DNA of 64,000 nucleotides, from positions 1 to 64,000 of the forward strand of contig NZ_BAJV01000016.1 in assembly GCF_000613885.1 (NCBI RefSeq). Reading direction: 5' to 3'. This document shows positions 1 through 64,000 of this stretch, in pieces. This DNA is from Asaia prunellae JCM 25354. Its GTDB lineage: Bacteria; Pseudomonadota; Alphaproteobacteria; Acetobacterales; Acetobacteraceae. Under the pieces are notes generated by a model. That model was not told the origin of the DNA and did no database searches. It saw nothing but the letters and a program-made list of their open reading frames with translations. How positions within the stretch are numbered: position 1 is the first letter of the stretch; each line of letters opens with the position of its first letter. Both the position numbers and the translations under genes were made by a program.

Positions 1-106
1 CTGCATTCGCCGGGGCGGCAGGGGCAGGGGCCGCGAAGGCCGGAGCCACCAGAGTCGTGCCGGAGAGGAGAGCAGCGCAGAAAAGGGCCGGGCGGATAAG
101 CCGCAT
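1..106 (-). CDS. Exported protein, N-terminus only (possibly peptidyl-prolyl isomerase)
   Basis: This minus-strand gene starts at ATG 106 and runs off the left edge, so only about 35 codons are visible. They encode a typical Sec signal peptide: Arg near the N-terminus, a hydrophobic core, then an Ala/Pro-rich stretch (AAPAPAAPANA). A GAGG ribosome binding site lies about 10 nt upstream. It is divergent from secA. In many Alphaproteobacteria the gene divergent from secA is a parvulin-type PpiC/SurA-like periplasmic isomerase, which would fit. That identity is inferred from context alone because no catalytic domain is in the window. Confidence 0.6.
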   Translation of the reverse strand, partial: MRLIRPALFCAALLSGTTLVAPAFAAPAPAAPANA

Positions 107-469
107 GGAGAAACAACCTCGAAAATCTCGTGGAACTCTTGCCAACATGGCGCAGGCTTTATCGCGCGACAAGGCCGCTTTCGGGCTGATGCGGTGTTTT
201 GATGATACTCGTCATGAAGAAAACGTGCATTCACGCCTGTTCATAGGGGATGAAGCGGGGGCACTCGGTTGACCGGGGCATGGGTGCGCCCTATCTCCTT
301 TCCCGCGTGGACGATCCCGATCCTGCTTCGGCGGGTGCGCTACGCTTTCGCCGTATTCCGGTTTCCATCGCCCCTGGCTTCGGAATGACCTGATACGTGC
401 GGGTCGGGATACCCCGCCTCTCAGTTTGCGGTCCGTTTTTTTTCGGACCAGGTCGCCAGAAGGACAGTC
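107..469. promoter_or_regulatory. secA upstream region with hairpin
   Basis: This 363-nt gap separates two divergent genes and should hold both promoters, but I cannot place clear -35/-10 boxes. Just before secA is a perfect 6-bp hairpin, GGTCCG (430-435) and CGGACC (444-449), with a loop of eight T. It ends about 20 nt before the secA ATG and next to the AGAAGGA ribosome binding site. It could affect secA translation. No convincing small gene is seen in the gap. Confidence 0.4.
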
Positions 470-3196
470 ATGTTCGCTCGTATCGCCCGCGCCGTGTTCG
501 GCACAGCCAATGATCGCTCTCTGAAGGGCTATCAGAAGCGTCTGCCTGAAATCAATGCGCTCGAGCCCGCAGTACAGGCGCTCGACGATGAGGCACTGCG
601 CGCGAAGACACAGGAGTTCAGGAGCCGTATCGCCGGGGGAGAAAACCTCGACAAGATCATGCCGGAAGCTTTTGCCGTCTGCCGCGAGGCATCGCGTCGT
701 GTGCTTGGCATGCGTCATTTCGATGTGCAGCTTGTGGGCGGTATGGTGCTGCATTCGGGGCGTATTGCCGAAATGCGTACGGGTGAGGGCAAGACACTCG
801 TTGCGACACTGGCTGTCTATCTCAGCGCGCTCGCAGGCAAGGGCGTTCACGTTGTCACGGTGAATGATTATCTGGCCAAGCGTGACGCCGAGGAAATGAG
901 CAAGCTTTACAGCTTTCTCGACCTGACCACGGGCGTGATCATACCCAATCTTTCCGATGACGAACGACGCGCGGCTTATGCGGCCGATATCACCTATGGA
1001 ACGAACAACGAATTCGGCTTCGATTATCTGCGTGACAACATGAAATACACGCTGGAGGAAATGGTCCAGCGTCCTTTCTATCATGCGATTGTCGATGAGG
1101 TGGATTCGATCCTGATTGACGAAGCACGGACACCGCTCATCATCTCGGGGCCTGCGGATGACAGCTCTGATCTGTACCGGGCTGTCGATGACGTTGTGAT
1201 TCAGCTCGTCAAGAACAAGGAAGCCTTCGAGCGGGATGAGAAACTTCGTACGGTGATCCTGACGGAGCAGGGTTCCGATCAGGTAGAGGCAATGCTTCAT
1301 GAGGCGGGCGTGCTCGCTGAAGGTGGCCTTTACGACGTGCATAACATCGCCGTCATGCACCATGTGCAGCAATCACTGCGCGCCCATACGCTGTTTGCAC
1401 GCGATGTCGAATACATCGTGCGTGGTGGCAAGGTCATCATCATTGATGAGTTCACGGGCCGCATGATGGATGGCCGTCGCTATTCCGACGGGTTGCATCA
1501 GGCGCTCGAGGCGAAAGAGCATGTCGAGATCCAGCCTGAAAACCAGACACTCGCCTCTATTACGTTCCAGAACTATTTCCGTCTCTATCCCAAGCTTTCG
1601 GGCATGACCGGCACGGCGATGACCGAAGCCGACGAATTCGCCGAGATCTACAAGCTGGATGTGGTCGAGATTCCCACCAATCTCCCCGTTGCCCGCAAGG
1701 ATACGGATGATGAGGTCTACATTACGGCACGGGAAAAATTCGAAGCCGTTGCCAACCTTATCCAGGAAATCGCGAAAACGGGGCAGCCGGTTCTGGTCGG
1801 CACCACTTCTATCGAAAAAAGCGAGCATCTGTCCAATCAGCTCAAAGCCAAGAACATTCCCCATAGTGTGCTGAATGCACGCTTCCATGAGATGGAATCC
1901 CAGATCGTCGCTCAGGCCGGCGCACCGGGTGCCATCACCATCGCGACCAACATGGCAGGGCGTGGTACGGACATCAAACTGGGTGGCAATCTGGACATGC
2001 TGATCCGTCAAAGCCTCGAGAAGATCGAGGATGAGTCGGCACATGAGGCAGAAATCCGTCGCCTGCGTGAGGAGATTGCGGTCAATCACGGCAAGGTAAA
2101 GGAGCTGGGCGGTCTGTATGTGATCGGTACCGAGCGCCATGAGAGCCGGCGTATCGACAACCAGCTGCGTGGTCGTTCCGGTCGACAGGGTGATCCGGGT
2201 GCATCACGTTTCTTCCTGTCTCTCGAAGACGATCTGATGCGCATCTATGGCGGCGAGCGCATGGGGGCTTTCTGGACCAAGCTTGGCATGAAGGAAGGCG
2301 AGGCCATCGTTCATCCCTGGCTGAACAAGGCGCTTGAACGCGCGCAGAAAAAGGTCGAGGCGCGCAATTTCGACATGCGCAAGAACGTCCTCAAATATGA
2401 TGACGTGATGAACGACCAGCGCAAGGAGGTTTACGCCCAGCGCCGTGAATATATGGCGATGGAAGATGTCTCCGGGATTATCCATGACCTGCGTCAGCAG
2501 AGTATAGAGGATGCGGTTCATGCCCGCATTCCCGAAAAGGCCTTCGCAGAGCAGTGGGAAAGCGAGGCGCTCGAAGCCGATCTGCTGTCCCTGCTCAATC
2601 TGAATCTGCCGATTCGTGAATGGGCGAAGGAAGACGGCATGGACGCCGATCTTGTTATCCAGCGTGTCGAAGAGGCAGCAAACCAGGCACAGGCGGCACG
2701 TTCAGCCAATATCGGGCCGAGCATCATGCGGCATATCGAAAAGCAGGTTCTGCTGACGTCCTTCGATGCGGTGTGGAAAGAGCATCTTCATGCGCTTGAC
2801 CAGCTTCGTCAGGGTATTGGTCTGCGCGCCTATGGCCAGCGTGACCCGCTCAACGAATACAAGCATGAGGCTTTCCAGCTTTTCACAGCCATGCTGGACG
2901 ACATGCGTCTGCGTGTCACCACCACCATGTCGCGTATCGAGGTGGTGCAGCAGGCTGATCCGTTCCCCGGTACCGAGGCGCAGCAGATCTTCGCGCCCAA
3001 TGACGAGGGATTCTCGTCTGCAGGGCTGGAGCCGCGGCAGGTCGGCATGCAGCCTTCGGGTTTGTTCCAGGCACCATCAGGCGATGGTCTGAATATATCC
3101 GAAGCTCAGGGTTATGCGCAGGAAACGCCGCGCAACGCGCTCTGCCCCTGTGGGTCGGGCAAGAAGTTCAAACATTGTCATGGCCGTCTGGCCTGA
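470..3196 (+). CDS. secA: Preprotein translocase ATPase SecA
   Basis: SecA is the ATPase motor that drives unfolded preproteins through SecYEG. The 908-residue length is usual for alphaproteobacterial SecA. Walker A (RTGEGKT) is at about residues 103-109 and a DEVD Walker B at about 210. The helical scaffold and wing regions follow, and the C-terminus carries the zinc-binding SEC-C motif ([13 protein letters not shown]) used for SecB/lipid contact. The start has an AGAAGGA ribosome binding site. A 26-nt gap leads to yebC, so the two may be co-transcribed. The reading frame is intact. Confidence 0.98.
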
Positions 3197-3222
3197 GAAA
3201 GCAAGGTTGAGGAGAGGCTCGG

Positions 3223-3971
3223 ATGGCCGGTCATTCGCAATTCAAGAACATCATGCACCGCAAGGGCGCGCAGGACGCCAAGCGCGCCAAGCAGTTTGCG
3301 AAGATCCTGCGTGAAATCACGGTTGCGGCCCGTTCCGGCCTGCCTGACCCGTCTTCCAACCCCCGCTTGCGCGCCGCCATGATTGCAGCGCGTGAAGCCA
3401 ACATGCCCAAGGATAATGTCGAGCGCGCCATCAAGAAGGCCAGCGGTGCCGGTGGCGGAGAGGATTATGTCGAGGTACGCTATGAGGCTACGGCCCGGCA
3501 GGCGTTGCCGTGATTGTCGAGGGCCTGACCGATAACCGTAATCGTACGGCCAGCGAAGTGCGTGCTGCCTTCTCCAAGCATGGCGGGTCCATGGGGGAGA
3601 GCAATTCGGTATCGTTCATGTTCCAGCGTCTTGGCGTCGTGACCTATCCGGTTGCCGCAGCGTCAGAGGAAGACATGCTGGATGCGGCGATCGAGGCCGG
3701 TGCTGATAATGCCGAGCTGACAGCAGACGGGCATGAGATCACCTGTGCCATGGAAAATCTCTTCGCTGTCCGCGATGCGCTTGAAACCAGGTTCGGCGAA
3801 CCCAGCTCGGCCAAGCTCGACTGGCGCCCTGAGAACACGGTGACGCTGGATGAGGAAAAGGCACGCTCCGTACTGAAGCTGATCGACGTTCTGGAAGACA
3901 ATGACGACATCCAGGCGGTCTATGCCAATTTCGACATCCCCGATGATGTCGCTCAGGCTCTGGCTGCTTGA
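3223..3971 (+). CDS. yebC: YebC/PmpR-family protein, frameshifted in this sequence
   Basis: This is a YebC/TACO1-family protein of about 249 residues; members act in translation of difficult motifs and as DNA-binding regulators. The N-terminus ([15 protein letters not shown]) and the [11 protein letters not shown] segment are family hallmarks. The frame breaks near 3486: after VRYE the reading goes to ATARQALP and a stop. Adding one G to the GG at 3486-3487 restores [15 protein letters not shown] and an open frame to 3971. A strong GAGGAGAGG ribosome binding site precedes the ATG. It sits directly upstream of ruvC, a common neighbour. The break is probably a sequencing deletion, not a true pseudogene. 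Confidence 0.9.
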
Positions 3972-4474
3972 TCCGACTTCTTGGAATCGACCCCGGCCTG
4001 CGTTTCATGGGCTGGGGATTGATTGATGTGCAGGGCAATCGCCTTCAGCATGTGGCCTCTGGTGTCATTGCAACCGACGGGGCTGAATCCGTGCCTCTGC
4101 GCCTGTGCGAACTGCACGGTGCCTTGCAGAAACTGATACGCGAATATCAGCCCGCAGAGGCTGCGGTTGAGGAAACCTATGTCAACCGTAACGGGTCATC
4201 AACGCTCAAGCTGGGTTACGCGCGTGGTGTTGCCCTGCTGACACCAGCCTATGAAGGGCTGCCTGTAGCGGAATACGGGGCCATGATGGTCAAGAAATCG
4301 GTTGTAGGTACAGGTGCGGCCACGAAAGAGCAGGTTACGATGATGGTCAAACGCCTTCTGCCCGGAGCGGTAATTCACAAGGCCGATGCGTCCGATGCTC
4401 TCGCCGTGGCCATCTGTCACGCGCATCACCGTGAGACGTCACGCCTCGTTCAGGCCGGAAAGCGTATGGCATGA
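3968..4474 (+). CDS. ruvC: Holliday junction resolvase RuvC
   Basis: RuvC is the endonuclease that cleaves Holliday junctions with RuvAB. The 168-residue protein begins [14 protein letters not shown], holding the first catalytic Asp, and keeps a conserved acidic pattern ([20 protein letters not shown]). Translation appears to start at TTG 3968, overlapping the yebC stop as TTGA, which implies translational coupling. The gene ends in an ATGA overlap with ruvA. Confidence 0.95.
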
Positions 4475-5076
4475 TCGGGCTTCTGACCGGCGTTATTGTC
4501 AGCACGGAAACGGATCGCTGTATTCTGGATGTGAACGGAGTGGGCTATCTTGTCTCCGCTTCCAGCCGAACCCTTGCCAATCTGCCTGCTGCACCCGAAA
4601 AGACGCGTCTTCTGATCGAGACCGTGGTGCGTGAGGATGCCATCCAGCTTTTTGGTTTCCTGACCTCTGATGAGCAGGAATGGTTTCGCCTGCTGACCAC
4701 GGTTCAGGGCGTGGGCGCCAAGGTGGCGCTGGCAATTCTCTCTGTTTCAACGCCGGGTGATCTGGTCCTGTCTATCAGCGCGGGTGACAAGGCCATGCTG
4801 ACGCGTGCTGCCGGTGTGGGCGCGCGTCTGGCAGAGCGTATTGTGACCGAACTCAAGAACAAGGTGGGCAAGATGCCGGGTGGCGGCGCTGCGCCTCTGG
4901 GCAAGGTCGCGGCCTCGGTTGCGGGCAGCATCGAGACTGATGCGCTTCAGGCCCTGGCAGGGCTCGGTTTTCGTCGCGCTGAAGCCTGGCCGGTTCTTAG
5001 CCGGATCCTGATCGAGCATGAAGGGGCGACCCTGGACAAGATCATTCGTCTGGCACTGAAGGATCTCGCGAGATGA
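4471..5076 (+). CDS. ruvA: Holliday junction DNA helicase subunit RuvA
   Basis: RuvA binds the four-way junction and loads RuvB. The 201-residue protein has the N-terminal OB fold ([10 protein letters not shown]), tandem helix-hairpin-helix region (TTVQGVGAKVALAIL, RAAGVGARLAERI) and the C-terminal RuvB-contact domain (ALAGLGFRRAEA). Its start shares ATGA with the ruvC stop. ruvB follows after a 64-nt gap. Confidence 0.96.
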   Translation: MIGLLTGVIVSTETDRCILDVNGVGYLVSASSRTLANLPAAPEKTRLLIETVVREDAIQLFGFLTSDEQEWFRLLTTVQGVGAKVALAILSVSTPGDLVLSISAGDKAMLTRAAGVGARLAERIVTELKNKVGKMPGGGAAPLGKVAASVAGSIETDALQALAGLGFRRAEAWPVLSRILIEHEGATLDKIIRLALKDLAR

Positions 5077-5140
5077 GCAGAGCCTTTGACGTGCTGCATA
5101 TTGGTAACACATACGGACTGTGCCCCTGTGGAGCAGGATT

Positions 5141-6598
5141 ATGAGTGAGACAGATCGCGGCACGCTGAATCCCGAACGCCGTATGGATGACAGTGATCAC
5201 GGTTTGCGTCCCCAGACGCTCGATGATTTCACCGGACAGCGGACCAGCTGTGAGAATCTGTCCGTATTTGTTCAGGCTGCCCGCAGCCGCGGCGAGGCGC
5301 TTGATCATGTGTTGCTGCATGGTCCGCCGGGACTCGGTAAGACCACGCTCGCGCAGATTGTGGCGCGTGAGCTGGGTGTCGGATTCAGGGCGACATCCGG
5401 GCCGGTCATTCAGCGTGCCGGGGATCTTGCGGCGATTCTGACCAATCTCCAGCCCAATGATGTGTTGTTCATCGATGAGATTCATCGTCTGCAACCGGCT
5501 ATCGAAGAAGTCCTCTATCCTGCGATGGAAGATTTCCAGCTTGATCTGATCATTGGTGAAGGGCCGGCAGCGCGCTCTGTGCGGATTGACCTGGCCCCTT
5601 TCACCCTAGTGGCCGCAACCACTCGTGCCGGCCTGTTGGCCACACCTTTGAGGGATCGTTTCGGCATTCCTCTGCGTCTGGTTTTCTATACGCCGGAAGA
5701 ACTTCGTCTGATTGTCTCGCGTGGAGCGTCCAAGCTTGGCATGAATCTGACCGAAGAAGGGGCCGAGGAAATTGCCCGTCGTTCGCGTGGCACGCCTCGT
5801 ATTGCCGGGCGTCTGCTACGCCGTGTGCGTGACTTCGCGGCTGTAGGAGCACCCGAAGGACGTGCCATCACACGTCAAATGGCCGATGCGGCACTTTCAC
5901 GTCTTGAAGTCGATTCGGTTGGACTGGACGCCATGGATCGCCGTTATCTGCTGCGTATCGCCGAGCATCATCATGGTGGTCCGGTAGGAGTCGAGACACT
6001 GGCAGCCGCTCTTGCCGAAGCACGCGATACGCTGGAAGACGTGATCGAACCCTATCTGATCCAGGAGGGGCTCGTCCTGCGCACGTCACGCGGCCGCATG
6101 CTGGGGGAGCGTGGCTGGACGCATCTCGGCATGAAAGCACCAGCCTCGGCCACGGCAACGCAGTTTGATTTGCTGGGAGAGGGCGATGAAGCGCATAAGG
6201 CCGGATTTCGGGTCTATTACGAAGATACGGATGCAGGGGGTATTGTCTATCATGCGCGCTACCTCGCTTTCGCTGAACGAGCACGCACCGAGGCGCTGCG
6301 TATGGCAGGCACACCGGTTTCAGCCCTCCAGGAAGAGGCCGGTCTGGTCTTTGTCGTAACAAAACTGGGCATAGAATATCACCAGCCTCTGCGGCTTGAC
6401 GACTGGGCCGAAATCACAACGTCAATTGATTCCATAGGGGCTGCGCGTTGCCAGTTGCGTCAGGTCGTGACGTGTGGCGACATGCATGCTGCCACGCTGA
6501 CAGTCGAGCTGGCATGCATTGTGCCAGGTTCAGGTCGGCCTGCCCGAATTCCGCCGCGATGGCGTGCTTCAATCGAGGCGTTATCGAATCAGGGCTGA
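5141..6598 (+). CDS. ruvB: RuvB helicase in frame with YbgC thioesterase
   Basis: The N-terminal ~345 residues are RuvB, the AAA+ motor of branch migration, with Walker [11 protein letters not shown], Walker B FIDEIHRL and sensor AATTRAG. The frame then continues with no stop through [10 protein letters not shown] into a ~130-residue hotdog thioesterase ([17 protein letters not shown]), which is YbgC, the acyl-CoA thioesterase normally encoded just before tolQ. I choose ATG 5141 (MSETDRG) over an in-frame ATG at 5120. A fusion would be unusual. Two small indels could also merge two genes: an ATG at 6186 sits in a TGA-overlapping context near the junction, and this sequence has many indels. 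Both domains are clearly present; whether they form one polypeptide is uncertain. Confidence 0.85.
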
Positions 6599-6695
6599 GG
6601 ATCGGCGGGAACGAAAACGCGTAACGATTCGGGATAGGCGAGGCTATCGCTTGCACTGTATAGGCGTGATGCAGAACGAAGCTCAGGAGGTTTTT

Positions 6696-7412
6696 TTGGA
6701 TCGAGCGGTAAATGCGGCTGACCTAGGGGCCGCCGCTTCTGGTTTGTCACCGTTGGACTTGTTCCTTCATGCGTCCATCGTGGTGCAGCTGGTCATGGTG
6801 GGACTGATCTTGTGCAGTGCCTTCGTCTGGGCTGTGATCATCGAGAAGATTATTCTGATGCGTCGCGTCAATCGCGAGGCAACAGAGTTTGAAGACCGTT
6901 TCTGGTCCGGTGGCAGTCTGGAGGATCTCTACGACTCCGACGGCGCCAAGCCGCTCCATCCGATGGCCGCTGTTTTTGGCGCGGCGATGGGTGAATGGCG
7001 ACGCTCTGCACGGATTACCGGCATCGATCTTGCCCGTGGTGGCGTGCGTGATCGCGTGGATCGCGCCATCAACATCACAGTCACGCGTGAGATGGATCGT
7101 CTCAGCCGCCGTGTCGTGGCATTGGCGACTATCGGCCCGGTAGCGCCGTTCGTCGGGCTTTTTGGCACGGTATGGGGCATCATGCACGCCTTTGGCTCGA
7201 TTGCTGCCATGCATAATACCAATCTGGCTGTGGTTGCCCCCGGTATCTCTGAAGCGCTTTTCGCAACAGCCATTGGTCTCGTGACAGCCATTCCGGCGTA
7301 TGTCGCCTACAACGTGACAAGCAGCGCGCTCGATCATTTTGCCGAGCGTATGGACGCCTTCGGTACCGAATTTGCCGCGATCCTTTCACGTCAGTCGGAA
7401 GAGCGGAGCTAA
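6696..7412 (+). CDS. tolQ: Tol-Pal system proton channel subunit TolQ
   Basis: TolQ is the inner-membrane partner of TolR that uses the proton gradient to energise TolA during outer-membrane constriction. The protein shows three membrane segments: VVQLVMVGLILCSAFVWAVI near the N-terminus, and two in the conserved MotA/ExbB region containing ATIGPVAPFVGLFGTVWGI. I choose TTG 6696 because a perfect AGGAGG (6685-6690) sits 5 nt upstream, giving 238 residues. An in-frame ATG at 6669 is the alternative and lacks such a site. tolR follows after 5 nt. Confidence 0.95.
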   Translation: MDRAVNAADLGAAASGLSPLDLFLHASIVVQLVMVGLILCSAFVWAVIIEKIILMRRVNREATEFEDRFWSGGSLEDLYDSDGAKPLHPMAAVFGAAMGEWRRSARITGIDLARGGVRDRVDRAINITVTREMDRLSRRVVALATIGPVAPFVGLFGTVWGIMHAFGSIAAMHNTNLAVVAPGISEALFATAIGLVTAIPAYVAYNVTSSALDHFAERMDAFGTEFAAILSRQSEERS

Positions 7413-7417
7413 GGCCC

Positions 7418-7852
7418 ATGGGCATGTCTGCAGGGGGCGGCCCCGCGCGCGGCCGCAGGCGACGTCCGGCGTCGGAAATCAACGTGACCCCGCTTGTGGA
7501 CGTCATGCTCGTGCTGCTCATCATCTTCATGGTGACAGCGCCCATGATGACGAGCGGCGTCAATGTCGATCTGCCCAAGACAGATGCAAGCCCGCTTAAT
7601 GCCGATACGAAGCCGATCACGGTGTCGATCAAGGCGGATGGCGGCATTTATCTGGGCGAGGATCCCGTATCGGCGGACCAGCTCGTCGCGCAGCTTCAGC
7701 AAGCGGCGCAGAATGACAAGGAGCATCGCATCTTCGTTCGTGCGGATGCTCATATCAATTACGGTCAGGTGATGGACATCATGGGGAAGATTACCTCGGG
7801 TGGCTTCACGCACGTGGCGCTGCTTGCCCAGCAGCCCGCCGCGGGCCAGTAA
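7418..7852 (+). CDS. tolR: Tol-Pal system protein TolR
   Basis: TolR is a 144-residue ExbD/TolR protein. A single transmembrane helix carries the essential acidic residue (VTPLVDVMLVLLIIF), followed by a periplasmic domain. It forms the proton channel with TolQ. It is spaced 5 nt from tolQ and 17 nt from tolA, so it is part of the operon. Confidence 0.96.
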   Translation: MGMSAGGGPARGRRRRPASEINVTPLVDVMLVLLIIFMVTAPMMTSGVNVDLPKTDASPLNADTKPITVSIKADGGIYLGEDPVSADQLVAQLQQAAQNDKEHRIFVRADAHINYGQVMDIMGKITSGGFTHVALLAQQPAAGQ

Positions 7853-7869
7853 CCAGAGGAGAAGCAGCC

Positions 7870-8863
7870 TTGCTGCGTCCCCGTCGGTCCGATGTCCGGC
7901 GCTTCCGCTATGCGCTGGGAGCGTCGGTGGCAGCGCACGCGCTGTTCATCGGCTTTCTTCTTGTGCGGATGCCCATGAGCAAGCCGCCAGAACCCCCCGA
8001 ACCCCCACCGATCGAGATGGCTTTCGAGGATTCCGGCCCACCTGCGACTCCGCACAAGGCCGATACGCCTGCGCCCAAGCCTGCTCCGGCGCCAGCGCCT
8101 ACGCCAACTGACGCGCCACCTGCGCCTACACCTCCGACGCCGCAGCCTGTGGAAGAGCCGCCACCGCCTGCGCCACCACCGCCACCCATTCCGCCACCAG
8201 CGGAAAGCAAGACGCCGCCTCTGCCCGATGTGAAGACACCGGAAAAGATGGTTGACGACACGGCGGAGCCCATCAAGCGTCACCGCCCAAACCGTCACCG
8301 CCATCAGCGTCGAAACAGGTTGCGCCACCATCACCGCAGACACAGCCTGTGGACAAGCTGCCTGAGACGCGACCTTCTCGCACATCACGCAGCCAAACGC
8401 GGCAAAGAAGACCCAGGCCGATTCGCATTCGCTCCTGGCAACTCTCGATTCGCTTCGTGCGGACCAGAAGCAGACCCATCCTCCGAAAGCTCGGGCCAAT
8501 CCGAGACAGGGTGGGGCGCCCAACGGGGGAGGAGCGCCCAATGGTGACATCACGAATGCACTGAGTGCTGCTGAACAGAAAGCTATCGGCGGCTCTGTGC
8601 GCCGTTGCTACTCGGAAGATACAGAGGCACGCAATTATGCCTCATTTAGTGCGCATCTTATTGTCACCGTCGATGCGACCGGAGAGGCAAGAATGGCGCG
8701 TTTCGCTCCCGATACACAGGCGAAGGCCAATGCAGACCCATCCTATCGGGCATTGGCTGAACGCGCTCGTGATGCCGTGCTGAGTCCAACCTGTTCGAAA
8801 CTTCCAATACCCTCAAACCTTCTGGGCAAGACGCACGAACTGAAATTCGTGTTCCGCCCATGA
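7870..8863 (+). CDS. tolA: Tol-Pal protein TolA, two frame breaks
   Basis: TolA spans the periplasm between TolQR and Pal. The N-terminus has one membrane anchor (YALGASVAAHALFIGFLLV), then a long Pro/Ala-rich spacer, and a C-terminal domain with RRCYSED and LGKTHELKFVFRP. Two frame breaks are present. Near 8278, adding a C gives AAG CCG TCA and continues the Pro-rich spacer (KPSPPKPSPPSASK). Near 8375, adding one T gives RPFSHITQPNAAKK and continues to the C-domain. Both are single-base losses and probably sequencing errors. The start is TTG 7870 with GAGGAG upstream. The end overlaps tolB as ATGA. Confidence 0.88.
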
Positions 8864-10251
8864 TCCTCAAAGAGCGCAAGAGAAGCGAAGTCATGCCAGT
8901 CGATATGCCCCTGTTGACCGACGATCAGGCACAGAGCCTTTCCACCTTTTTATCGCGCCGCTCCCTGCTTGGCGCTTCAATAGCCGCAGGCGGTCTGCTG
9001 GCTACGCCGCTGAGCGCTTTTGCGCAGGCTGCCAGCGCGCCGGGTGAAGCTGAAATCACGGTCGATCAGGCGCGTACGGCGCCGATCCCCATTGCAATCC
9101 CTTCTTTCGGACCGGGACTTGGCGAACAGATCACCAGCGTGGTTTCGGCAGATCTCGAATCTACCGGGTTGTTCTCCATTCTGCCCGGTTCGTCGGGCAC
9201 GCCGGATTTTGCCGCGCTGAAAGCGCAAGGTGCGCGCGCTGCAGTAACCGGTAGCGCGGCCGGGTCGAGCAGCACACGCGTTGAGATGCGCCTGTGGAAT
9301 GTTCTGACCGGTGAACAGATCCAGGGTACAGCCTATACAGCTTCTGCCGCCAACTGGCGTCGGATAGCCCATACGATCGCTGATGTGATTTACGAACGTA
9401 TGCTCGGTGAAAAGGGATATTTTGATACCCGTATCGCCTATATTGCCCGGACCGGGCCGCGTCATCACCAGATTACCCGACTGGCCGTCATGGACCAGGA
9501 TGGTGCCAACAGCCATATGCTGACATCCGGACAATGGCTGACGCTGACGCCGCGGTTCAACCCCGTGCGCGACCAGATCGCTTTCATGTCCTACGCCAAT
9601 AACCGTCCGCGCGTTTATACCTTTGATCTTGGTTCCGGCAGTCAGCGCATGCTGGGGGAATTCGAGGGAATTTCCTTCGCGCCGCGCTTTTCACCCAATG
9701 GCAGTCAGGTAGTTCTCTCCGCTACACGTGGTGGTGGGTCCGATATCTTTGTCGTTGATCTCGGTTCGGGTGCCAAGCGTCAGATCACCAATTCAGGGGC
9801 GATCGATACCAGTCCGTGCTTCAGTCCCGATGGAAGCCAGATCGTCTTCAATTCCGATCGTGGTGGCTCCCCACAGCTTTACATGATGAGTGCTTCCGGC
9901 GGGGGAGCGCGACGCATCTCCTATGGCCATGGGACTTATGGCTCGCCTGTCTGGTCGCCCCGCGGGGACCAGATCGCTTTCACACGACTCGCTGGAGGTC
10001 GCTTCTCTCTCGGCGTCATGGGGCCGGATGGTACGGGTGAGCGTATCCTGACCGAAGGCTTCACAGTCGAGAGTCCGACTTTCTGTCCTAACGGGCGCGT
10101 GATTGCTTTCTGTCGTCAGTCGGCATCAGGCGCTGGTGGAGCCGGATTCTCAAGTGGAATCGGAACCGTGGATATCACCGGCTTTCATGAACGTCCTGTT
10201 CGCACTGCGACCGGTGCTTCCGATCCGGCCTGGTCGCCTCTGCAAGGGTGA
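8860..10251 (+). CDS. tolB: Tol-Pal beta-propeller protein TolB with Tat-like signal
   Basis: TolB is the periplasmic beta-propeller that binds Pal and TolA. After an N-terminal alpha/beta domain, repeated motifs of the FSPDGSQIVF and WSPRGDQIAF type mark the propeller blades. The signal peptide is unusual: a roughly 30-residue leader, then SRRSLLGASIAAGG and a cleavable LSAFAQA, resembling a twin-arginine (Tat) signal. The start at ATG 8860 overlaps the tolA stop, so the long leader belongs to the protein. Length is 463 residues. An inverted repeat follows the stop. Confidence 0.95.
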   Translation: MILKERKRSEVMPVDMPLLTDDQAQSLSTFLSRRSLLGASIAAGGLLATPLSAFAQAASAPGEAEITVDQARTAPIPIAIPSFGPGLGEQITSVVSADLESTGLFSILPGSSGTPDFAALKAQGARAAVTGSAAGSSSTRVEMRLWNVLTGEQIQGTAYTASAANWRRIAHTIADVIYERMLGEKGYFDTRIAYIARTGPRHHQITRLAVMDQDGANSHMLTSGQWLTLTPRFNPVRDQIAFMSYANNRPRVYTFDLGSGSQRMLGEFEGISFAPRFSPNGSQVVLSATRGGGSDIFVVDLGSGAKRQITNSGAIDTSPCFSPDGSQIVFNSDRGGSPQLYMMSASGGGARRISYGHGTYGSPVWSPRGDQIAFTRLAGGRFSLGVMGPDGTGERILTEGFTVESPTFCPNGRVIAFCRQSASGAGGAGFSSGIGTVDITGFHERPVRTATGASDPAWSPLQG

Positions 10252-10256
10252 TTTCT

Positions 10257-10293
10257 GTGTCTCTGGCGCTGCGTTTTGTGGCGCCTGAGACAC
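10257..10293 (+). terminator. Hairpin after tolB, no T-tract
   Basis: A 13-bp stem with one mismatch (GTGTCTCTGGCGC against GCGCCTGAGACAC) and an 11-nt loop begins 6 nt after the tolB stop. There is no run of T after it, so it may be an RNA-stability or attenuation element, not a simple terminator. It sits in the 266-nt gap before pal. Confidence 0.5.
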
Positions 10294-10517
10294 TAAGTTC
10301 TGACTTTATCATGAAATCCGCGCGACATGCCTCGTGACGGTTATCATCCCGCTTGACCGCAGTTCTCGGGAATGAGTATGGCCGATCTTGGTCGTCGGTA
10401 TCGGTAAGGCCCAATGGTTCTGGTAACCAGCAAGCAAAACGGGAACTCCGACCTTCATAATTAGTTGTCGTCACGCTTCCTGGTCCCGGATGGGGACTAT
10501 ATTCAGGGTTGGCAAAA

Positions 10518-10994
10518 ATGAATTTCAAGCTTCTCGGTGCGCTTGGTCTGGCAGTCGTTCTGGCTGCCTGCTCGGACGAATCAAACAAGGGTGCATCGAC
10601 CGGTGCAGGTGCAACGGCTCAGGAAACCGGCGCTGCGCCCGGCAGTGAAGCCGATCTGGTCGCCAATGTCGGTGATCGCATCTTCTTCGATCTGGCCCGC
10701 AACACGCTTTCGAGCGATGCTCAGGCGACCCTCGACAAGCAGGCTGCATGGCTTGCCCGTTACCCGCAGGTCAGCGTCGAGATCGCTGGTAACTGCGACG
10801 ACCGTGGTACGGAAGAATACAACATCGCACTGGGTCAGCGCCGTGCAAATGCGGCTCGCGATTATCTGGTTGCCAAGGGCGTAGCACCTTCGCGCATCAC
10901 GACAATTTCCTACGGCAAAGACCGCCCCACAGCTGACGGCGATGACGAGCAGGCATGGGCTCAGAACCGTAACGCGATCACGTCGGTCAAGTAA
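10518..10994 (+). CDS. pal: Peptidoglycan-associated lipoprotein Pal
   Basis: Pal is an outer-membrane lipoprotein that anchors to peptidoglycan and binds TolB/TolA. It has a lipoprotein signal with lipobox LAAC (Cys18), then an Ala/Gly linker and an OmpA-like domain (FFDLARNTLSSDAQATL, GNCDDRGTEEYN, LGQRRANAARDYL). ATG 10518 is chosen over the in-frame TTG 10509 because it gives the standard short signal peptide and has AGGG upstream. Length is 158 residues. Confidence 0.95.
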   Translation: MNFKLLGALGLAVVLAACSDESNKGASTGAGATAQETGAAPGSEADLVANVGDRIFFDLARNTLSSDAQATLDKQAAWLARYPQVSVEIAGNCDDRGTEEYNIALGQRRANAARDYLVAKGVAPSRITTISYGKDRPTADGDDEQAWAQNRNAITSVK

Positions 10995-10999
10995 TCGGG

Positions 11000-11017
11000 C
11001 AGTCTCTGTAGAGACTG
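11000..11017 (+). terminator. Weak hairpin after pal
   Basis: CAGTCTCT and AGAGACTG form a tight inverted repeat 5 nt after the pal stop, followed by TTTCTGTT. The very small loop makes it a weak terminator candidate. Confidence 0.4.
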
Positions 11018-11120
11018 TTTCTGTTGCCTGACGGCGGGGGTTCTCCAGCCACGAGCCAGAACAGCCCCCTTTTTCGATCTGTCGGTCAGATCGGATCGCC
11101 CTAAGGTAAAGAGAGCTTGA

Positions 11121-11157
11121 AACCGGCTGGCGCTTATGCGCCAGCCGGTTTTGTTTT
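11121..11157 (+). terminator. Rho-independent terminator between pal and cpoB
   Basis: A 13-bp perfect stem, AACCGGCTGGCGC and GCGCCAGCCGGTT, with a TTAT loop is followed by TTGTTTTA. It lies 67 nt before the cpoB start, so cpoB is probably transcribed mainly from its own promoter. Confidence 0.85.
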
Positions 11158-11223
11158 ATGGTGACTTCGATTCTGCGTGGTAACCTGCCCGCACCCACTC
11201 ACGATTTGACTGAAGGATGCGCC

Positions 11224-12060
11224 ATGCGCGGTGCCCGAGTTTCCCGGTTCTTCATCCTCTCGACTGTTCCGCTGATTTCTTTTCTGGTCATGCCTGACGC
11301 TCAGGCACAGATCTCTAGCCGTGAAGGCATTGCCCTGCAGAACCAGATCCAGCAGCTCAGTGAGCAGCTTCAGCAGGTGCAGAGCCGCGGTCAGGGTGCA
11401 GGTACGGCCACTGCAGCAGCGCCGGCTGTTCCTGCCGGAAGTAGTGATCTGGTCTCTCAGCTTCTGCAACGGGTATCGACACTAGAAAACGAAAACCGGG
11501 AAATGCGTGGTGAACTCGATCAGCTCATCAATCAGGTTCAGACGCAGAATGCCGCCGTCTCGAAAAAGATCGATGACATGCAGTTTGCTTCCCAGAATGG
11601 TGGTGGTGGTGGTGCGTCACCTGCGGCATCTGTAGCCTCTCCTTCGGTGCCAGCAGCGGCTCCGGATAAGCCGGTTACAGCGATAGAACTTCTCAAGACG
11701 GGGCAGGCTGCTCTCAAGGCACGGGATTACGACACGGCTCAGAGCGACGCTTCTCAGGCGCTTAAACTGGCCAAAACACCCAACGGCAAGCTTGAATCGC
11801 AATTTTTGCTGGCTCAGTCCCTTGCAGGGCAGAAACAGTACCGGGATTCGGCGCTGGCCTATTACGATGCCTATAACCGGGCACCGAAATCACCTCGCGC
11901 CGCAGAAGCCCTTATTGGTGTTTCGGCCTCCATGCTGGCTCTGGGTGACAAGAATTCAGCCTGTCAGGCCCTCCAGAAGCTGGAAGCAGAATTTCCCTCC
12001 CCGGCGCCGCGCGTCAAAGCTGCAGTCACGACATTCAAGGGGCGTGCAAGCTGCCATTGA
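11224..12060 (+). CDS. cpoB: Cell division coordinator CpoB (YbgF)
   Basis: CpoB is a periplasmic protein that links the Tol complex to cell-wall synthesis at the septum. The 278-residue protein has a Sec signal ending in DAQAQ, a Gln-rich coiled coil (NQIQQLSEQLQQVQ) that forms trimers in the family, an Ala/Gly linker, and C-terminal TPR units (LLKTGQAALKARDYD, FLLAQSLAGQKQYRDSA). ATG 11224 is preceded by AAGGA; the open frame extends further upstream but runs back toward the terminator. The stop overlaps the putative tilS start (TTGA). Confidence 0.93.
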   Translation: MRGARVSRFFILSTVPLISFLVMPDAQAQISSREGIALQNQIQQLSEQLQQVQSRGQGAGTATAAAPAVPAGSSDLVSQLLQRVSTLENENREMRGELDQLINQVQTQNAAVSKKIDDMQFASQNGGGGGASPAASVASPSVPAAAPDKPVTAIELLKTGQAALKARDYDTAQSDASQALKLAKTPNGKLESQFLLAQSLAGQKQYRDSALAYYDAYNRAPKSPRAAEALIGVSASMLALGDKNSACQALQKLEAEFPSPAPRVKAAVTTFKGRASCH

Positions 12061-13313
12061 GGCATGAAGAGCCGATCGGCGACGAGGAATTTGCCGATCT
12101 GATGTCTGTTTTCGGGAGGTTTCCTCCCGATGAGCCCTCGTATACGGTCGGCGTGGCGGTGTCAGGGGGAGCTGACAGTCTGTGTCTTGCCTGGTTGATG
12201 CGAAGATGGCGGCGTTCTGCTCTGGCCTTGATCGTTGATCATGGATTGAGAACGGGATCCGATAGCGAAGCCGTAGAAACGGCAGCACGACTTGAAAGCT
12301 TCGGCATGCCCGCCGTAATTCTTACTCTCGATCATCTCGATCCGGGGCGTCGTGTCCAGGAACAGGCACGCAAGGCGCGTTATGAGATCTTGACCGCAGC
12401 CTGTCTCGAGCGTGGTATTCTCGATCTGGCGCTTGGTCATCATGAACGAGATCAAGTGGAAACATTCCTTCTGCGCAAGACACATGGCAGCAAGTCCCAC
12501 GGTCTCGCCGCTATGGCATTCGCACGCGAGACTCCGGAATTGCGCTATCTGCGGCCTTTGCTGCAAATCCCACCTGAACGACTAAGAACGACTCTGAGAG
12601 CCGGGGGTATCTCCTGGGTAGAAGATCCCAGCAACAAGAACCCTGTCTTCGAGCGTGTTCGCATTCGTCAGTCTCTCGACAGGGAAGCACGCAGTTCCTG
12701 TCGCACTCAGCTTGCTTTTCAGGGGCAACGGCGGAACGTGCGAGAGAACGGAATGGTACAGGCTCTAGCAGCCTTGCATATCGATCCGCTGGGTTTTGCG
12801 GTGATGGAAACACTTCCTGAGGATACCACCCTTCTGGGGCGGATCTGGCAGGTAATCGGCGGCAGTTCATACCCTCCGTCTTCTGCCATTCTGGAAAGGG
12901 TAATCGCCAGTCCTCAACCTGTGACCTTTGGCGGTGTGCAGCTTTGCGTTGCTGGTCGGCTGGGCAGAGGCTGGATGTTGGCGAGAGAGCCTGGCGCTGT
13001 GGTCGAACGGCGGACAGCAGATCACGGTATTCTGTGGGACCGGCGCTTTCGACTGGAAGGCGTCCTGCCTCAGGAAGGGGCAGTGATTGCAGCGCTCGGC
13101 GCAGAATCATGCAGGTTTCGTCACCATGCGCTCCCTTCGGTTGTTCTGCGTGGTCTGCCTGCCTTATGGCAGGGCAACAAGCTTGTTGCTGTACCTCTTC
13201 TGGGAGCTTTTGCTGATATTGAATGGGCAAGAGCGAGTGTCGCCTTCCGACCTGCCATCCCGCTAAGCGACTTTTCGTTCTGGCCGGAATATCGAGATTC
13301 CCTGAAAACTTGA
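12057..13313 (+). CDS. tilS: tRNA(Ile)-lysidine synthase TilS
   Basis: TilS modifies C34 of tRNA-Ile(CAU) to lysidine so that it reads AUA codons. The PP-loop ATP-binding motif AVSGGADSLCL is at about residue 34, and LGHHERDQVETFL and EDPSNKNPVFERVR are further family signatures. The start is probably TTG 12057, overlapping the cpoB stop; ATG codons further in are alternatives. Length of 418 residues is normal. ftsH follows, as in many Alphaproteobacteria. Confidence 0.93.
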   Translation: MRHEEPIGDEEFADLMSVFGRFPPDEPSYTVGVAVSGGADSLCLAWLMRRWRRSALALIVDHGLRTGSDSEAVETAARLESFGMPAVILTLDHLDPGRRVQEQARKARYEILTAACLERGILDLALGHHERDQVETFLLRKTHGSKSHGLAAMAFARETPELRYLRPLLQIPPERLRTTLRAGGISWVEDPSNKNPVFERVRIRQSLDREARSSCRTQLAFQGQRRNVRENGMVQALAALHIDPLGFAVMETLPEDTTLLGRIWQVIGGSSYPPSSAILERVIASPQPVTFGGVQLCVAGRLGRGWMLAREPGAVVERRTADHGILWDRRFRLEGVLPQEGAVIAALGAESCRFRHHALPSVVLRGLPALWQGNKLVAVPLLGAFADIEWARASVAFRPAIPLSDFSFWPEYRDSLKT

Positions 13314-13458
13314 TCCCGGGGGGTGGGAACATATCGCCGAATGCTTATGTTAGCCTGACAAGTGTGTGGTTGCTGCCAGTTCCTGGCAGATAGCCATGGG
13401 CTATCGTCTCACCGTCGATCAATCTTCGACTTAAAGTTTGGAAATAATAGAGACAGTG

Positions 13459-15381
13459 ATGAACAATTTTGGCCGCAACCTGGCACTCTGGGTGATCATC
13501 ATCGTTCTGGCGTTGCTGCTTTTCCTGGCGTTCCAGCCAAGTGGGAGCCAGCGCGCGTCACAACAACTTGCCTATTCCGATTTCGTCAGTGATGTCGATC
13601 AGGGCAAGGTAAGGTCGGTTGTCGTTCAGAACCAGAATATTACCGGCACGCTCAAGGACGGTACCTCTTTCGAAACCTATGCTCCGGTTGATCTGGGTCT
13701 TGTGCCGAGAATGACGGCAAAAGGTGTGGAAGTTGTTGCCAAACCGGTGGATGCTGATGGCAGCCCGATCCTGCGTGCAGTCACCAGCTGGTTGCCGATG
13801 ATTTTCCTGCTCGGGATTGGCATCCTGTTCTTTCGTCAGATGCAATCAGGCAGCGGGCGAGCCATGGGTTTCGGAAAATCCCGGGCACGACTTCTGACCG
13901 AGAAGCAGGGACGCGTTACGTTCGACGATGTTGCTGGTATCGACGAAGCAAAATCCGAGCTTGAAGAAATTGTGGAGTTCCTGAAGGACCCGCAGAAATT
14001 TACCCGTCTGGGTGGCAAGATCCCCAAAGGGGCACTGCTCGTCGGGCCTCCCGGTACCGGCAAGACCTTGCTGGCCCGTGCGATTGCCGGTGAGGCGAAT
14101 GTGCCGTTCTTCACGATCTCAGGCTCTGATTTCGTCGAGATGTTCGTGGGTGTCGGGGCGTCCCGTGTGCGTGACATGTTCGAACAAGGCAAGAAATCCG
14201 CCCCGTGCATCATCTTTATCGATGAAATCGATGCTGTGGGCCGTCATCGCGGAGCCGGTCTTGGCGGTGGCAATGACGAACGTGAGCAGACTCTTAATCA
14301 GATGCTTGTCGAGATGGACGGTTTTGAGAGCAACGAGGGTGTGATTCTCATTGCGGCGACCAACCGCCCTGATGTGCTTGATCCTGCATTGCTGCGCCCT
14401 GGCCGGTTCGACCGTCAGGTTGTGGTGCCGAACCCGGATGTTGCAGGGCGTGAAAAGATCCTGCGTGTTCATATGCGCAAGGTGCCGCTTGCCTCTGACG
14501 TCGATCCGAAGGTTATTGCCCGTGGTACCCCTGGTTTTTCGGGTGCAGATCTCTCCAATCTTGTTAACGAGGCCGCTTTGCTCGCTGCCCGTCTTGGCAA
14601 GCGGACGGTTGCCATGCTCGAATTTGAAAATGCCAAGGACAAGGTGCTTATGGGTGCCGAACGTCGCTCGCTGGTGATGAGCGACTCAGAAAAGCGAAAC
14701 ACGGCTTACCACGAGGGCGGTCACGCAATATGCGCAATCCTGACGCCGGGATGCGACCCTGTGCACAAGGCGACAATCATACCGCGTGGTCGCGCGCTCG
14801 GCATGGTCATGAGCCTGCCGGAAGGTGATCGCTATTCGAAGAGCAAGGCGCAATGCAAAGCCGACCTGGTTCTGGCGATGGGCGGTCGCGTTGCTGAGGA
14901 ACTCATCTTCGGCGCCGAGAATGTCTGCACAGGCGCTTCAGGTGACATCAAGATGGCAACCAATCTGGCCCGTCGCATGGTCACCGAATGGGGCATGAGC
15001 GACAGGCTGGGGATGATTGCCTATGGCGACAATGGACAGGAAGTCTTCCTTGGGCATTCGGTGACGCAGAACAAGAACGTTTCCGAACAGACCGCGCGTG
15101 AGATCGACCGTGAAGTAAAGGAGCTTGTCGACGAAGCGTATCGCCGGGCTCATGCACTCCTTCTGGAGCATATCGACGATTTGCATCGTCTTGCAAATGC
15201 ATTGCTCGAGTTTGAAACGCTTACGGGCGATGAGGTTGGCAAGGTTATTCGTAATGAACCGGTAGAGCGGGTAGCGGTAGATGACTCCGCCCCCGATAAT
15301 CGCCGCGCCTCCGTGCCGACAGTGAAGCCTGAGCCTGCCGCAGGAACAGAGGCTCTCGATCCGTCGCCTCAGGCGGGTTGA
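13459..15381 (+). CDS. ftsH: ATP-dependent membrane protease FtsH
   Basis: FtsH is an inner-membrane AAA+ zinc protease for membrane and regulatory proteins. It has an N-terminal TM helix ([18 protein letters not shown]), a periplasmic loop, a second TM helix ([16 protein letters not shown]), Walker A GPPGTGKT, Walker B FIDEID, SRH region and zinc site HEGGH. ATG 13459 (MNNFGRN) is the family start; an in-frame TTG lies 21 nt upstream. Length is 640 residues. A strong terminator follows. Confidence 0.97.
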
Positions 15382-15404
15382 GCCAAGGTCAAGACTGAGA
15401 GAGA

Positions 15405-15430
15405 AAGGGGGGCATAAGCCCCCCTTTTTT
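15405..15430 (+). terminator. Terminator after ftsH
   Basis: GGGGGG (15407-15412) pairs with CCCCCC (15419-15424) around a CATAAG loop, followed by six T. It begins 23 nt after the ftsH stop and is a clear intrinsic terminator. Confidence 0.92.
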
Positions 15431-15495
15431 CGTAATGCGGGGTATGCTTGAAGAGCGACGTGCTACGACACGGGCAAGCGGGAAAAGGGACGGTC

Positions 15496-16860
15496 ATGAG
15501 TAAAGAGCGCAAGGCAGAGCGTAAGCTGTTCGGCACAGACGGTATTCGAGGCACCGCCAACAGTTTTCCGATGACAGTCGATGTGGCGCTCCGTCTGGGT
15601 CAGGCCGCAGGCTCTATTTCCGTCGTGGAGCGCATCGTCATAGTGTCGTACTGGGCAAGGATACGCGCCTGTCGGGCTATATGATAGAAAGCGCACTGGT
15701 ATCGGGATTTCTCTCTGCCGGCATGGATGTCATTCTCGTCGGTCCGTTACCTACGCCAGCCATAGCGATGTTGACCCGTTCACTACGCGCCGATCTGGGC
15801 GTGATGATATCGGCCTCGCATAACCCGTTTGGCGATAATGGCATCAAGCTTTTCGGCCCCGATGGTTTCAAGCTGTCAGACGATGTCGAGGCGGAAATCG
15901 AGTCTATGATGGGGCAGGATCTGACGGCCCGGATGGCTCCCCCGGAAGAGGTTGGTCGCGCCTCGCGTCTGAACGATGCTGCTGGTCGCTATATCGAGGC
16001 AGCCAAGGCGTCTTTTCCGAGAGGGTCACGCCTCGAAGGGCTGCGTATCGTCCTCGACTGCGCCAATGGTGCGGCCTATCGTGTAGCCCCGACCGCGTTG
16101 TGGGAGTTAGGGGCAGAGGTCATCAAGATCGGCTGCGAGCCCAACGGAGTGAATATCAACGCCAAATGCGGCTCTACCTATCCCGAGGCCCTGCGTGAGG
16201 CCGTGATCACTCATAAAGCGCATCTCGGCATCGCGCTCGATGGCGATGCTGATCGTCTCATCATCGTCGATGAGAAGGGGCAGATCGTCGATGGTGATCA
16301 GATCCTGGGGCTGATCACTCTTTTCTGCAGAAGAACGACCGCTTGGGTAGCAATGATGTCGTGGCGACGATCATGTCCAATCTGGGTCTCGAGAAAAAAC
16401 TGTCAGATCATGGTATTACCCTGCATCGCACGGCGGTGGGTGATCGCTATGTTGTCGAACGCATGCGTGACCGGGCTATCAGGCTTGGCGGTGAACAATC
16501 CGGCCATATGATCCTCTCCGATTTTGCGACGACAGGTGATGGACTGATCGCCGCATTACAGGTGCTGGCTGTTCTGGTCGAAAAAGGACGTCCTGCCAGC
16601 GAGGTTCTGCGGGTTTTTGAACCTTATCCGCAGTTGTTGCGCAATGTCCGTTACCAGGGGGGAGATCCTCTGGAAACCGATCTTCTTACTGAAGCACGTC
16701 ACAAGGCTGAGGCGAGGCTTGGGAAGAAAGGGCGTCTGGTGCTACGCAAAAGCGGCACTGAACCGCTCGTTCGGGTTATGGCAGAAGCGAGGATCCTGCA
16801 CTGGTGGAAGAGGTCGTCTCCGCAATCTGCGACGCCGTTCAAAGGGCGGTTTCCGCCTGA
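15496..16860 (+). CDS. glmM: Phosphoglucosamine mutase GlmM, three frame breaks
   Basis: GlmM converts glucosamine-6-P to glucosamine-1-P for peptidoglycan and LPS. Family signatures are FGTDGIRG, the phosphoserine loop [14 protein letters not shown], the metal site DGDADR and [11 protein letters not shown]. The frame breaks near 15612 (adding C gives [20 protein letters not shown]), near 16321 in a T4 run (adding T gives [15 protein letters not shown]) and near 16789 (adding G gives [13 protein letters not shown]). Each is one lost base. The repaired protein is about 455 residues, normal for the family. Since glmM is normally essential, these are probably sequence errors. The stop overlaps the thiD start by one base. 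Confidence 0.9.
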
Positions 16861-17654
16861 TGAGGGGGCGTGTCCTGATTGTTGCCGGAAGCGACTCCGG
16901 TGGTGGTGCCGGTATTCAGGCTGATATCAAAACGGTCAGTGCTTTTGGCGGATTTGCCATGACTGCAATCACGGCCGTTACCGCCCAGAATACATTTGGT
17001 GTCACCAATATCGCCTGTCTGTCCCCTGGTATGGTGGCTGACCAGATATGTGCCGTCCTTGATGATATCGGAGCTGATATCATCAAAGTAGGAATGCTGG
17101 GCAATGCCGAGATTATGGAAGCTGTTTCAGACACGCTTGACCGTTATCCGGAAATACGCTGCGTGATCGATCCTGTGATGGTTGCGACGAGCGGTGCCAG
17201 ATTGATAACCAGAGATGGAGAAGCCGCTTTTCAGCGTCTTTTCAGGCATTGCTTTCTTCTGACGCCCAATCTGCCAGAACTGGAGATATTGAGCGGTCGA
17301 ACCCTCCTGACGGCTCAGGAAATGGAGGGAGCGGCTCTCGAAGTCAGGGAAGCTCAGAATATAAGCTGGATTCTGGCGAAGGGAGGGCATCTGCGCGGCG
17401 ACGAGGTCATCGATATTCTGCTCTCAGGTGAAAACAGAGAGCACTACAGGGACAAGAAAATCGATACGCTGCATACACATGGTACAGGCTGTACTCTCGC
17501 CAGTGCCATCGCTGTCTGTCTCGCACAGGGTGATACGGTCAGTAACGCTGTCAGACGTGGTAGAAACTATGTCCGTCAGGCGATCTTGCAGGCGCCGCCT
17601 TTCGGAAAAGGTAGCGCCAGACCAATGAATCACATGTGTCAGAAAGAAGGCTGA
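16860..17654 (+). CDS. thiD: Hydroxymethylpyrimidine (phosphate) kinase ThiD
   Basis: ThiD phosphorylates HMP and HMP-phosphate in thiamine synthesis. The 264-residue ribokinase-fold protein begins [20 protein letters not shown], a ThiD hallmark, and ends with the anion-hole motif [13 protein letters not shown]. The start codon uses the last A of the glmM stop (TGATG), so the genes are coupled. The 3' end overlaps the convergent ctrA stop by 16 nt. Confidence 0.94.
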
Positions 17655-18382
17655 AGAACAGAGGGGCTGATCTTTGCCTGTTCGTGACTGGCTTCCGTAG
17701 TAACAGCCTTGCTGTCTTCACGTAGGACATAGCCTCGCCCCCAGACGGTGCCAATCAGATGGCCTGCACCAAATTGCTGCAACTTTCTGCGCAACTTGCA
17801 GATGAAAACATCGATAATTTTCATCTCCGGCTCATCAATGCCCCCGTAAAGATGGTTCAGAAATGCGTCTTTTGTAAGGACATTGCCCTTGCGGAGTACG
17901 AGCAATTCCAGAATGGCATATTCCTTGCCAGTCAGCTGCACATGGTGACCGTCGATCGATGCACTTTTGGCGTTCAGATCAAGCGACAGGGGGCCAATTG
18001 TTACAACTGTAGTGCTGAAGCCACGCGACCGGCGCAGAACAGCCTGGAGGCGTGCGAGAAGTTCCTCTGAATCAAAAGGCTTGGTGATGTAATCATCTGC
18101 ACCAGCATGAAATGCCTTGATTTTGGCCTGAGCGCTTCCGAGGGTACTCAGCACAATAATCGGCGTTTGTATTTGTGTTTTACGAGCACGCCGTATGACT
18201 TCATTTCCCTCCATATCGTCCAGAGTAAGTTCGGTCAGGGCAAGATCATAATCATAATGGCGCAGCATATCGATTGCTTCATGCCCGGTATGAGCATGAT
18301 CAACAGTAATACCGCCCTGTCTGAGGGTTTTGATCAGAGCTTGAGCCGCAGCTTGATCGCTTTCCACAAGAAGGAGGCGCAT
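17639..18382 (-). CDS. ctrA: CtrA-type response regulator with Glu at the phosphoacceptor site
   Basis: CtrA is an OmpR-type regulator of cell cycle and motility genes in Alphaproteobacteria. The C-terminal winged helix is nearly canonical (TGKEYAILELL, FLNHLYGGIDEPE, KIIDVFICKLRRKL, VWGRGYVLR). The receiver domain keeps ADDYITKPF but residue 51 is Glu (codon GAA; ...LALTELTLDDMEG) where CtrA has its phosphorylated Asp. Residue 8 of the acidic pocket is Ser (VESD; usually EDD). In Caulobacter, CtrA D51E is a known phosphomimetic allele. I infer activity independent of phosphorylation. There is also a ~20-residue C-terminal tail. ATG 18382 gives exact alignment of residue 51; GGAG lies upstream. 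Length is 247 residues. Confidence 0.93.
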   Translation of the reverse strand: MRLLLVESDQAAAQALIKTLRQGGITVDHAHTGHEAIDMLRHYDYDLALTELTLDDMEGNEVIRRARKTQIQTPIIVLSTLGSAQAKIKAFHAGADDYITKPFDSEELLARLQAVLRRSRGFSTTVVTIGPLSLDLNAKSASIDGHHVQLTGKEYAILELLVLRKGNVLTKDAFLNHLYGGIDEPEMKIIDVFICKLRRKLQQFGAGHLIGTVWGRGYVLREDSKAVTTEASHEQAKISPSVLQPSF

Positions 18383-18832
18383 CTCATCAATCTCCAGGGT
18401 TGATGTTGCTGTGTTACTACCTAAGGTTGCTGTCAGCAAGCAAAATACGTTCTTGAAGCCAAAACATTTTTCAGAATTAGTAACGTGTTTTTAACGTGTC
18501 AATTCTAGTATTTTCTTGGATGATTCTGAAATTAACCAGAGGCTATAACAAATTTCTTTCTGTTGTTGGTGAAGGTATGGTGAAAATTTCCGTCCTGGAT
18601 AGTTAAAGTGATAACGAATTTTAACGAAACGGTGGAAAGTATTATCAATGTGCCCCATTTTCGTGACATGCGATACCCGTATAGGTTGTATGTCTGATCG
18701 GGCTATCGGCATGTATAAACGGTCAGGAAAACGGTCTTTCACAGATTATTTCGTTTGGTTCTCTGTATTGAGCGCGATCGGGCAGTAAGACGGCGATGGC
18801 CATTTGCGAACCGGGAACGAGGGGCAAGTGTC
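18383..18832. promoter_or_regulatory. ctrA upstream region with tandem TAACG repeats
   Basis: This 450-nt AT-rich gap separates ctrA (minus) from an unknown plus-strand gene. It contains two tandem direct repeat pairs: TAACGTGT at 18481 and 18492 (11-bp period), and TAACGAA at 18612 and 18622 (10-bp period). The first pair reads GTAA-N7-TTAAC, one mismatch from the CtrA box TTAA-N7-TTAA(C). It lies about 100 nt upstream of the ctrA start. CtrA autoregulation is the natural inference. No small gene is evident. Confidence 0.5.
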
Positions 18833-19180
18833 ATGTGGATCAGAAGAAACACGAGAATGCAGAGAGAGCGTGAACTGCTTGATCGTGCACAGGCATTGAT
18901 GGCTGTATTACGCCGTGAAACCAGTGTGCGTCTTACCCGACGCAATGCGGAGGCAAGAATCGTGGGGGCCGAACGTGCGGTCCTGGCATCCAATGACAGC
19001 GACAAGGCTGTAGAGGGATTTGTGAACTGGTTGCCTGAGGCGCGTGGCGCCATCGAAAAGGCACGCAGAGCCGAGCGTGAAGTCGCAATCGACGTCGCTG
19101 TGGCCTATCATGTATTTGTGCTGGCCAGGAATGCGTCGCTTCCCTCTGATGAATGTGAGGAGGGGGCCAATTCACTCTAG
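18833..19180 (+). CDS. Hypothetical charged helical protein divergent from ctrA
   Basis: I do not recognise this 115-residue protein. It is rich in Arg, Glu and Ala and looks helical throughout (RERELLDRAQALMAVLRR, EKARRAEREVAIDVAVA), with no signal peptide or membrane segment. ATG 18833 has GAGGGG 9 nt upstream, supporting a real gene. It is divergent from ctrA across the repeat-rich gap. Its size and coiled-coil look recall FliJ-like flagellar proteins, which can lie near ctrA in this class, but no sequence motif proves this. Confidence 0.6.
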   Translation: MWIRRNTRMQRERELLDRAQALMAVLRRETSVRLTRRNAEARIVGAERAVLASNDSDKAVEGFVNWLPEARGAIEKARRAEREVAIDVAVAYHVFVLARNASLPSDECEEGANSL

Positions 19181-19239
19181 GGCGGCGGCTCTGTATATCT
19201 CGGGTTTTCTGCCGCATTCCGGGTGGAAGCGTCAGATAT

Positions 19240-19656
19240 TTACAGGCGTCTTTCAGTTTCGATTTCGTACCAGGGGCGCGTGCCTATGATAACGCAGGCG
19301 ACTGGATGGGACCGGTCCCGGACGAAGGAGAGATAGGTCTCCCCATTCTCTGTAAAAAGGTCTGTGCGTGCGCTCATGGTCGCGCTGACGTTGCCCTTGG
19401 GCTGTTGTGAGAGAGTGGCAGCCGCATGAGCCAATAATCTCCACACTGCGCGTTCCACGGCCTCAAGGAGTCGTTCGGGTTGGGGGGCTTCAGAAGAAAA
19501 TCTTGTAGTAAGCCTGTCCCAGTCCTGTCGGGTCAGAAAGGCGGGGACACCACCTGCCGGTGTTTCGCGCTCAGCACGGCAGAGAAGCCCTGCCTGTGCG
19601 AGCTGAACAATATCAGTAGCTGGCAGATTCATCGGATCAAGCGCGAATTCCTTCAT
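19240..19656 (-). CDS. Hypothetical protein, 138 residues
   Basis: This is an unrecognised soluble-looking protein with no signal peptide or membrane helix. The C-terminal half has alternating hydrophobic stretches (TYLSFVRDRS, VACVIIGTRPWYEIE), suggesting a small alpha/beta domain. It follows the secreted protein at 19675 by only 18 nt on the same strand, so the two are probably co-transcribed with the M29 aminopeptidase upstream. Confidence 0.6.
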   Translation of the reverse strand: MKEFALDPMNLPATDIVQLAQAGLLCRAERETPAGGVPAFLTRQDWDRLTTRFSSEAPQPERLLEAVERAVWRLLAHAAATLSQQPKGNVSATMSARTDLFTENGETYLSFVRDRSHPVACVIIGTRPWYEIETERRL

Positions 19657-19674
19657 GTGCAGTTTACCGTGACT

Positions 19675-20178
19675 TTAGTTCTGACCGGGGGGTGTACCCA
19701 TGGCCTGCATCAATGCGGTCACCTGTTCCGGATGGGTATGAAACAGGGCGACATTGCTCGGGTTGGGGGCTGGAAAACCGGCAGGCAGGGTCTGTCCATT
19801 TGTTGCAGCCAGGGTCATGCCGAATGCGGTAATGCCCATGGTGAAGCTTTCAGGCGTAAAGCCGTGCGCGTTAAGTATCTCTGGTACGCCAGGAGTTGAG
19901 GCAATCTGGCTGATCGTCTGCTGCAGGGAGAGTCGGGTCGAGTTTGGCGGGCGTATATTGGCTGCCTGAAGGGCCTGCAAGGTTTCAGCGGCGCGAGGCA
20001 GAAAATCACCAGGCAAGGTGTACCTCAGCCCGGTTTCAATATCGGCGCGCATGGCGGGTGAAAGTGCCTGTTGCTGGCTCTGTGGCGCATTCTGCGCCAC
20101 TGTCTGGGCCATGAGCGGCGTCGTGCCGAGCATAACAATACCCAGGGCCGCAGCTCCGGTTTTGATGAAATGGCTCAT
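19675..20178 (-). CDS. Secreted hypothetical protein
   Basis: The 167-residue protein starts MSHFIKTG with a Sec signal peptide (LGIVMLGTTPLMAQT) and a Gln/Ala-rich mature N-terminus. The rest is mixed helical (LSPAMRADIETGLRY, GVPEILNAHGFTPESF) with no recognised domain and no cysteines. ATG 20178 shares its A with the stop of the upstream aminopeptidase gene (TGATG), so expression is coupled. Periplasmic location is inferred from the signal. Confidence 0.7.
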   Translation of the reverse strand: MSHFIKTGAAALGIVMLGTTPLMAQTVAQNAPQSQQQALSPAMRADIETGLRYTLPGDFLPRAAETLQALQAANIRPPNSTRLSLQQTISQIASTPGVPEILNAHGFTPESFTMGITAFGMTLAATNGQTLPAGFPAPNPSNVALFHTHPEQVTALMQAMGTPPGQN

Positions 20179-21419
20179 CAGACCCATTCTCCCTTACGCA
20201 TGAGAGGTGTTCTTTCACCGTCCTTGTGAATACCGTCCAGATCGATTTCGGCAGAGCCTATCATCCAGTCAATATGGATCATGCTTGTATTGACGCCACG
20301 CGCAGCGAGCTCCTCTGGCGTTGCTCCCTCGGTGTTGAGCATGCATTTGGTATAGGCTTGCCCAAGCGCAATATGGCTTGATGCGTTCTCATCGAACAAT
20401 GTGTTCCGGAACAGGATGCCTGTATCAGAAATGGGAGAGGCATGAGGGACGAGTGCGACTTCACCGAGTCTGGCAGCCCCCTCATCGCTGTCGAGAATAC
20501 GTTGCAAGGCCTCTTCGCCTTTGCTGGCATGGGCTTCGACGATACGTCCTCCGGCAAAGGTCACGCGTATATCGTCGATAAGCGTTCCCTGATGAAAGAG
20601 TGGCTTCGTGCTGGCCACATGACCGCTGACGCGATGGCTATGGGGTGTTGTAAAGACTTCTTCGGTCGGAATATTGGGATTGCACTCGATGCCGTTTGTG
20701 GTGCGTTCTGCACCTCCGGCCCAGGCGTGGCCATCGGCGAGTCCGACCAGAAGATCCGTACCTGGCCCGGTAAAATGCAGGGAGTCGAAACGGCGTTCAT
20801 TCAACATGGCGGCCTTGGCATGAAGAAGAGCGTTATGCTGCTTCCAGGCCACAACCGGATCGGGCGTATCTAGACGTGAAGAGGCGAAAATCGCGTCCCA
20901 CAGGCGTGATTGTGCCTCATCGCTTGGCAGATCCGGGAAAACCTGAGCCGCCCAGCTTCTCGTGGCATAGGCTACGATTGTCCAGTTTGTGTCGAAGCGG
21001 GTAATGATTTCCATTGCTTCGCGGTTGACACGCGAAGCGGCGCGGCTGGCGCGAGAGACCCGACCGGGGTCCTGTCCGTTCAGCAGGGTGGGATTGGCGC
21101 CGGTAATGGCGAGTCTTGCTGCACCCTCACGGTAAGCCCGTGCAATGCCGTCCGCCATCCAGGCCGCACTTGTGTCGAGGCTTTCATCGGACGCGAAGCG
21201 ATAACGGGCGAGAGTGGTCTCATCATCGCTGTAATGCGTGGTTACCAGACTTGCCCTGGCGCGATAGGCGTGTTCGGTCAGGCGTCGAACCAGCGGCACA
21301 GCCTCCAGGGGGGCTGAAATAATCAGCTCCTGTCCGGGCTGGAGATTGAGGCCGATTCTGACAGCTACTTCACCGAGTCTGTCCAGGCGTTCGGCGAAGG
21401 GAAGAGCGGTAGCGGACAT
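20178..21419 (-). CDS. M29-family aminopeptidase
   Basis: This matches the thermophilic aminopeptidase (M29, AmpT/AmpS) family: co-catalytic metallo-exopeptidases that remove N-terminal residues in the cytoplasm. Conserved segments are TNGIECNPNIPTEEVFTTPH, LGEVALVPHASPIS and NTLFDENASSHIALGQAY, supplying the Glu/His/Asp/Tyr metal and catalytic residues, and a C-terminal SMIHIDWMIGS. The start at 21419 (MSATALPF) has CAGGAG upstream; an ATG nine codons earlier is less likely. Length is 413 residues. Confidence 0.93.
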   Translation of the reverse strand: MSATALPFAERLDRLGEVAVRIGLNLQPGQELIISAPLEAVPLVRRLTEHAYRARASLVTTHYSDDETTLARYRFASDESLDTSAAWMADGIARAYREGAARLAITGANPTLLNGQDPGRVSRASRAASRVNREAMEIITRFDTNWTIVAYATRSWAAQVFPDLPSDEAQSRLWDAIFASSRLDTPDPVVAWKQHNALLHAKAAMLNERRFDSLHFTGPGTDLLVGLADGHAWAGGAERTTNGIECNPNIPTEEVFTTPHSHRVSGHVASTKPLFHQGTLIDDIRVTFAGGRIVEAHASKGEEALQRILDSDEGAARLGEVALVPHASPISDTGILFRNTLFDENASSHIALGQAYTKCMLNTEGATPEELAARGVNTSMIHIDWMIGSAEIDLDGIHKDGERTPLMRKGEWV

Positions 21420-21477
21420 CAGAAGTCTCCTGGGGGCTATGTCCATTCTGGATCAGTGCCGGGGTGAAACCGGATTT

Positions 21478-21762
21478 TTAGTCGCTGAAGGTCTCGGCGT
21501 GATGGGCGCGACGTGGCGTCCGCCGCGGTCTTTCCTGACGGGAGGGCTTGTCGCGACTACCTTGTTTATCGTCACGCGAAGCTGTGCGTATCTCGACCTC
21601 AAGTTCGCGAATGCGACGCTGGACGCTCTCTTTCAGCGCGGGAGAGGTATGCGGCTTCATTGTCGCCAGCGTTTCCTTGAGGTCGCGAAGCTGTTTCTGC
21701 TTTTCCGCGAGATTGCGGCGGATCGGCTGGTTGTCGGAGAGCTGTCCGATATGGGAGCGCAT
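21478..21762 (-). CDS. Small charged hypothetical protein
   Basis: This 94-residue frame has a helical N-terminal half (RRNLAEKQKQLRDLKETLATM, coiled-coil-like) and a disordered Arg/Pro/Ser-rich tail (RPRRTPRRAHH). I recognise no family. A GAAGAG lies before the ATG. It sits alone between a hairpin at 21812-21854 and the aminopeptidase gene. Coding status is likely but unproven. Confidence 0.5.
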   Translation of the reverse strand: MRSHIGQLSDNQPIRRNLAEKQKQLRDLKETLATMKPHTSPALKESVQRRIRELEVEIRTASRDDKQGSRDKPSRQERPRRTPRRAHHAETFSD

Positions 21763-21811
21763 GGTCGAATCTCTTCATATTGCTCTGGTTCTTGCCAGAG
21801 GATGTCACTTG

Positions 21812-21854
21812 AATCGGCCCAAAAGGCGCGGGATCGCGCCCTTTTGGGCCGATT
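21812..21854 (-). terminator. Long hairpin downstream of hisC
   Basis: A 15-bp perfect stem (AATCGGCCCAAAAGG with CCTTTTGGGCCGATT) is extended inward by CGCG/CGCG. It lies 36 nt after the hisC stop on the minus strand, with no strong T-run. It probably ends the ankyrin-hisC transcript. Confidence 0.65.
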
Positions 21855-21889
21855 TGGCTTTTGTCAGAAGGCCAGGAAGGCGCCGGAAG

Positions 21890-22956
21890 TCAGCGCGGTG
21901 TCAGACCCATGGAGGCAAGAGCCTCAATCAGCCTGTCCATTTCCTGGTCTGTGCCGATCGTGATGCGTAGCCAGTCGCGAATACGAGGCGCACTGAGCTG
22001 TCGTACGATGATATGGCGTTCCCGCAATCCCGTCAGCAATTTGTCAGCCTGATGGGCAGGATGATGTATAAGAACGAAATTGGCACAGGATGGCAGAATG
22101 TCAAAGCCCAACCCGGCTAGGCTTTGTACAAAACGCCCGCGCGTGGCCATGACCTGACGGGTCTTTTGCGTCAGCCAGGAGCTGTCGGCAATCGCTGCGG
22201 CGGCACCTGCCTGGGCGATGCGACTGAGCGGATAGGAATTGAAGCTGTCTTTTACCCGTACAAGACCTTCGATCAGATCGGGATGACCGACGGCATAGCC
22301 AACCCTCAACCCGGCCAGGGCACGGGATTTCGACAATGTCTGAACGACGAGGATATTGTCGTGTTCCTCGGTCAGGCGGATGGCGGACTGGGCGCCGAAA
22401 TCGACATAGGCCTCATCGACAATGATTGTCCGGTCAGGCTGAAGTGTGGCGAGACGTGACAGGGAGTCGAGCGACAAGGCGTGGCCGGTATTGGCGTTCG
22501 GGTTGGCGATCGCAATGCCACCACAGGGAACCGTATAATCCTCAATGTCGATCTCGAAACGGTCATTGAGGGGAATTTCCTGATAAGGCTGACCGAAGAG
22601 GCCGCAATAGACAGGATAGAAGCCATAACTTACGTCGGCGAAAAGCATTGGAGCGCCGGTGAGACCAGTGCCCTGAAGGCGTGGGCCAGCACTTCATCCG
22701 ACCCGTTGCCGACAAAGACACGTTCCTCTGTCGTGCCGTAGGTTGAAGCGATAACCCGACGGAGGTCACGGGCTGTCGGATCAGGATAGAGGCGAAGCGT
22801 ATCATCGCAGCTGTCCTTCATGGCATCGAGTGCGGCAGGGCTCGGACCATAAGGCAGTTCGTTTGTGTTGAGCTTGAGAATGTCAACAAAATGGGGCTGC
22901 TCGCCTGGAATATATGGATGCAGCTCAGAGACAATCGGATTCCAGAAGCGGCTCAT
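21890..22956 (-). CDS. hisC: Histidinol-phosphate aminotransferase HisC, frameshifted
   Basis: HisC is a PLP-dependent class I/II aminotransferase of histidine (and often aromatic) biosynthesis. Signatures are [41 protein letters not shown] and the PLP-lysine motif [16 protein letters not shown]. The frame breaks near 22656: adding one C to the minus-strand ACCGGC gives [23 protein letters not shown]. The break is probably a sequencing deletion. The repaired length of about 356 residues is normal. The start shares ATGA with the stop of the upstream ankyrin gene. Confidence 0.9.
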
Positions 22957-23489
22957 AACGGTATCACAGTGTCGGAAGTGAAAAGATGGCTCTGGCCGTG
23001 GCTTTCCGCGATATCGCGCACTGAGAGCCCTTCGGCATCGCGCTGGTTGGGGTCCGCGCCATGGGACAGCAGCAGCCGCACCATGTCCTGTCTGCCGAAC
23101 ATGACGGCGAACATGAGCGGCGTGCGCCCCAGATGACTCGGAATATCAAGTTTGGCATTGGCGCTTATCAGAAGCTCGGCAACGGCCAGATGGCCCTTGA
23201 AGGCGACGCCAGAGAGGGCTGTCGCCCCCTTGGCATCCTGCATGTCTGGATCTGCTCCTCGTTCAAGGAGGAGGGCCGTTGCGGGCAACACGCCGTTATA
23301 GGCCGCCACGATGAGGGCCGTGTAGCCACGGCTGTCCTGGGCATCCACGACCATGCCGGCATCAAGAAAACGGGTCAGCATTTCTGTATCGCCCAGGCGT
23401 GCGGCATCAATGAAGAGTGCCGTAATCTGTTCGGACGAAAAACTGCCTGCTGGCATCATCTCTGTCATGGAAGGGCCTGAAACTGTCAT
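22953..23489 (-). CDS. Ankyrin-repeat protein
   Basis: This 178-residue protein has about four ankyrin units ([29 protein letters not shown], with [20 protein letters not shown] and [28 protein letters not shown] matching the consensus). There is no signal peptide, so a cytoplasmic protein-binding role is likely; the partner is unknown. The start is ATG 23489 or ATG 23468. It is translationally coupled to hisC. Confidence 0.9.
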
Positions 23490-23574
23490 GGTGAAGGCAG
23501 GATAGCTTACCCCTTGCCGATCAGGAAGCGTGACACCTTCTTTTCTTCTTTACGGGCCTTCCATGCGTTTACGG

Positions 23575-24585
23575 TCAGGCAAGTCTGAGGCACTGGCCAC
23601 GCTCGGGAATGATGAAGCGGGATTCCGGCAGTCCCAGGGTTGCCAGACAGTGCCTGAGGCGGCCGCCTGGTTCCCAGTAACCTTCATCAGTAAGCTGGAA
23701 TGTGCCGAAATGCATGGCAACAGCCTGACGGACGTGAAGAAGGGTCGCTGCTTCGACGGCCTGTTCCGGGGTCATATGCACTGATTGCATGAGAGAGGCC
23801 GGTTCGTAGGCGCCTATCGGAAGCAGGGCAAAATCCGGAGCGCCCAGACGCGCATGGATGGCTTGCCAGTGATGGCCGTGCGCCGTGTCTCCGGCGAACA
23901 GCAGTTTCTGTCTGTGGCTTTCCACGTGAAAACCACTCCAGAGTGCCCGATTCCCGTCAAAGGGGGTGCGGGCTGAGCCATGCAACGCCGGAACCAGCGT
24001 AATGGCAATCTTGTCGACTGGCAGTCGATCCCACCAGTCCATTGTGATCACTCTGGAGAAGGCAAGACCATTGAGATGACGTCTGTTGCCCAAGGGGGCA
24101 ATGCAGAGCGGCTGGTCGCGGCGAGCGATGCGCCTGAGGGTTGGTCTGTCCAGATGGTCGTAATGACAATGGGAGACAAGGACGATGTCGATCTTTGGAA
24201 TCTGAGCGAAACCCAGACCCGGGGGTACTACCCGTTTGGGGCCGAAATGACGGAACGGCGAGCAGCGCTGGGAAAGGATGGGGTCGGTCAGGAGGGTAAG
24301 AGGACGTTGTCCCGCCCGGCCGATACGCAGCAGAAAACTGGAGTGGTTGATAAAGCTGACGGAGAACTCTCCCGGCTCCAGCGCAGGCAGGGCATCCGGC
24401 GGGTTGGTCGCGACGTCGTCAGGCCATCGGGGGCGCAGGCTCATCTGCCATGAAAGAATGCTCCTGAAGCGTGGCTCCCTGTCTTCACGCGGCGGCGCGA
24501 CGACGAGGGGAGGGGAAAGACGATAAGAAGGAGGGTTCTGAAAGGCGTGACCGTCGCAATGGTCCGATTTCGGAAAAGGATGCAC
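23575..24585 (-). CDS. Metallo-beta-lactamase-fold hydrolase (NAPE-PLD/UlaG-like)
   Basis: The zinc-binding signature HCHYDHLD is at about residue 140, with LFAGDTAHG and MHFGTF supplying later ligands. The N-terminal HAFQNPPSYR and NHSSFLLRIG ... LLTDPILSQRCSP match the NAPE-hydrolysing phospholipase D-like group of MBL-fold proteins. The substrate is unknown; membrane phospholipid or a phosphodiester is possible. The 336-residue frame from ATG 24585 keeps the conserved N-terminus. It is monocistronic on the minus strand, divergent from tkt. Confidence 0.9.
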   Translation of the reverse strand: MHPFPKSDHCDGHAFQNPPSYRLSPPLVVAPPREDREPRFRSILSWQMSLRPRWPDDVATNPPDALPALEPGEFSVSFINHSSFLLRIGRAGQRPLTLLTDPILSQRCSPFRHFGPKRVVPPGLGFAQIPKIDIVLVSHCHYDHLDRPTLRRIARRDQPLCIAPLGNRRHLNGLAFSRVITMDWWDRLPVDKIAITLVPALHGSARTPFDGNRALWSGFHVESHRQKLLFAGDTAHGHHWQAIHARLGAPDFALLPIGAYEPASLMQSVHMTPEQAVEAATLLHVRQAVAMHFGTFQLTDEGYWEPGGRLRHCLATLGLPESRFIIPERGQCLRLA

Positions 24586-24972
24586 GGCAAATCCTGCAAA
24601 TTTTCGTGTGGTCGAGCAGTCGTGAAGAGTTTGGCTCTAGCACAATGTGGGTAATGAGCGTTTTATGCGCAACGCAATGTATTGCCAGGCCGGTAGGTTT
24701 CAGTTTGATGTCAATGCTGTCGGGGTTGTGAAGGCAATATGTGCGGCGCGGCGGAACATCGTCAGGCCATAGGCGTATGGTAAGGTGTTCTCGTGATCGT
24801 CTCCCCATGGTCAGGCCATGTGAGGTGAGTGCGGTCATAAACTCTGCGAAGTCGCCTATGCGAAAAGGATCCCTGGTGGGGTTGTATCAGGCAGCAAACC
24901 GGTCTTGAACATTGATGTCTGTCCGGCGGATGGTTTTCCATCGCAGAGAGTTAATTCGGAGGTCGATTTTTG
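24586..24972. other. Intergenic region upstream of tkt
   Basis: This 387-nt gap lies between the divergent MBL-fold gene and tkt. The only element I can assign is the tkt ribosome binding site GGAGG at 24958-24962. The promoters of both genes should lie here, but I cannot place them, and no frame in the gap looks coding. Confidence 0.5.
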
Positions 24973-27092
24973 ATGCGTTCTTTATGCAACCCGTCCGCGT
25001 TCGGCGCGGAAACAGGTGGAGCGGCTGGCGCCAGTGTCTCTGACATCGCACAGCTGAGCATCAACACCATCCGCACCCTGTCGATGGATGGTGTGGAGAA
25101 GGCCGATTCAGGTCATCCGGGAACGGCGATGGCGCTCGCTCCTGTCATGTATGCACTTTGGCAGAATGATCTGAAATATGATCCTGCAGATCCGCTCTGG
25201 CCGGCGCGCGACCGCTTTGTCCTGTCAGTTGGTCATGCCTCGATGCTGCTGTATTCGACAATCTATCTCACCGGCATCCGCGATGTTGCGAAAGACAAGG
25301 TTCTTGATACACCGTCGCTGACCCTCGAAGACCTCAAGCAGTTCCGTCAGCTCAATTCCAAGACACCGGGTCATCCCGAGTTCCGCCACACGGCGGGCAT
25401 CGAAACCACCACCGGGCCACTTGGTCAGGGTTGTGGTAACTCGGTTGGTATGGCGATGGCTGAGAAATATCTCGCCGCCCATTACAATCGCCCGGGTTTC
25501 GATCTCTTTGACTACCATACATATGTGTTCTGTGGTGACGGCGACATGATGGAAGGCGTTTCGTCCGAAGCGGCTTCCATGGCTGGGCATCTGGGTCTGG
25601 GCAATCTGATCTGGCTGTATGACTCCAACCAGATTTCGATCGAAGGCTCCACGGATCTCGCCTTTACAGAAAACGTCGCTGAACGTTTCCGCGCCTATAA
25701 ATGGCACGTTGTGACCGTCAACGACGTCAACGACCTTGCTGCTGTCGGCAAGGCTCTTGAAGAAGCACGTTCGGTCAAGGATCGTCCGAGCCTGATCGTC
25801 ATGCATACGGTTATCGGCTTTGGTGCGCCCAAAAAGGCCGGTACGGCCTCCGCTCATGGTGAGCCGCTCGGCGAGGAAGAAATCGCTGGTGCCAAGAAAG
25901 CCTATCACTGGCCCTGGACCGATGCCTTCCATGTTCCTGAAGGTGTGCTCGAGCACTTCCAGGAAGGTCTGGGCAAGCGTGGTGCCAAGCGCGTGCCGAC
26001 TGGCATGCATTGTTTGATCGTTATACCAGTGAATATCCGAAGGAAGCTGCTGAACTGCGTGCGATCTTCGAGCGTCGTCTGCCGGAAGGCTGGGACAAGG
26101 ATATTCCGAAATGGGATGCCGATCCGAAAGGTGTTGCCTCGCGTGCCAGCTCGGGCAAGGTCATCAATGCCGTTGCCAAGAACCTGCCATGGATGATGGG
26201 CGGATCAGCCGATCTCTCGCCGTCAACCAAGACCAATCTCACCTTTGAAGGGGCAGGGTCCTTCCAGCCGCCGCAGTGGGGAGGGACCTACGCCGGTCGC
26301 AATGTGCATTTCGGTATTCGCGAACATGCAATGGGGTCGATTTGCAACGGTCTGGCATTGGCCGGTCTGCGCTCTTACGGATCGGGCTTCCTGATCTTCT
26401 CGGATTACATGAAGGCGCCGATCCGCCTGTCGGCTCTCATGGAGCTGCCGGTCATCTATATCTTCACCCATGACTCTATTGGTGTTGGTGAAGATGGGCC
26501 GACCCATCAGCCGATCGAGCAGCTTGCCCAGCTGCGCGCAACGCCGGGTATCATGACGATCCGTCCGGGTGACGCGAACGAAGTGTCCGAAGCCTGGCGT
26601 ACGCTTATCCCGCAGACGCATAAGCCTGCTGTGCTGATCCTCAGCCGCCAGAATCTGCCGACGCTGGACCGTAGCAAATATGCCTGCGCTTCGGGTGTCG
26701 CAAAGGGCGCTTATGTGCTTGCAAGCTGTGAAGGCAAGCCGGATGTCATCCTGATGGCTTCCGGTTCGGAAGTCTCTCTGGTGGTTGATGCCTATGAGAA
26801 GCTTACGGCAGAGGGCATCAAGGCCCGTGTCGTGTCTTTCCCGTCCTTCGATCTCTTCGAAGAGCAGGATCAGGCTTACAGGGACAGCGTGCTGCCGCCT
26901 GACGTCAAGGGACGCGTGGCTGTCGAACAGGCTGCTGCTTTCGGCTGGGATCGTTACACAGGTATTGGCGGGTCAATCATCGCCATGAACAGCTTTGGTG
27001 CTTCTGCGCCGCTCAAGAGCCTGCTTACCAAATTCGGCTTCACGCCGGAGAAGGTATACGACGCAGCTCGCGAGCAGGCTGCTCGCAAATAA
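24973..27092 (+). CDS. tkt: Transketolase, frameshifted
   Basis: This thiamine-diphosphate enzyme moves two-carbon units in the pentose phosphate pathway, the main sugar route in acetic acid bacteria. Motifs are KADSGHPGTAMALAP, GPLGQG, the ThDP motif CGDGDMMEG ... NLIWLYDSN, and GIREHAMGSICNG. The frame breaks near 25994: adding one G to GTGCC gives KRVADWHALFDRYTSEYP. The repaired protein is about 706 residues, slightly longer than usual because of an N-terminal extension. ATG 24973 has GGAGG upstream. It heads the pentose-phosphate cluster. Confidence 0.93.
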
Positions 27093-27248
27093 GACGACTA
27101 CCGGGGCCCGGTCGCTTCCTCGGCGGTCGGGCTCCTGAGGGCCATAGCGTGCTTTGGCCCCCTCTTATGAGGTCAGGGTCGGAAGGCCGACCTGAGCTGA
27201 GGCGGGTGTCCACAGGGAACCCGTCAGGTGGACAGACAGGAGTACGTC
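27093..27248 (+). other. Structured gap between tkt and tal-pgi
   Basis: This 156-nt spacer contains several consecutive inverted repeats: ACCGGGGCCCGGT (27100-27112), GAGGGCCA paired with TTGGCCCCCTC (27137-27164), TCAGGGTCGG with CCGACCTGA (27173-27194), and GTCCAC with GTGGAC before the ribosome binding site. No T-run follows any of them. They may be RNA processing or stability elements that set the tkt to tal-pgi ratio. Confidence 0.45.
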
Positions 27249-30116
27249 ATGGACGTCGAACAGAAGCAGGGTGCCGCTACAGGCGGGAACCCGCTGCGTG
27301 ATCTTTCCAATTATGGCCAGTCACCCTGGCTGGACTTCATCCAGAGATCCTATACTGCCGATGGCAGCCTCAAGAAGCTGGTTGATGAAGACGGCCTTCG
27401 CGGCGTCACCTCCAACCCGGCCATTTTCGAAAAGGCCATGGGGTACGGTACGGATTACGATGCACAGATCAAGGATCTGCTGGCAAAGGAAATCCTCTCC
27501 CCTGGTGAACTCTACGAGAAGCTCGCCATCACCGACATTCAGGCAACTGCCAAGGTCATGCACCCGGTCTTCGTGAAGACCAAGGGTCTCGACGGCTATG
27601 TGAGCCTTGAAGTGTCGCCCTATCTCGCTTTCGAGACGAAGGCCACAGCCGACGAAGCACGTCGTCTTTGGGCTGCCGTCAGCGAAGAAAACCTGATGAT
27701 CAAGATCCCGGGCACGCCCGAAGGGATCCCGGCATTCCAGGAAGTCACGTCTGAAGGCATCAGCGTCAACGTCACGCTTCTCTTCTCACTCGAAGCCTAC
27801 AAGAATGTTCTTGAAGCCTATATCAAGGGCCTCGAAATCCGCCATGCCGCGGGCAAGGACATCAGTAAAATTGCCAGCGTTGCCTCATTCTTCGTGTCAC
27901 GTATTGACGGCAAGATTGACGGTGCCATTGATCGCCGCGTCAAGGAAGGCGACAAGGACGCTGAGGCTCTCAAGGCTCTGCGTGGCAAGGTAGCCATCGC
28001 GAACGCCAAGGTTGCTTATCAGCATTATCTTGAAGTCACGGCTTCCGAGCGCTGGAAGAAGCTGGCCGCAGCCGGTGCCAATCCCCAGCGTCTGCTCTGG
28101 GCCTCGACTGGGACCAAGGACAAGACCTTCTCCGACGTTCTCTATGTTGAAGAACTGATCGGTAAAGACACGGTCAACACCATTCCGCCCGCAACCTTTG
28201 ACGCCTTCCGTGATCACGGCAAGCTTCGCGCCAGCCTGACCGAAAACGTCGAGGACGCCTTCAAGGTGATCGAACAGCAGGCCAAGCTTGGTCTCGACCT
28301 CGATGGCGTGACCAAGACCCTTGTAACAGAAGGCTGCGCTTCGTTCTGCGACGCTTTCGACCAGCTGCTTGGGGCGGTAGCAAACAAGCAGGCCACGTTT
28401 CTCGGGTCCAAACTGATCGAGCAGAAGGCTGACCTTCCGGCTGATCTGAAAACTGCTTCTGATGCAGTTCTCGAAGACTGGCGCAAGACCGGCAAGGGCC
28501 GTAAGCTCTGGGCCAAGGACGCCTCTGTCTGGACTGGCGGTGACGAGGCCAGCTGGCTGAAATGGCTCGATATCGTTGATGAGCGTCTGGCTCATGTTTC
28601 CGAGCTCGAAGCTTTTGCCAGCGAAGTCAAGGCCAAGGGTTTCAGCGACGTGCTGTTGCTGGGTATGGGTGGTTCGAGCCTTGGTCCGGAAGTGATTGCC
28701 GAGACCTTTGGTCAGATCGCAGGCTTCCCGAAGCTGCATGTGCTCGACAGCACGGATCCCCAGCAGGTCAAGACATTTGAAAATGCTGTAGACCTCAGAA
28801 AGACGCTCTTCATCGTTTCGTCCAAGTCTGGCGGCACGCTGGAACCGAACATTTTGAAGGCCTATTTCTTTGCCGCGGCTGAGAAGGCGCTTGGCTCGGC
28901 TCCGGGTGCCCATTTTGTGGCCGTGACCGATCCCGGCTCTCATATGGAGCAGGTTGCGAAGAGCGACGGGTTCTGGAAGATCTTCTACGGTGAGAAGCAG
29001 ATTGGTGGCCGTTTCTCGGTACTGTCCAATTTCGGTCTCGTCCCGGCAGCTGCTGCTGGTCTGAACGTTCGCGCCTTCCTCGAGTCAGCGCTGCGTTCGG
29101 TGAAAAGCGCTTCTGCCAGTACGCCGCCGGCACAGAACACCGCGCTTCAGCTGGGTGCTATTCTTGGTGCCGCTGCAACGAAGTTCGGCCGCGACAAGGT
29201 GACCATCATCGCTTCGCCCGCGATCTACGATCTGGGCGCCTGGCTCGAGCAGCTTCTGGCTGAATCGACCGGCAAGAAGGGCACAGGGCTTATCCCGATT
29301 GATGACGAGACTCTCGGTGCACCGGGCGTCTACGGCAAGGATCGTGTGTTTGCCTATCTGCGTCTGACAGGTGCAGCCTGCCCGAACCAGGAAAAGGCCA
29401 TCGCCGCTCTCGCGGCGGCTGGTGAGCCGGTTGTAACCATTGATCTTGCAGACAAGCTCGATATCGCCCAGGCATTTTTCCACTGGGAATATGCCACAGC
29501 GGTTGCAGGTTCGGTACTGGAGATCGATCCGTTCGATCAGCCAGATGTCGAGTTCAGCAAGATCGAAACCAAGAAGCTCACAACTGCCTTCAACGAGACG
29601 GGCAAGCTTCCGTCTGAGACCCCGTTCGCGACATCGGGTGCGTTCGAGTTCTTTGCTGATGCAAACAATGCCAAGGCTCTTGGCAATGGTGATGCTCTGG
29701 CAATCCTGAAGGCGCATTTCGGCCGCGTGAAGGCGGGTGATTATGTGGGTGTTCTGGCCTATGTGGAACGCGATCTGAAGACACGCGAGTGGATCCAGAA
29801 CGTACGCCTCGCTCTGCGCGACCAGCTCAAGGTGGCAACGGCAGCAGAATTTGGCCCGCGCTTCCTGCATTCGACCGGTCAGGCCTATAAGGGTGGCCCT
29901 GACAGCGGCGTGTTCCTGCAGATTACTGTGGACGATCATGCTGATCTGGCCGTGCCGGGTGAACGCTTCACTTTCAGTGTTGTGAAGGCTGCCCAGGCAC
30001 GTGGTGATTTTGATGTGCTCTCCGAGCGTGGCCGTCGTGCCCTGCGCGTGCATATCAAGGGACCGCTTGAAGCTGGCCTCGCCGAACTGGCGACAGTCAT
30101 CAAGAAGGCCGTCTGA
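27249..30116 (+). CDS. tal-pgi: Bifunctional transaldolase / glucose-6-phosphate isomerase
   Basis: This is a 955-residue fusion. Residues 1-~370 are transaldolase (GVTSNPAIFEKAM, NLMIKIPGT with the Schiff-base Lys, VNVTLLFS). Residues ~400-955 are phosphoglucose isomerase (LLLGMGGSSLGPEV, IVSSKSGGTLEPN). The fusion is known in Gluconobacter-type bacteria and links the pentose phosphate pathway to fructose-6-P/glucose-6-P interconversion. ATG 27249 has AGGAG upstream. An intrinsic terminator follows the stop, so gnd may have its own promoter. The frame is intact. Confidence 0.96.
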   Translation: MDVEQKQGAATGGNPLRDLSNYGQSPWLDFIQRSYTADGSLKKLVDEDGLRGVTSNPAIFEKAMGYGTDYDAQIKDLLAKEILSPGELYEKLAITDIQATAKVMHPVFVKTKGLDGYVSLEVSPYLAFETKATADEARRLWAAVSEENLMIKIPGTPEGIPAFQEVTSEGISVNVTLLFSLEAYKNVLEAYIKGLEIRHAAGKDISKIASVASFFVSRIDGKIDGAIDRRVKEGDKDAEALKALRGKVAIANAKVAYQHYLEVTASERWKKLAAAGANPQRLLWASTGTKDKTFSDVLYVEELIGKDTVNTIPPATFDAFRDHGKLRASLTENVEDAFKVIEQQAKLGLDLDGVTKTLVTEGCASFCDAFDQLLGAVANKQATFLGSKLIEQKADLPADLKTASDAVLEDWRKTGKGRKLWAKDASVWTGGDEASWLKWLDIVDERLAHVSELEAFASEVKAKGFSDVLLLGMGGSSLGPEVIAETFGQIAGFPKLHVLDSTDPQQVKTFENAVDLRKTLFIVSSKSGGTLEPNILKAYFFAAAEKALGSAPGAHFVAVTDPGSHMEQVAKSDGFWKIFYGEKQIGGRFSVLSNFGLVPAAAAGLNVRAFLESALRSVKSASASTPPAQNTALQLGAILGAAATKFGRDKVTIIASPAIYDLGAWLEQLLAESTGKKGTGLIPIDDETLGAPGVYGKDRVFAYLRLTGAACPNQEKAIAALAAAGEPVVTIDLADKLDIAQAFFHWEYATAVAGSVLEIDPFDQPDVEFSKIETKKLTTAFNETGKLPSETPFATSGAFEFFADANNAKALGNGDALAILKAHFGRVKAGDYVGVLAYVERDLKTREWIQNVRLALRDQLKVATAAEFGPRFLHSTGQAYKGGPDSGVFLQITVDDHADLAVPGERFTFSVVKAAQARGDFDVLSERGRRALRVHIKGPLEAGLAELATVIKKAV

Positions 30117-30124
30117 GACTGACG

Positions 30125-30160
30125 CAATCCGCCCCGCTCCGACGGGGCGGATTGTTTTTT
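30125..30160 (+). terminator. Terminator after tal-pgi
   Basis: CAATCCGCCCCG pairs perfectly with CGGGGCGGATTG around a CTCCGA loop, followed by TTTTTT. It is a strong intrinsic terminator, 8 nt after the stop. Confidence 0.93.
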
Positions 30161-30207
30161 GACGTGGTAGTTAGAGGGCACAGGAAAACTGTGCAGGAGT
30201 TTTAAAG

Positions 30208-31203
30208 ATGCAAATCGGTATTGTTGGCCTTGGCCGTATGGGTGGCAACATTGCAGTGCGTCTGACCCGTCACGGTCATGACGTCGTGCTGTTCGACCGC
30301 ACACCTGAAGTTGTGTCCAAGACATTCGACCGTGCCGAAAAAGGCCGTGCGATCGCTGCAAACTCCGTTTCCGATCTGGTCAGCAAGCTCTCTGCAGAGC
30401 GCAAGATCGTCTGGGTCATGCTGCCAGCCGGTGAGATCACCGAAGCCTGTGTGCAGGAACTCCGTGGCCTGCTCGGCAAGGACGACATCGTGATCGACGG
30501 CGGCAACAGCTACTACAAGGATGATGTGCGTCGCGCCCATGAGCTGATGGAGAAGGGCATTCACTACATCGATGTTGGCACGTCGGGTGGCGTCTGGGGC
30601 CTCGATCGCGGCTATTGCATGATGTACGGCGGCACAAAGGACTCGGCCGATCATATCGACCCGATCCTGAAGGCGCTGGCGCCGGGCAAGGGCGACGTCG
30701 TGCGCACCATCGGTCGCGACCGCGAAGGTCTCGATCCCCGCGCCGAAGAAGGCTATCTGCATTGTGGTCCGGCCGGTTCGGGTCACTTCGTCAAGATGGT
30801 TCATAACGGCATCGAGTACGGCATGATGCAGGCCTTCGCCGAAGGCTTTGACGTCATGAAGTCGAAGAACTCGCCGGTTCTGCAGGAAGACCAGCGCTTC
30901 GACCTGAACATGGCTGATATCGCTGAAGTCTGGCGTCGTGGCAGCGTGGTTTCGTCCTGGCTGCTCGATCTGACAGCTGATGCGCTCGCCAAGAACGAAT
31001 CCCTCTCCGAGTTCTCGGGTGAGGTGGCTGACTCGGGTGAAGGTCGCTGGACGATCGAAGCCGCCATTGAGGAGTCAGTGCCGGTGCCGGTCATGACGGC
31101 CTCGCTCTTCACCCGTTTCCGCTCGCGCAGCGGCAACAACTATGCAGAGAAGATTCTCTCTGCAATGCGCTTTGGCTTCGGTGGACACGTCGAGAAGAAG
31201 TGA
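30208..31203 (+). CDS. gnd: 6-phosphogluconate dehydrogenase, decarboxylating (short form)
   Basis: Gnd converts 6-phosphogluconate to ribulose-5-P and CO2. The 331-residue length marks the short YqeC/GndA-type class. The Rossmann motif GIVGLGRMG is followed at the end of beta-2 by LFDRT; the Asp there favours NAD over NADP, which is my inference. The substrate motif GTSGGVWG and the catalytic region [19 protein letters not shown] are present. The ribosome binding site is CAGGAG. It is flanked by terminators on both sides, so it is probably a single-gene transcript. Confidence 0.95.
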
Positions 31204-31210
31204 TGTTTCG

Positions 31211-31244
31211 GGCCGGGACCATATCTGGTCCCGGCCTTTTTTTT
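31211..31244 (+). terminator. Terminator after gnd
   Basis: GGCCGGGACC and GGTCCCGGCC form a perfect 10-bp stem with loop ATATCT, followed by eight T. It lies between gnd and zwf, and it supports a zwf start well downstream. Confidence 0.95.
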
Positions 31245-31337
31245 CCTCGTTACACTCTTGGCCTGAATGTCAGCGGGAGCATACGAGCTCCTGCTTGCAT
31301 TCCGGCTTTCAGTTTATCGACTAAAAAGGTTTGGCAT

Positions 31338-32885
31338 ATGGTCGAGGTTTCCGCTTCAGCTCGTGCGGCATTGTCCAATTCAGAAGTATCGCGCGGCGTA
31401 CGCCCAGCGCCTCCGGGCTCCATGGTCATTTTCGGCGGTGGCGGTGATCTGACGAAACGCCTTCTGGTTCCGGCCATCTACAATCTGGACGCTGCCGGTC
31501 TGTTGAGCGAGGATTTTTCTATCGTCGTGGTGGACTGGGCTGAGATGACCACCGAGGGGTTGCTGGAGCAGCTCAAAAGCGCACTTGATGATTTTGTGAG
31601 CAAGCGCGGCACAAGCGCTACGTTGTTGAGACAGGACGTCTGGGACCGACTCTCGAAAAGCATCACTTACCTGCGCGGCTCCTTTGAAGAGATTTCAACT
31701 TTCGAGGCACTGAAGGAAAAGATCGGCGATCGTTCAGCAGTTTTCTACCTCGCCGTTGCCGCACGTTTCTTCGGGCCTATCGTTGATCTTCTTGGTGAGT
31801 CCGGTCTGGCCGAGCAGACAGATACTGTTTCGCGCCGCGTGATCATTGAAAAGCCGTTTGGCGCGGATCTGGAATCGGCAAAGGCGCTCAACGCCCGCCT
31901 GCAGCGTTCTCTCGATGAAAACCAGATTTACCGTATCGATCATTATCTCGGGAAAGAGACGGTCCAGAACATTCTTGCCCTGCGGTTTTCAAACGGTTTT
32001 TTCGAGCCTCTGTGGAACCGTCAGAATATAGATCATGTGCAGATCACGGCAGCTGAAACCGTCGGTGTTGAACGCCGCGGACGTTTCTATGAGAGCACCG
32101 GGGCCATTCGCGACATGGTACCCAACCACCTGATGCAGCTGCTGTCGATGGTGGCCATGGAGGCACCGACCTCTTTTGATGCAGAAGCCGTGCGTGACGA
32201 AAAGGCCAAGGTACTCAGCGCCATTCAGCCTATCGATCTTTCGCAGGTTGTACGCGGACAATATGTCAGCGGTTCTTTTGGTGTGGGAGATGACGCTGAG
32301 GCCCTGCGTGGGTACCGCGAGGAACCCGATGTCGGCATGGGCAGCCAGACCGAAACCTATGTGGCCATGAAGCTGCGTATCGACAACTGGCGCTGGGCTG
32401 GCGTTCCTTTCTATCTGCGTACCGGCAAGCGTCTTCGCCGCCGAAAGACGGAAATCGCCATTCATTTCAAGCAGGCGCCTTTTGCCCTGTTCCGTGATAC
32501 GCCAGTAGACAAGCTGACCCCCAATATCATGGTGCTGCATATCCAGCCGACTGAGGGCGTGACCATGCAGTTCTCTGCCAAGGTGCCGGGGCCTTCGGTA
32601 CGTCTGGGCGGTGTCCGCATGAAGTTCGACTATTCCGACTGGTTCAGCGAAGGGCCCAGCACGGGTTATGAGACGCTGATCTATGATTGCCTCATTGGCG
32701 ATCAGACACTCTTCCAGCGTGCCGATACGATCGAGGAAGGCTGGCGTATCGTTGAACCTGCCTTTACGCAGAATATCGCTGAAAAATCACCTCTGTGCTT
32801 CTATCCGGGAGGGCTCGACGGACCACGTGAAGCCGATGAGTTGCTGGCACGCAGCGGTCGTCGCTGGCTCGATCTGAACAATTGA
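31338..32885 (+). CDS. zwf: Glucose-6-phosphate 1-dehydrogenase
   Basis: Zwf oxidises glucose-6-P to 6-phosphogluconolactone, the entry step of the oxidative pentose phosphate pathway. The nucleotide site is [12 protein letters not shown] and the substrate motif [13 protein letters not shown] carries the catalytic His/Lys. I choose ATG 31338 (515 residues); the frame is open upstream but that part lies across the gnd terminator. It heads the tight operon zwf-HAD-pgl-rpiA-gntK. Confidence 0.95.
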
Positions 32886-32913
32886 TGCTCTGCCCAGACA
32901 GGATAGTAAAACC

Positions 32914-33777
32914 ATGACACATGATCTGGATGCCGTTCACGCGGCCTTGCCGCCTATGGCATCCACCATTCGTATGGTTGTTTCCGATATCGACGGAACC
33001 CTGATCGGACCGGACAAGAATATCACGGAATCGACCTTCCGGGTTGCGAAACAGCTACGTGAGGCAGGTATCACGCTCTGTCTTGTAAGTGCGCGTTCGG
33101 CAGAGGGAATTCTGCGCTATCATCGCGAGCTCTCGCTTGATACGCCTTTCGGTGCGCTGAATGGCGGATTGATCGTCGGCCCGGATGATGAGATTCTTTC
33201 TTCGCTTTCACTGTCGGTTTCGAGCGTCGAAGCTGCCTGCGACACGCTCTCGGTGCATCATGTTGATACCTGGCTCTTTCGCGGCCATGAATGGCTCATT
33301 CATGATCCCGGCACCTATTATGTGGATCATGAACGTCGCGTTGTAGGGATCGAGCCGGTGGTAGTCCCGGATTTCAAGCCCTATCGTGAAGGCGTTGGCA
33401 AGATCGTGGCAGCAAGCAGCAACTTTGCGCTGTTGCAGCGCATGGAGGTGGAGATCGGAGCGATGCTTGAAGGGCAGGCCAGTGCTCATCGCTCGGCAGA
33501 TTACTATCTAGATATTACCCACAAGGATGCGAACAAGGGGTTCGCAGCGCGGGCGCTGGCCGATCGTCTGGGTATTCCCATGAGTGAGGTTGCCTGCATC
33601 GGAGACATGTCCAATGATGTGCCGATGCTGCGCATTGCCGGGCTTGGCATTGCGATGGGCAATGCAACCGAAGAAGTCCAGGCCCATGCCCATGTTACGA
33701 CAGGGCGAAATGACGCAGAGGGCTGGGCAGAGGCCATGCAGCGTTTTGTGTTGCCCAGAGCACCCCGCGCGGCCTGA
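32914..33777 (+). CDS. Cof-type HAD hydrolase
   Basis: This is a haloacid dehalogenase-fold phosphatase of the Cof/YidA group: motif I DIDGTL (nucleophile Asp), motif II LVSARS, motif III/IV GDMSNDVPML, and a C2-type cap between II and III. Such enzymes dephosphorylate sugar phosphates and related small molecules. Its place between zwf and pgl suggests removal of a sugar-phosphate or by-product of this pathway; the substrate is not determinable here. Length is 287 residues. Confidence 0.92.
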   Translation: MTHDLDAVHAALPPMASTIRMVVSDIDGTLIGPDKNITESTFRVAKQLREAGITLCLVSARSAEGILRYHRELSLDTPFGALNGGLIVGPDDEILSSLSLSVSSVEAACDTLSVHHVDTWLFRGHEWLIHDPGTYYVDHERRVVGIEPVVVPDFKPYREGVGKIVAASSNFALLQRMEVEIGAMLEGQASAHRSADYYLDITHKDANKGFAARALADRLGIPMSEVACIGDMSNDVPMLRIAGLGIAMGNATEEVQAHAHVTTGRNDAEGWAEAMQRFVLPRAPRAA

Positions 33778-33794
33778 TACAAAGGAACGAGAAA

Positions 33795-34544
33795 ATGAGT
33801 GGACATGATGTGACGTCAGCCCGGATGGTCATCCTGGATGATGGCGAGGCTGTCGCCCAGAAAATGGCACACTGGCTTCTGGATCAGGCGCTGGCCAAGA
33901 CTGACGGCTATTTCGTCGTGGCATTGTCTGGAGGGTCGACGCCCAAGCGTCTGTTCAAGATCATGGCAGAGCCTGAATACGCTGCCAGGTTCCCGTGGCG
34001 TCGTACCCAGATCTTCTTTGGCGATGACCGGCATGTGCCTTTTACCCATGACGACAGCAATTATCGCATGACCGATGAGCTCTTGCTCGAACATGTCGAT
34101 CTGCCGACAGAAAACGTACATCCTGTTCCGTCAGATGGTACGACTGAGCATGATGCTGCCCTGTATCAGAATGCCCTTCAGGATCTGTACGGCAGCCATC
34201 ATCTTGTTCCCGGCAAGCCGCTTTTCGATGTCGTCATGCTGGGTATGGGGCCGGATGGGCATACGGCATCACTCTTTCCGCGTCAGCCTATCCTGCAGGA
34301 GAAAACCAAATGGGTTGCAGCCTGCACACCGGACAACGCGCCTCATGATCGCGTTTCACTGACATATCAGGCGATTCACTCAAGCTGTAATGTGGTTTTT
34401 CTGATCGAGGGCGAGGGCAAGGCAGAGATGCTTGCCCGTGTCCGCAGCGGTGATGAATCGTTGCCTGCAGCGCATATCACCTCAGAAGGTGAGGTGGTTT
34501 TTCTGGTGGACAAGGCCGCAGCTGGAGCGCTCGAAAATGGCTGA
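33795..34544 (+). CDS. pgl: 6-phosphogluconolactonase
   Basis: This DevB/Pgl-type enzyme hydrolyses 6-phosphogluconolactone from Zwf. Motifs are VALSGGSTPKRLF near the N-terminus, FFGDDRHVP and GMGPDGHTASLFP. The 249-residue length is normal. AAAGGAACGAG precedes the ATG. The end overlaps the rpiA start by 8 nt. Confidence 0.95.
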   Translation: MSGHDVTSARMVILDDGEAVAQKMAHWLLDQALAKTDGYFVVALSGGSTPKRLFKIMAEPEYAARFPWRRTQIFFGDDRHVPFTHDDSNYRMTDELLLEHVDLPTENVHPVPSDGTTEHDAALYQNALQDLYGSHHLVPGKPLFDVVMLGMGPDGHTASLFPRQPILQEKTKWVAACTPDNAPHDRVSLTYQAIHSSCNVVFLIEGEGKAEMLARVRSGDESLPAAHITSEGEVVFLVDKAAAGALENG

Positions 34545-35252
34545 AATCATACAAGACGCCGCGTCTCGCGTGGCAGAGCTGAAGCGTGAAGCCGCAACCC
34601 ATGCTATTTCCTATATCGAGGATGGTATGGCGGTGGGGCTCGGTACGGGCAGTACGGCGAAATTCATGATCGATGCACTGGGTGAGCGCGTACGTCGTGA
34701 AGGGCTGAAAATCCGGGCTATTCCGACATCGGAGGCGAGCGCCGAACAGGCGCAGAGCCTCGATATTCCCATTACCAATTTTGCTGACGATCCCTATCTC
34801 GATGTTGCGATCGATGGTGCGGATGAAGTCCAGACCGGGTCTCTCTTTCTCATCAAGGGGCGTGGGGGGCTCTCTTGCGCGAGAAGATTGTTGCCGTATC
34901 AGCACGCAAATTCATTGTGATCGTTGATGAAAGCAAGATCGTGGCTGACCTCGGTACCCATATGCCTGTGCCTGTGGAAATCATTCCCTGGGGATGGGAA
35001 CGCGTCGAAAATCTCCTGAAAAAAACCGGTGCCAAGAGCTGTGTGCCGCGTCGCAACGGGGATGGTTCGCTCTATATGACGGATAATCACAACGTGATCA
35101 TCGATTGCGATTATGAGCGTATCGATGATCCGCGTGCGCTGGCCGATCGCATTATTTCCATCACTGGTGTCGTCGATCATGGGCTTTTCCTTGATATGAC
35201 AACCGAAGTGCTGGTTGCCGGTGCGTCAGGCCTTCAGAGGCTGAAGGCATGA
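34537..35252 (+). CDS. rpiA: Ribose-5-phosphate isomerase A, frameshifted
   Basis: RpiA interconverts ribose-5-P and ribulose-5-P. Motifs are GLGTGSTAKFMIDAL, AIDGADEV, KGRGG and the C-terminal GVVDHGLFL. The frame breaks in the G6 run at 34864-34869; adding one G gives GRGGALLREKIVAVSARKF. This is a classic homopolymer miscount. The repaired protein is about 238 residues. It overlaps both neighbours (8 nt with pgl, ATGA with gntK), so it is firmly in the operon. Confidence 0.92.
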
Positions 35253-35772
35253 CGGGGTTTGGCGTAAAGGCCGGTTCCGGTCTCTTTGTCGTGATGGGTG
35301 TCTCGGGTTGTGGCAAGACAACCGTGGCCCAGGGGCTTGCCAATCATTTCGGGTATCCCTTTCAGGAAGGGGATGACCTCCATCCGGCTGCGAATGTCGC
35401 CAAGATGCATAGCGGCATTCCCCTGAATGATGCTGACCGGGCGCCCTGGCTGCAGATCTGCCATGAATGGCTCAGAATGCACGTAGAAACAGGGGGGGTC
35501 CTCACCTGTTCCGCCTAAAGCGCAAGTATCGCGATACGCTGCGCAACGGGCTGGATATTACGTTCGTCTATCTTGAGACGAGCGAGAAAACGATTGCAGA
35601 ACGTCTGAAGCTCCGGATTGGCCATTTCATGCCGCCCAGTCTTCTCCCGAGTCAGCTCGCCACTCTGGAGCCGCCGGGAAAGGATGAGAATGTCATCACT
35701 GTGGATAGTGCAGGCACGCCCGATATTGTAATGGCCAAGCTGCTGGCGTCATTGAAGTCCCGCGCAGTCTGA
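35249..35772 (+). CDS. gntK: Gluconokinase, frameshifted
   Basis: GntK phosphorylates gluconate to 6-phosphogluconate, feeding the products of membrane gluconate oxidation into the pentose phosphate pathway. It has P-loop GVSGCGKTTVAQGL, EGDDLHPAANVAKM and GHFMPPSLLPSQLATLE. The frame breaks near 35514: TCC GCC TAA becomes TCC GCC CTA AAG (SALKRKYRDTLR) when one C is added. The repaired length is about 174 residues, normal for the family. The start overlaps rpiA (ATGA). It is the last gene of the operon. Confidence 0.92.
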
Positions 35773-35773
35773 G

Positions 35774-35791
35774 ATCCAGAGCGGTCTGGAT
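35774..35791 (+). terminator. Hairpin after gntK
   Basis: ATCCAGA and TCTGGAT form a 7-bp stem with loop GCGG directly after the gntK stop. It lacks a proper T-run and is a weak candidate for the end of the zwf operon. Confidence 0.4.
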
Positions 35792-36027
35792 TGGTCTGTC
35801 GAAAGTCGATGGATCGATCCAAAGGGCAGGGAGGAGTATTCTGTCCCACGCCATTAACAGCTTATGCACAAGATGATCCGCAGAGTTGTTCCCTGAATCT
35901 GGGGATAAGTCTTTTGTGCAGGGATGCTTCCTGATCCATGTATCTGCACCTCACGCCTTATCCGTTGGACTTCATGGTACAGCTTCTCCATGGTCCTGTT
36001 TTGCCTCAGCAGAAACGGAAGCAGAAA

Positions 36028-36936
36028 ATGATTGAGGAAAGACCCAGGCTCAAGATCATCCGCCTGAGCGGTATCGCCGCATTAGGCGTTGTCATGATTG
36101 GTCTTGGCGGTTGCAAACACAGACATTCCCTGCCAGGTCAAAGCGAGGCTGATTACGACTCTGCTTCGCCGCCCCCCCCTCCCATGGCGGTTGTGGTTCC
36201 TGCTTCAATGGGGCGGTCTTTCCTGCGCAAAGCGGGACAGGGGTCCATCGCCTATGACCATAGTATTTCGCTGACAGTTCCAACCGGGAAGGTTGGCGAC
36301 CATCTGGCGCATCTGCGGGACTACTGCCTTGCAACGGCCGGCTGTGAGCTCGCTTCAGCCTCGGAAGATACTGATGACAGTGATCGGGGCGCAACACGAC
36401 GCTATGCGCGGCTCTCAGCGCGCCTGCCTCATGACAAGGTTGAAGCCTTTCTTGCGGTAGCCGCAGCACCACTGGCAGGAGAGGTCGCCAGTAAGGTGGT
36501 AACCCGGCAATTCCGTACCAATGAGCGCGATCTCCACAACGATATTGTCGATGTTGACAGACGTCTTGCTCAGATGACGGCGTATCGGGACCGTCTCGAA
36601 GCTCTGGAGACGCAGAGTGCGGGCAAGACGGATGATCTGATCAAGGTGGCGAAAGAACTCTCCGAGGCTCAGTCGGCGCTGGAGGGGGCTGCAAAAGAAA
36701 AGAAGGATCTTTCACGTCAGGTCGATACGGAAGAGGTCAATGTTACTTACGAAAGCGCAGTTGAAACCCTCGGTCCGTTACGGCGCAGCTGGAAAGAAAG
36801 CGGAGCTCTGTTCAGCGAGACCATTGCGGATGTGTGGGCTTTCCTGATCCAGGCAGTGGTCTGGGCACCGCTTGTCATACTCGGAATGCTTGTCGTCAGA
36901 CGCGCCATTCGTCGGGGGTGGTTCAGCAGGGGATAG
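36028..36936 (+). CDS. DUF4349-type lipoprotein
   Basis: The N-terminus (RLSGIAALGVVMIGLGGC) is a lipoprotein signal with Cys29. A Pro-rich linker, a periplasmic domain (SISLTVPTGKVGDHLAHL), a coiled coil (DLHNDIVDVDRRLAQMTAYRDRL) and a C-terminal membrane helix (VWAPLVILGMLVVRRAIRRGW) follow. This is the DUF4349 layout; function is unknown. ATG 36028 is chosen because the upstream in-frame codons do not fit a signal. Length is 302 residues. Confidence 0.85.
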   Translation: MIEERPRLKIIRLSGIAALGVVMIGLGGCKHRHSLPGQSEADYDSASPPPPPMAVVVPASMGRSFLRKAGQGSIAYDHSISLTVPTGKVGDHLAHLRDYCLATAGCELASASEDTDDSDRGATRRYARLSARLPHDKVEAFLAVAAAPLAGEVASKVVTRQFRTNERDLHNDIVDVDRRLAQMTAYRDRLEALETQSAGKTDDLIKVAKELSEAQSALEGAAKEKKDLSRQVDTEEVNVTYESAVETLGPLRRSWKESGALFSETIADVWAFLIQAVVWAPLVILGMLVVRRAIRRGWFSRG

Positions 36937-37042
36937 CTCTGTTTCACTCAGGGAATTGTGACGGGGCGAACCCTTGCCGCCTTTGCGCGTCAGAGTCGAT
37001 ATCAGAGGATGAATTTTCTGTAATCGTAGTGAGGTCGACCCG

Positions 37043-38539
37043 TTGCAATTGTCCAGGCATCAAGGCGAGAAGCTCTATGGCAATAAAACCCATAGCAGAC
37101 CTATCGAGACGGATATTCCTGCCAGGCTGGATCGTCTGCCCTGGTCGCGGTTTCACATGCTCATCGTTGTGGCGCTCGGTATTACATGGATACTCGACGG
37201 GCTCGAAGTCACGGTAATAGGTTCACTTGCTCCCTCGTTGCAGCGCGGTGATACGCTTGGGCTTTCCGCTGACGGCATCGGTTTTGCTTCTTCGACCTAT
37301 GTTGCAGGGGCCGTACTTGGTGCCCTGATCTTTGGCTGGATGACTGATCAGCTCGGTCGCAAACAGATCTTCTTTCTGACCCTTGCTCTCTACGTTGTTG
37401 GTGTGAGCGCTTCTGCCTTTTCATGGAACCTGACGAGCTTCGCCATCGCGCGCTTTGTAACGGGCATGGGTATTGGCGGGGAATATTCAGCCATAAACTC
37501 GGCTATCGATGAACTCGTACCTGCCCGTTTACGGGGGCGTGTTGATGTTATGGTCAATGGTACATTCTGGGCAGGAGCCGCTTTTGGTGCGCTCGGTTCT
37601 GTCTGGCTGCTGAATTCGGCGATCATACCGGTCTGGCTGGCCTGGCGCGTAGCCTTTGCGCTGGGGGCGCTTCTCGGTGTGGCTGTCCTGTTCCTTCGCA
37701 GCTTTGTTCCCGAAAGCCCCCGATGGCTCATGACCCATCGTCGCGTCAAGGAAGCGGATGCAATTGTCAGTCACGTCGAATCGCACTGTACAGAGCCTTC
37801 AGGTGGCTGGGAGAGCCCTTTACCCAAAGTGCTTATCTACCCCGCTGGTGTCTTCAGTCCGACTGACATGATCAAAATTATGGTGCAGCGTTATCGAACA
37901 CGCTCTCTCTACGTCCTTGTTCTGATGATTTCCCAAGCTTTTCTTTATAATGCTGTATTCTTTACCTATGGAATGGTTCTGACAAAATACCATGGTGTTC
38001 CACCCACAGAAGTTGGCTGGTATATTCTTCCTCTGGCTGTTGGCAATCTGTGCGGCCCATTGGTTCTGGCTCGCTGGTTCGATACCTGGGGGCGCCGACG
38101 TATGATCGGGCTGAGCTATGCCATTTCAGGCATACTCATGATTGCAGTTGCCTACGCCATGGGTACTCATGCTTTGACGGCCGCTACCCAGACGCTATCC
38201 TGGTGCGGGATCTTCTTTTTTGCGTCGGCGGCCGCCTCATCCGCCTATCTGACGGCGAGCGAACTGTTCCCGCTCGAAATGCGCGCCTTTGCGATCGCCG
38301 TTTTTTATGCTGTCGGCACTCTTTTCGGTGGGGTTGCGGCACCAGTCATCTTTGGTCATCTGATCGGGACAGGCCGGTTGTCATTGCTTGTCATGGGCTA
38401 TGTTGTCGCCGCGATCCTGATGCTTGTGGCCAGTATGGTCGCGTGGATCTGGGGGGTGGATGCCGAAAACCGATCGCTGGAGGAAGTCGCGCCCCCTCTA
38501 TCGGAATATTATGCCAAAGAGGAGGGGCGCGTTATCTGA
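37043..38539 (+). CDS. MFS transporter (sugar/organic acid type)
   Basis: This major-facilitator protein has about 12 membrane helices. Motif A after TM2 is GWMTDQLGRKQIFF, and RFVTGMGIGGEYSAINSAIDELVP and PESPRWLM are typical of the SP/AAHS-like groups that carry sugars, polyols or aromatic acids. The likely start is TTG 37043 with GAGG 9 nt upstream; there is no in-frame ATG before the first membrane helix. A lost base near the start cannot be excluded. The substrate is unknown. Confidence 0.88.
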   Translation: MQLSRHQGEKLYGNKTHSRPIETDIPARLDRLPWSRFHMLIVVALGITWILDGLEVTVIGSLAPSLQRGDTLGLSADGIGFASSTYVAGAVLGALIFGWMTDQLGRKQIFFLTLALYVVGVSASAFSWNLTSFAIARFVTGMGIGGEYSAINSAIDELVPARLRGRVDVMVNGTFWAGAAFGALGSVWLLNSAIIPVWLAWRVAFALGALLGVAVLFLRSFVPESPRWLMTHRRVKEADAIVSHVESHCTEPSGGWESPLPKVLIYPAGVFSPTDMIKIMVQRYRTRSLYVLVLMISQAFLYNAVFFTYGMVLTKYHGVPPTEVGWYILPLAVGNLCGPLVLARWFDTWGRRRMIGLSYAISGILMIAVAYAMGTHALTAATQTLSWCGIFFFASAAASSAYLTASELFPLEMRAFAIAVFYAVGTLFGGVAAPVIFGHLIGTGRLSLLVMGYVVAAILMLVASMVAWIWGVDAENRSLEEVAPPLSEYYAKEEGRVI

Positions 38540-38563
38540 TGTTATGCGTCCCGGAAGTCGATT

Positions 38564-38944
38564 TCAGATCTGGTACAGTTCGAGCGGCAAACCGTCAGGG
38601 TCAGAGAAAAAAGTGAAGAGTTTCCCTGTATAGGGGTCGGTTCTGACAGGTTCGCAGACAATACCGCTCTGCTCAAGATGAGCAACGGCTTCCTGCATAT
38701 GTTCCACGCTGAACGCCAGATGTCGAAGTCCTGCCGCTTCCGGCTGCGTGGGGCGTGTCGGAGGCGTCGGGAAAGAGAAAAGCTCAATCTGCATATCCCC
38801 GACGGCGATATCGCACTTCCAGGATTGTCTCTGGGCACGCCAGACTTCCCGAACAATGCGGAAGCCAAGGATCTCCGTATAGAACGCACGCGATTTCTGA
38901 TAATCCGATGCGATGATCGCAATATGATGGACGCAATTGAACAT
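38564..38944 (-). CDS. VOC-family protein, YaeR/GloA2-like
   Basis: This 126-residue vicinal-oxygen-chelate protein reads like E. coli YaeR throughout: VHHIAIIASDYQKSRAFYTEILGF, QIELFSFP, GLRHLAFSV and FSDPDGLPLELYQ. The His/Glu metal residues are present. YaeR is a glyoxalase I-like protein of uncertain activity. The start at 38944 (MFNCVHH) fits the family. It lies 10 nt downstream of trmJ and probably shares the cysS-trmJ transcript. Confidence 0.9.
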   Translation of the reverse strand: MFNCVHHIAIIASDYQKSRAFYTEILGFRIVREVWRAQRQSWKCDIAVGDMQIELFSFPTPPTRPTQPEAAGLRHLAFSVEHMQEAVAHLEQSGIVCEPVRTDPYTGKLFTFFSDPDGLPLELYQI

Positions 38945-38954
38945 CGTCTGTGAC

Positions 38955-39734
38955 CTATTTCTGACGGGCTTTGCGGCCATTGGATAATTCGGTGACAACA
39001 CCGTGCATGGTGCGTAACTCCTGCTCGGTCACTTCACCACGCTGAAAGAGATGGCGCAGATTGCGTACCATGCCGGGTCGTTTTTGCTCATTACGGAGAA
39101 AACCGCACTCGTCGAGATCCCGGGTCAGATGTCCGAGAAAATTCTCGAGTTCGCCCTTCGTCGCGACATGGGTTTCGTTGGTCATGAGCGTTCGCGGGGG
39201 GGTGGTCTCGCTTGCCATCCACCACTCATAAGCCATGATCAGGACGGCCTGAGCCAGATTGAGTGACATGAAATCGGGGTTAAGGGGATAACGTATCAGT
39301 ACATCGGCGCGGGCCATGTCCTCGTTATCAAGCCCGGCACGCTCAGGGCCGAAAAGCAGTCCGGCCTTCAGCCCGCGATCAGCAATGGCCCGCAGTTCCG
39401 AGGCCGCCCCACGTGCTGTCATGACAGTTTTTACGATATGACGCGGCCGGGGGCAGGTGGCCATGACATGGTGCAGATCGGCAACGGCCTCATCGACTGT
39501 GTCGAAAACCTGTGCAGCATCAAGAATACGATCGGCGCCAGATGAGGCATACCAGGCACGCTCCTGCGGCCAGCCATCGCGTGGCGCGACGAGACGCATA
39601 TGGAACAAGCCACCATTGGCCATGGCGCGTGCAGTGGTGCCGATGTTCTCAGCCAGCTGCGGGCGCACAAGAATAACCACCGGGCTGAATTCCCCGATCG
39701 GTCCGATATCGGCGCCGCCGTCTCGCCCGGTCAT
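38955..39734 (-). CDS. trmJ: tRNA (cytidine/uridine-2'-O-)-methyltransferase TrmJ
   Basis: This SPOUT-class methyltransferase modifies position 32 of tRNA. The N-terminal VILVRPQLAENIGTTARAMAN, the knot motif LLFGPERAGLDNEDM and SLNLAQAVLIMAYE are characteristic. I choose ATG 39734 because it overlaps the cysS stop as ATGA; an in-frame ATG lies 12 nt upstream. Length is 259 residues. A C-terminal helical extension matches TrmJ rather than TrmL. Confidence 0.93.
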   Translation of the reverse strand: MTGRDGGADIGPIGEFSPVVILVRPQLAENIGTTARAMANGGLFHMRLVAPRDGWPQERAWYASSGADRILDAAQVFDTVDEAVADLHHVMATCPRPRHIVKTVMTARGAASELRAIADRGLKAGLLFGPERAGLDNEDMARADVLIRYPLNPDFMSLNLAQAVLIMAYEWWMASETTPPRTLMTNETHVATKGELENFLGHLTRDLDECGFLRNEQKRPGMVRNLRHLFQRGEVTEQELRTMHGVVTELSNGRKARQK

Positions 39735-41084
39735 GCGCGCCTCCATGTCGTACCCTGTGCTGTGTCTTCTAGAATAATACCCTGTCCGGCAAGCTGGGAG
39801 CGAATACTGTCAGCAAGGGCGAAATCACGTGCCTTCTTGGCTGCAACGCGCTGGCTGATCAGGGCATTGATGGCGGTTTCATCCGAACCTGCGCGGAACC
39901 ATTCATCAGGTGAGGATTGCAGCAGACCGATAACCGCACCGCATGCCCTGAGTGATGATGCAGCCTGAATATCACCCCCCAGAGCGGCATCGGCCAGGGG
40001 ATGCAGGCAGGAGAGGGCCAGAGGCGTGTTCATGTCATCGCACAGAGCGTTCATGAACGTATCCGGGACGAGCCCTTTATCATCAGGAGGTGTCTTTTCG
40101 AGGGCGCGATAGAAGCGATCAAGGACACGTTTGGCTTCCTCGAGTTTTTCCCAGGTGAAATCCAGAACCGAACGGTAATGCGTTCCAAGAATCAGAAGAC
40201 GCAAGGCTTCGGCAGGTGTGCGCGTGAGAACCTCGCGTATGGTGAAGAAATTGCCCAGGGATTTGGACATTTTCTCGCCATTGGAAAGGAGCATGGCATT
40301 ATGCAGCCAATAGCGCGCAAAACTGCTGCCGGGATGGCAGCAGAGCGACTGTGCACGTTCGTTTTCGTGATGCGGGAACATCAGATCGTCGCCACCACCA
40401 TGAATATCGAAGCTGGCGCCGAGATAGCGGTGGGACATGGCCGAGCATTCGATATGCCAACCGGGGCGACCGCGCCCGTAAGGACTGTCCCATCCGGGCT
40501 GCTCAGGGGTAGAGGGCTTCCATAATACGAAATCGCCCGGATGACGTTTATAGGGGGCTACGTCCACGCGGGCACCTGCCAGAAGATCATCAGCTGCGCC
40601 CTGAGAGGCTGCCATAACTGGCGCAGCGATCGACAGCGAACAGCACATGGCCTTCGGCTTCATAAGCATGGCCATTGGCAATCAGCTGCGCAATCATGCT
40701 CAGCATGTCATCGATATGATGCGTGGCGCGGGGTTCGATGTCTGGCGGCAGAATGCCCAGCGCTGCCACATCTTCATGAAAGGCAATGGTGGTGCGTGTC
40801 GTCAGGCTGGCAATATCTTCGCCGTTCTCCCGGGCGCGGGCAGTGATCTTGTCATCAACATCGGTGATATTGCGTACGAAAGTGACAGCGGGATAAAGCC
40901 GGCGCAGCAGGCGTACGAGAATATCGGCGCTCAGCATTGCGCGCAGATTGCCTATATGCACAGCGTCATAGACCGTAGGCCCACAGTAGTAGACGCGCAC
41001 ATTGGCTGGGTCCAGCGGCGCGAAAACCTGTTTCTGCCGTGTCTGGCTGTCATGGAGGGACAGGGAATAAAGAGGGGTGGCCAT
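39731..41084 (-). CDS. cysS: Cysteinyl-tRNA synthetase, frameshifted
   Basis: CysS charges tRNA-Cys. The class I HIGH motif (GPTVYDAVHIGNLR), zinc region (GRPGWHIECSAMS, GGGDDLMFPHHENE) and EKMSKSLGN are present. The frame breaks near 40597, between YGSLSGRS and ADDLLAGARVDVAPYKR. Unlike the other breaks, this one is fixed by removing one base (GGG to GG) or adding two. The repaired protein is about 450 residues. As an essential enzyme it is almost certainly intact in the organism. Confidence 0.92.
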
Positions 41085-41180
41085 GATTCAGAGTAGATGC
41101 GTCAGCCCCGTGCGCAGTGCAACTCTAATTTACGACCAACAACGCTGGTTTTCTGTCTCCGGTTGTATAAGCAGAGCATT

Positions 41181-42607
41181 ATGACAGAAAATCGTCCTAT
41201 AATAACGGCTCTACGCTGGGGTCAGCACTTGAGTGCGCTGGTCAGGATCGCCGCTCCGCTCAGCTTTTCCCAGTTGAGCGAGATGGCCATGAATGTGACC
41301 GATACGGTCCTGCTTGGCAGCCTCGGCGCTCGGCGCTCGCCATAGGCGGTATGACAACCAACCTGTTTTTCTGCACGTTCATTACTTTCCAGGCGGCTCT
41401 GGGTGGGGCGAGTATTCTCATATCGCGGGCAAGAGGACAGGCCTTTGCCGCCCAGAAGACACTTGAGGATCTGTCGGGCATCGTGTCATCCGGAGTTGTC
41501 CTGGCGCTTCTGCTCTGTCTGCCGGTTCTGGCAATCCTGCTCCCCGCAGGTTCATTGCTTGCCTACTTCAATGAGCCTGCGCAGATCGTGACGCAGGGCA
41601 GCCGGTTCATGCATCTCCTGCTCTGGGCGCTTTTGCCAAATCTGGTGGTGATCGGCCTTTTGCGGATCATTCTGCCCGCATTCGGCAGTGAGCGTCTGCT
41701 GCTCTGGACGATGCCAGGTATGGCGGTCATGAACGGGTTTCTTAATGCCGGACTGATTCATGGACGTTTCGGTCTGCCGCAAATGGGACTCTGGGGCTCT
41801 GCCTGTGCCACGATCGTGACGGGTTGGTCGGTAGCCCTGTTACTGGTCGTGCTGGCGCGTCGCCAGGCGCATCTGAAGCACCATCTGCGTCTGACGCGCC
41901 CCGACCATCGGGCAATGATCGAGATGCTGCGTCTTGGTCTGCCCATGATGGGGGCAACAGGAGCGGAATTGCTCGCTTTTCAGATGACCGGGCTTCATGC
42001 TGGCGCGCTGGGGGCAGTTTCCTCTGCAGCGCATCAGATTGCGCTCAGCGTGACGAGTACCGCCTTCATGATCAGCCTCGCGCTGTCACAGGCAGTCAAT
42101 ATCCGGGTGGCCTATTGGCTGGGAGCAGGTTCCCCTCAGGCTGCCTTGCGGTCGACTCTCGGGGCATTGATGCTGGTCATTGCATGGACCTGCTTTACGG
42201 CAACGGTGCTGATCGTTTTTCCAGAATATATTGCCGGCTTCTATCTGAACGGGAAAAGTTCAGACGCCGCCCAGGTCATGCCCATTGCTGTCTCCCTGCT
42301 CAAGATTGCGGGTGTCTTTCAGGTTCTTGACGGTGTGCAGTGTGTCTGTGCCGGCGCGCTGCGGGGGTGTCATGATACTTTCATGCCCATGGTTCTTATG
42401 GTTCTGACCTACCTGCCGGTCTCCATATTCGGTGGTGACTGGCTTGCCTTTCATGCAGGCTATGGCGCGGCAGGTCTGTGGATAGGTCTTGCAACCGGGC
42501 TGGGTATTCTGGCCATTCTTCTTTCCGTGCGCCTGACCATCACGTTCAGACGCAGGCTGAGAGAAACTGGAACAGGCGTTTCACAAGATCTGGCGGACCC
42601 GGCTTAA
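41181..42607 (+). CDS. norM: MATE-family multidrug exporter, frameshifted
   Basis: The MATE fold has about 12 helices; conserved segments are RIAAPLSFSQLSEMAMNVTDTVLLG in the first repeat and SVTSTAFMISLALSQAVNIRVAYWLGAG in the second. Members export cationic drugs or metabolites using Na+ or H+. The frame breaks near 41332: adding one G in GCTCGG gives LGARALAIGGMTTN. Probably a sequencing loss. The repaired length is about 475 residues. The start is ATG 41181. The 3' end is convergent with the BON-LysM gene, 11 nt apart. The symbol follows family usage. Confidence 0.88.
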
Positions 42608-42618
42608 AGATAGGCAGA

Positions 42619-43089
42619 TTATACCTTTGGAATTCGGATGGTCTGACCGGGATAGACACCCTCGCTATGGACAAGCTCATCCTTGTTCGCATCATGCAGT
42701 TCGCGCGCCGTCACATCAGCGTCTGTTTCGTCAGCAATGGTAGCAAGCGTCTCGCCTGGTGCAACCTGATGAAAAATCGGAGCAGGGGTACCCTCTGGTA
42801 CCGAAATATCGGCATGAACTGTATCAATCCCGGCAATATTGCCTGCTGCAAGAATGAGTGCATCTCGCTCTGCCGCGCTCTCCACTTGGGCTTTCACAGC
42901 AATTGTCGTATCACGGACAGTAATATGTGAGACTGAGAGCTGGGAAAGCCCGTATTGTTTGAAAGCGCGCTTGATCAGGCTTTCATGAGGGGCGCGTGGT
43001 ACAGGTGATCCAGCGAGGTTGATGGCCTCAACTTCTGCCTTGTCATTCAGTTTGCGACCGGCAGCACGATTGAACTTGAAAATAGCCAT
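42619..43089 (-). CDS. BON-LysM protein (Kbp/YgaU-like)
   Basis: This 156-residue protein has a BON domain (residues ~35-95; LIKRAFKQYGLSQLSVSHITV) and a C-terminal LysM domain (HQVAPGETLATIADE ... YPGQTIRIPKV). This is the layout of E. coli Kbp/YgaU, a K+-binding stress protein. There is no signal peptide, as in YgaU. K+ sensing is an inference from the family. Confidence 0.9.
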   Translation of the reverse strand: MAIFKFNRAAGRKLNDKAEVEAINLAGSPVPRAPHESLIKRAFKQYGLSQLSVSHITVRDTTIAVKAQVESAAERDALILAAGNIAGIDTVHADISVPEGTPAPIFHQVAPGETLATIADETDADVTARELHDANKDELVHSEGVYPGQTIRIPKV

Positions 43090-43424
43090 GATAGGACGTT
43101 CCTGCAGCAGGTGTTAGGGCAAACGCATGAGAAATACACGCACGGTATTCCTGTGTTTTCTGACGTGTCAGTCCTGTCTTTGTTCCCTTTGTTCATGCCA
43201 GCTTCGGAGATGATTTTCATTGACAGTCCGGGGCAGGTCCTATACCTGCCGCCGCTATTGCCGGGAACGTGGACATGCCGGCCGTAACCAGACCGGGATC
43301 TGCATCCCGAGGTTGCGGTTCGAGGGATGCGCCCGTCTTTCCTAATTAGGGGGAAGGCCTACCGGTGCAACATGTGGTTGCCGCGCAGCACAGGGCAGCC
43401 CGAAGTCGAAGCGAGTTCTTGCAC
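43090..43424 (+). promoter_or_regulatory. rpsD promoter and structured 5' leader
   Basis: A candidate promoter is TTGACA (43220-43225) with TATACC (43241-43246), 15 nt apart. The region then has hairpins GGCAGGT/ACCTGCC (43232-43250) and GCATCCC/GGGATGC (43302-43330), and an AGGGGGAAGG run near 43349. A structured leader before rpsD would fit autogenous repression by S4, as known in other bacteria, but the structure here does not let me assign a defined leader family. Confidence 0.45.
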
Positions 43425-44042
43425 ATGAGCAAGCGCCAAGAGAGCAAGTATAAAATCAACCGCCGTCTGGGCGTGAACCTGTGGGGCCGCGCCAAGTCGC
43501 CGGTCAACAAGCGGGAATACGGTCCTGGTCAGCATGGCCAGCGCCGCAAGCAGAAGCCCTCCGACTTCTCGATCCAGCTGATGGCCAAGCAGAAGCTGAA
43601 GGGCTACTACGGCAACATCAGCGAGAAGCAGTTCCGCAAGTATTATGATGAGGCCGTGCGTCGCAAGGGCGATACGTCGGAGAACCTGATCGACCTGCTG
43701 GAGCGTCGCCTGGATGCGGTGATCTACCGCCTCAAATTCGCGATCACCCCCTTCGCTGCCCGTCAGTTCGTGAACCACGGTCACGTGACGGTTAACGGTC
43801 GCAAGGTGAACATTCCTTCGTATCTGGTTCGCGATGGCGACGTGATCGAAGTTCGTGAAAAGTCCAAGCAGCTTGCTGTTGTTCTCGACGCCGCCCAGTC
43901 TGCTGAGCGCGACGTGCCGGAATACATCGAGGTCGATCATCGCCAGATGAAGGGCAAGTTCGTTCGCAGCCCGCGTCTGTCCGATGTGCCGTACCCCGTG
44001 CAGATGGAACCGAACCTCGTGGTCGAGTTCTACTCGCGCTAA
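43425..44042 (+). CDS. rpsD: 30S ribosomal protein S4
   Basis: S4 binds 16S rRNA early in 30S assembly and is an autogenous regulator. The 205-residue protein has the N-terminal domain ([30 protein letters not shown]) and the S4 RNA-binding domain ([40 protein letters not shown]). I choose ATG 43425 as the usual start; the frame is open upstream through the leader. Confidence 0.97.
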
Positions 44043-44073
44043 ACTCCGGTTTTCCTACCGGGTGTTTCTGGCC

Positions 44074-44107
44074 AATGCCGGATCGGGTTCACCCCCGGTC
44101 CGGCATT
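44074..44107 (+). terminator. Hairpin after rpsD
   Basis: AATGCCGGA and TCCGGCATT pair around an inner CGGG/CCCG stem, followed by TGTCGTTT. It is a possible partial terminator between rpsD and prfC. Confidence 0.5.
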
Positions 44108-44147
44108 TGTCGTTTCAGGTATTTGCCGTTTACCGAAGGCTTTTTCG

Positions 44148-45710
44148 ATGTCCGAAGCCGCGTCCGCCCCCGTTTCTGCCACCGGCCTTGCCAGCGAGAT
44201 CCGGCGCCGCCGGACCTTTGCCATCATTTCCCATCCCGACGCCGGTAAGACGACCCTGACGGAGCGTATCCTGCGCGCTGGTGGCGCTATCCAGCTTGCC
44301 GGTAATGTGCGTGCAAAGGGTGAGCGCCGCCGCACCAAATCGGACTGGATGGGCATCGAGCGCGATCGTGGTATTTCGGTCGTTACCTCGGTCATGACTT
44401 TCGAATATGGCGGCTGTGTCTTCAACCTGCTCGACACGCCGGGCCATGAGGACTTCTCCGAAGATACCTATCGCACCCTGACCGCTGTGGATTGCGCTGT
44501 CATGGTGATCGACGCTGCCAAGGGTATTGAGGATCGTACGCGTAAGCTTTTCGAAATCTGCCGCCTGCGTGATATTCCTATCGTGACCTTCATCAACAAG
44601 ATGGACCGTGAAGCGCAGGATTGCTTCGGGTTGCTGGACGAAATCGCCTCAACACTGGCGCTTGATACGTCACCTGCCACCTGGCCGATCGGGCGTGCCG
44701 GCCAGTTTGCCGGTACCTATGATATGCGTACGCGTGAGATCCGTGGGGAGGCCGTCAGCTTGCCGCAGTCGGACGCCCGTATGATTGCACTTTCAGAGGA
44801 GCTGGAACTGGCAGAGGCAGCCTTGCCGCTTTTCGACCGTGAATCTTTTGATGCAGGCCATCTCACACCTGTCTTCTTTGGTAGCGCCATGAAGGAGATC
44901 GGTGTGACCGATCTTCTGGACGCCCTGGTTGCCTACGGACCTGAGCCACGCGCCCAGCCCAGCGAGACACGTGAAGTAAAGGCTGATGAGCCGCAGGTGA
45001 CTGCCCTGATTTTCAAGATCCAGGCTAACATGGATCCCAACCATCGTGATCGCATGGCCTTCGCCCGCATCTGTTCAGGCCGGCTGACGCGAGGCATGCG
45101 TCTGAAGCATGTTCGTACCGGCAAGCAGTTTGCACTGCATACACCACAGTTCTTTTTTGCCCGAGATCGTCAGCTGGCAGAGGAAGCTTTTGCCGGTGAT
45201 GTCGTGGGGCTACCCAATCATGGCACTTTGCGCATTGGTGATACACTTTCGGAAAATGAAGAACTGCGCTTTACCGGCGTACCACATTTTGCGCCGGAAA
45301 TTCTCAGGCGTGTGCGTCTTGATGACGCGATGAAAGCCAAAAAGCTGCGTCAGGCCCTCGTTGAGCTTGCAGAGGAGGGGGTTGTGCAGCTTTTCCGCCC
45401 TCAGGATGGTCTTCCACCGATCGTGGGTGTGGTCGGGACTCTCCAGCTGGACGTTCTGCAATCGCGTCTGCAGGGAGAGTATGGAGTGGCGATCGGGTTC
45501 GAATCAACGCCCTATACGATTGCGCGATGGGTGACAGGAGATCGCTCAAAGGTCGAAACCTTCTCGATGGTCAATCGATCTGCCATGGCAGATGATCTTG
45601 ATGGAGATCCGGTTTTTCTCGCCAGTTCCAATTTCATGATGAGACGGACGGTCGAAATGAATGCTGACCTTGCTTTTCACGATATCAAGCAGATTGGTCT
45701 CAGCAGCTGA
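44148..45710 (+). CDS. prfC: Peptide chain release factor 3
   Basis: RF3 is the GTPase that recycles RF1/RF2 after termination. G1 is SHPDAGKTTLTE, G2 lies in the RGISVVTSVM segment, G3 is DTPGHEDFSEDTYR and G4 is NKMDRE. Domain II and a C-terminal domain (VVGTLQLDVLQSRLQGEYGV) distinguish it from EF-G and LepA. The 520-residue length is normal. An intrinsic terminator follows. Confidence 0.96.
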   Translation: MSEAASAPVSATGLASEIRRRRTFAIISHPDAGKTTLTERILRAGGAIQLAGNVRAKGERRRTKSDWMGIERDRGISVVTSVMTFEYGGCVFNLLDTPGHEDFSEDTYRTLTAVDCAVMVIDAAKGIEDRTRKLFEICRLRDIPIVTFINKMDREAQDCFGLLDEIASTLALDTSPATWPIGRAGQFAGTYDMRTREIRGEAVSLPQSDARMIALSEELELAEAALPLFDRESFDAGHLTPVFFGSAMKEIGVTDLLDALVAYGPEPRAQPSETREVKADEPQVTALIFKIQANMDPNHRDRMAFARICSGRLTRGMRLKHVRTGKQFALHTPQFFFARDRQLAEEAFAGDVVGLPNHGTLRIGDTLSENEELRFTGVPHFAPEILRRVRLDDAMKAKKLRQALVELAEEGVVQLFRPQDGLPPIVGVVGTLQLDVLQSRLQGEYGVAIGFESTPYTIARWVTGDRSKVETFSMVNRSAMADDLDGDPVFLASSNFMMRRTVEMNADLAFHDIKQIGLSS

Positions 45711-45742
45711 CCAGGTTAGCAGGCATTCCATGTTTTTGATTG

Positions 45743-45773
45743 GGGGCTCCGGTTAATACCGGGGCCTTTTTTA
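45743..45773 (+). terminator. Terminator after prfC
   Basis: The GGGGCTCCGG/CCGGGGCC region forms a stem with loop TTAATA, followed by TTTTTTATA, about 35 nt after the prfC stop. Confidence 0.8.
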
Positions 45774-45874
45774 TATGTCGCAAACCCGGAAAATGTCGCA
45801 ATGATGGTCTCTGGCTGAAGTGAGAAAAACTCCCGCGCCGTGAAGTGGTGTCTTACATCACAGGAGCGGGTTGC

Positions 45875-46018
45875 TCACAGCATAAGCAGGGCAATGCTTC
45901 CGAGCGCGATCAGTCCTCCCAGTATGGCTCCACATACGAGGCCCAGGCCATTTTTTCGGGTGCTGAGCGTTGCGCGATGCAGGTCTGGTATTTCACTGAA
46001 ATGAGCAATTCTGGTCAT
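45875..46018 (-). CDS. Small single-pass membrane protein, 47 residues
   Basis: From ATG 46018 this encodes a hydrophilic N-terminus (MTRIAHFSEIPDLHRATLS), a basic STRKNG, and one strongly hydrophobic helix (LVCGAILGGLIALGSIALLML) at the C-terminus, so an N-in tail-anchored topology is likely. A perfect AGGAGG lies 8 nt upstream, which argues for strong translation and a real gene. It resembles no named family I can cite. It lies downstream of the ompA terminator as a separate unit. Confidence 0.7.
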   Translation of the reverse strand: MTRIAHFSEIPDLHRATLSTRKNGLGLVCGAILGGLIALGSIALLML

Positions 46019-46116
46019 GACGTAATCCTCCTGAATGGAATCGATGACGCCAGGTGATTCTCCTGAATTACGAGCTTGTAATGAACTGTAGTTTCTGCAT
46101 GGCTGGCAGGCAAAGA

Positions 46117-46149
46117 AAAAGGCCCTTGGCATAACTGCCAAGGGCCTTT
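46117..46149 (-). terminator. Terminator after ompA
   Basis: AAGGCCCTTGGCA (46119-46131) pairs with TGCCAAGGGCCTT (46136-46148) around a four-base loop. On the minus strand it is followed by TTTTTCTTT. It is a strong terminator for ompA. Confidence 0.9.
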
Positions 46150-46197
46150 CTGAACCAATCTGAAGGCTACCGAAGCAGTCTTCAGATCAGGTCGAAA

Positions 46198-47336
46198 TCA
46201 GCGAAGGATGATTTCGACGCGACGGTTCTGCGGTTCACGGGTGTTCGGACCCGTCGGGACCAGCGGGTGCTGCTCACCGTAACCATGGATGTCGATCGCA
46301 GCAGCAGGAACGCCGTCACGGATCAGCTCAGCCTTGACCGACTGTGCACGACGGACCGAGAGGCCCTGGTTGTACTTCTGGCCGCGAGCACCGGGGTGTG
46401 CAGCAGAGTTGTCGGTGTAGCCGTTGACTTCGATGCGCGTCGTCTGGACGTGCGTGGAAGCCTGAGCTGCCTGGGCAACGATCTCACGAGCGCGGCCCGT
46501 CAGGTTCGACTTGTCCCAATCGAAGAACACCAGATAGGTGCGTGCAGGCTGAACCGGGGGGGGAACAACAACTGCAACCGGCGGCGGCGGCGGGGGAGCC
46601 GTGTCAAAGGCATAACGCAGACCAACAATGAACTGATGGTTGAAGCGCTGATCGAAGTTCACGTTGCCTTTGTGCAGGCCGGTGCTGTTCCACGAGGTGG
46701 AGCGGTATGCACCATCAGAGAAGGTCTGGCCGATCATGCGGTATTCACCGGTAAGGGCAAGACCCGGAACGCCCGGAATGTCATAAGCCGCACCGACGAT
46801 GCCTGATAGGCAAAGCCACCCTGCGTGCCGCCAACGCGGTTTACAGCGCCATTGGTGTAAGCCGTGGTGATCGGGTTGTAGTGCTGCCACAGGTAACCTG
46901 CGCCAACGCCAACAAACGGGGTGATCGGCAGGTTGATGCCGAACTGGGCGAGATCAATGTCATACAGGACGTTGATGAAGCCACCATAGGACTGATCGGA
47001 GCCGCTGGTCGTGCCATTGGCCCAGGTCGGGCGACGGTGGTTGATCTGGGAGTAGTTGTAGACACCCTCGACTTCAGCGCGCAGACCGTTGCCGAAGCCC
47101 CAGCCGAACGAACCGAAGCCCGTGAAGCCGTCCTTGTGGCGATAACGCGACTTGGTCGCATTGTTGCCCGTGCTGCCGTCAGCCTGCGTCGTCGGGGAGA
47201 AGTGAGCGTGCTGCTGCTGAACCAGGTTATAGCCACCGCCGATATTGACATACGGGCCGGTGATGGTGCTCGCCATGGCGATCGTCGGGGCGGCTGCCAT
47301 CGACGTCATGGCCAGAAGTGCCGTGCGGAGACGCAT
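46198..47336 (-). CDS. ompA: OmpA-family outer-membrane protein, frameshifted
   Basis: A Sec signal (LLAMTSMAAAPTIAMAS) leads an eight-strand beta-barrel (GPYVNIGGGYNLVQQQ, FGSFGWGFGNGLRAEVEG, FIVGLRYAF), a Pro-rich linker and a C-terminal peptidoglycan-binding OmpA domain (FFDWDKSNLTGRAREIV, GYTDNSAAHPG). The frame breaks near 46803: adding one G gives FAYQGIVGAAYDIPGVPG. I choose ATG 47336 because GAGG sits 9 nt upstream; ATG codons at 47351 and 47363 are in frame. The repaired length is about 380 residues. It stabilises the envelope and may act as a porin. Confidence 0.92.
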
Positions 47337-47645
47337 TAGTTTCGTCCTCATAAATTCATCCATTCAAGCTTGCCGTGTTGCCTCCGGAGAGGCGAAGCAA
47401 CAACAAGCCCAGCGCGATGCATAAGTGCGTATAGAGCCGTCAGTTCCTGTTCGAGAAGTGAGTTCCACAGGTATTTGACGATTAGACAAAATAGCCGTGT
47501 CCAAACTGCAACACTTCATTCCGAGAGATTAATGATTTCTTATGCAACACGTCGTTCTAACGGGTTTTTTCAGGTGTAACCTCATCAAGGGATCGTGAGG
47601 CAGCTGACTGATTCGTAAGAAAATCAATAAATTTGTCTCGGAACA
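47337..47645. promoter_or_regulatory. ompA upstream region
   Basis: This 309-nt AT-rich gap lies between aroKB and ompA, both on the minus strand. It must hold the ompA promoter and perhaps a long 5' leader, as is common for highly expressed porins, but I see no unambiguous -35/-10 pair and no clear terminator for aroKB. No small gene is evident. Confidence 0.4.
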
Positions 47646-49328
47646 TCACGGCTTGCAGCCTGCCTGCACCAAAACGTCACGCACCGTGTCCATTTCAACA
47701 TCGCGGCTGGTGAATGCCTTGCCGATTCCGTGCAGCAGCACGAATGACAGGCGTCCGTCCTGAACCTTTTTGTCGCGGGCCATGGAGCCGATCAGTTCCG
47801 AGGCACTCAGCTGTTCATCAAGCCAGTCCAGTCCTGCTGGCATGCCCAGACCACGCAGATGAGTATCCAGCCGGTGGAGATCGCTTTCGGGACAATAACC
47901 AAGTGCAACAGAGAGGGCTGCCGCCAGATGCAATCCGATCGAAACGCCCTCGCCATGAAGCAGGCGTCCATCGTAGTTGAAATGGGCCTCAAGTGCGTGA
48001 CCGAAAGAATGCCCCAGATTAAGCAAGGCGCGACCGTTCTGAGCCGCCGTTTCCTTTTCATCATCCATCACGACACGTGCCTTGAACATGCAGGCGCGCT
48101 GAACGGCCTCGGCCAAGGCCGATGGATCACCATCAAGAATATCGGCGCCATTGGCTTCACACCAGCTGAAGAGTGCTGGGTCAGCAATCAGACCGGCCTT
48201 GACGATCTCGGCATAGCCAGCCACTCGCTCGCGCCGGGAGAGAGTGGCCAGGGCGGAACTGTCAGCCAGCACGATTTGCGGCTGATAAAAGGCGCCGACC
48301 AGATTTTTGCCTGCGCGGGCGTTCAGACCCGTCTTGCCGCCTACCGAACTGTCCACCTGGGAGAGAAGTGTTGTCGGAATCTGCACAAAGGGAACGCCGC
48401 GCAGAATGCTTGATGCCACGAAGCCCGAGAGATCTCCGACAACGCCACCGCCCAGGCCAATGACAGTTGTACGTCGCTCCATACCATGATCGAGGATGTC
48501 ATTGATCAGCTGGCTGTAGCGCGTGAGCGATTTCGATTCCTCGCCAACCGGCACCACAAAGGCTTTCGCCTGGATTCCCGTTTCTGAAAGGGCGGACATG
48601 AGGCGTGGCAGATGCAGCGCGGCAACCGTTTCATCTGTTATGACAACAGCGCGTTTCTGCGGCAGGACCGGCGCCAGATAGGCTCCGGCGCGACTGATCA
48701 GATCCGACCCGATCAGCACCTCGTAACGATGGGATTCGAGCGTGACGGGGACTCTGAGCGGATGCGCATACGAATTGAGAGCCTCGATGATACGCTGGGC
48801 GCCGTGATCGACGCTGTCATCTCCACAATCCACGATGATATCTGCCTCTGCATAAATAGGGTGACGTTGTGCCTGGAGCGTTGCCAGAGTGGTTTCGACA
48901 TTGCCTTTGTCGAGGAGCGGGCGCCCCGTCCGTCCGGAGACACGCCTGACCAGGATCGGCAAGGGGCAACGCAGCCAGATCGAGCGGGCATGGGTTTTGA
49001 CGAGTCTGCGTGTCTGCATGTCGACAAAGGCCCCGCCGCCGGTGGCCAGAACCTTGGGTGGGCCCTGAAGTAATCGCTGGATCACACGCCGTTCGCCGTC
49101 CCGGAAAGCGGGCTCACCATGGCGCGCAAAGATTTCTGCTATGGTGCATCCAGCCGCGCGTTCGATCTCATGGTCGGCATCAACAAAATCAAGACCGAGT
49201 CGGGCTGCAAGTCTGCGCCCGATCGTCGTCTTTCCTGCTCCCATCAGTCCGACCAGAACAATAATACCGGGAGAGGAGACAGGCAGGGTGGAAACCGATC
49301 CCCAGGCAGGATCAGGCAGGTCAGACAT
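47646..49328 (-). CDS. aroKB: Bifunctional shikimate kinase / 3-dehydroquinate synthase
   Basis: One 560-residue frame joins AroK (residues ~20-185; GLMGAGKTTIGRRLA, LATGGGAFVD) to AroB (~195-560; VITDETVAALHLPRL, GLGGGVVGDLSGF, LSQVDSSVGGKTGLNA, GHSFGHALE). The two catalyse steps 5 and 2 of the shikimate pathway. Separate aroK-aroB genes are the norm, so the in-frame fusion is notable. I choose ATG 49328 (MSDLPDPAW); an ATG 13 codons upstream is also open. It is divergent from the small membrane protein and xerD. Confidence 0.93.
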   Translation of the reverse strand: MSDLPDPAWGSVSTLPVSSPGIIVLVGLMGAGKTTIGRRLAARLGLDFVDADHEIERAAGCTIAEIFARHGEPAFRDGERRVIQRLLQGPPKVLATGGGAFVDMQTRRLVKTHARSIWLRCPLPILVRRVSGRTGRPLLDKGNVETTLATLQAQRHPIYAEADIIVDCGDDSVDHGAQRIIEALNSYAHPLRVPVTLESHRYEVLIGSDLISRAGAYLAPVLPQKRAVVITDETVAALHLPRLMSALSETGIQAKAFVVPVGEESKSLTRYSQLINDILDHGMERRTTVIGLGGGVVGDLSGFVASSILRGVPFVQIPTTLLSQVDSSVGGKTGLNARAGKNLVGAFYQPQIVLADSSALATLSRRERVAGYAEIVKAGLIADPALFSWCEANGADILDGDPSALAEAVQRACMFKARVVMDDEKETAAQNGRALLNLGHSFGHALEAHFNYDGRLLHGEGVSIGLHLAAALSVALGYCPESDLHRLDTHLRGLGMPAGLDWLDEQLSASELIGSMARDKKVQDGRLSFVLLHGIGKAFTSRDVEMDTVRDVLVQAGCKP

Positions 49329-49475
49329 TGTTCGATTTCGTTCAGAGAAAAAGGTGGGGCGTGACATTCATGCAAGGCTAACATACAGGAAAGCCGCTCG
49401 CCACCGACCAGACCCCCACAGGGTCAGGCTTCGTGTCGAAAACATTGCTTTCGCGCCGCTTGTCCAGGAGCCTTC

Positions 49476-49712
49476 ATGTCCACGCTGAGCTTTCCACGAA
49501 TTGCCCTTGCCCTTCTTCTTCTGATCGTGCTGGGACTTGGCGGAGCGTTTCTCAAGCTGGGAATGAACCCGCCACTCCCGGTTCAGACAATCGTGCACAA
49601 GGATCTGCCCGGCACGCAATTCGCTGCAACCCAACAGCAATCTGTGTCCCAGTCTGGCCAAACGCTGCCTGCAATGCCTGAGCCCGTTGCTGCTCCAACT
49701 CTCCAGCACTGA
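49476..49712 (+). CDS. Small membrane-anchored hypothetical protein
   Basis: This 78-residue protein starts MSTLSFPRIALALLLLIVLG: a single N-terminal hydrophobic helix, then a Pro/Gln-rich hydrophilic tail with no recognised domain. It may be an uncleaved signal anchor or a small exported protein. It lies 14 nt before xerD on the same strand, so it is probably co-transcribed with it. Confidence 0.6.
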   Translation: MSTLSFPRIALALLLLIVLGLGGAFLKLGMNPPLPVQTIVHKDLPGTQFAATQQQSVSQSGQTLPAMPEPVAAPTLQH

Positions 49713-49726
49713 GGTCGGGTGACGGC

Positions 49727-50656
49727 ATGAAACGGGAGAGCGCCTTGCCGCCTGCAGCGGAGGCGTTTCTTGAAATGCTGGTGGCAGAGCGTAATGCTGC
49801 CCCACGCACATGTCAGGCTTATGGTGCCGATCTGGAGGATTTTGTGACTTTCCTCCGCCACGGCAAAGACGGGGCGTCAGAAACGCTTCTGGACGCCGAT
49901 CGCGGGTGGATCTCGGCTTATGCTGTTTTGCAGGAAAAAGCCGGGCTCTCTTCACGAACGACAGCACGGCGTCTTTCCTGTCTCCGGCAGTTCTATCGCT
50001 TTGCCGTAAGGGAGGGATGGTGCGTTTCTGATCCAACCGAGGGTGTTGCCATGCCTAGGCATCAGACTGCCTTGCCCAGGCTCCTCTCCCAGGATCAGGT
50101 GACTGCACTCATTGAGCAGGGTTGTACCGGCCATGACGAGCCCCGGCGTGATGTGGTGAGTCGGGCAGCTCTTGAGCTGCTTTACACGACCGGATTGCGT
50201 ATCTCGGAGCTGCTGGCTCTGCCTGGTCGTGTGTTTGTGCGTGATGCACCCATGGTGCTGATCAGAGGGAAAGGGGGTCGCGAGCGTCTCATTCCTGTCT
50301 CCCGGGGAGCAAGAGAAGCAGCCCTTGCCCTTCTGCATCATGATCGTGATCTCGACAGTCCGTATCTCTTCCCCGGACGTCAGCCATCGAGACCGCTGAC
50401 CCGTCAGGGGTTTGACAAGATTCTCTATCAGGTGGCGCTTCGGGCTGGTATCGATCCGGATATGGTCTCTCCCCACGTGCTGCGTCACTCCTTTGCGACT
50501 CACCTTCTGGAGCGTGGAGCCGATCTGCGTGCGCTGCAGATGCTGCTTGGTCATGCCGATATCGCCACGACGCAGATCTATACCCATGTGATGCAGGAAC
50601 GTCTCAGGCAGGTGCTTGCCCAGCATCATCCGCTCTCAGACGAGACAATCTCGTGA
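49727..50656 (+). CDS. xerD: Tyrosine recombinase XerD
   Basis: XerD resolves chromosome dimers at dif. The N-terminal SAM-like domain (AAEAFLEMLVAERNAAPRTC) precedes the catalytic domain with Arg (TTGLRISELLAL), HVLRHSFATHLLERG and the Tyr nucleophile (TTQIYTHV). The 309-residue length is normal, and there is no flanking att-like repeat or phage gene, so it is the housekeeping enzyme. XerC versus XerD assignment rests on general resemblance. Confidence 0.9.
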   Translation: MKRESALPPAAEAFLEMLVAERNAAPRTCQAYGADLEDFVTFLRHGKDGASETLLDADRGWISAYAVLQEKAGLSSRTTARRLSCLRQFYRFAVREGWCVSDPTEGVAMPRHQTALPRLLSQDQVTALIEQGCTGHDEPRRDVVSRAALELLYTTGLRISELLALPGRVFVRDAPMVLIRGKGGRERLIPVSRGAREAALALLHHDRDLDSPYLFPGRQPSRPLTRQGFDKILYQVALRAGIDPDMVSPHVLRHSFATHLLERGADLRALQMLLGHADIATTQIYTHVMQERLRQVLAQHHPLSDETIS

Positions 50657-50701
50657 CGCAACGGATTGTTGTCAGGATGGAAGCCGTGCTATCCGCGGGT
50701 C

Positions 50702-51658
50702 ATGCGTCAGTATCTCGATTTCGAAAAGCCGGTTGCCGAGCTTGAAAACAAGATTGCCGAACTTCGTCAGATGGCGAAGGACGGCGAAGGCATCAACATT
50801 GCCGACGAAATCGGCAAGCTCTCCGACAAGGCGGAGAAGCAGCTCCGGGCCGCCTATACAAAGCTGACGCCCTGGCAGAAGGTCATGGTCGCCCGCCATG
50901 CGCAGCGCCCGCGTGCCCTCGATTATTTCAAGGGACTGCTTGAGGAATATACGCCTCTGGCCGGGGATCGCCTTGGCCATGATGACCAGGCGGTCGTTGG
51001 TGGCCTGGCCCGCTTCCGCGGTCAGGCTGTGATGGTGATTGGCACAGAGCGCGGTTTTGATATGGAGTCGCGCCTCCGTCACAATTTCGGCATGCCCAAG
51101 CCCGAAGGCTATCGCAAGGCTCAGCGCCTTGTCGAAATGGCCGGGCGTTTCGGTTTGCCGATTCTTACCTTCATCGACACCTCTGGCGCCTGGCCTGGAA
51201 TCGATGCTGAAGAGCGTGGCCAGGCTCAGGCCATCGCCCGTTCCACTGATTGTTGCCTGCGTGCCCCAGTGCCGTTGATTGCAATTATCATTGGCGAGGG
51301 TGGTTCCGGGGGCGCTGTTGCGCTTGGTGCCGGCGACCGGGTGCTGATGCTTGAACATTCCATCTACTCGGTTATCGCCCCCGAAGGGGCGGCCTCGATT
51401 CTCTGGCGCGATCCAAAACAGGCATCTACTGCTGCAGAGGCGTTGAAGCTGACGGCGCAGGATCTGCTCAAGCTGCGTCTGATTGACCGGATCATTCCGG
51501 AGCCGATTGGTGGTGCTCAGCGCTTCCCGGCCGAGGCGATTGCTTCCGTGGGTGAGGCTATCAGTGACATGCTGGGTGAGCTCATGCCATTCGAAAGCCA
51601 GAACCTGGTAGCCAAACGTCGTGAGAAATTCCTGGCAATGGGACGCGACACCCTGTGA
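50702..51658 (+). CDS. accA: Acetyl-CoA carboxylase carboxyltransferase subunit alpha
   Basis: AccA, with AccD, transfers the carboxyl from biotin to acetyl-CoA, making malonyl-CoA for fatty acids. Starting MRQYLDFEKPVAELENKIAEL, it has RPRALDYF, GLARFRGQAVMVIGTERG, FIDTSGAWPGIDAEERGQ and GEGGSGGAVALGAGDRVLML, all typical. Length is 318 residues. A hairpin at 51697-51725 follows the stop. Confidence 0.97.
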   Translation: MRQYLDFEKPVAELENKIAELRQMAKDGEGINIADEIGKLSDKAEKQLRAAYTKLTPWQKVMVARHAQRPRALDYFKGLLEEYTPLAGDRLGHDDQAVVGGLARFRGQAVMVIGTERGFDMESRLRHNFGMPKPEGYRKAQRLVEMAGRFGLPILTFIDTSGAWPGIDAEERGQAQAIARSTDCCLRAPVPLIAIIIGEGGSGGAVALGAGDRVLMLEHSIYSVIAPEGAASILWRDPKQASTAAEALKLTAQDLLKLRLIDRIIPEPIGGAQRFPAEAIASVGEAISDMLGELMPFESQNLVAKRREKFLAMGRDTL

Positions 51659-51696
51659 GACTGTTGAAAAACAACGTTCCTTTCAGATGACCGACA

Positions 51697-51725
51697 AGAC
51701 GCCCGGCCTTAAAACCGGGCGTCTT
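51697..51725. terminator. Bidirectional terminator between accA and cinA-like gene
   Basis: AAGACGCCCGG (51697-51707) and CCGGGCGTCTT (51715-51725) pair perfectly. It lies between the convergent accA and CinA-like genes and can serve both. T-runs are short on either side. Confidence 0.75.
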
Positions 51726-51731
51726 GCCATT

Positions 51732-52484
51732 TCAGGGGGAGGGTTCCCCCTCTACAGGCATCACTCCGAGAGAAACAATCAGGTCACGGATACGATTGCC
51801 GGCAGCTTTGACCTTTTCTTCATCGTATCCTTTGGCGACAAGCGAGACACCTTTGCGCCCATCGTTTCTTTCAAACGGGTAAGATCCCAGATCAAGTTCG
51901 GGAAAGTCGTTCTGTATCGCTTCCAGACCCTCTGCAAGGCTCCCCTCCCGTAGATCGGCATGCCATGCAACCGAGCAGAGCGGCGCTCCTCCCTGCAATG
52001 TGGGAAGCAGGGTACTGAACATGGATTGCATGATGGACGGTACCCCGGCCATCACATGAACATTCGCAATGCTGAAGCCCGGTGCAATCGAGACGCTGTT
52101 CCTGATGGGTACGGCCCCTCTGGGAAGCCAGGCCATACGCTGACGGGCCTTGTTGAATTTCTCTTTGCCAAGATAGGCTTCGAGTGCCTTGAAGCTTTCC
52201 TCATGACATTCCAGCGGCACACCTACGGCTTCAGCCACGCAGCCTGCCGTGATGTCATCATGAGTCGGGCCAATCCCTCCTGTGGTGAAGACATGATCGA
52301 ACTGCGTGCGGCAGGTGGCGACTGTCTCGACAATCTTTCGTGCCTTGTCCGGAATGACGCGGATTTCTTCGAGGGCTATTCCGGCCTGGGCAAGGCCTGT
52401 TGCGATAAAGCGGATATTGGCGTCCTGCGTACGGCCCGAAAGAATCTCGTTACCGATAATCAGGAGACAGGCTGTAGGGGGCAT
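51732..52484 (-). CDS. CinA-like molybdopterin-binding (MoCF) domain protein
   Basis: This is the stand-alone N-terminal MoCF domain of the CinA/competence-damage family: IIGNEILSGRTQDANIRFIA, FTTGGIGPTHDDITA and GVPSIMQSMF. Full CinA has a further C-terminal amidase domain, absent here. The function of the short form is unsettled (nicotinamide-nucleotide or ADP-ribose pyrophosphatase activity has been shown for related MoCF proteins). The start at 52484 (MPPTACLL) is chosen over an upstream ATG. Length is 250 residues. Confidence 0.9.
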   Translation of the reverse strand: MPPTACLLIIGNEILSGRTQDANIRFIATGLAQAGIALEEIRVIPDKARKIVETVATCRTQFDHVFTTGGIGPTHDDITAGCVAEAVGVPLECHEESFKALEAYLGKEKFNKARQRMAWLPRGAVPIRNSVSIAPGFSIANVHVMAGVPSIMQSMFSTLLPTLQGGAPLCSVAWHADLREGSLAEGLEAIQNDFPELDLGSYPFERNDGRKGVSLVAKGYDEEKVKAAGNRIRDLIVSLGVMPVEGEPSP

Positions 52485-52589
52485 AGAAAAATTTCTCTCT
52501 TTTGCGAGGAACCGAAAGGTTAACAACCACGGAGGGTCTTTCTGCGTTACACTCTGCTGATAATATGACTTTTACGCGGGAGAACTGAA

Positions 52590-53495
52590 ATGGCCGAATC
52601 AGGTAATGAGGCCTATGCGTCATGTGTTCATGACGTCCGCGCGGAGCTTGGTGAGGGCCCCGTCTGGATCTCTGGCGAAAACGCCGTCTATTTCGTTGAT
52701 ATCAACGGATCCAGAGTGCATCGGTTCATCCCGGCTCTTGGGGAAGCCAGTCACTGGGCGGCTCCTGGAAGGGTTGCCTTCCTTTTGCCGGTGAACGACG
52801 GCAGCTTTCTCGCTGGCTTGCCTGACGGCCTCTACCGGTTCGATCCACAGGAAGGCAGTTTTGTGAAAATGCTGGATGTCGAGCCGGATCTGCCCGGCAA
52901 TCGTCTGAATGATGGTTGTGTCGATCTGCATGGTCGCGGCTGGTTTGGCACAATGGATGATTCGGAAGAGAGTCCTTCAGGGTCGCTTTACAGCGTAGCG
53001 CATGGTGCAGACGGGTTCGTTCTGAGACGTCATGATACCGGTTACACAGTGTCGAATGGTCCTACTGTTTCGCCTGACGGAACTCGGCTCTATGTCTGTG
53101 ATACGCCAAATGGCCTGATCTACTGTTTCGATGTCACACCTGACGGAGCGCTGGAGAACAAACGTGTCTTTGTTCACCTGCCGGAGGAAAAAGGTTACCC
53201 TGATGGTGTCGTGACTGATTGCGAAGGAAATGTCTGGTGCTCGACCTGGAGCGGCGGGCACGTGCGATGCTTCACCCCTGAGGGTGTCGAGCGTTTCTCC
53301 ATCCATATTCCCGCCGCCAATGTGACCAAGGTCTGTTTTGGCGGGGATGATCGCCAAACCGCGTATGTCACGACAGCCCGAAAGGGCATGTCGCAGCAGG
53401 ATCTGATCAGGCAGCCGCAATCTGGTGGCCTCTTTGCATTCCGGGCTGACAAGGCAGGCCTTCCCCAGCACCATATCGTTCTTTCAGCCGAGTGA
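52590..53495 (+). CDS. SMP-30/gluconolactonase-family lactonase
   Basis: This six-bladed beta-propeller lactonase has the family metal/catalytic positions in ELGEGPVWISGEN, NRLNDGCVDLHGRGWFGTMD and DGVVTDCEGNVWCSTW. Members hydrolyse sugar lactones such as gluconolactone. In an oxidative sugar-user this fits hydrolysis of aldonolactones. There is no signal peptide, so it is cytoplasmic. GGGAG precedes the ATG. Its 3' end overlaps the convergent acetyltransferase-Nudix gene by 12 nt. Confidence 0.93.
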   Translation: MAESGNEAYASCVHDVRAELGEGPVWISGENAVYFVDINGSRVHRFIPALGEASHWAAPGRVAFLLPVNDGSFLAGLPDGLYRFDPQEGSFVKMLDVEPDLPGNRLNDGCVDLHGRGWFGTMDDSEESPSGSLYSVAHGADGFVLRRHDTGYTVSNGPTVSPDGTRLYVCDTPNGLIYCFDVTPDGALENKRVFVHLPEEKGYPDGVVTDCEGNVWCSTWSGGHVRCFTPEGVERFSIHIPAANVTKVCFGGDDRQTAYVTTARKGMSQQDLIRQPQSGGLFAFRADKAGLPQHHIVLSAE

Positions 53496-54446
53496 GAGTT
53501 CTCGGATCAGGGGAATGAGCGGTCGGTCAGGGGCCGGCATCGGGTAGGATTCGAGCTGATCAGCGGTTACCCAGGCCAATTCCTGCCCTTCCTTCCCGAC
53601 CGGCTGATTGCGCCAGCGTCGACAGACATAGAGCGGCATAAGCAGGTGTCGGGCACCAATATTTTCCGAGACAAAAGCAAACGGCGCGATACAGCCGGCG
53701 GAGACATCCACGCCCAGCTCTTCATGGAGTTCCCGGACCAGCGCCTGCTCAGGGGATTCGTGAGGCTCGACCTTGCCACCGGGAAACTCCCACATGCCGG
53801 CCAGGGGTTTGCCTGGCGGCCGTTGTGCCAGGAGGATCCGTCCCTCCTGATCGATCAGGATTCCAGCGACTACAAGCAGAACGCGCGACGTAGCCGGCTT
53901 TGAACCTGTGCTGTCGATCGGTTTCTCTTTTTTCTTGCTGTAGATCAGGACAGGGTAGGGGTCAGGCCCGCGCGAGAGGAATGGGGTGCGTGTTGCCCCT
54001 GAACGCCCGAACCCCAGGCGATCGAGCAGGGCAATCGATGCCAGATTGTCTTGTGCGACATCGGCAATGATTTCCGAGACAGGTAGTGTGGCGAACGCCC
54101 ATTCAATTACCTGCCGAACGCAGAGAGTTGCGATCCCTTGCTGCCAATAGGGACGGCCGATCCAGTAGCCGATCTTGGCTGCCTGGTTCGGATGACCGAG
54201 AGAGAGGCCAACACAGCCTATCAGTGTTTCACCTTCGCAGATGGCGAAATGCCAGGCTGTTCCGGCACTCTGACGATCGATGGTGCTCGTGATCCACTGA
54301 TCAGCCAAATCCCTCGGGTAAGGAAAAGGGAGATGACTGAGCATGCGAACCACACTCCAGTCATTGACCAGGCGATGTACCTCTGCACCATCAGAGGATC
54401 TGAGGGGGCGCAGCGTATAGGGCGCGATGTCGAGCTGGAGGCTCAT
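53484..54446 (-). CDS. GNAT acetyltransferase fused to MutT/Nudix hydrolase
   Basis: One 320-residue frame has an N-terminal GNAT domain (residues ~10-165; YWIGRPYWQQGIATLCVRQVIEWAF, ALLDRLGFGRSG; RimJ/RimL-like) and a C-terminal Nudix domain (~190-320) with a perfect box (GGKVEPHES and REXXEE as RELHEELGV). The Nudix part resembles MutT 8-oxo-dGTP pyrophosphatase. The fusion joins an N-acetyltransferase of unknown target to a nucleotide-sanitising enzyme; a functional link is not obvious. It overlaps the lactonase gene at its 3' end. Confidence 0.92.
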   Translation of the reverse strand: MSLQLDIAPYTLRPLRSSDGAEVHRLVNDWSVVRMLSHLPFPYPRDLADQWITSTIDRQSAGTAWHFAICEGETLIGCVGLSLGHPNQAAKIGYWIGRPYWQQGIATLCVRQVIEWAFATLPVSEIIADVAQDNLASIALLDRLGFGRSGATRTPFLSRGPDPYPVLIYSKKKEKPIDSTGSKPATSRVLLVVAGILIDQEGRILLAQRPPGKPLAGMWEFPGGKVEPHESPEQALVRELHEELGVDVSAGCIAPFAFVSENIGARHLLMPLYVCRRWRNQPVGKEGQELAWVTADQLESYPMPAPDRPLIPLIRELSLG

Positions 54447-54454
54447 CCGGGAAA

Positions 54455-55575
54455 CTACTCCGCAGCAGTATCAGGCTGGATACCGGAACGGCGCAAAAGA
54501 TCACGAAGTGCGTTGATGACTGGGAATACCTCCTGATTGCGGTCACCACCAAGATCGCGCCATGCCTGCTGTTCAAGCTCGACGATTTCGCGGTCCTCGG
54601 CAAAGATACGGTTTGTAAAGCCAACCAGAAGGGGCCAGGCCAGTTCGAGCGCGCCTTTCAGTTTGGGGCGGCGTATCGACAGGAGCCCGAAAACGCGGCA
54701 GGTCAGATGGTCCTCATCCTGAGGTACATAGACAATCCACAGATCCATGACGGGTGGCTCATCACCTGTACGGATGTGCAGGGTCTGGTAGGGATAGACA
54801 GTACGGATTGTCATGACATCGCGATGCGCGAATTTCGCGCTGCATCACGACGTTCGCCAAAAATCAGTGTCTCGCCCCAGGGTTGTTTGCCACCGACACG
54901 GGCAAAGCTGTAGCGCGCTTCGACCATGCGCGGCTCGTTTTCACCTCCCAGATAGCGGGGTTTCATTTTCCCCATCTGTTTGGAGTGCATGAACTGATGA
55001 TTCATATCCATCAGGTTTTCATGCATGAAACTGTAATGACATTTCACCTGTTCGCCGAAGCGACGGGTTTTATAGGCCGGGTCTGCTACCGAGCCCAGTT
55101 TCGGAAAAGCTGTACTTTCAGCTTTCTCCGCATCGCCCGGGAAAATGAAAATCAGTCCTTCGACTTCCCGGCAGGGATAGGTACGCACGCCGTTGGGCAG
55201 TTTACCCTTGCCGAGATAGGGTACATCGATGCAACGCCCTGAACGGCCATACGCCCATCCGTGATAGCAGCATTGCACCGCCTCTCCTTCAACACGCCCC
55301 TTGCTGAGCGGGACCTGACGATGCGCACAGCGGTCCTCCAGAGCAAAAACACTGCCTTCCTGAGGTCTGACGAGAGCGATGGGCTGGCCACCGAAACGCG
55401 TGGCAATTGTCTTGCCTTTTTTCAGCTCGTGCGACCAGGCAACAGGATACCAGTAATCCGGATCGCATTTGACCTTTCGAAGGTCGACCGTGTCCTTGCC
55501 CAGTCGCAGGGCATCAGAGCAGCGTTGTTCAGCGTGATTAACGGCTGTCGTGTCGATGGTTAGGCTTTCCGTCAT
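54455..55575 (-). CDS. Rieske non-heme iron oxygenase (alpha-subunit type), frameshifted
   Basis: The Rieske [2Fe-2S] site is Cys83-X-His85 (DRCAHRQVPL) and Cys102-X2-His105 (CCYHGWAYG). The mononuclear iron motif is NLMDMNHQFMH, about 100 residues later. This is the aromatic-ring-hydroxylating/demethylating oxygenase family; the substrate is unknown. The frame breaks near 54833: adding one T (AAATT to AAATTT on the minus strand) gives RNFAHRDVMTIRTVYPYQTLHIR and an intact C-terminal domain. The repaired length is about 373 residues. It is divergent from a TonB-dependent receptor. No reductase gene is adjacent. Confidence 0.88.
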
Positions 55576-55937
55576 GGGTATCCCTGTCGTGACAGCCTCG
55601 TGACTGAAAGCTTCATGAGGGAAAACCCCCGGATTCTCTCGCCTCGGGACCGTGCATAATCATACGCAGCCGGACATTAGCAGGCTTGCCGCCTAGAGGA
55701 ACAGCGCCTTTCTCGGGCCGTTGCTGAGTGAGGTAAGTTTCATGCGCCTGGATAAAAAAATGAGAAAGAATATTGCGTATAAGAGCTCATTAACGCTGGT
55801 ATCATGCGACAAACTGTGTTTTTTTGGTCGCAATCAATCCGCTTGCGAAAGAAAAATACATTCCGATGTTGTAACGATTTTCCATTGCTGCCTAGACTGT
55901 CTCCTGTTGATGATCCCATGGAGAGACAGCTCGAACG
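55576..55937. promoter_or_regulatory. Divergent promoter region, Rieske oxygenase and TonB receptor
   Basis: This 362-nt gap is noticeably AT-rich compared with its surroundings. A possible promoter for the receptor is TTGTAA (55869-55874) with TAGACT (55893-55898), 18 nt apart and 40 nt before the ATG. I see no clear operator palindrome such as a Fur box. Confidence 0.35.
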
Positions 55938-58455
55938 ATGTTCACAAAACGAAGAATACTTGCCGCAGCGACCCTTCTCTCCTTTCCGTTTGGGTTTGCT
56001 TATGCCCAGGCCGCTGTGCAGCCAGCCGGGCACACCGTCTCGAAGGAGAAAAAAAACCGGGTGCCGCCCTGCACAGAACATCTATCGGTTCGAACCAGGC
56101 TCTGGCTTCAGTACCGAAGATTCGTACCCGGAGATCCCGGGATGCAAGTGGGGATGCCGGTGAATCGGTCATCGTGACCGGCACTCATGCTTTCAATCGC
56201 AAGGCACGTGACAGCGCGGTACCGGTCACGGTCGTTTCAGCAGCAACCCTGCGTCGTTCGGGTCAGCTCAACCTGGCCGATGCCATTACGCGCGTTGATC
56301 CGTCGATCACGGTGACAGCAAATGGTGCCGATGCTGGCGCGCTGACCTCGGCTATTCGCATGCGTGGCCTCAATCCCAACGAAGTCTCGTACTGGTCGAT
56401 GGCAAACGTCGCAACACGACCGCCAATATCTATGCCGATGCAGGTCCCCAGCAGGGCTCGACCCCGGTTGATCTGAACATGATCCCGGCGGGTGCAATCG
56501 ATCACATCGAGATCTTGCGTGATGGTGCTGCAGCCCTGTACGGGTCGGACGCCATTGCGGGCGTGGTGAACATTATCACCAAGAAGACCAGTCACGGCAT
56601 CAATACTGTCGCTCAGACAGGCGCCAATGCGTATAACGGCACTGGCTGGCAGTATCTGATTGGTGCTGACGGCGGTCTGAAATGGGGTAATGACGGCTTC
56701 GTCCATCTGAGCGGGCAGGTTTATCACACTGATCACTGGGTCTCAAAGCTCAAGAGCACAAACGATCATCGCTGGACACCGACTTCCAGCTGGCCAGCCA
56801 ACTCCAACAACATTCTGTCCAACCCGGAGGAAACCCGCGAAAATCTCTCGATCGAGTGGGGCAAGGGCATTACGGAAGGCATAGAGACCTATGGTCTGAT
56901 CACCTATGCTCATCGTCATTCCGAGGCTTATGAGAATTATCGTGTGCCGACCGTAGCGCCGAGCGCCTATCCTTATGGCTTCTCGCCTCTGGAAACGATC
57001 GAGGAAAACGACTTCCAGGCCAATCTGGGTATCAAGGGTGATAACCTGCTCGGTTTCAGCTGGGATCTGAGCACCCTTTACGGCCAGGATGATGACGATA
57101 TCGGGAACAAGAATACCTTCAACCCCAACTACTACAAGACTTATGGGTTCTCCCCTACGACTGTGCGTGGTCAGAGTTATTCTCTGGCACAGTGGACCAG
57201 TAACTTCGATGCACGCCGCAATTTCCGTATTGCAGACGTCGTGCCGATGACGTTGGCTTTCGGTGCTGAGCATCGTCTTGAGATGTACCAGATCAAGGCT
57301 GGCGAGCCGGCTTCCTATGAACTGGGGGGTACACAGGGTTTTGCCGGTTTGACGCCTCAGAACGCAGGCAAGTGGCAGCGTAATATCTGGGCGGGCTATC
57401 TGGATGGTGATTTCCATCCCCTGCCGCATTGGGATCTCGATTTTGCAGGACGCTTCGAGCATTATACCGATGTCGGGAATACCGAAAATGGCAAGGTGAC
57501 TACGCGATACGACATCACCAGTAAGCTGGCTGTACGTGCGACTATCAGCAATGGTTTCCGAGCCCCGACCATGGCCGAACAATATTACTCAGCGCTCAAT
57601 GTTTCGCCGACCGGTGCCACGGGACTGTTGCAGACTGTGGGTGCCGCCGGAAAATCGATCGGCGCCCAGCGTCTGAAGCCTGAAAGATCGACGAGTGCCG
57701 AAGGGGGGATCATTGCCGAACCTCTGAAGGACTGGCACGTTTCGGTTGACGTCTATCAGATCAATATTCGTGATCGTATTATCGGGTCAGCAACGGTTAA
57801 TGACACGGCGGCCCTTAATGCAATTGCGCTTACCGGTGTCAATCTGCCAAGCGGTATCGACCTGAGTAACGTGACGGCAAATTATTTTGCCAACGTTGCC
57901 AGCACGCGGACACAAGGCCTCGATCTGCAATCGGATTACCTGCTGCATCTGCACAGATATGGCACGCTCAATCTGAGCGCGATGTTGAATCTCAACCGTA
58001 CGCGTATCAGCCATATCAATACCAACGCTTTTGGTGATCCGGCGGCCAATGCCCAGACTGTGGGTTATCTTACGACCGGCTCGCCGCGGAGCAAGCTGAT
58101 CCTGAACGCCTACTGGACCTATCATCAGTGGGATGTGAACCTGCGCCAGACCCGCTACGGCGAAACCAAGTCACTGCTTGGCTATCAGGATCTGGCGCCG
58201 ACATCGCTCAAATACTCGAATACCGAATGGGCTGAGTTCAAGAATACTCCGGTCTGGCTGACTGACCTTGAGGTCGGTTACCGCTTTACCGAACACTGGC
58301 ACTTTGCAATTGGTGCGAATAATATTTTCAACCAGCGTCCCCGCCATGTAAATCCAATCAACAATTACTTGGGCCCCAAGGTCTATGATACGGATTCATC
58401 CGGTATTCCGATCTATGGCGCGTATTACTACGGCCGTCTGAACGCGACATTCTGA
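55938..58455 (+). CDS. TonB-dependent outer-membrane receptor, two frame breaks
   Basis: A Sec signal (LAAATLLSFPFGFAYAQA), a plug domain (SVIVTGTHAFNRK, VTVVSAATLRRSGQLNLADAI, ILRDGAAALYGSDAIAGVVNIITKK) and a 22-strand-type barrel ending in Phe (GRLNATF) define the family. Frame breaks lie in the A7 run near 56052 (one A missing; repaired linker KKPGAALHRTS) and near 56386 (one base missing; repaired NEVLVLVDGKRRNTTANIYADAG). The repaired length is about 840 residues. It imports an unknown large or scarce ligand. A hairpin follows. Confidence 0.9.
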
Positions 58456-58465
58456 AGCTTCCTGA

Positions 58466-58490
58466 CGGGCCGGCCCTGTGGGCTGGCCCG
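58466..58490. terminator. Hairpin between convergent genes
   Basis: CGGGCCGGCCC and GGGCTGGCCCG pair with one G-T position around TGTG, between the ends of the TonB receptor and the DUF815 gene. It probably stops both transcripts. Confidence 0.7.
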
Positions 58491-58499
58491 ATTGTCCTG

Positions 58500-59342
58500 T
58501 CAGCCGAGTGTGGCGCTCAGATGATCAATGAACTGTGCAGCCACACGACCTGATCGGCCACCGCGCTCCATAGCCCATTCGAGCGCATGTCTGTGAAGTG
58601 CCTCCTGAGAAATTCCCAGATTCTGATGTGTTGCATAGCCATCGACAATGGAAAGATATGTTTCCTGGTTGCAGCCATGGACACCAATCCAGAGGCCAAA
58701 GCGATCTGAGAGGGATACTTTTTCTTCTACGGCTTCCTGCGGATTGATGGCGCTACCGCTCTCGTTTTCCGTCATGTCGCGTGGCATCAGATGGCGTCGG
58801 TTCGAGGTTGCGTAAAACAGCACGTTCTCAGGTCGTCCCATGATGCCGCCATCAAGTACGGATTTGAGGGATTTGTAGTCTGCATCCTGGGTTTCGAAAG
58901 AAAGATCGTCACAGAATACGATGCAACGTCTCGATTGGGCACGGAGTATGTCGAGCAGGCGAGGGAGCGTGGAGAGATCGTCACGCTGGATCTCGATCAG
59001 AACCAGTGCATGGGGATGCTCACGATTGACTTCGGCAAAGCATGCCTTGACCAGCGAAGATTTTCCCATACCTCTGGCTCCCCAGAGCATGACATTATTG
59101 CCTTTGTGCCCGCATGCGAAGTGACGCGTGTTTTCGAGTACAAGGCGTGTCTGCCGATCGATTCCACGAAGAAGGAAGAGATCGACTCCCTGAACCTTGT
59201 TGACTGGGCGCAGCAATGCCGTGCTGCCCTGCCACATGAAAGCATCACTGCCCGTCAGGGGGGCAGAAGAGGTAGGCGCGGGAGCCAGGCGCTCCAGTGC
59301 ATTTGCAATACGCTCCAGTTTTTCGATCAGAACGGCGTCCAT
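58500..59342 (-). CDS. DUF815-type AAA+ ATPase
   Basis: The 280-residue protein has Walker A (WGARGMGKSSL), Walker B-like VFCDDLSFE and sensor region FYATSNRRHLMPRDM, typical of DUF815, an AAA+ family of unknown role common in Alphaproteobacteria. An N-terminal helix (VLIEKLERIANALERL) may mediate oligomerisation. The start at 59342 (MDAVLIEK) is chosen over an in-frame ATG 22 codons upstream, which runs toward the divergent yajC promoter. Confidence 0.9.
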   Translation of the reverse strand: MDAVLIEKLERIANALERLAPAPTSSAPLTGSDAFMWQGSTALLRPVNKVQGVDLFLLRGIDRQTRLVLENTRHFACGHKGNNVMLWGARGMGKSSLVKACFAEVNREHPHALVLIEIQRDDLSTLPRLLDILRAQSRRCIVFCDDLSFETQDADYKSLKSVLDGGIMGRPENVLFYATSNRRHLMPRDMTENESGSAINPQEAVEEKVSLSDRFGLWIGVHGCNQETYLSIVDGYATHQNLGISQEALHRHALEWAMERGGRSGRVAAQFIDHLSATLG

Positions 59343-59465
59343 GGATGTTTCCCTTACTCCGTGGCAGTGCTTGACGTGTGGGCGTGACCAATTATGGTCC
59401 GGGGCCAATCGGGCAGGCTTTCGGGCGCGTCCGATCCCTTATCTATCGACATATGGAAGAAACGC

Positions 59466-59780
59466 ATGCTCGCCAACAGCGGGATTATCTCATTCCTCCC
59501 GATGATCCTCGTGTTCGTCGTGTTCTACTTTGTGCTTATCCGTCCGCAACAGACACGTCAGCGCGAGCTCAAGACACAGCTTAATGCGCTGCGTCGTGGC
59601 GACAGGATTGTGACCAGTGGTGGCATGATCGGTACGGTGCAGCTGGCACGAGAAGGTACCAAGGAAATCGAGGTGGAAATTGCACCGGGGGTCAAGATCC
59701 AGCTGATGCGCGAGAATGTGTCGCAGATCCTGACCAGCACAGCAAAGCCTGCAAATGACGGCGGCAAGGCAGCAAAGTGA
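59466..59780 (+). CDS. yajC: Preprotein translocase subunit YajC
   Basis: YajC is a small inner-membrane partner of SecDF. The 104-residue protein has one TM helix (LPMILVFVVFYFVLIRPQQ) then the conserved cytoplasmic domain (RGDRIVTSGGMIGTVQ). IRPQQ after the helix is a family hallmark. ATG 59466 is the likely start. secD and secF, usual neighbours, are not next to it; sodB follows on the opposite strand. Confidence 0.95.
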   Translation: MLANSGIISFLPMILVFVVFYFVLIRPQQTRQRELKTQLNALRRGDRIVTSGGMIGTVQLAREGTKEIEVEIAPGVKIQLMRENVSQILTSTAKPANDGGKAAK

Positions 59781-59800
59781 AACTCTGAAAGCAGTCATAA

Positions 59801-59836
59801 AAAAAACCGGCTTCCGCAAGGATGCCGGTTTCTTTT
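59801..59836. terminator. Bidirectional terminator between yajC and sodB
   Basis: AAACCGGC and GCCGGTTT pair around TTCCGCAAGGAT, flanked by A8 on the left and TCTTTTTATC on the right, so it works on both strands for the convergent yajC and sodB. Confidence 0.9.
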
Positions 59837-59854
59837 TATCAGGCTTACTGGAGA

Positions 59855-60463
59855 TCAGGCAGAAAGCAGCTCTGCTTCGGCGAACTCATAATTGGCAAGC
59901 TTGTCGAGGTAGTTGGTGATGTAATCCGGGCGGCGGTTACGGAAGTCGAGGTAATAGGCGTGTTCCCACACGTCGAGACCCAGAAGGGCGCGTCCCTGGC
60001 TTTCGGCGAGAGGATTCGAGCCATTGGCGGTCTTTGTGACGGCGAGTTTGCCATCTGTGCCAAGAACAAGCCATGCCCAGCCTGAACCGAATTGCGAGAT
60101 TGCTGCCTGCTTGAATGCAGCCTTGAAGGCTTCCAGCCCGCCCAGATCGGAATCGATCTTGGCTGCGAGTTTGGAAGGAACCTTGCCGCCATCGGGGGTG
60201 AGGTTCTTCCAGAAGAGAATATGATTCCAGTGCTGGCCCGCATTGTTGAAGACAGGGGCCTGAGCTGCATCGCCTTTTACGGCGAGAATGATTTCGTCGA
60301 GGCTCTTGCCCTGAAGCTCGGGCTTGGCTTCAACAAAGCCGTTCAGTGCCGTGACATAGGCCTGATGGTGCTTGCCGTGATGAAGTTCGAGTGTTTCCTG
60401 GCACATGCCTGATGCGGCAAGCGCGCTGGTCTGGTAGGGGAGGGACGGCAGTTCAAAAGCCAT
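59855..60463 (-). CDS. sodB: Superoxide dismutase (Fe type)
   Basis: This Fe/Mn-family dismutase detoxifies superoxide, relevant for strictly aerobic, oxidative metabolism. Metal ligands are the His in ELHHGKHHQAYV, His in GQHWNHILFW, and Asp/His in GLDVWEHAYYLDF. FGSGWAWLV is conserved. The Gln in NNAGQHWNH favours the Fe or cambialistic type. Length of 202 residues is normal. It is monocistronic. Confidence 0.95.
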   Translation of the reverse strand: MAFELPSLPYQTSALAASGMCQETLELHHGKHHQAYVTALNGFVEAKPELQGKSLDEIILAVKGDAAQAPVFNNAGQHWNHILFWKNLTPDGGKVPSKLAAKIDSDLGGLEAFKAAFKQAAISQFGSGWAWLVLGTDGKLAVTKTANGSNPLAESQGRALLGLDVWEHAYYLDFRNRRPDYITNYLDKLANYEFAEAELLSA

Positions 60464-60573
60464 GGTCTCGTCTCCTGGACTATCATGGTGGGGACAAAGC
60501 GGAGCTGCTTGGTCCTACAACGCAGCTATGGCGCGCAGAGGGTTTCGTCAACCCGTCAGGGTGTCCTGGCCCG

Positions 60574-61473
60574 TCAGGCTGTTTCTTCCGGCTCGTGCTG
60601 ATGGACCACACTCTTCTCGATTGCCCCGAGCAGAGCTGAGTAATCGTCATTGGCGTGATGTCTGGTGGCAAGACCAAGTGCTTGATCCGCAACTGCAATG
60701 GAGGGGCAGAAACTGTGCGTGTTGCGTGCTGCTGACACAAGCAGCCCCATATCCTTGGACATGAGGCGCGTCGGGAACTGGGCACTGAAATCACCACGTT
60801 CTGCAGCGGCAAGCTTGCGTTTGTGGTGGGGAGAGATAACAGCTACCTGACCAAGTGCATCATAAAGCATCTTGCGGTCCAGGCCGCTTGAAAGGCCGTA
60901 GCCAACCGCTTCCGCAATCACGTTGAGGGTAGCACCCATGATACCGTTGATCACGAGTTTGAGGCGTGTACCGGCGCCAACGGCGCCGGCATGAACGATG
61001 AGTTTGCCTATTGCACTGAGTACCGGGCGCGATGTCTCGAGATCTTCGTGCGATGCGCCAACCAGCATAACCAGCTCCCCCTTTTCGGCTTCGGGTGTGC
61101 TGCCTGACATGGGAGTATCGACAAAGCGCAACCCCCTGGTCGTGGCCAGGTGATGCAGTCTTTCGGTAGCTTCCGGTGAGATTGTGCTGGTGTTCAGAAT
61201 GAGTGTCCCTTTCTGCGCACCTGCGAGAAATCCCTCATCGCCTTCTGCCGAGGAGAAAATCGCCGCGTCGTTGGGAACGCAGAGAATGAGGATGTCGGAT
61301 TGCGCGGCAAGCGTCGCAGGTTTGTCGATGACGGGTGTCTGCGTATCCTGCTGTCGCCCGGATGGGGTATAGGCGCAGACATGGTAACCGGCTTTTCTGA
61401 GATTTTGTCCCATCAGTGCACCCATGGCGCCATAGCCGACAAATCCGATAGTGGTTGAATTGCCCTCAGTCAT
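60574..61473 (-). CDS. NAD(P)-dependent beta-hydroxyacid dehydrogenase
   Basis: This is the 3-hydroxyisobutyrate/tartronate semialdehyde reductase family: Rossmann motif GFVGYGAMGALMGQNL, substrate motif FVDTPMSGSTPEAEKGEL, and catalytic Lys region GAGTRLKLVINGIMGATLNV. After beta-2 the sequence is AYTPSGR, lacking the acidic residue of NAD enzymes, so NADP is more likely. The substrate is unknown; glyoxylate or succinic semialdehyde reductases look similar. The start is ATG 61473 or 61482. Confidence 0.9.
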   Translation of the reverse strand: MTEGNSTTIGFVGYGAMGALMGQNLRKAGYHVCAYTPSGRQQDTQTPVIDKPATLAAQSDILILCVPNDAAIFSSAEGDEGFLAGAQKGTLILNTSTISPEATERLHHLATTRGLRFVDTPMSGSTPEAEKGELVMLVGASHEDLETSRPVLSAIGKLIVHAGAVGAGTRLKLVINGIMGATLNVIAEAVGYGLSSGLDRKMLYDALGQVAVISPHHKRKLAAAERGDFSAQFPTRLMSKDMGLLVSAARNTHSFCPSIAVADQALGLATRHHANDDYSALLGAIEKSVVHQHEPEETA

Positions 61474-61769
61474 TTTCGTCATCCTTCTGCACGTTCTTAT
61501 CGCTGATTAAAGCCTCGTTGGGACACGGGTTGCGCTTTTGATACAGGCAGGATTCAGATTGCCCCCGGAGAAGGGGGCAGCTGGACCTGAGGCTTCAGGC
61601 GTGATCGTTGCGTCATTGATGAAACAAATGCGTGCTACGGCAGGGTATGATGACCACCTCCTGTCCTGCGACTACCTGTCGGGTTTCCTGCTGGAGTGCG
61701 CCATACAGGAAATTTCAGGCTTGGTCGTGCCGCTCTCAGTAGATCGATATTATTGCTGCGCTGAATGTC

Positions 61770-62375
61770 TCAGTCATCGAGCTCGTCGTCATTGACGATG
61801 TCAGCCGGATGCCGGACTGGCGTCGGGCGCGGACGGGCGGGTGAGTCACCCTGACGGCGGGTAAATTCGCCGGCAATATCGCCAAGCTCGATGAACTGAT
61901 CGACCTGACGACGCAGATCGTCACCTATTAAAGAGGGAGTCGAGCGAAGCGAGGACACAGCCGTGACGCGTACTCCCCGTCTCTGGACAGCTTCGACAGC
62001 GCGGCGCAGGTCAGCATCACCGCTGAAAATGACTGCGTGATCGATACGATCAGCCAGTTCAAGGAGATCAACGACGAGCTCCACATCCATGTTACCTTTC
62101 AGGCGGCGTCGACCGGACTGATCGGTAAATTCGCGTGCACTTTTGGTCACGAGCATGAAACCGTTATAAGCAAGCCAGTCTGTCAGAGGCTTGAGAGGCG
62201 AGTATTCTTCTGTCTCGGGTATGGCGGCATAATAATGTGCGCGCAGGAGCTTCGTATTGCTTTTGAAATAGCGAAGGAGCCTTCTGTAATCTACTTCAAA
62301 GCCAATGGTTTTTGCGGTGTAGTAGAGACTTGAACCATCAATAAATACAGCGGTTCTCTCATTTTTGTCGAGCAT
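61770..62375 (-). CDS. NYN-domain (LabA/DUF88-like) protein
   Basis: The 201-residue protein has a PIN-like NYN nuclease fold: first acidic site AVFIDGSSLYY, then GNMDVELVVDLL, FSGDADLRRAVEAV and RGVRVTAVSSLRS. The four acidic residues expected for metal-dependent RNase activity are present. A basic/Pro tail (PARPRPTPVRHP) follows. The cellular RNA target is unknown. It is divergent from rpoZ. Confidence 0.92.
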   Translation of the reverse strand: MLDKNERTAVFIDGSSLYYTAKTIGFEVDYRRLLRYFKSNTKLLRAHYYAAIPETEEYSPLKPLTDWLAYNGFMLVTKSAREFTDQSGRRRLKGNMDVELVVDLLELADRIDHAVIFSGDADLRRAVEAVQRRGVRVTAVSSLRSTPSLIGDDLRRQVDQFIELGDIAGEFTRRQGDSPARPRPTPVRHPADIVNDDELDD

Positions 62376-62648
62376 CTCTAGCCTATTTCAGAAGATTAGT
62401 GGAATTTGCGGCCGTTGCGCAAAGAATAGTCTCGAAACGAGGTTTAACGAATTATAGAGCGAGAATATAGTGATATCATTGCTCTATCATCATATTATGG
62501 CATCTGATGTGGTTGTGGCAGCAGTAATCTGCGGTCTTTCAGGGCTTTTGCCCAACAGTGGTCTTCCAGAGGAAGTTTGCCTGGAGACGGTGCTTATGCT
62601 AGATGATGTAATTCTCGTGGATCTGCGTATATTGGTTGGGAAGAGTCT

Positions 62649-63047
62649 ATGGCACGCGTAACCGTTGAAGATTGCATCGAAAAGGTTCCGAACCGCTTCG
62701 AGCTCGTTCTCCTTGCTGCCCAGCGCGCGCGCGGTCTTTCTCGTGGCGAAGAAATGACCCTTGATCGTGACAATGATAAAAATCCGGTCGTGGCCCTGCG
62801 TGAAATTGCTGAGGAAAAGGTCAATCTCGGCACATTGAAAGATGGGATTGTTCGCGGCCTTGCCCGCGCACCGGAACCCGAGCCTGTCGATGAAGAGGTG
62901 ATGGATCTTATTCCGACGGATCAGAATATCTTTGGTCTGCAGGATGTTTCTTCCGAAGAAGAGCATGCGCATATGGCTGAAACGATGTCCTCTGCTGAAC
63001 TCGAAGCCTCATTTGAGGCCGAATTCGGAGGGCGTGGCCGTCGTTGA
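62649..63047 (+). CDS. rpoZ: RNA polymerase omega subunit
   Basis: Omega helps assemble RNA polymerase and is part of a ppGpp site. The N-terminus [28 protein letters not shown] is characteristic. The 132-residue form has the longer acidic C-terminal tail seen in Alphaproteobacteria. The RelA/SpoT homologue follows after 76 nt, a conserved pairing. Confidence 0.96.
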
Positions 63048-63123
63048 TCGCTTCTGATGTCGGATCATTCCGTGATCCGGTGTCACAACTGATATTTTTG
63101 GTGTTGTGGGAGAGAGTACCGGC

Positions 63124-64000
63124 ATGTCTGACACCCTTCTCCCTGGCGCCGACGTCCCCGCTTCCGTGCCGTCCATTGCGGGTTTGCTGCGCAGGATAGC
63201 AGGATATGATCCGCATGCGGATCTTTCGCGCATCGAAGAGGCCTATGCTGTCGCTGAAAAGGCGCATCGTGAGCAGAAGCGTGACAATGGTGAGCCCTAT
63301 ATTATCCATCCTATCGCCGTGGCGAATATTCTTGCCGGCTTTCGGATGGACGTACCTTCCATCATGGTCGGTCTGCTTCACGACACTGTCGAAGATACCG
63401 GAATAACCCCGGCCTTTCTGAAAGAGCATTTTGGAGAGACGGTTGCCAGTCTGGTTGATGGCGTAACCAAGCTGACCCGGCTTGAACTGCAGTCGGATCG
63501 TACGAAGCAGGCCGAGAATTTCCGCAAGCTCGTTCTGGCAATGTCGCGTGATATCCGCGTCCTGATTGTCAAGCTTGCCGATCGTCTCCACAATATGCGT
63601 ACGTTACACTATGTGCAACGCCAGGACCGGCGACTGCGCATTGCGCGCGAGACGATGGATATCTATGCGCCCCTCGCCGAGCGCATCGGCATGGATCGCG
63701 TCAAGACAGAGTTGCAGAATCTGTCTTTCGAGCAGCTTGAGCCGGAGGCAGATGCGACAATCCGGGCCCGTCTCAATTTCCTGCGTGGCCATGGGGCCGA
63801 TATCATCGAACAGATACGGACGGAGCTGAAAGCGCTCTGTGCCGAAGTGGGGCTGGATCACGTCGATGTAACCGGGCGTGAAAAATCGCCTTATTCTATC
63901 TGGGCCAAAATGCAGAAGCGCAACGTCGCTTTCGAGCAGCTTTCTGACATCATGCATTTCGTGTTATCGTTCCTTCACGGGATGCCTGTTACGCGGCTCT
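63124..64000 (+). CDS. spoT: RelA/SpoT-family (p)ppGpp synthetase/hydrolase, partial, frameshifted
   Basis: The gene starts at ATG 63124 and runs off the right edge. The visible part is the HD hydrolase domain (GEPYIIHPIAVANIL, GLLHDTVEDT, KLADRLHNMRTL) and the start of the synthetase domain (YSIWAKMQKRN, FEQLSDIM). With His-Asp intact, hydrolase activity is expected, so this is likely a bifunctional Rsh. The frame breaks near 63954: adding one G gives IMAFRVIVPSRDACYAAL, the conserved synthetase sequence. A hairpin (63061-63079) sits between rpoZ and the start. Confidence 0.92.
   Translation, partial: MSDTLLPGADVPASVPSIAGLLRRIAGYDPHADLSRIEEAYAVAEKAHREQKRDNGEPYIIHPIAVANILAGFRMDVPSIMVGLLHDTVEDTGITPAFLKEHFGETVASLVDGVTKLTRLELQSDRTKQAENFRKLVLAMSRDIRVLIVKLADRLHNMRTLHYVQRQDRRLRIARETMDIYAPLAERIGMDRVKTELQNLSFEQLEPEADATIRARLNFLRGHGADIIEQIRTELKALCAEVGLDHVDVTGREKSPYSIWAKMQKRNVAFEQLSDIMHFVLSFLHGMPVTRL

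Follow-up and report, generated by a model that had tools for sequence, protein, structure and literature searches.

The CtrA of Caulobacter crescentus and Hyphomonas neptunium regulates its own gene, and in both organisms a site of the TTAA-N7-TTAA type lies upstream of ctrA; the available part of PMC7200025 gives TTAA-N7-TTAAC as the ChIP-seq consensus of Hyphomonas CtrA and places CtrA at its own promoter as well. In Caulobacter and Rhodobacter capsulatus, an engineered ctrA D51E allele is termed phosphomimetic (available parts of PMC4241560 and PMC6363796). Degenerate CtrA phosphorelays are described in the Rhodospirillales: the accessible text of PMC2877005 records clusters in which chpT was not found though cckA was present, and that of PMC8116508 reports chpT, cckA and divL in just 27-36% of Rhodospirillales genomes, with homologues possibly hard to recognise. 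A receiver substitution does not figure in the accessible portions of these two accounts, and the term D51 does not appear in that of PMC2877005. No report of a natural Glu51 CtrA was found in the open-licence literature as judged by title and abstract opening; in neighbouring papers, CtrA is named merely as a ClpP substrate (PMC12733265, part available), is absent from the main text (PMC13214618), or the relay is mentioned in general terms only (PMC9756655, part available). As to gene order, ctrA is divergent from fliI-fliJ in Gluconobacter oxydans and, by ORF likeness, in Tanticharoenia.

Here we describe the ctrA locus of Asaia prunellae JCM 25354, contained in a 64,000-nucleotide stretch of contig NZ_BAJV01000016.1 (hereafter, the window) from an assembly (G000) of 38 contigs and about 95% completeness. 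A gap at 18383-18832 separates ctrA, on the minus strand, from a divergent gene (Table 1). The locus resembles those of Caulobacter and Hyphomonas in having a CtrA-type box before ctrA, but its CtrA carries Glu51 and Ser8, and ChpT is not detected. Residue and position are identical to those of the engineered D51E alleles, although here Glu51 is natural, characterises a clade and is accompanied by further receiver changes; an apparently incomplete relay is shared with the Rhodospirillales systems above. Unlike in Gluconobacter, a putative FliJ-like gene alone remains beside ctrA, with fliI elsewhere or not found. We think it probable that the box in the ctrA promoter serves autoregulation by this Glu51 CtrA, likely independently of phosphorylation and in a genome with no detected ChpT.

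Table 1. Features of the ctrA locus, with positions in the window.
Feature	Position	Strand	Remarks
ctrA	17639..18382	-	247 aa, ATG at 18382; Response_reg and Trans_reg_C
Codon 51, GAA (Glu), phosphoacceptor position	18230..18232	-	By alignment to response regulators
Conserved 17-base block	18416..18432	-	Highest conservation in the gap, 16/17 columns
Proximal CtrA-type box (predicted), CGTTAAAAACACGTTAC	18480..18496	-	TTAA-N7-TTAC; 15/17 columns invariant in 7 Asaia and Swaminathania
Distal CtrA-type box (predicted), GTTAAAATTCGTTAT	18611..18625	-	TTAA-N6-TTAT; position kept in 8 species
FliJ-like gene (predicted)	18833..19180	+	115 aa, start uncertain; no fliI adjoining

A conserved CtrA-type box precedes ctrA

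Two copies of TAACGTGT lie 11 bp apart at 18481-18488 and 18492-18499, and TAACGAAT/TAACGAAA occur at 18612 and 18622, 10 bp apart. A sequence-only reading of the window had reported both pairs in the gap that separates ctrA from its divergent neighbour, likened the first to a pair of CtrA half-sites and suggested that they could regulate both genes. Both pairs are present as it described, the proximal pair falls inside the gap, and on the ctrA strand this pair forms TTAA-N7-TTAC, which matches 7/8 half-site letters of TTAA-N7-TTAA(C) with exact spacing and is one letter off consensus. Footprinting of the ctrA upstream region, as that reading had proposed, found the proximal box kept at about -113 from the ctrA ATG in 8/8 aligned species (seven Asaia and Swaminathania), so the objection that the repeats are not conserved in close relatives fails. 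In this alignment, which omits two Asaia genomes with split or frame-broken ctrA (G286 and G299), 15/17 box columns are invariant compared with 7.5% across -450..-130. The 15-base form GTTAAA(A/G)AC(A/T)CGTTA is present in 9/9 Asaia genomes, the copy in G286 lying near a contig end. Position is fixed within the genus and shifted in several related genera, for example to -127 to -129 in Gluconobacter versus about -112 in Asaia. These properties support the proximal pair as a near-consensus predicted CtrA site of the ordinary kind, in a well-supported position. GACTC occurs inside the box spacer in 4/8 species but not in the spacer of the window's genome; CcrM control of the gap was rejected, GANTC having no conserved place across species.

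The distal pair has N6 spacing in place of the N7 of a CtrA box. Footprinting upheld its position, which stays at -241 to -244 in all eight species, and its exact sequence in only half of them: GTTAA-N5-GTTA is exact in 4/8, and each of the other four is one letter off TTAA-N6-TTAA. The conserved block nearest ctrA is perhaps the core promoter or 5' leader of the gene. We note that ATACAACCT-type elements occur at 18673-18691 and 18416-18432, one of them at about -309 from ctrA in Asaia and Swaminathania, and that other bacteria, including Tanticharoenia, Acidomonas and some Gluconobacter, have a similar element near -50.

Spacing was compared across the Glu51 clade of CtrA described below, whose 74 rows take in Asp51 and Ala51 members and are in many cases Gluconobacter. 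Within 300 bp before ctrA and allowing at most one mismatch, N7 sites were found in 49/74 rows versus 21.6 ± 3.3 in shuffles; N6 was in slight excess (31 versus 22.3 expected), and N5, N8 and N9 showed none (23, 24 and 27 rows, respectively, versus 21.5 to 21.9). Averaging over 22 genus groups, made by manually merging named genera with group codes and keeping two rows singly, gave 11.3 for N7 versus 6.3 ± 1.8, and 7.6 versus 1.4 ± 1.1 in the band -135..-95, which was picked after seeing the data. In that band, the N7 site is missing from 14/22 genus groups, among them all seven Bombella-group (g33) and all three Saccharibacter-group (g101) rows. The 46 rows outside the clade show no N7 preference (N7, 6 versus 3.6 ± 1.7; N6, 8 versus 3.8; N5, 9 versus 3.6).

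The repeats might instead belong to the core ctrA promoter or be the site of another regulator (SciP, GcrA, MucR, DnaA or similar), their likeness to CtrA sites being incidental. Conservation is slightly higher in the block at 18416-18432 than in the box, and a scan of the gap, which found no terminator, gave two promoter-like matches (1.1 expected), directly upstream of the two boxes. However, a core promoter accounts less well than a CtrA site for the N7 preference of the clade and for the shift in position seen in Gluconobacter, and we consider this explanation unlikely.

CtrA carries Glu51 and ChpT is not detected

We take the CtrA numbering, Asp51 as the phosphoacceptor and the role of the acid pocket to hold for CtrA and its relatives. 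Among 103 NCBIfam matches for the Asaia protein, the highest score (311.1 bits, below the cut-off of 350) is to NF045991, whose name refers to Rhodobacter-type CtrA, and the closest CtrA among named records is that of A. siamensis (89% identity); an alternative TTG start at 18439 is unlikely. Alignment to response regulators of solved structure places Glu51 of Asaia CtrA at a position occupied by Asp in 1kgs and 4s04, and residue 8 is Ser in place of the acid-pocket Asp. From 152 loci, 125 distinct CtrA proteins were obtained, in 123 of which residue 51 was readable (Glu in 64, Asp in 55, other in 4); loci with partial ctrA (L039, L040, L163, L171 and L174) or an unreadable residue 51 (L150 and L170) were dropped before counting. 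The culturable relative Gluconobacter oxydans also has Glu51.

On a tree of 120 CtrA proteins (distant L164, L167 and L169 omitted; columns 8, 9, 51 and 101 masked), residue 51 changed at least five times, with 50/117 inner branches under the support threshold. In our reading, Glu51 would have had two origins, one in a large clade and the other in g82; g61 and g47 would have reverted to Asp, and two Bombella would have changed to Ala. Asp51 members inside the clade (G060 (L080), G046/G126 (L018/L019) and the g57 rows) and the two Bombella proteins with Ala51 (L162/L172) indicate that Glu51 is not strictly required. L080 and L018/L019 have Asp51 but an altered acid pocket. Mean identity to intact-site relatives (40 rows) is 72% in the DNA-binding domain, 87% in residues 183-203 and 53% in the receiver; the recognition region is conserved. 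A C-terminal Ala-Ala, the ClpXP signal of CtrA in Caulobacter, is present in 36/45 CtrA proteins with Asp8 and Asp51 versus 4/64 with Glu51; 14 more of the 64 end in another small or aliphatic residue followed by Ala.

A profile scan for ChpT (PF10090) matched 185 of the 299 genomes of the family, the set covered in place of the named reference CtrA records as such, and among 14 control genomes Caulobacter alone; at E ≤ 0.001, ChpT was absent from the window's genome. Receivers were tabulated for 91 genomes (90 after removing G300, outside the ChpT scan), drawn from 30 loci of the first locus search, one addition and 60 hand-picked among the matches listed; the table does not extend to lower-scoring CtrA matches or to the 63/299 genomes in which CtrA had no match at 1e-60. 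The phosphorylation site, scored as intact with Asp8, Asp or Glu9, and Asp51, is intact in 35/35 genomes whose ChpT match is clear (E up to 4.6e-5, list entered by hand). It is altered in 49/55 genomes without one and intact in 6; these comprise weak matches (G192, G009 and G219, 3/3 altered) and genomes with no match (46 altered, 6 intact). The association gives a genus-level Fisher p of 1.4e-11, which we do not take as proof because the rows share ancestry, and on the tree it comes down to three independent pairs and is not significant. A CckA search at 1e-70, with six candidates scored per genome, found no match in either G000 or G192; matches at 1e-71 to 1e-73, a paralogue-like level, came from five other Asaia. 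Among ChpT-positive genomes, G019 reached only 5e-72, and G007 and G052 had no match, so orthologues are poorly separated by this search. With Glu51, Ser8 and no ChpT match, Asaia CtrA appears to fall outside CckA-ChpT control.

Two readings extend from these observations. The first, which we put forward tentatively and at somewhat less than even odds, is that CtrA is constitutive across the clade, which comprises acetic acid bacteria and their relatives: Glu51 would mimic the phosphate, ChpT (perhaps also CckA) and the Ala-Ala degron would be gone, and self-binding at the conserved box would be the control that is left, making a one-component autoregulated switch out of a phosphorelay output. 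The second is that Glu51 reflects decay and mimics nothing, leaving a switchless DNA-binding CtrA and a box kept as a promoter element. Ala51 in two Bombella, the loss of Asp8 and the faster divergence of the receiver are in keeping with decay, but the 66 tree proteins without Asp51 comprise 64 with Glu and 2 with Ala (distant Gly and Ser rows were left off the tree) and the DNA-binding domain is conserved, which makes decay improbable.

The divergent gene and the second flagellar cluster

The sequence-only reading had left the divergent gene as an unknown. Pairwise similarity and gene position identify it as FliJ-like: its product and FliJ of G. oxydans share 33% identity across 91 aa, and the G. 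oxydans gene occupies the corresponding place beside ctrA. No Pfam match was found for it at E ≤ 1, and G. oxydans FliJ matches PF02050 at 1.5e-18; the Asaia protein has apparently diverged past Pfam detection. Its aligned 92-93 residues are stop-free in 8/8 species, and pN/pS in the eight is 0.07-0.35 with synonymous sites saturated. The gene is under purifying selection and is also found at the same place in L009-L014 and L038. FliF was searched for and not found in A. krungthepensis, A. bogorensis and Swaminathania, though all three keep the FliJ-like gene. The Asaia genomes have no fliI next to ctrA; in 6/9 of them it lies in another flagellar cluster, and in the others it was not found. 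The window's genome has FliF, and its other cluster encodes fliI, a weakly FliJ-like gene (18.7 bits versus a cut-off of 28.4) and a CtrA-like regulator; equating the absence of fliI beside ctrA with loss of flagella is wrong for this genome, with its relocated fliI and FliF.

This second CtrA-like regulator (C35:181100-181894 in G000, equal to L197:15098-15907) could be what reads the sites in place of CtrA. Its best NCBIfam match is likewise the CtrA model (148.6 bits), and its recognition region is similar to that of CtrA by eye. However, no match to it was found at 1e-45 in 4/10 Asaia and Swaminathania genomes (G228, G259, G008 and the 85% complete G299), all of which keep the box, and we therefore give it little credence as the reader. 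Its own receiver seems to be without the phosphoacceptor Asp (Response_reg, 17.8 bits versus a cut-off of 30.2).

Genome-wide counts and chance expectation

The gap holds five families of two-copy 8-base repeats, of which the proximal pair is one (D2), so repetition alone carries little weight. Among 5000 dinucleotide-preserving shuffles of the gap, GTTAA-N5/6-GTTA on either strand matched at least once in 74 and at least twice in 1, and two TAACG pairs at 10/11 bp appeared in 0; these figures are post hoc because both patterns were derived from the sites themselves. GTTAA-N5/6-GTTA occurs five times in the 3.18-Mb genome, two of them in this gap, compared with 26 for the reversed control pattern; the eight other Asaia genomes together have 68 versus 135, with G085 showing the opposite (12 versus 10). 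Across the window, TTAA-N7-TTAAC with one mismatch was found twice versus 2.6 expected, which is the chance level; the significance of the repeats comes from position and conservation and not from the window-wide count. Chance repetition in AT-rich intergenic DNA, for which that count and the number of repeat families speak, is rejected for the proximal box by its fixed position and sequence in congeners, and we regard it as negligible.

A genome-wide search for TTAA-N7-TTAA, also proposed in the earlier reading, located eight exact places, one beside flagellar-type genes by ORF reading only, but their neighbours are mixed and share no obvious function, and no regulon was drawn from them. The motif is scarce in this genome (8 places versus 30 for the reversed control pattern), a possible sign that stray CtrA sites are avoided. 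Elsewhere, GTTAAACTCACGTTA is exact in 5/9 Asaia genomes and lies 57 bp upstream of the same gene in the three contexts checked (L234 1501-1515, L245 and L257); in the window's genome, the gene after it encodes 5-aminolevulinate synthase (TIGR01821), which suggests CtrA targets beyond motility.

Discussion

The reading we favour is autoregulation of ctrA through the proximal box. The proximal repeat would be a CtrA site in the gene's own promoter, its two half-sites, one helical turn apart, being bound by a CtrA dimer, and CtrA on this box would activate or repress its own synthesis. The distal repeat could be a second, weaker site that may serve either the FliJ-like gene or an additional promoter of ctrA. 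We infer that CtrA with Glu51 most likely binds without phosphorylation, and the amount of CtrA, set at its own promoter, would then replace phosphorylation as the control point.

If this is correct, Asaia and its relatives would hold a natural counterpart of the well-known laboratory allele ctrA D51E, and a master regulator would be able to lose its phosphorylation switch while keeping its DNA sites. Whether autoregulation alone can run CtrA becomes testable in these bacteria, with the box as a ready readout.
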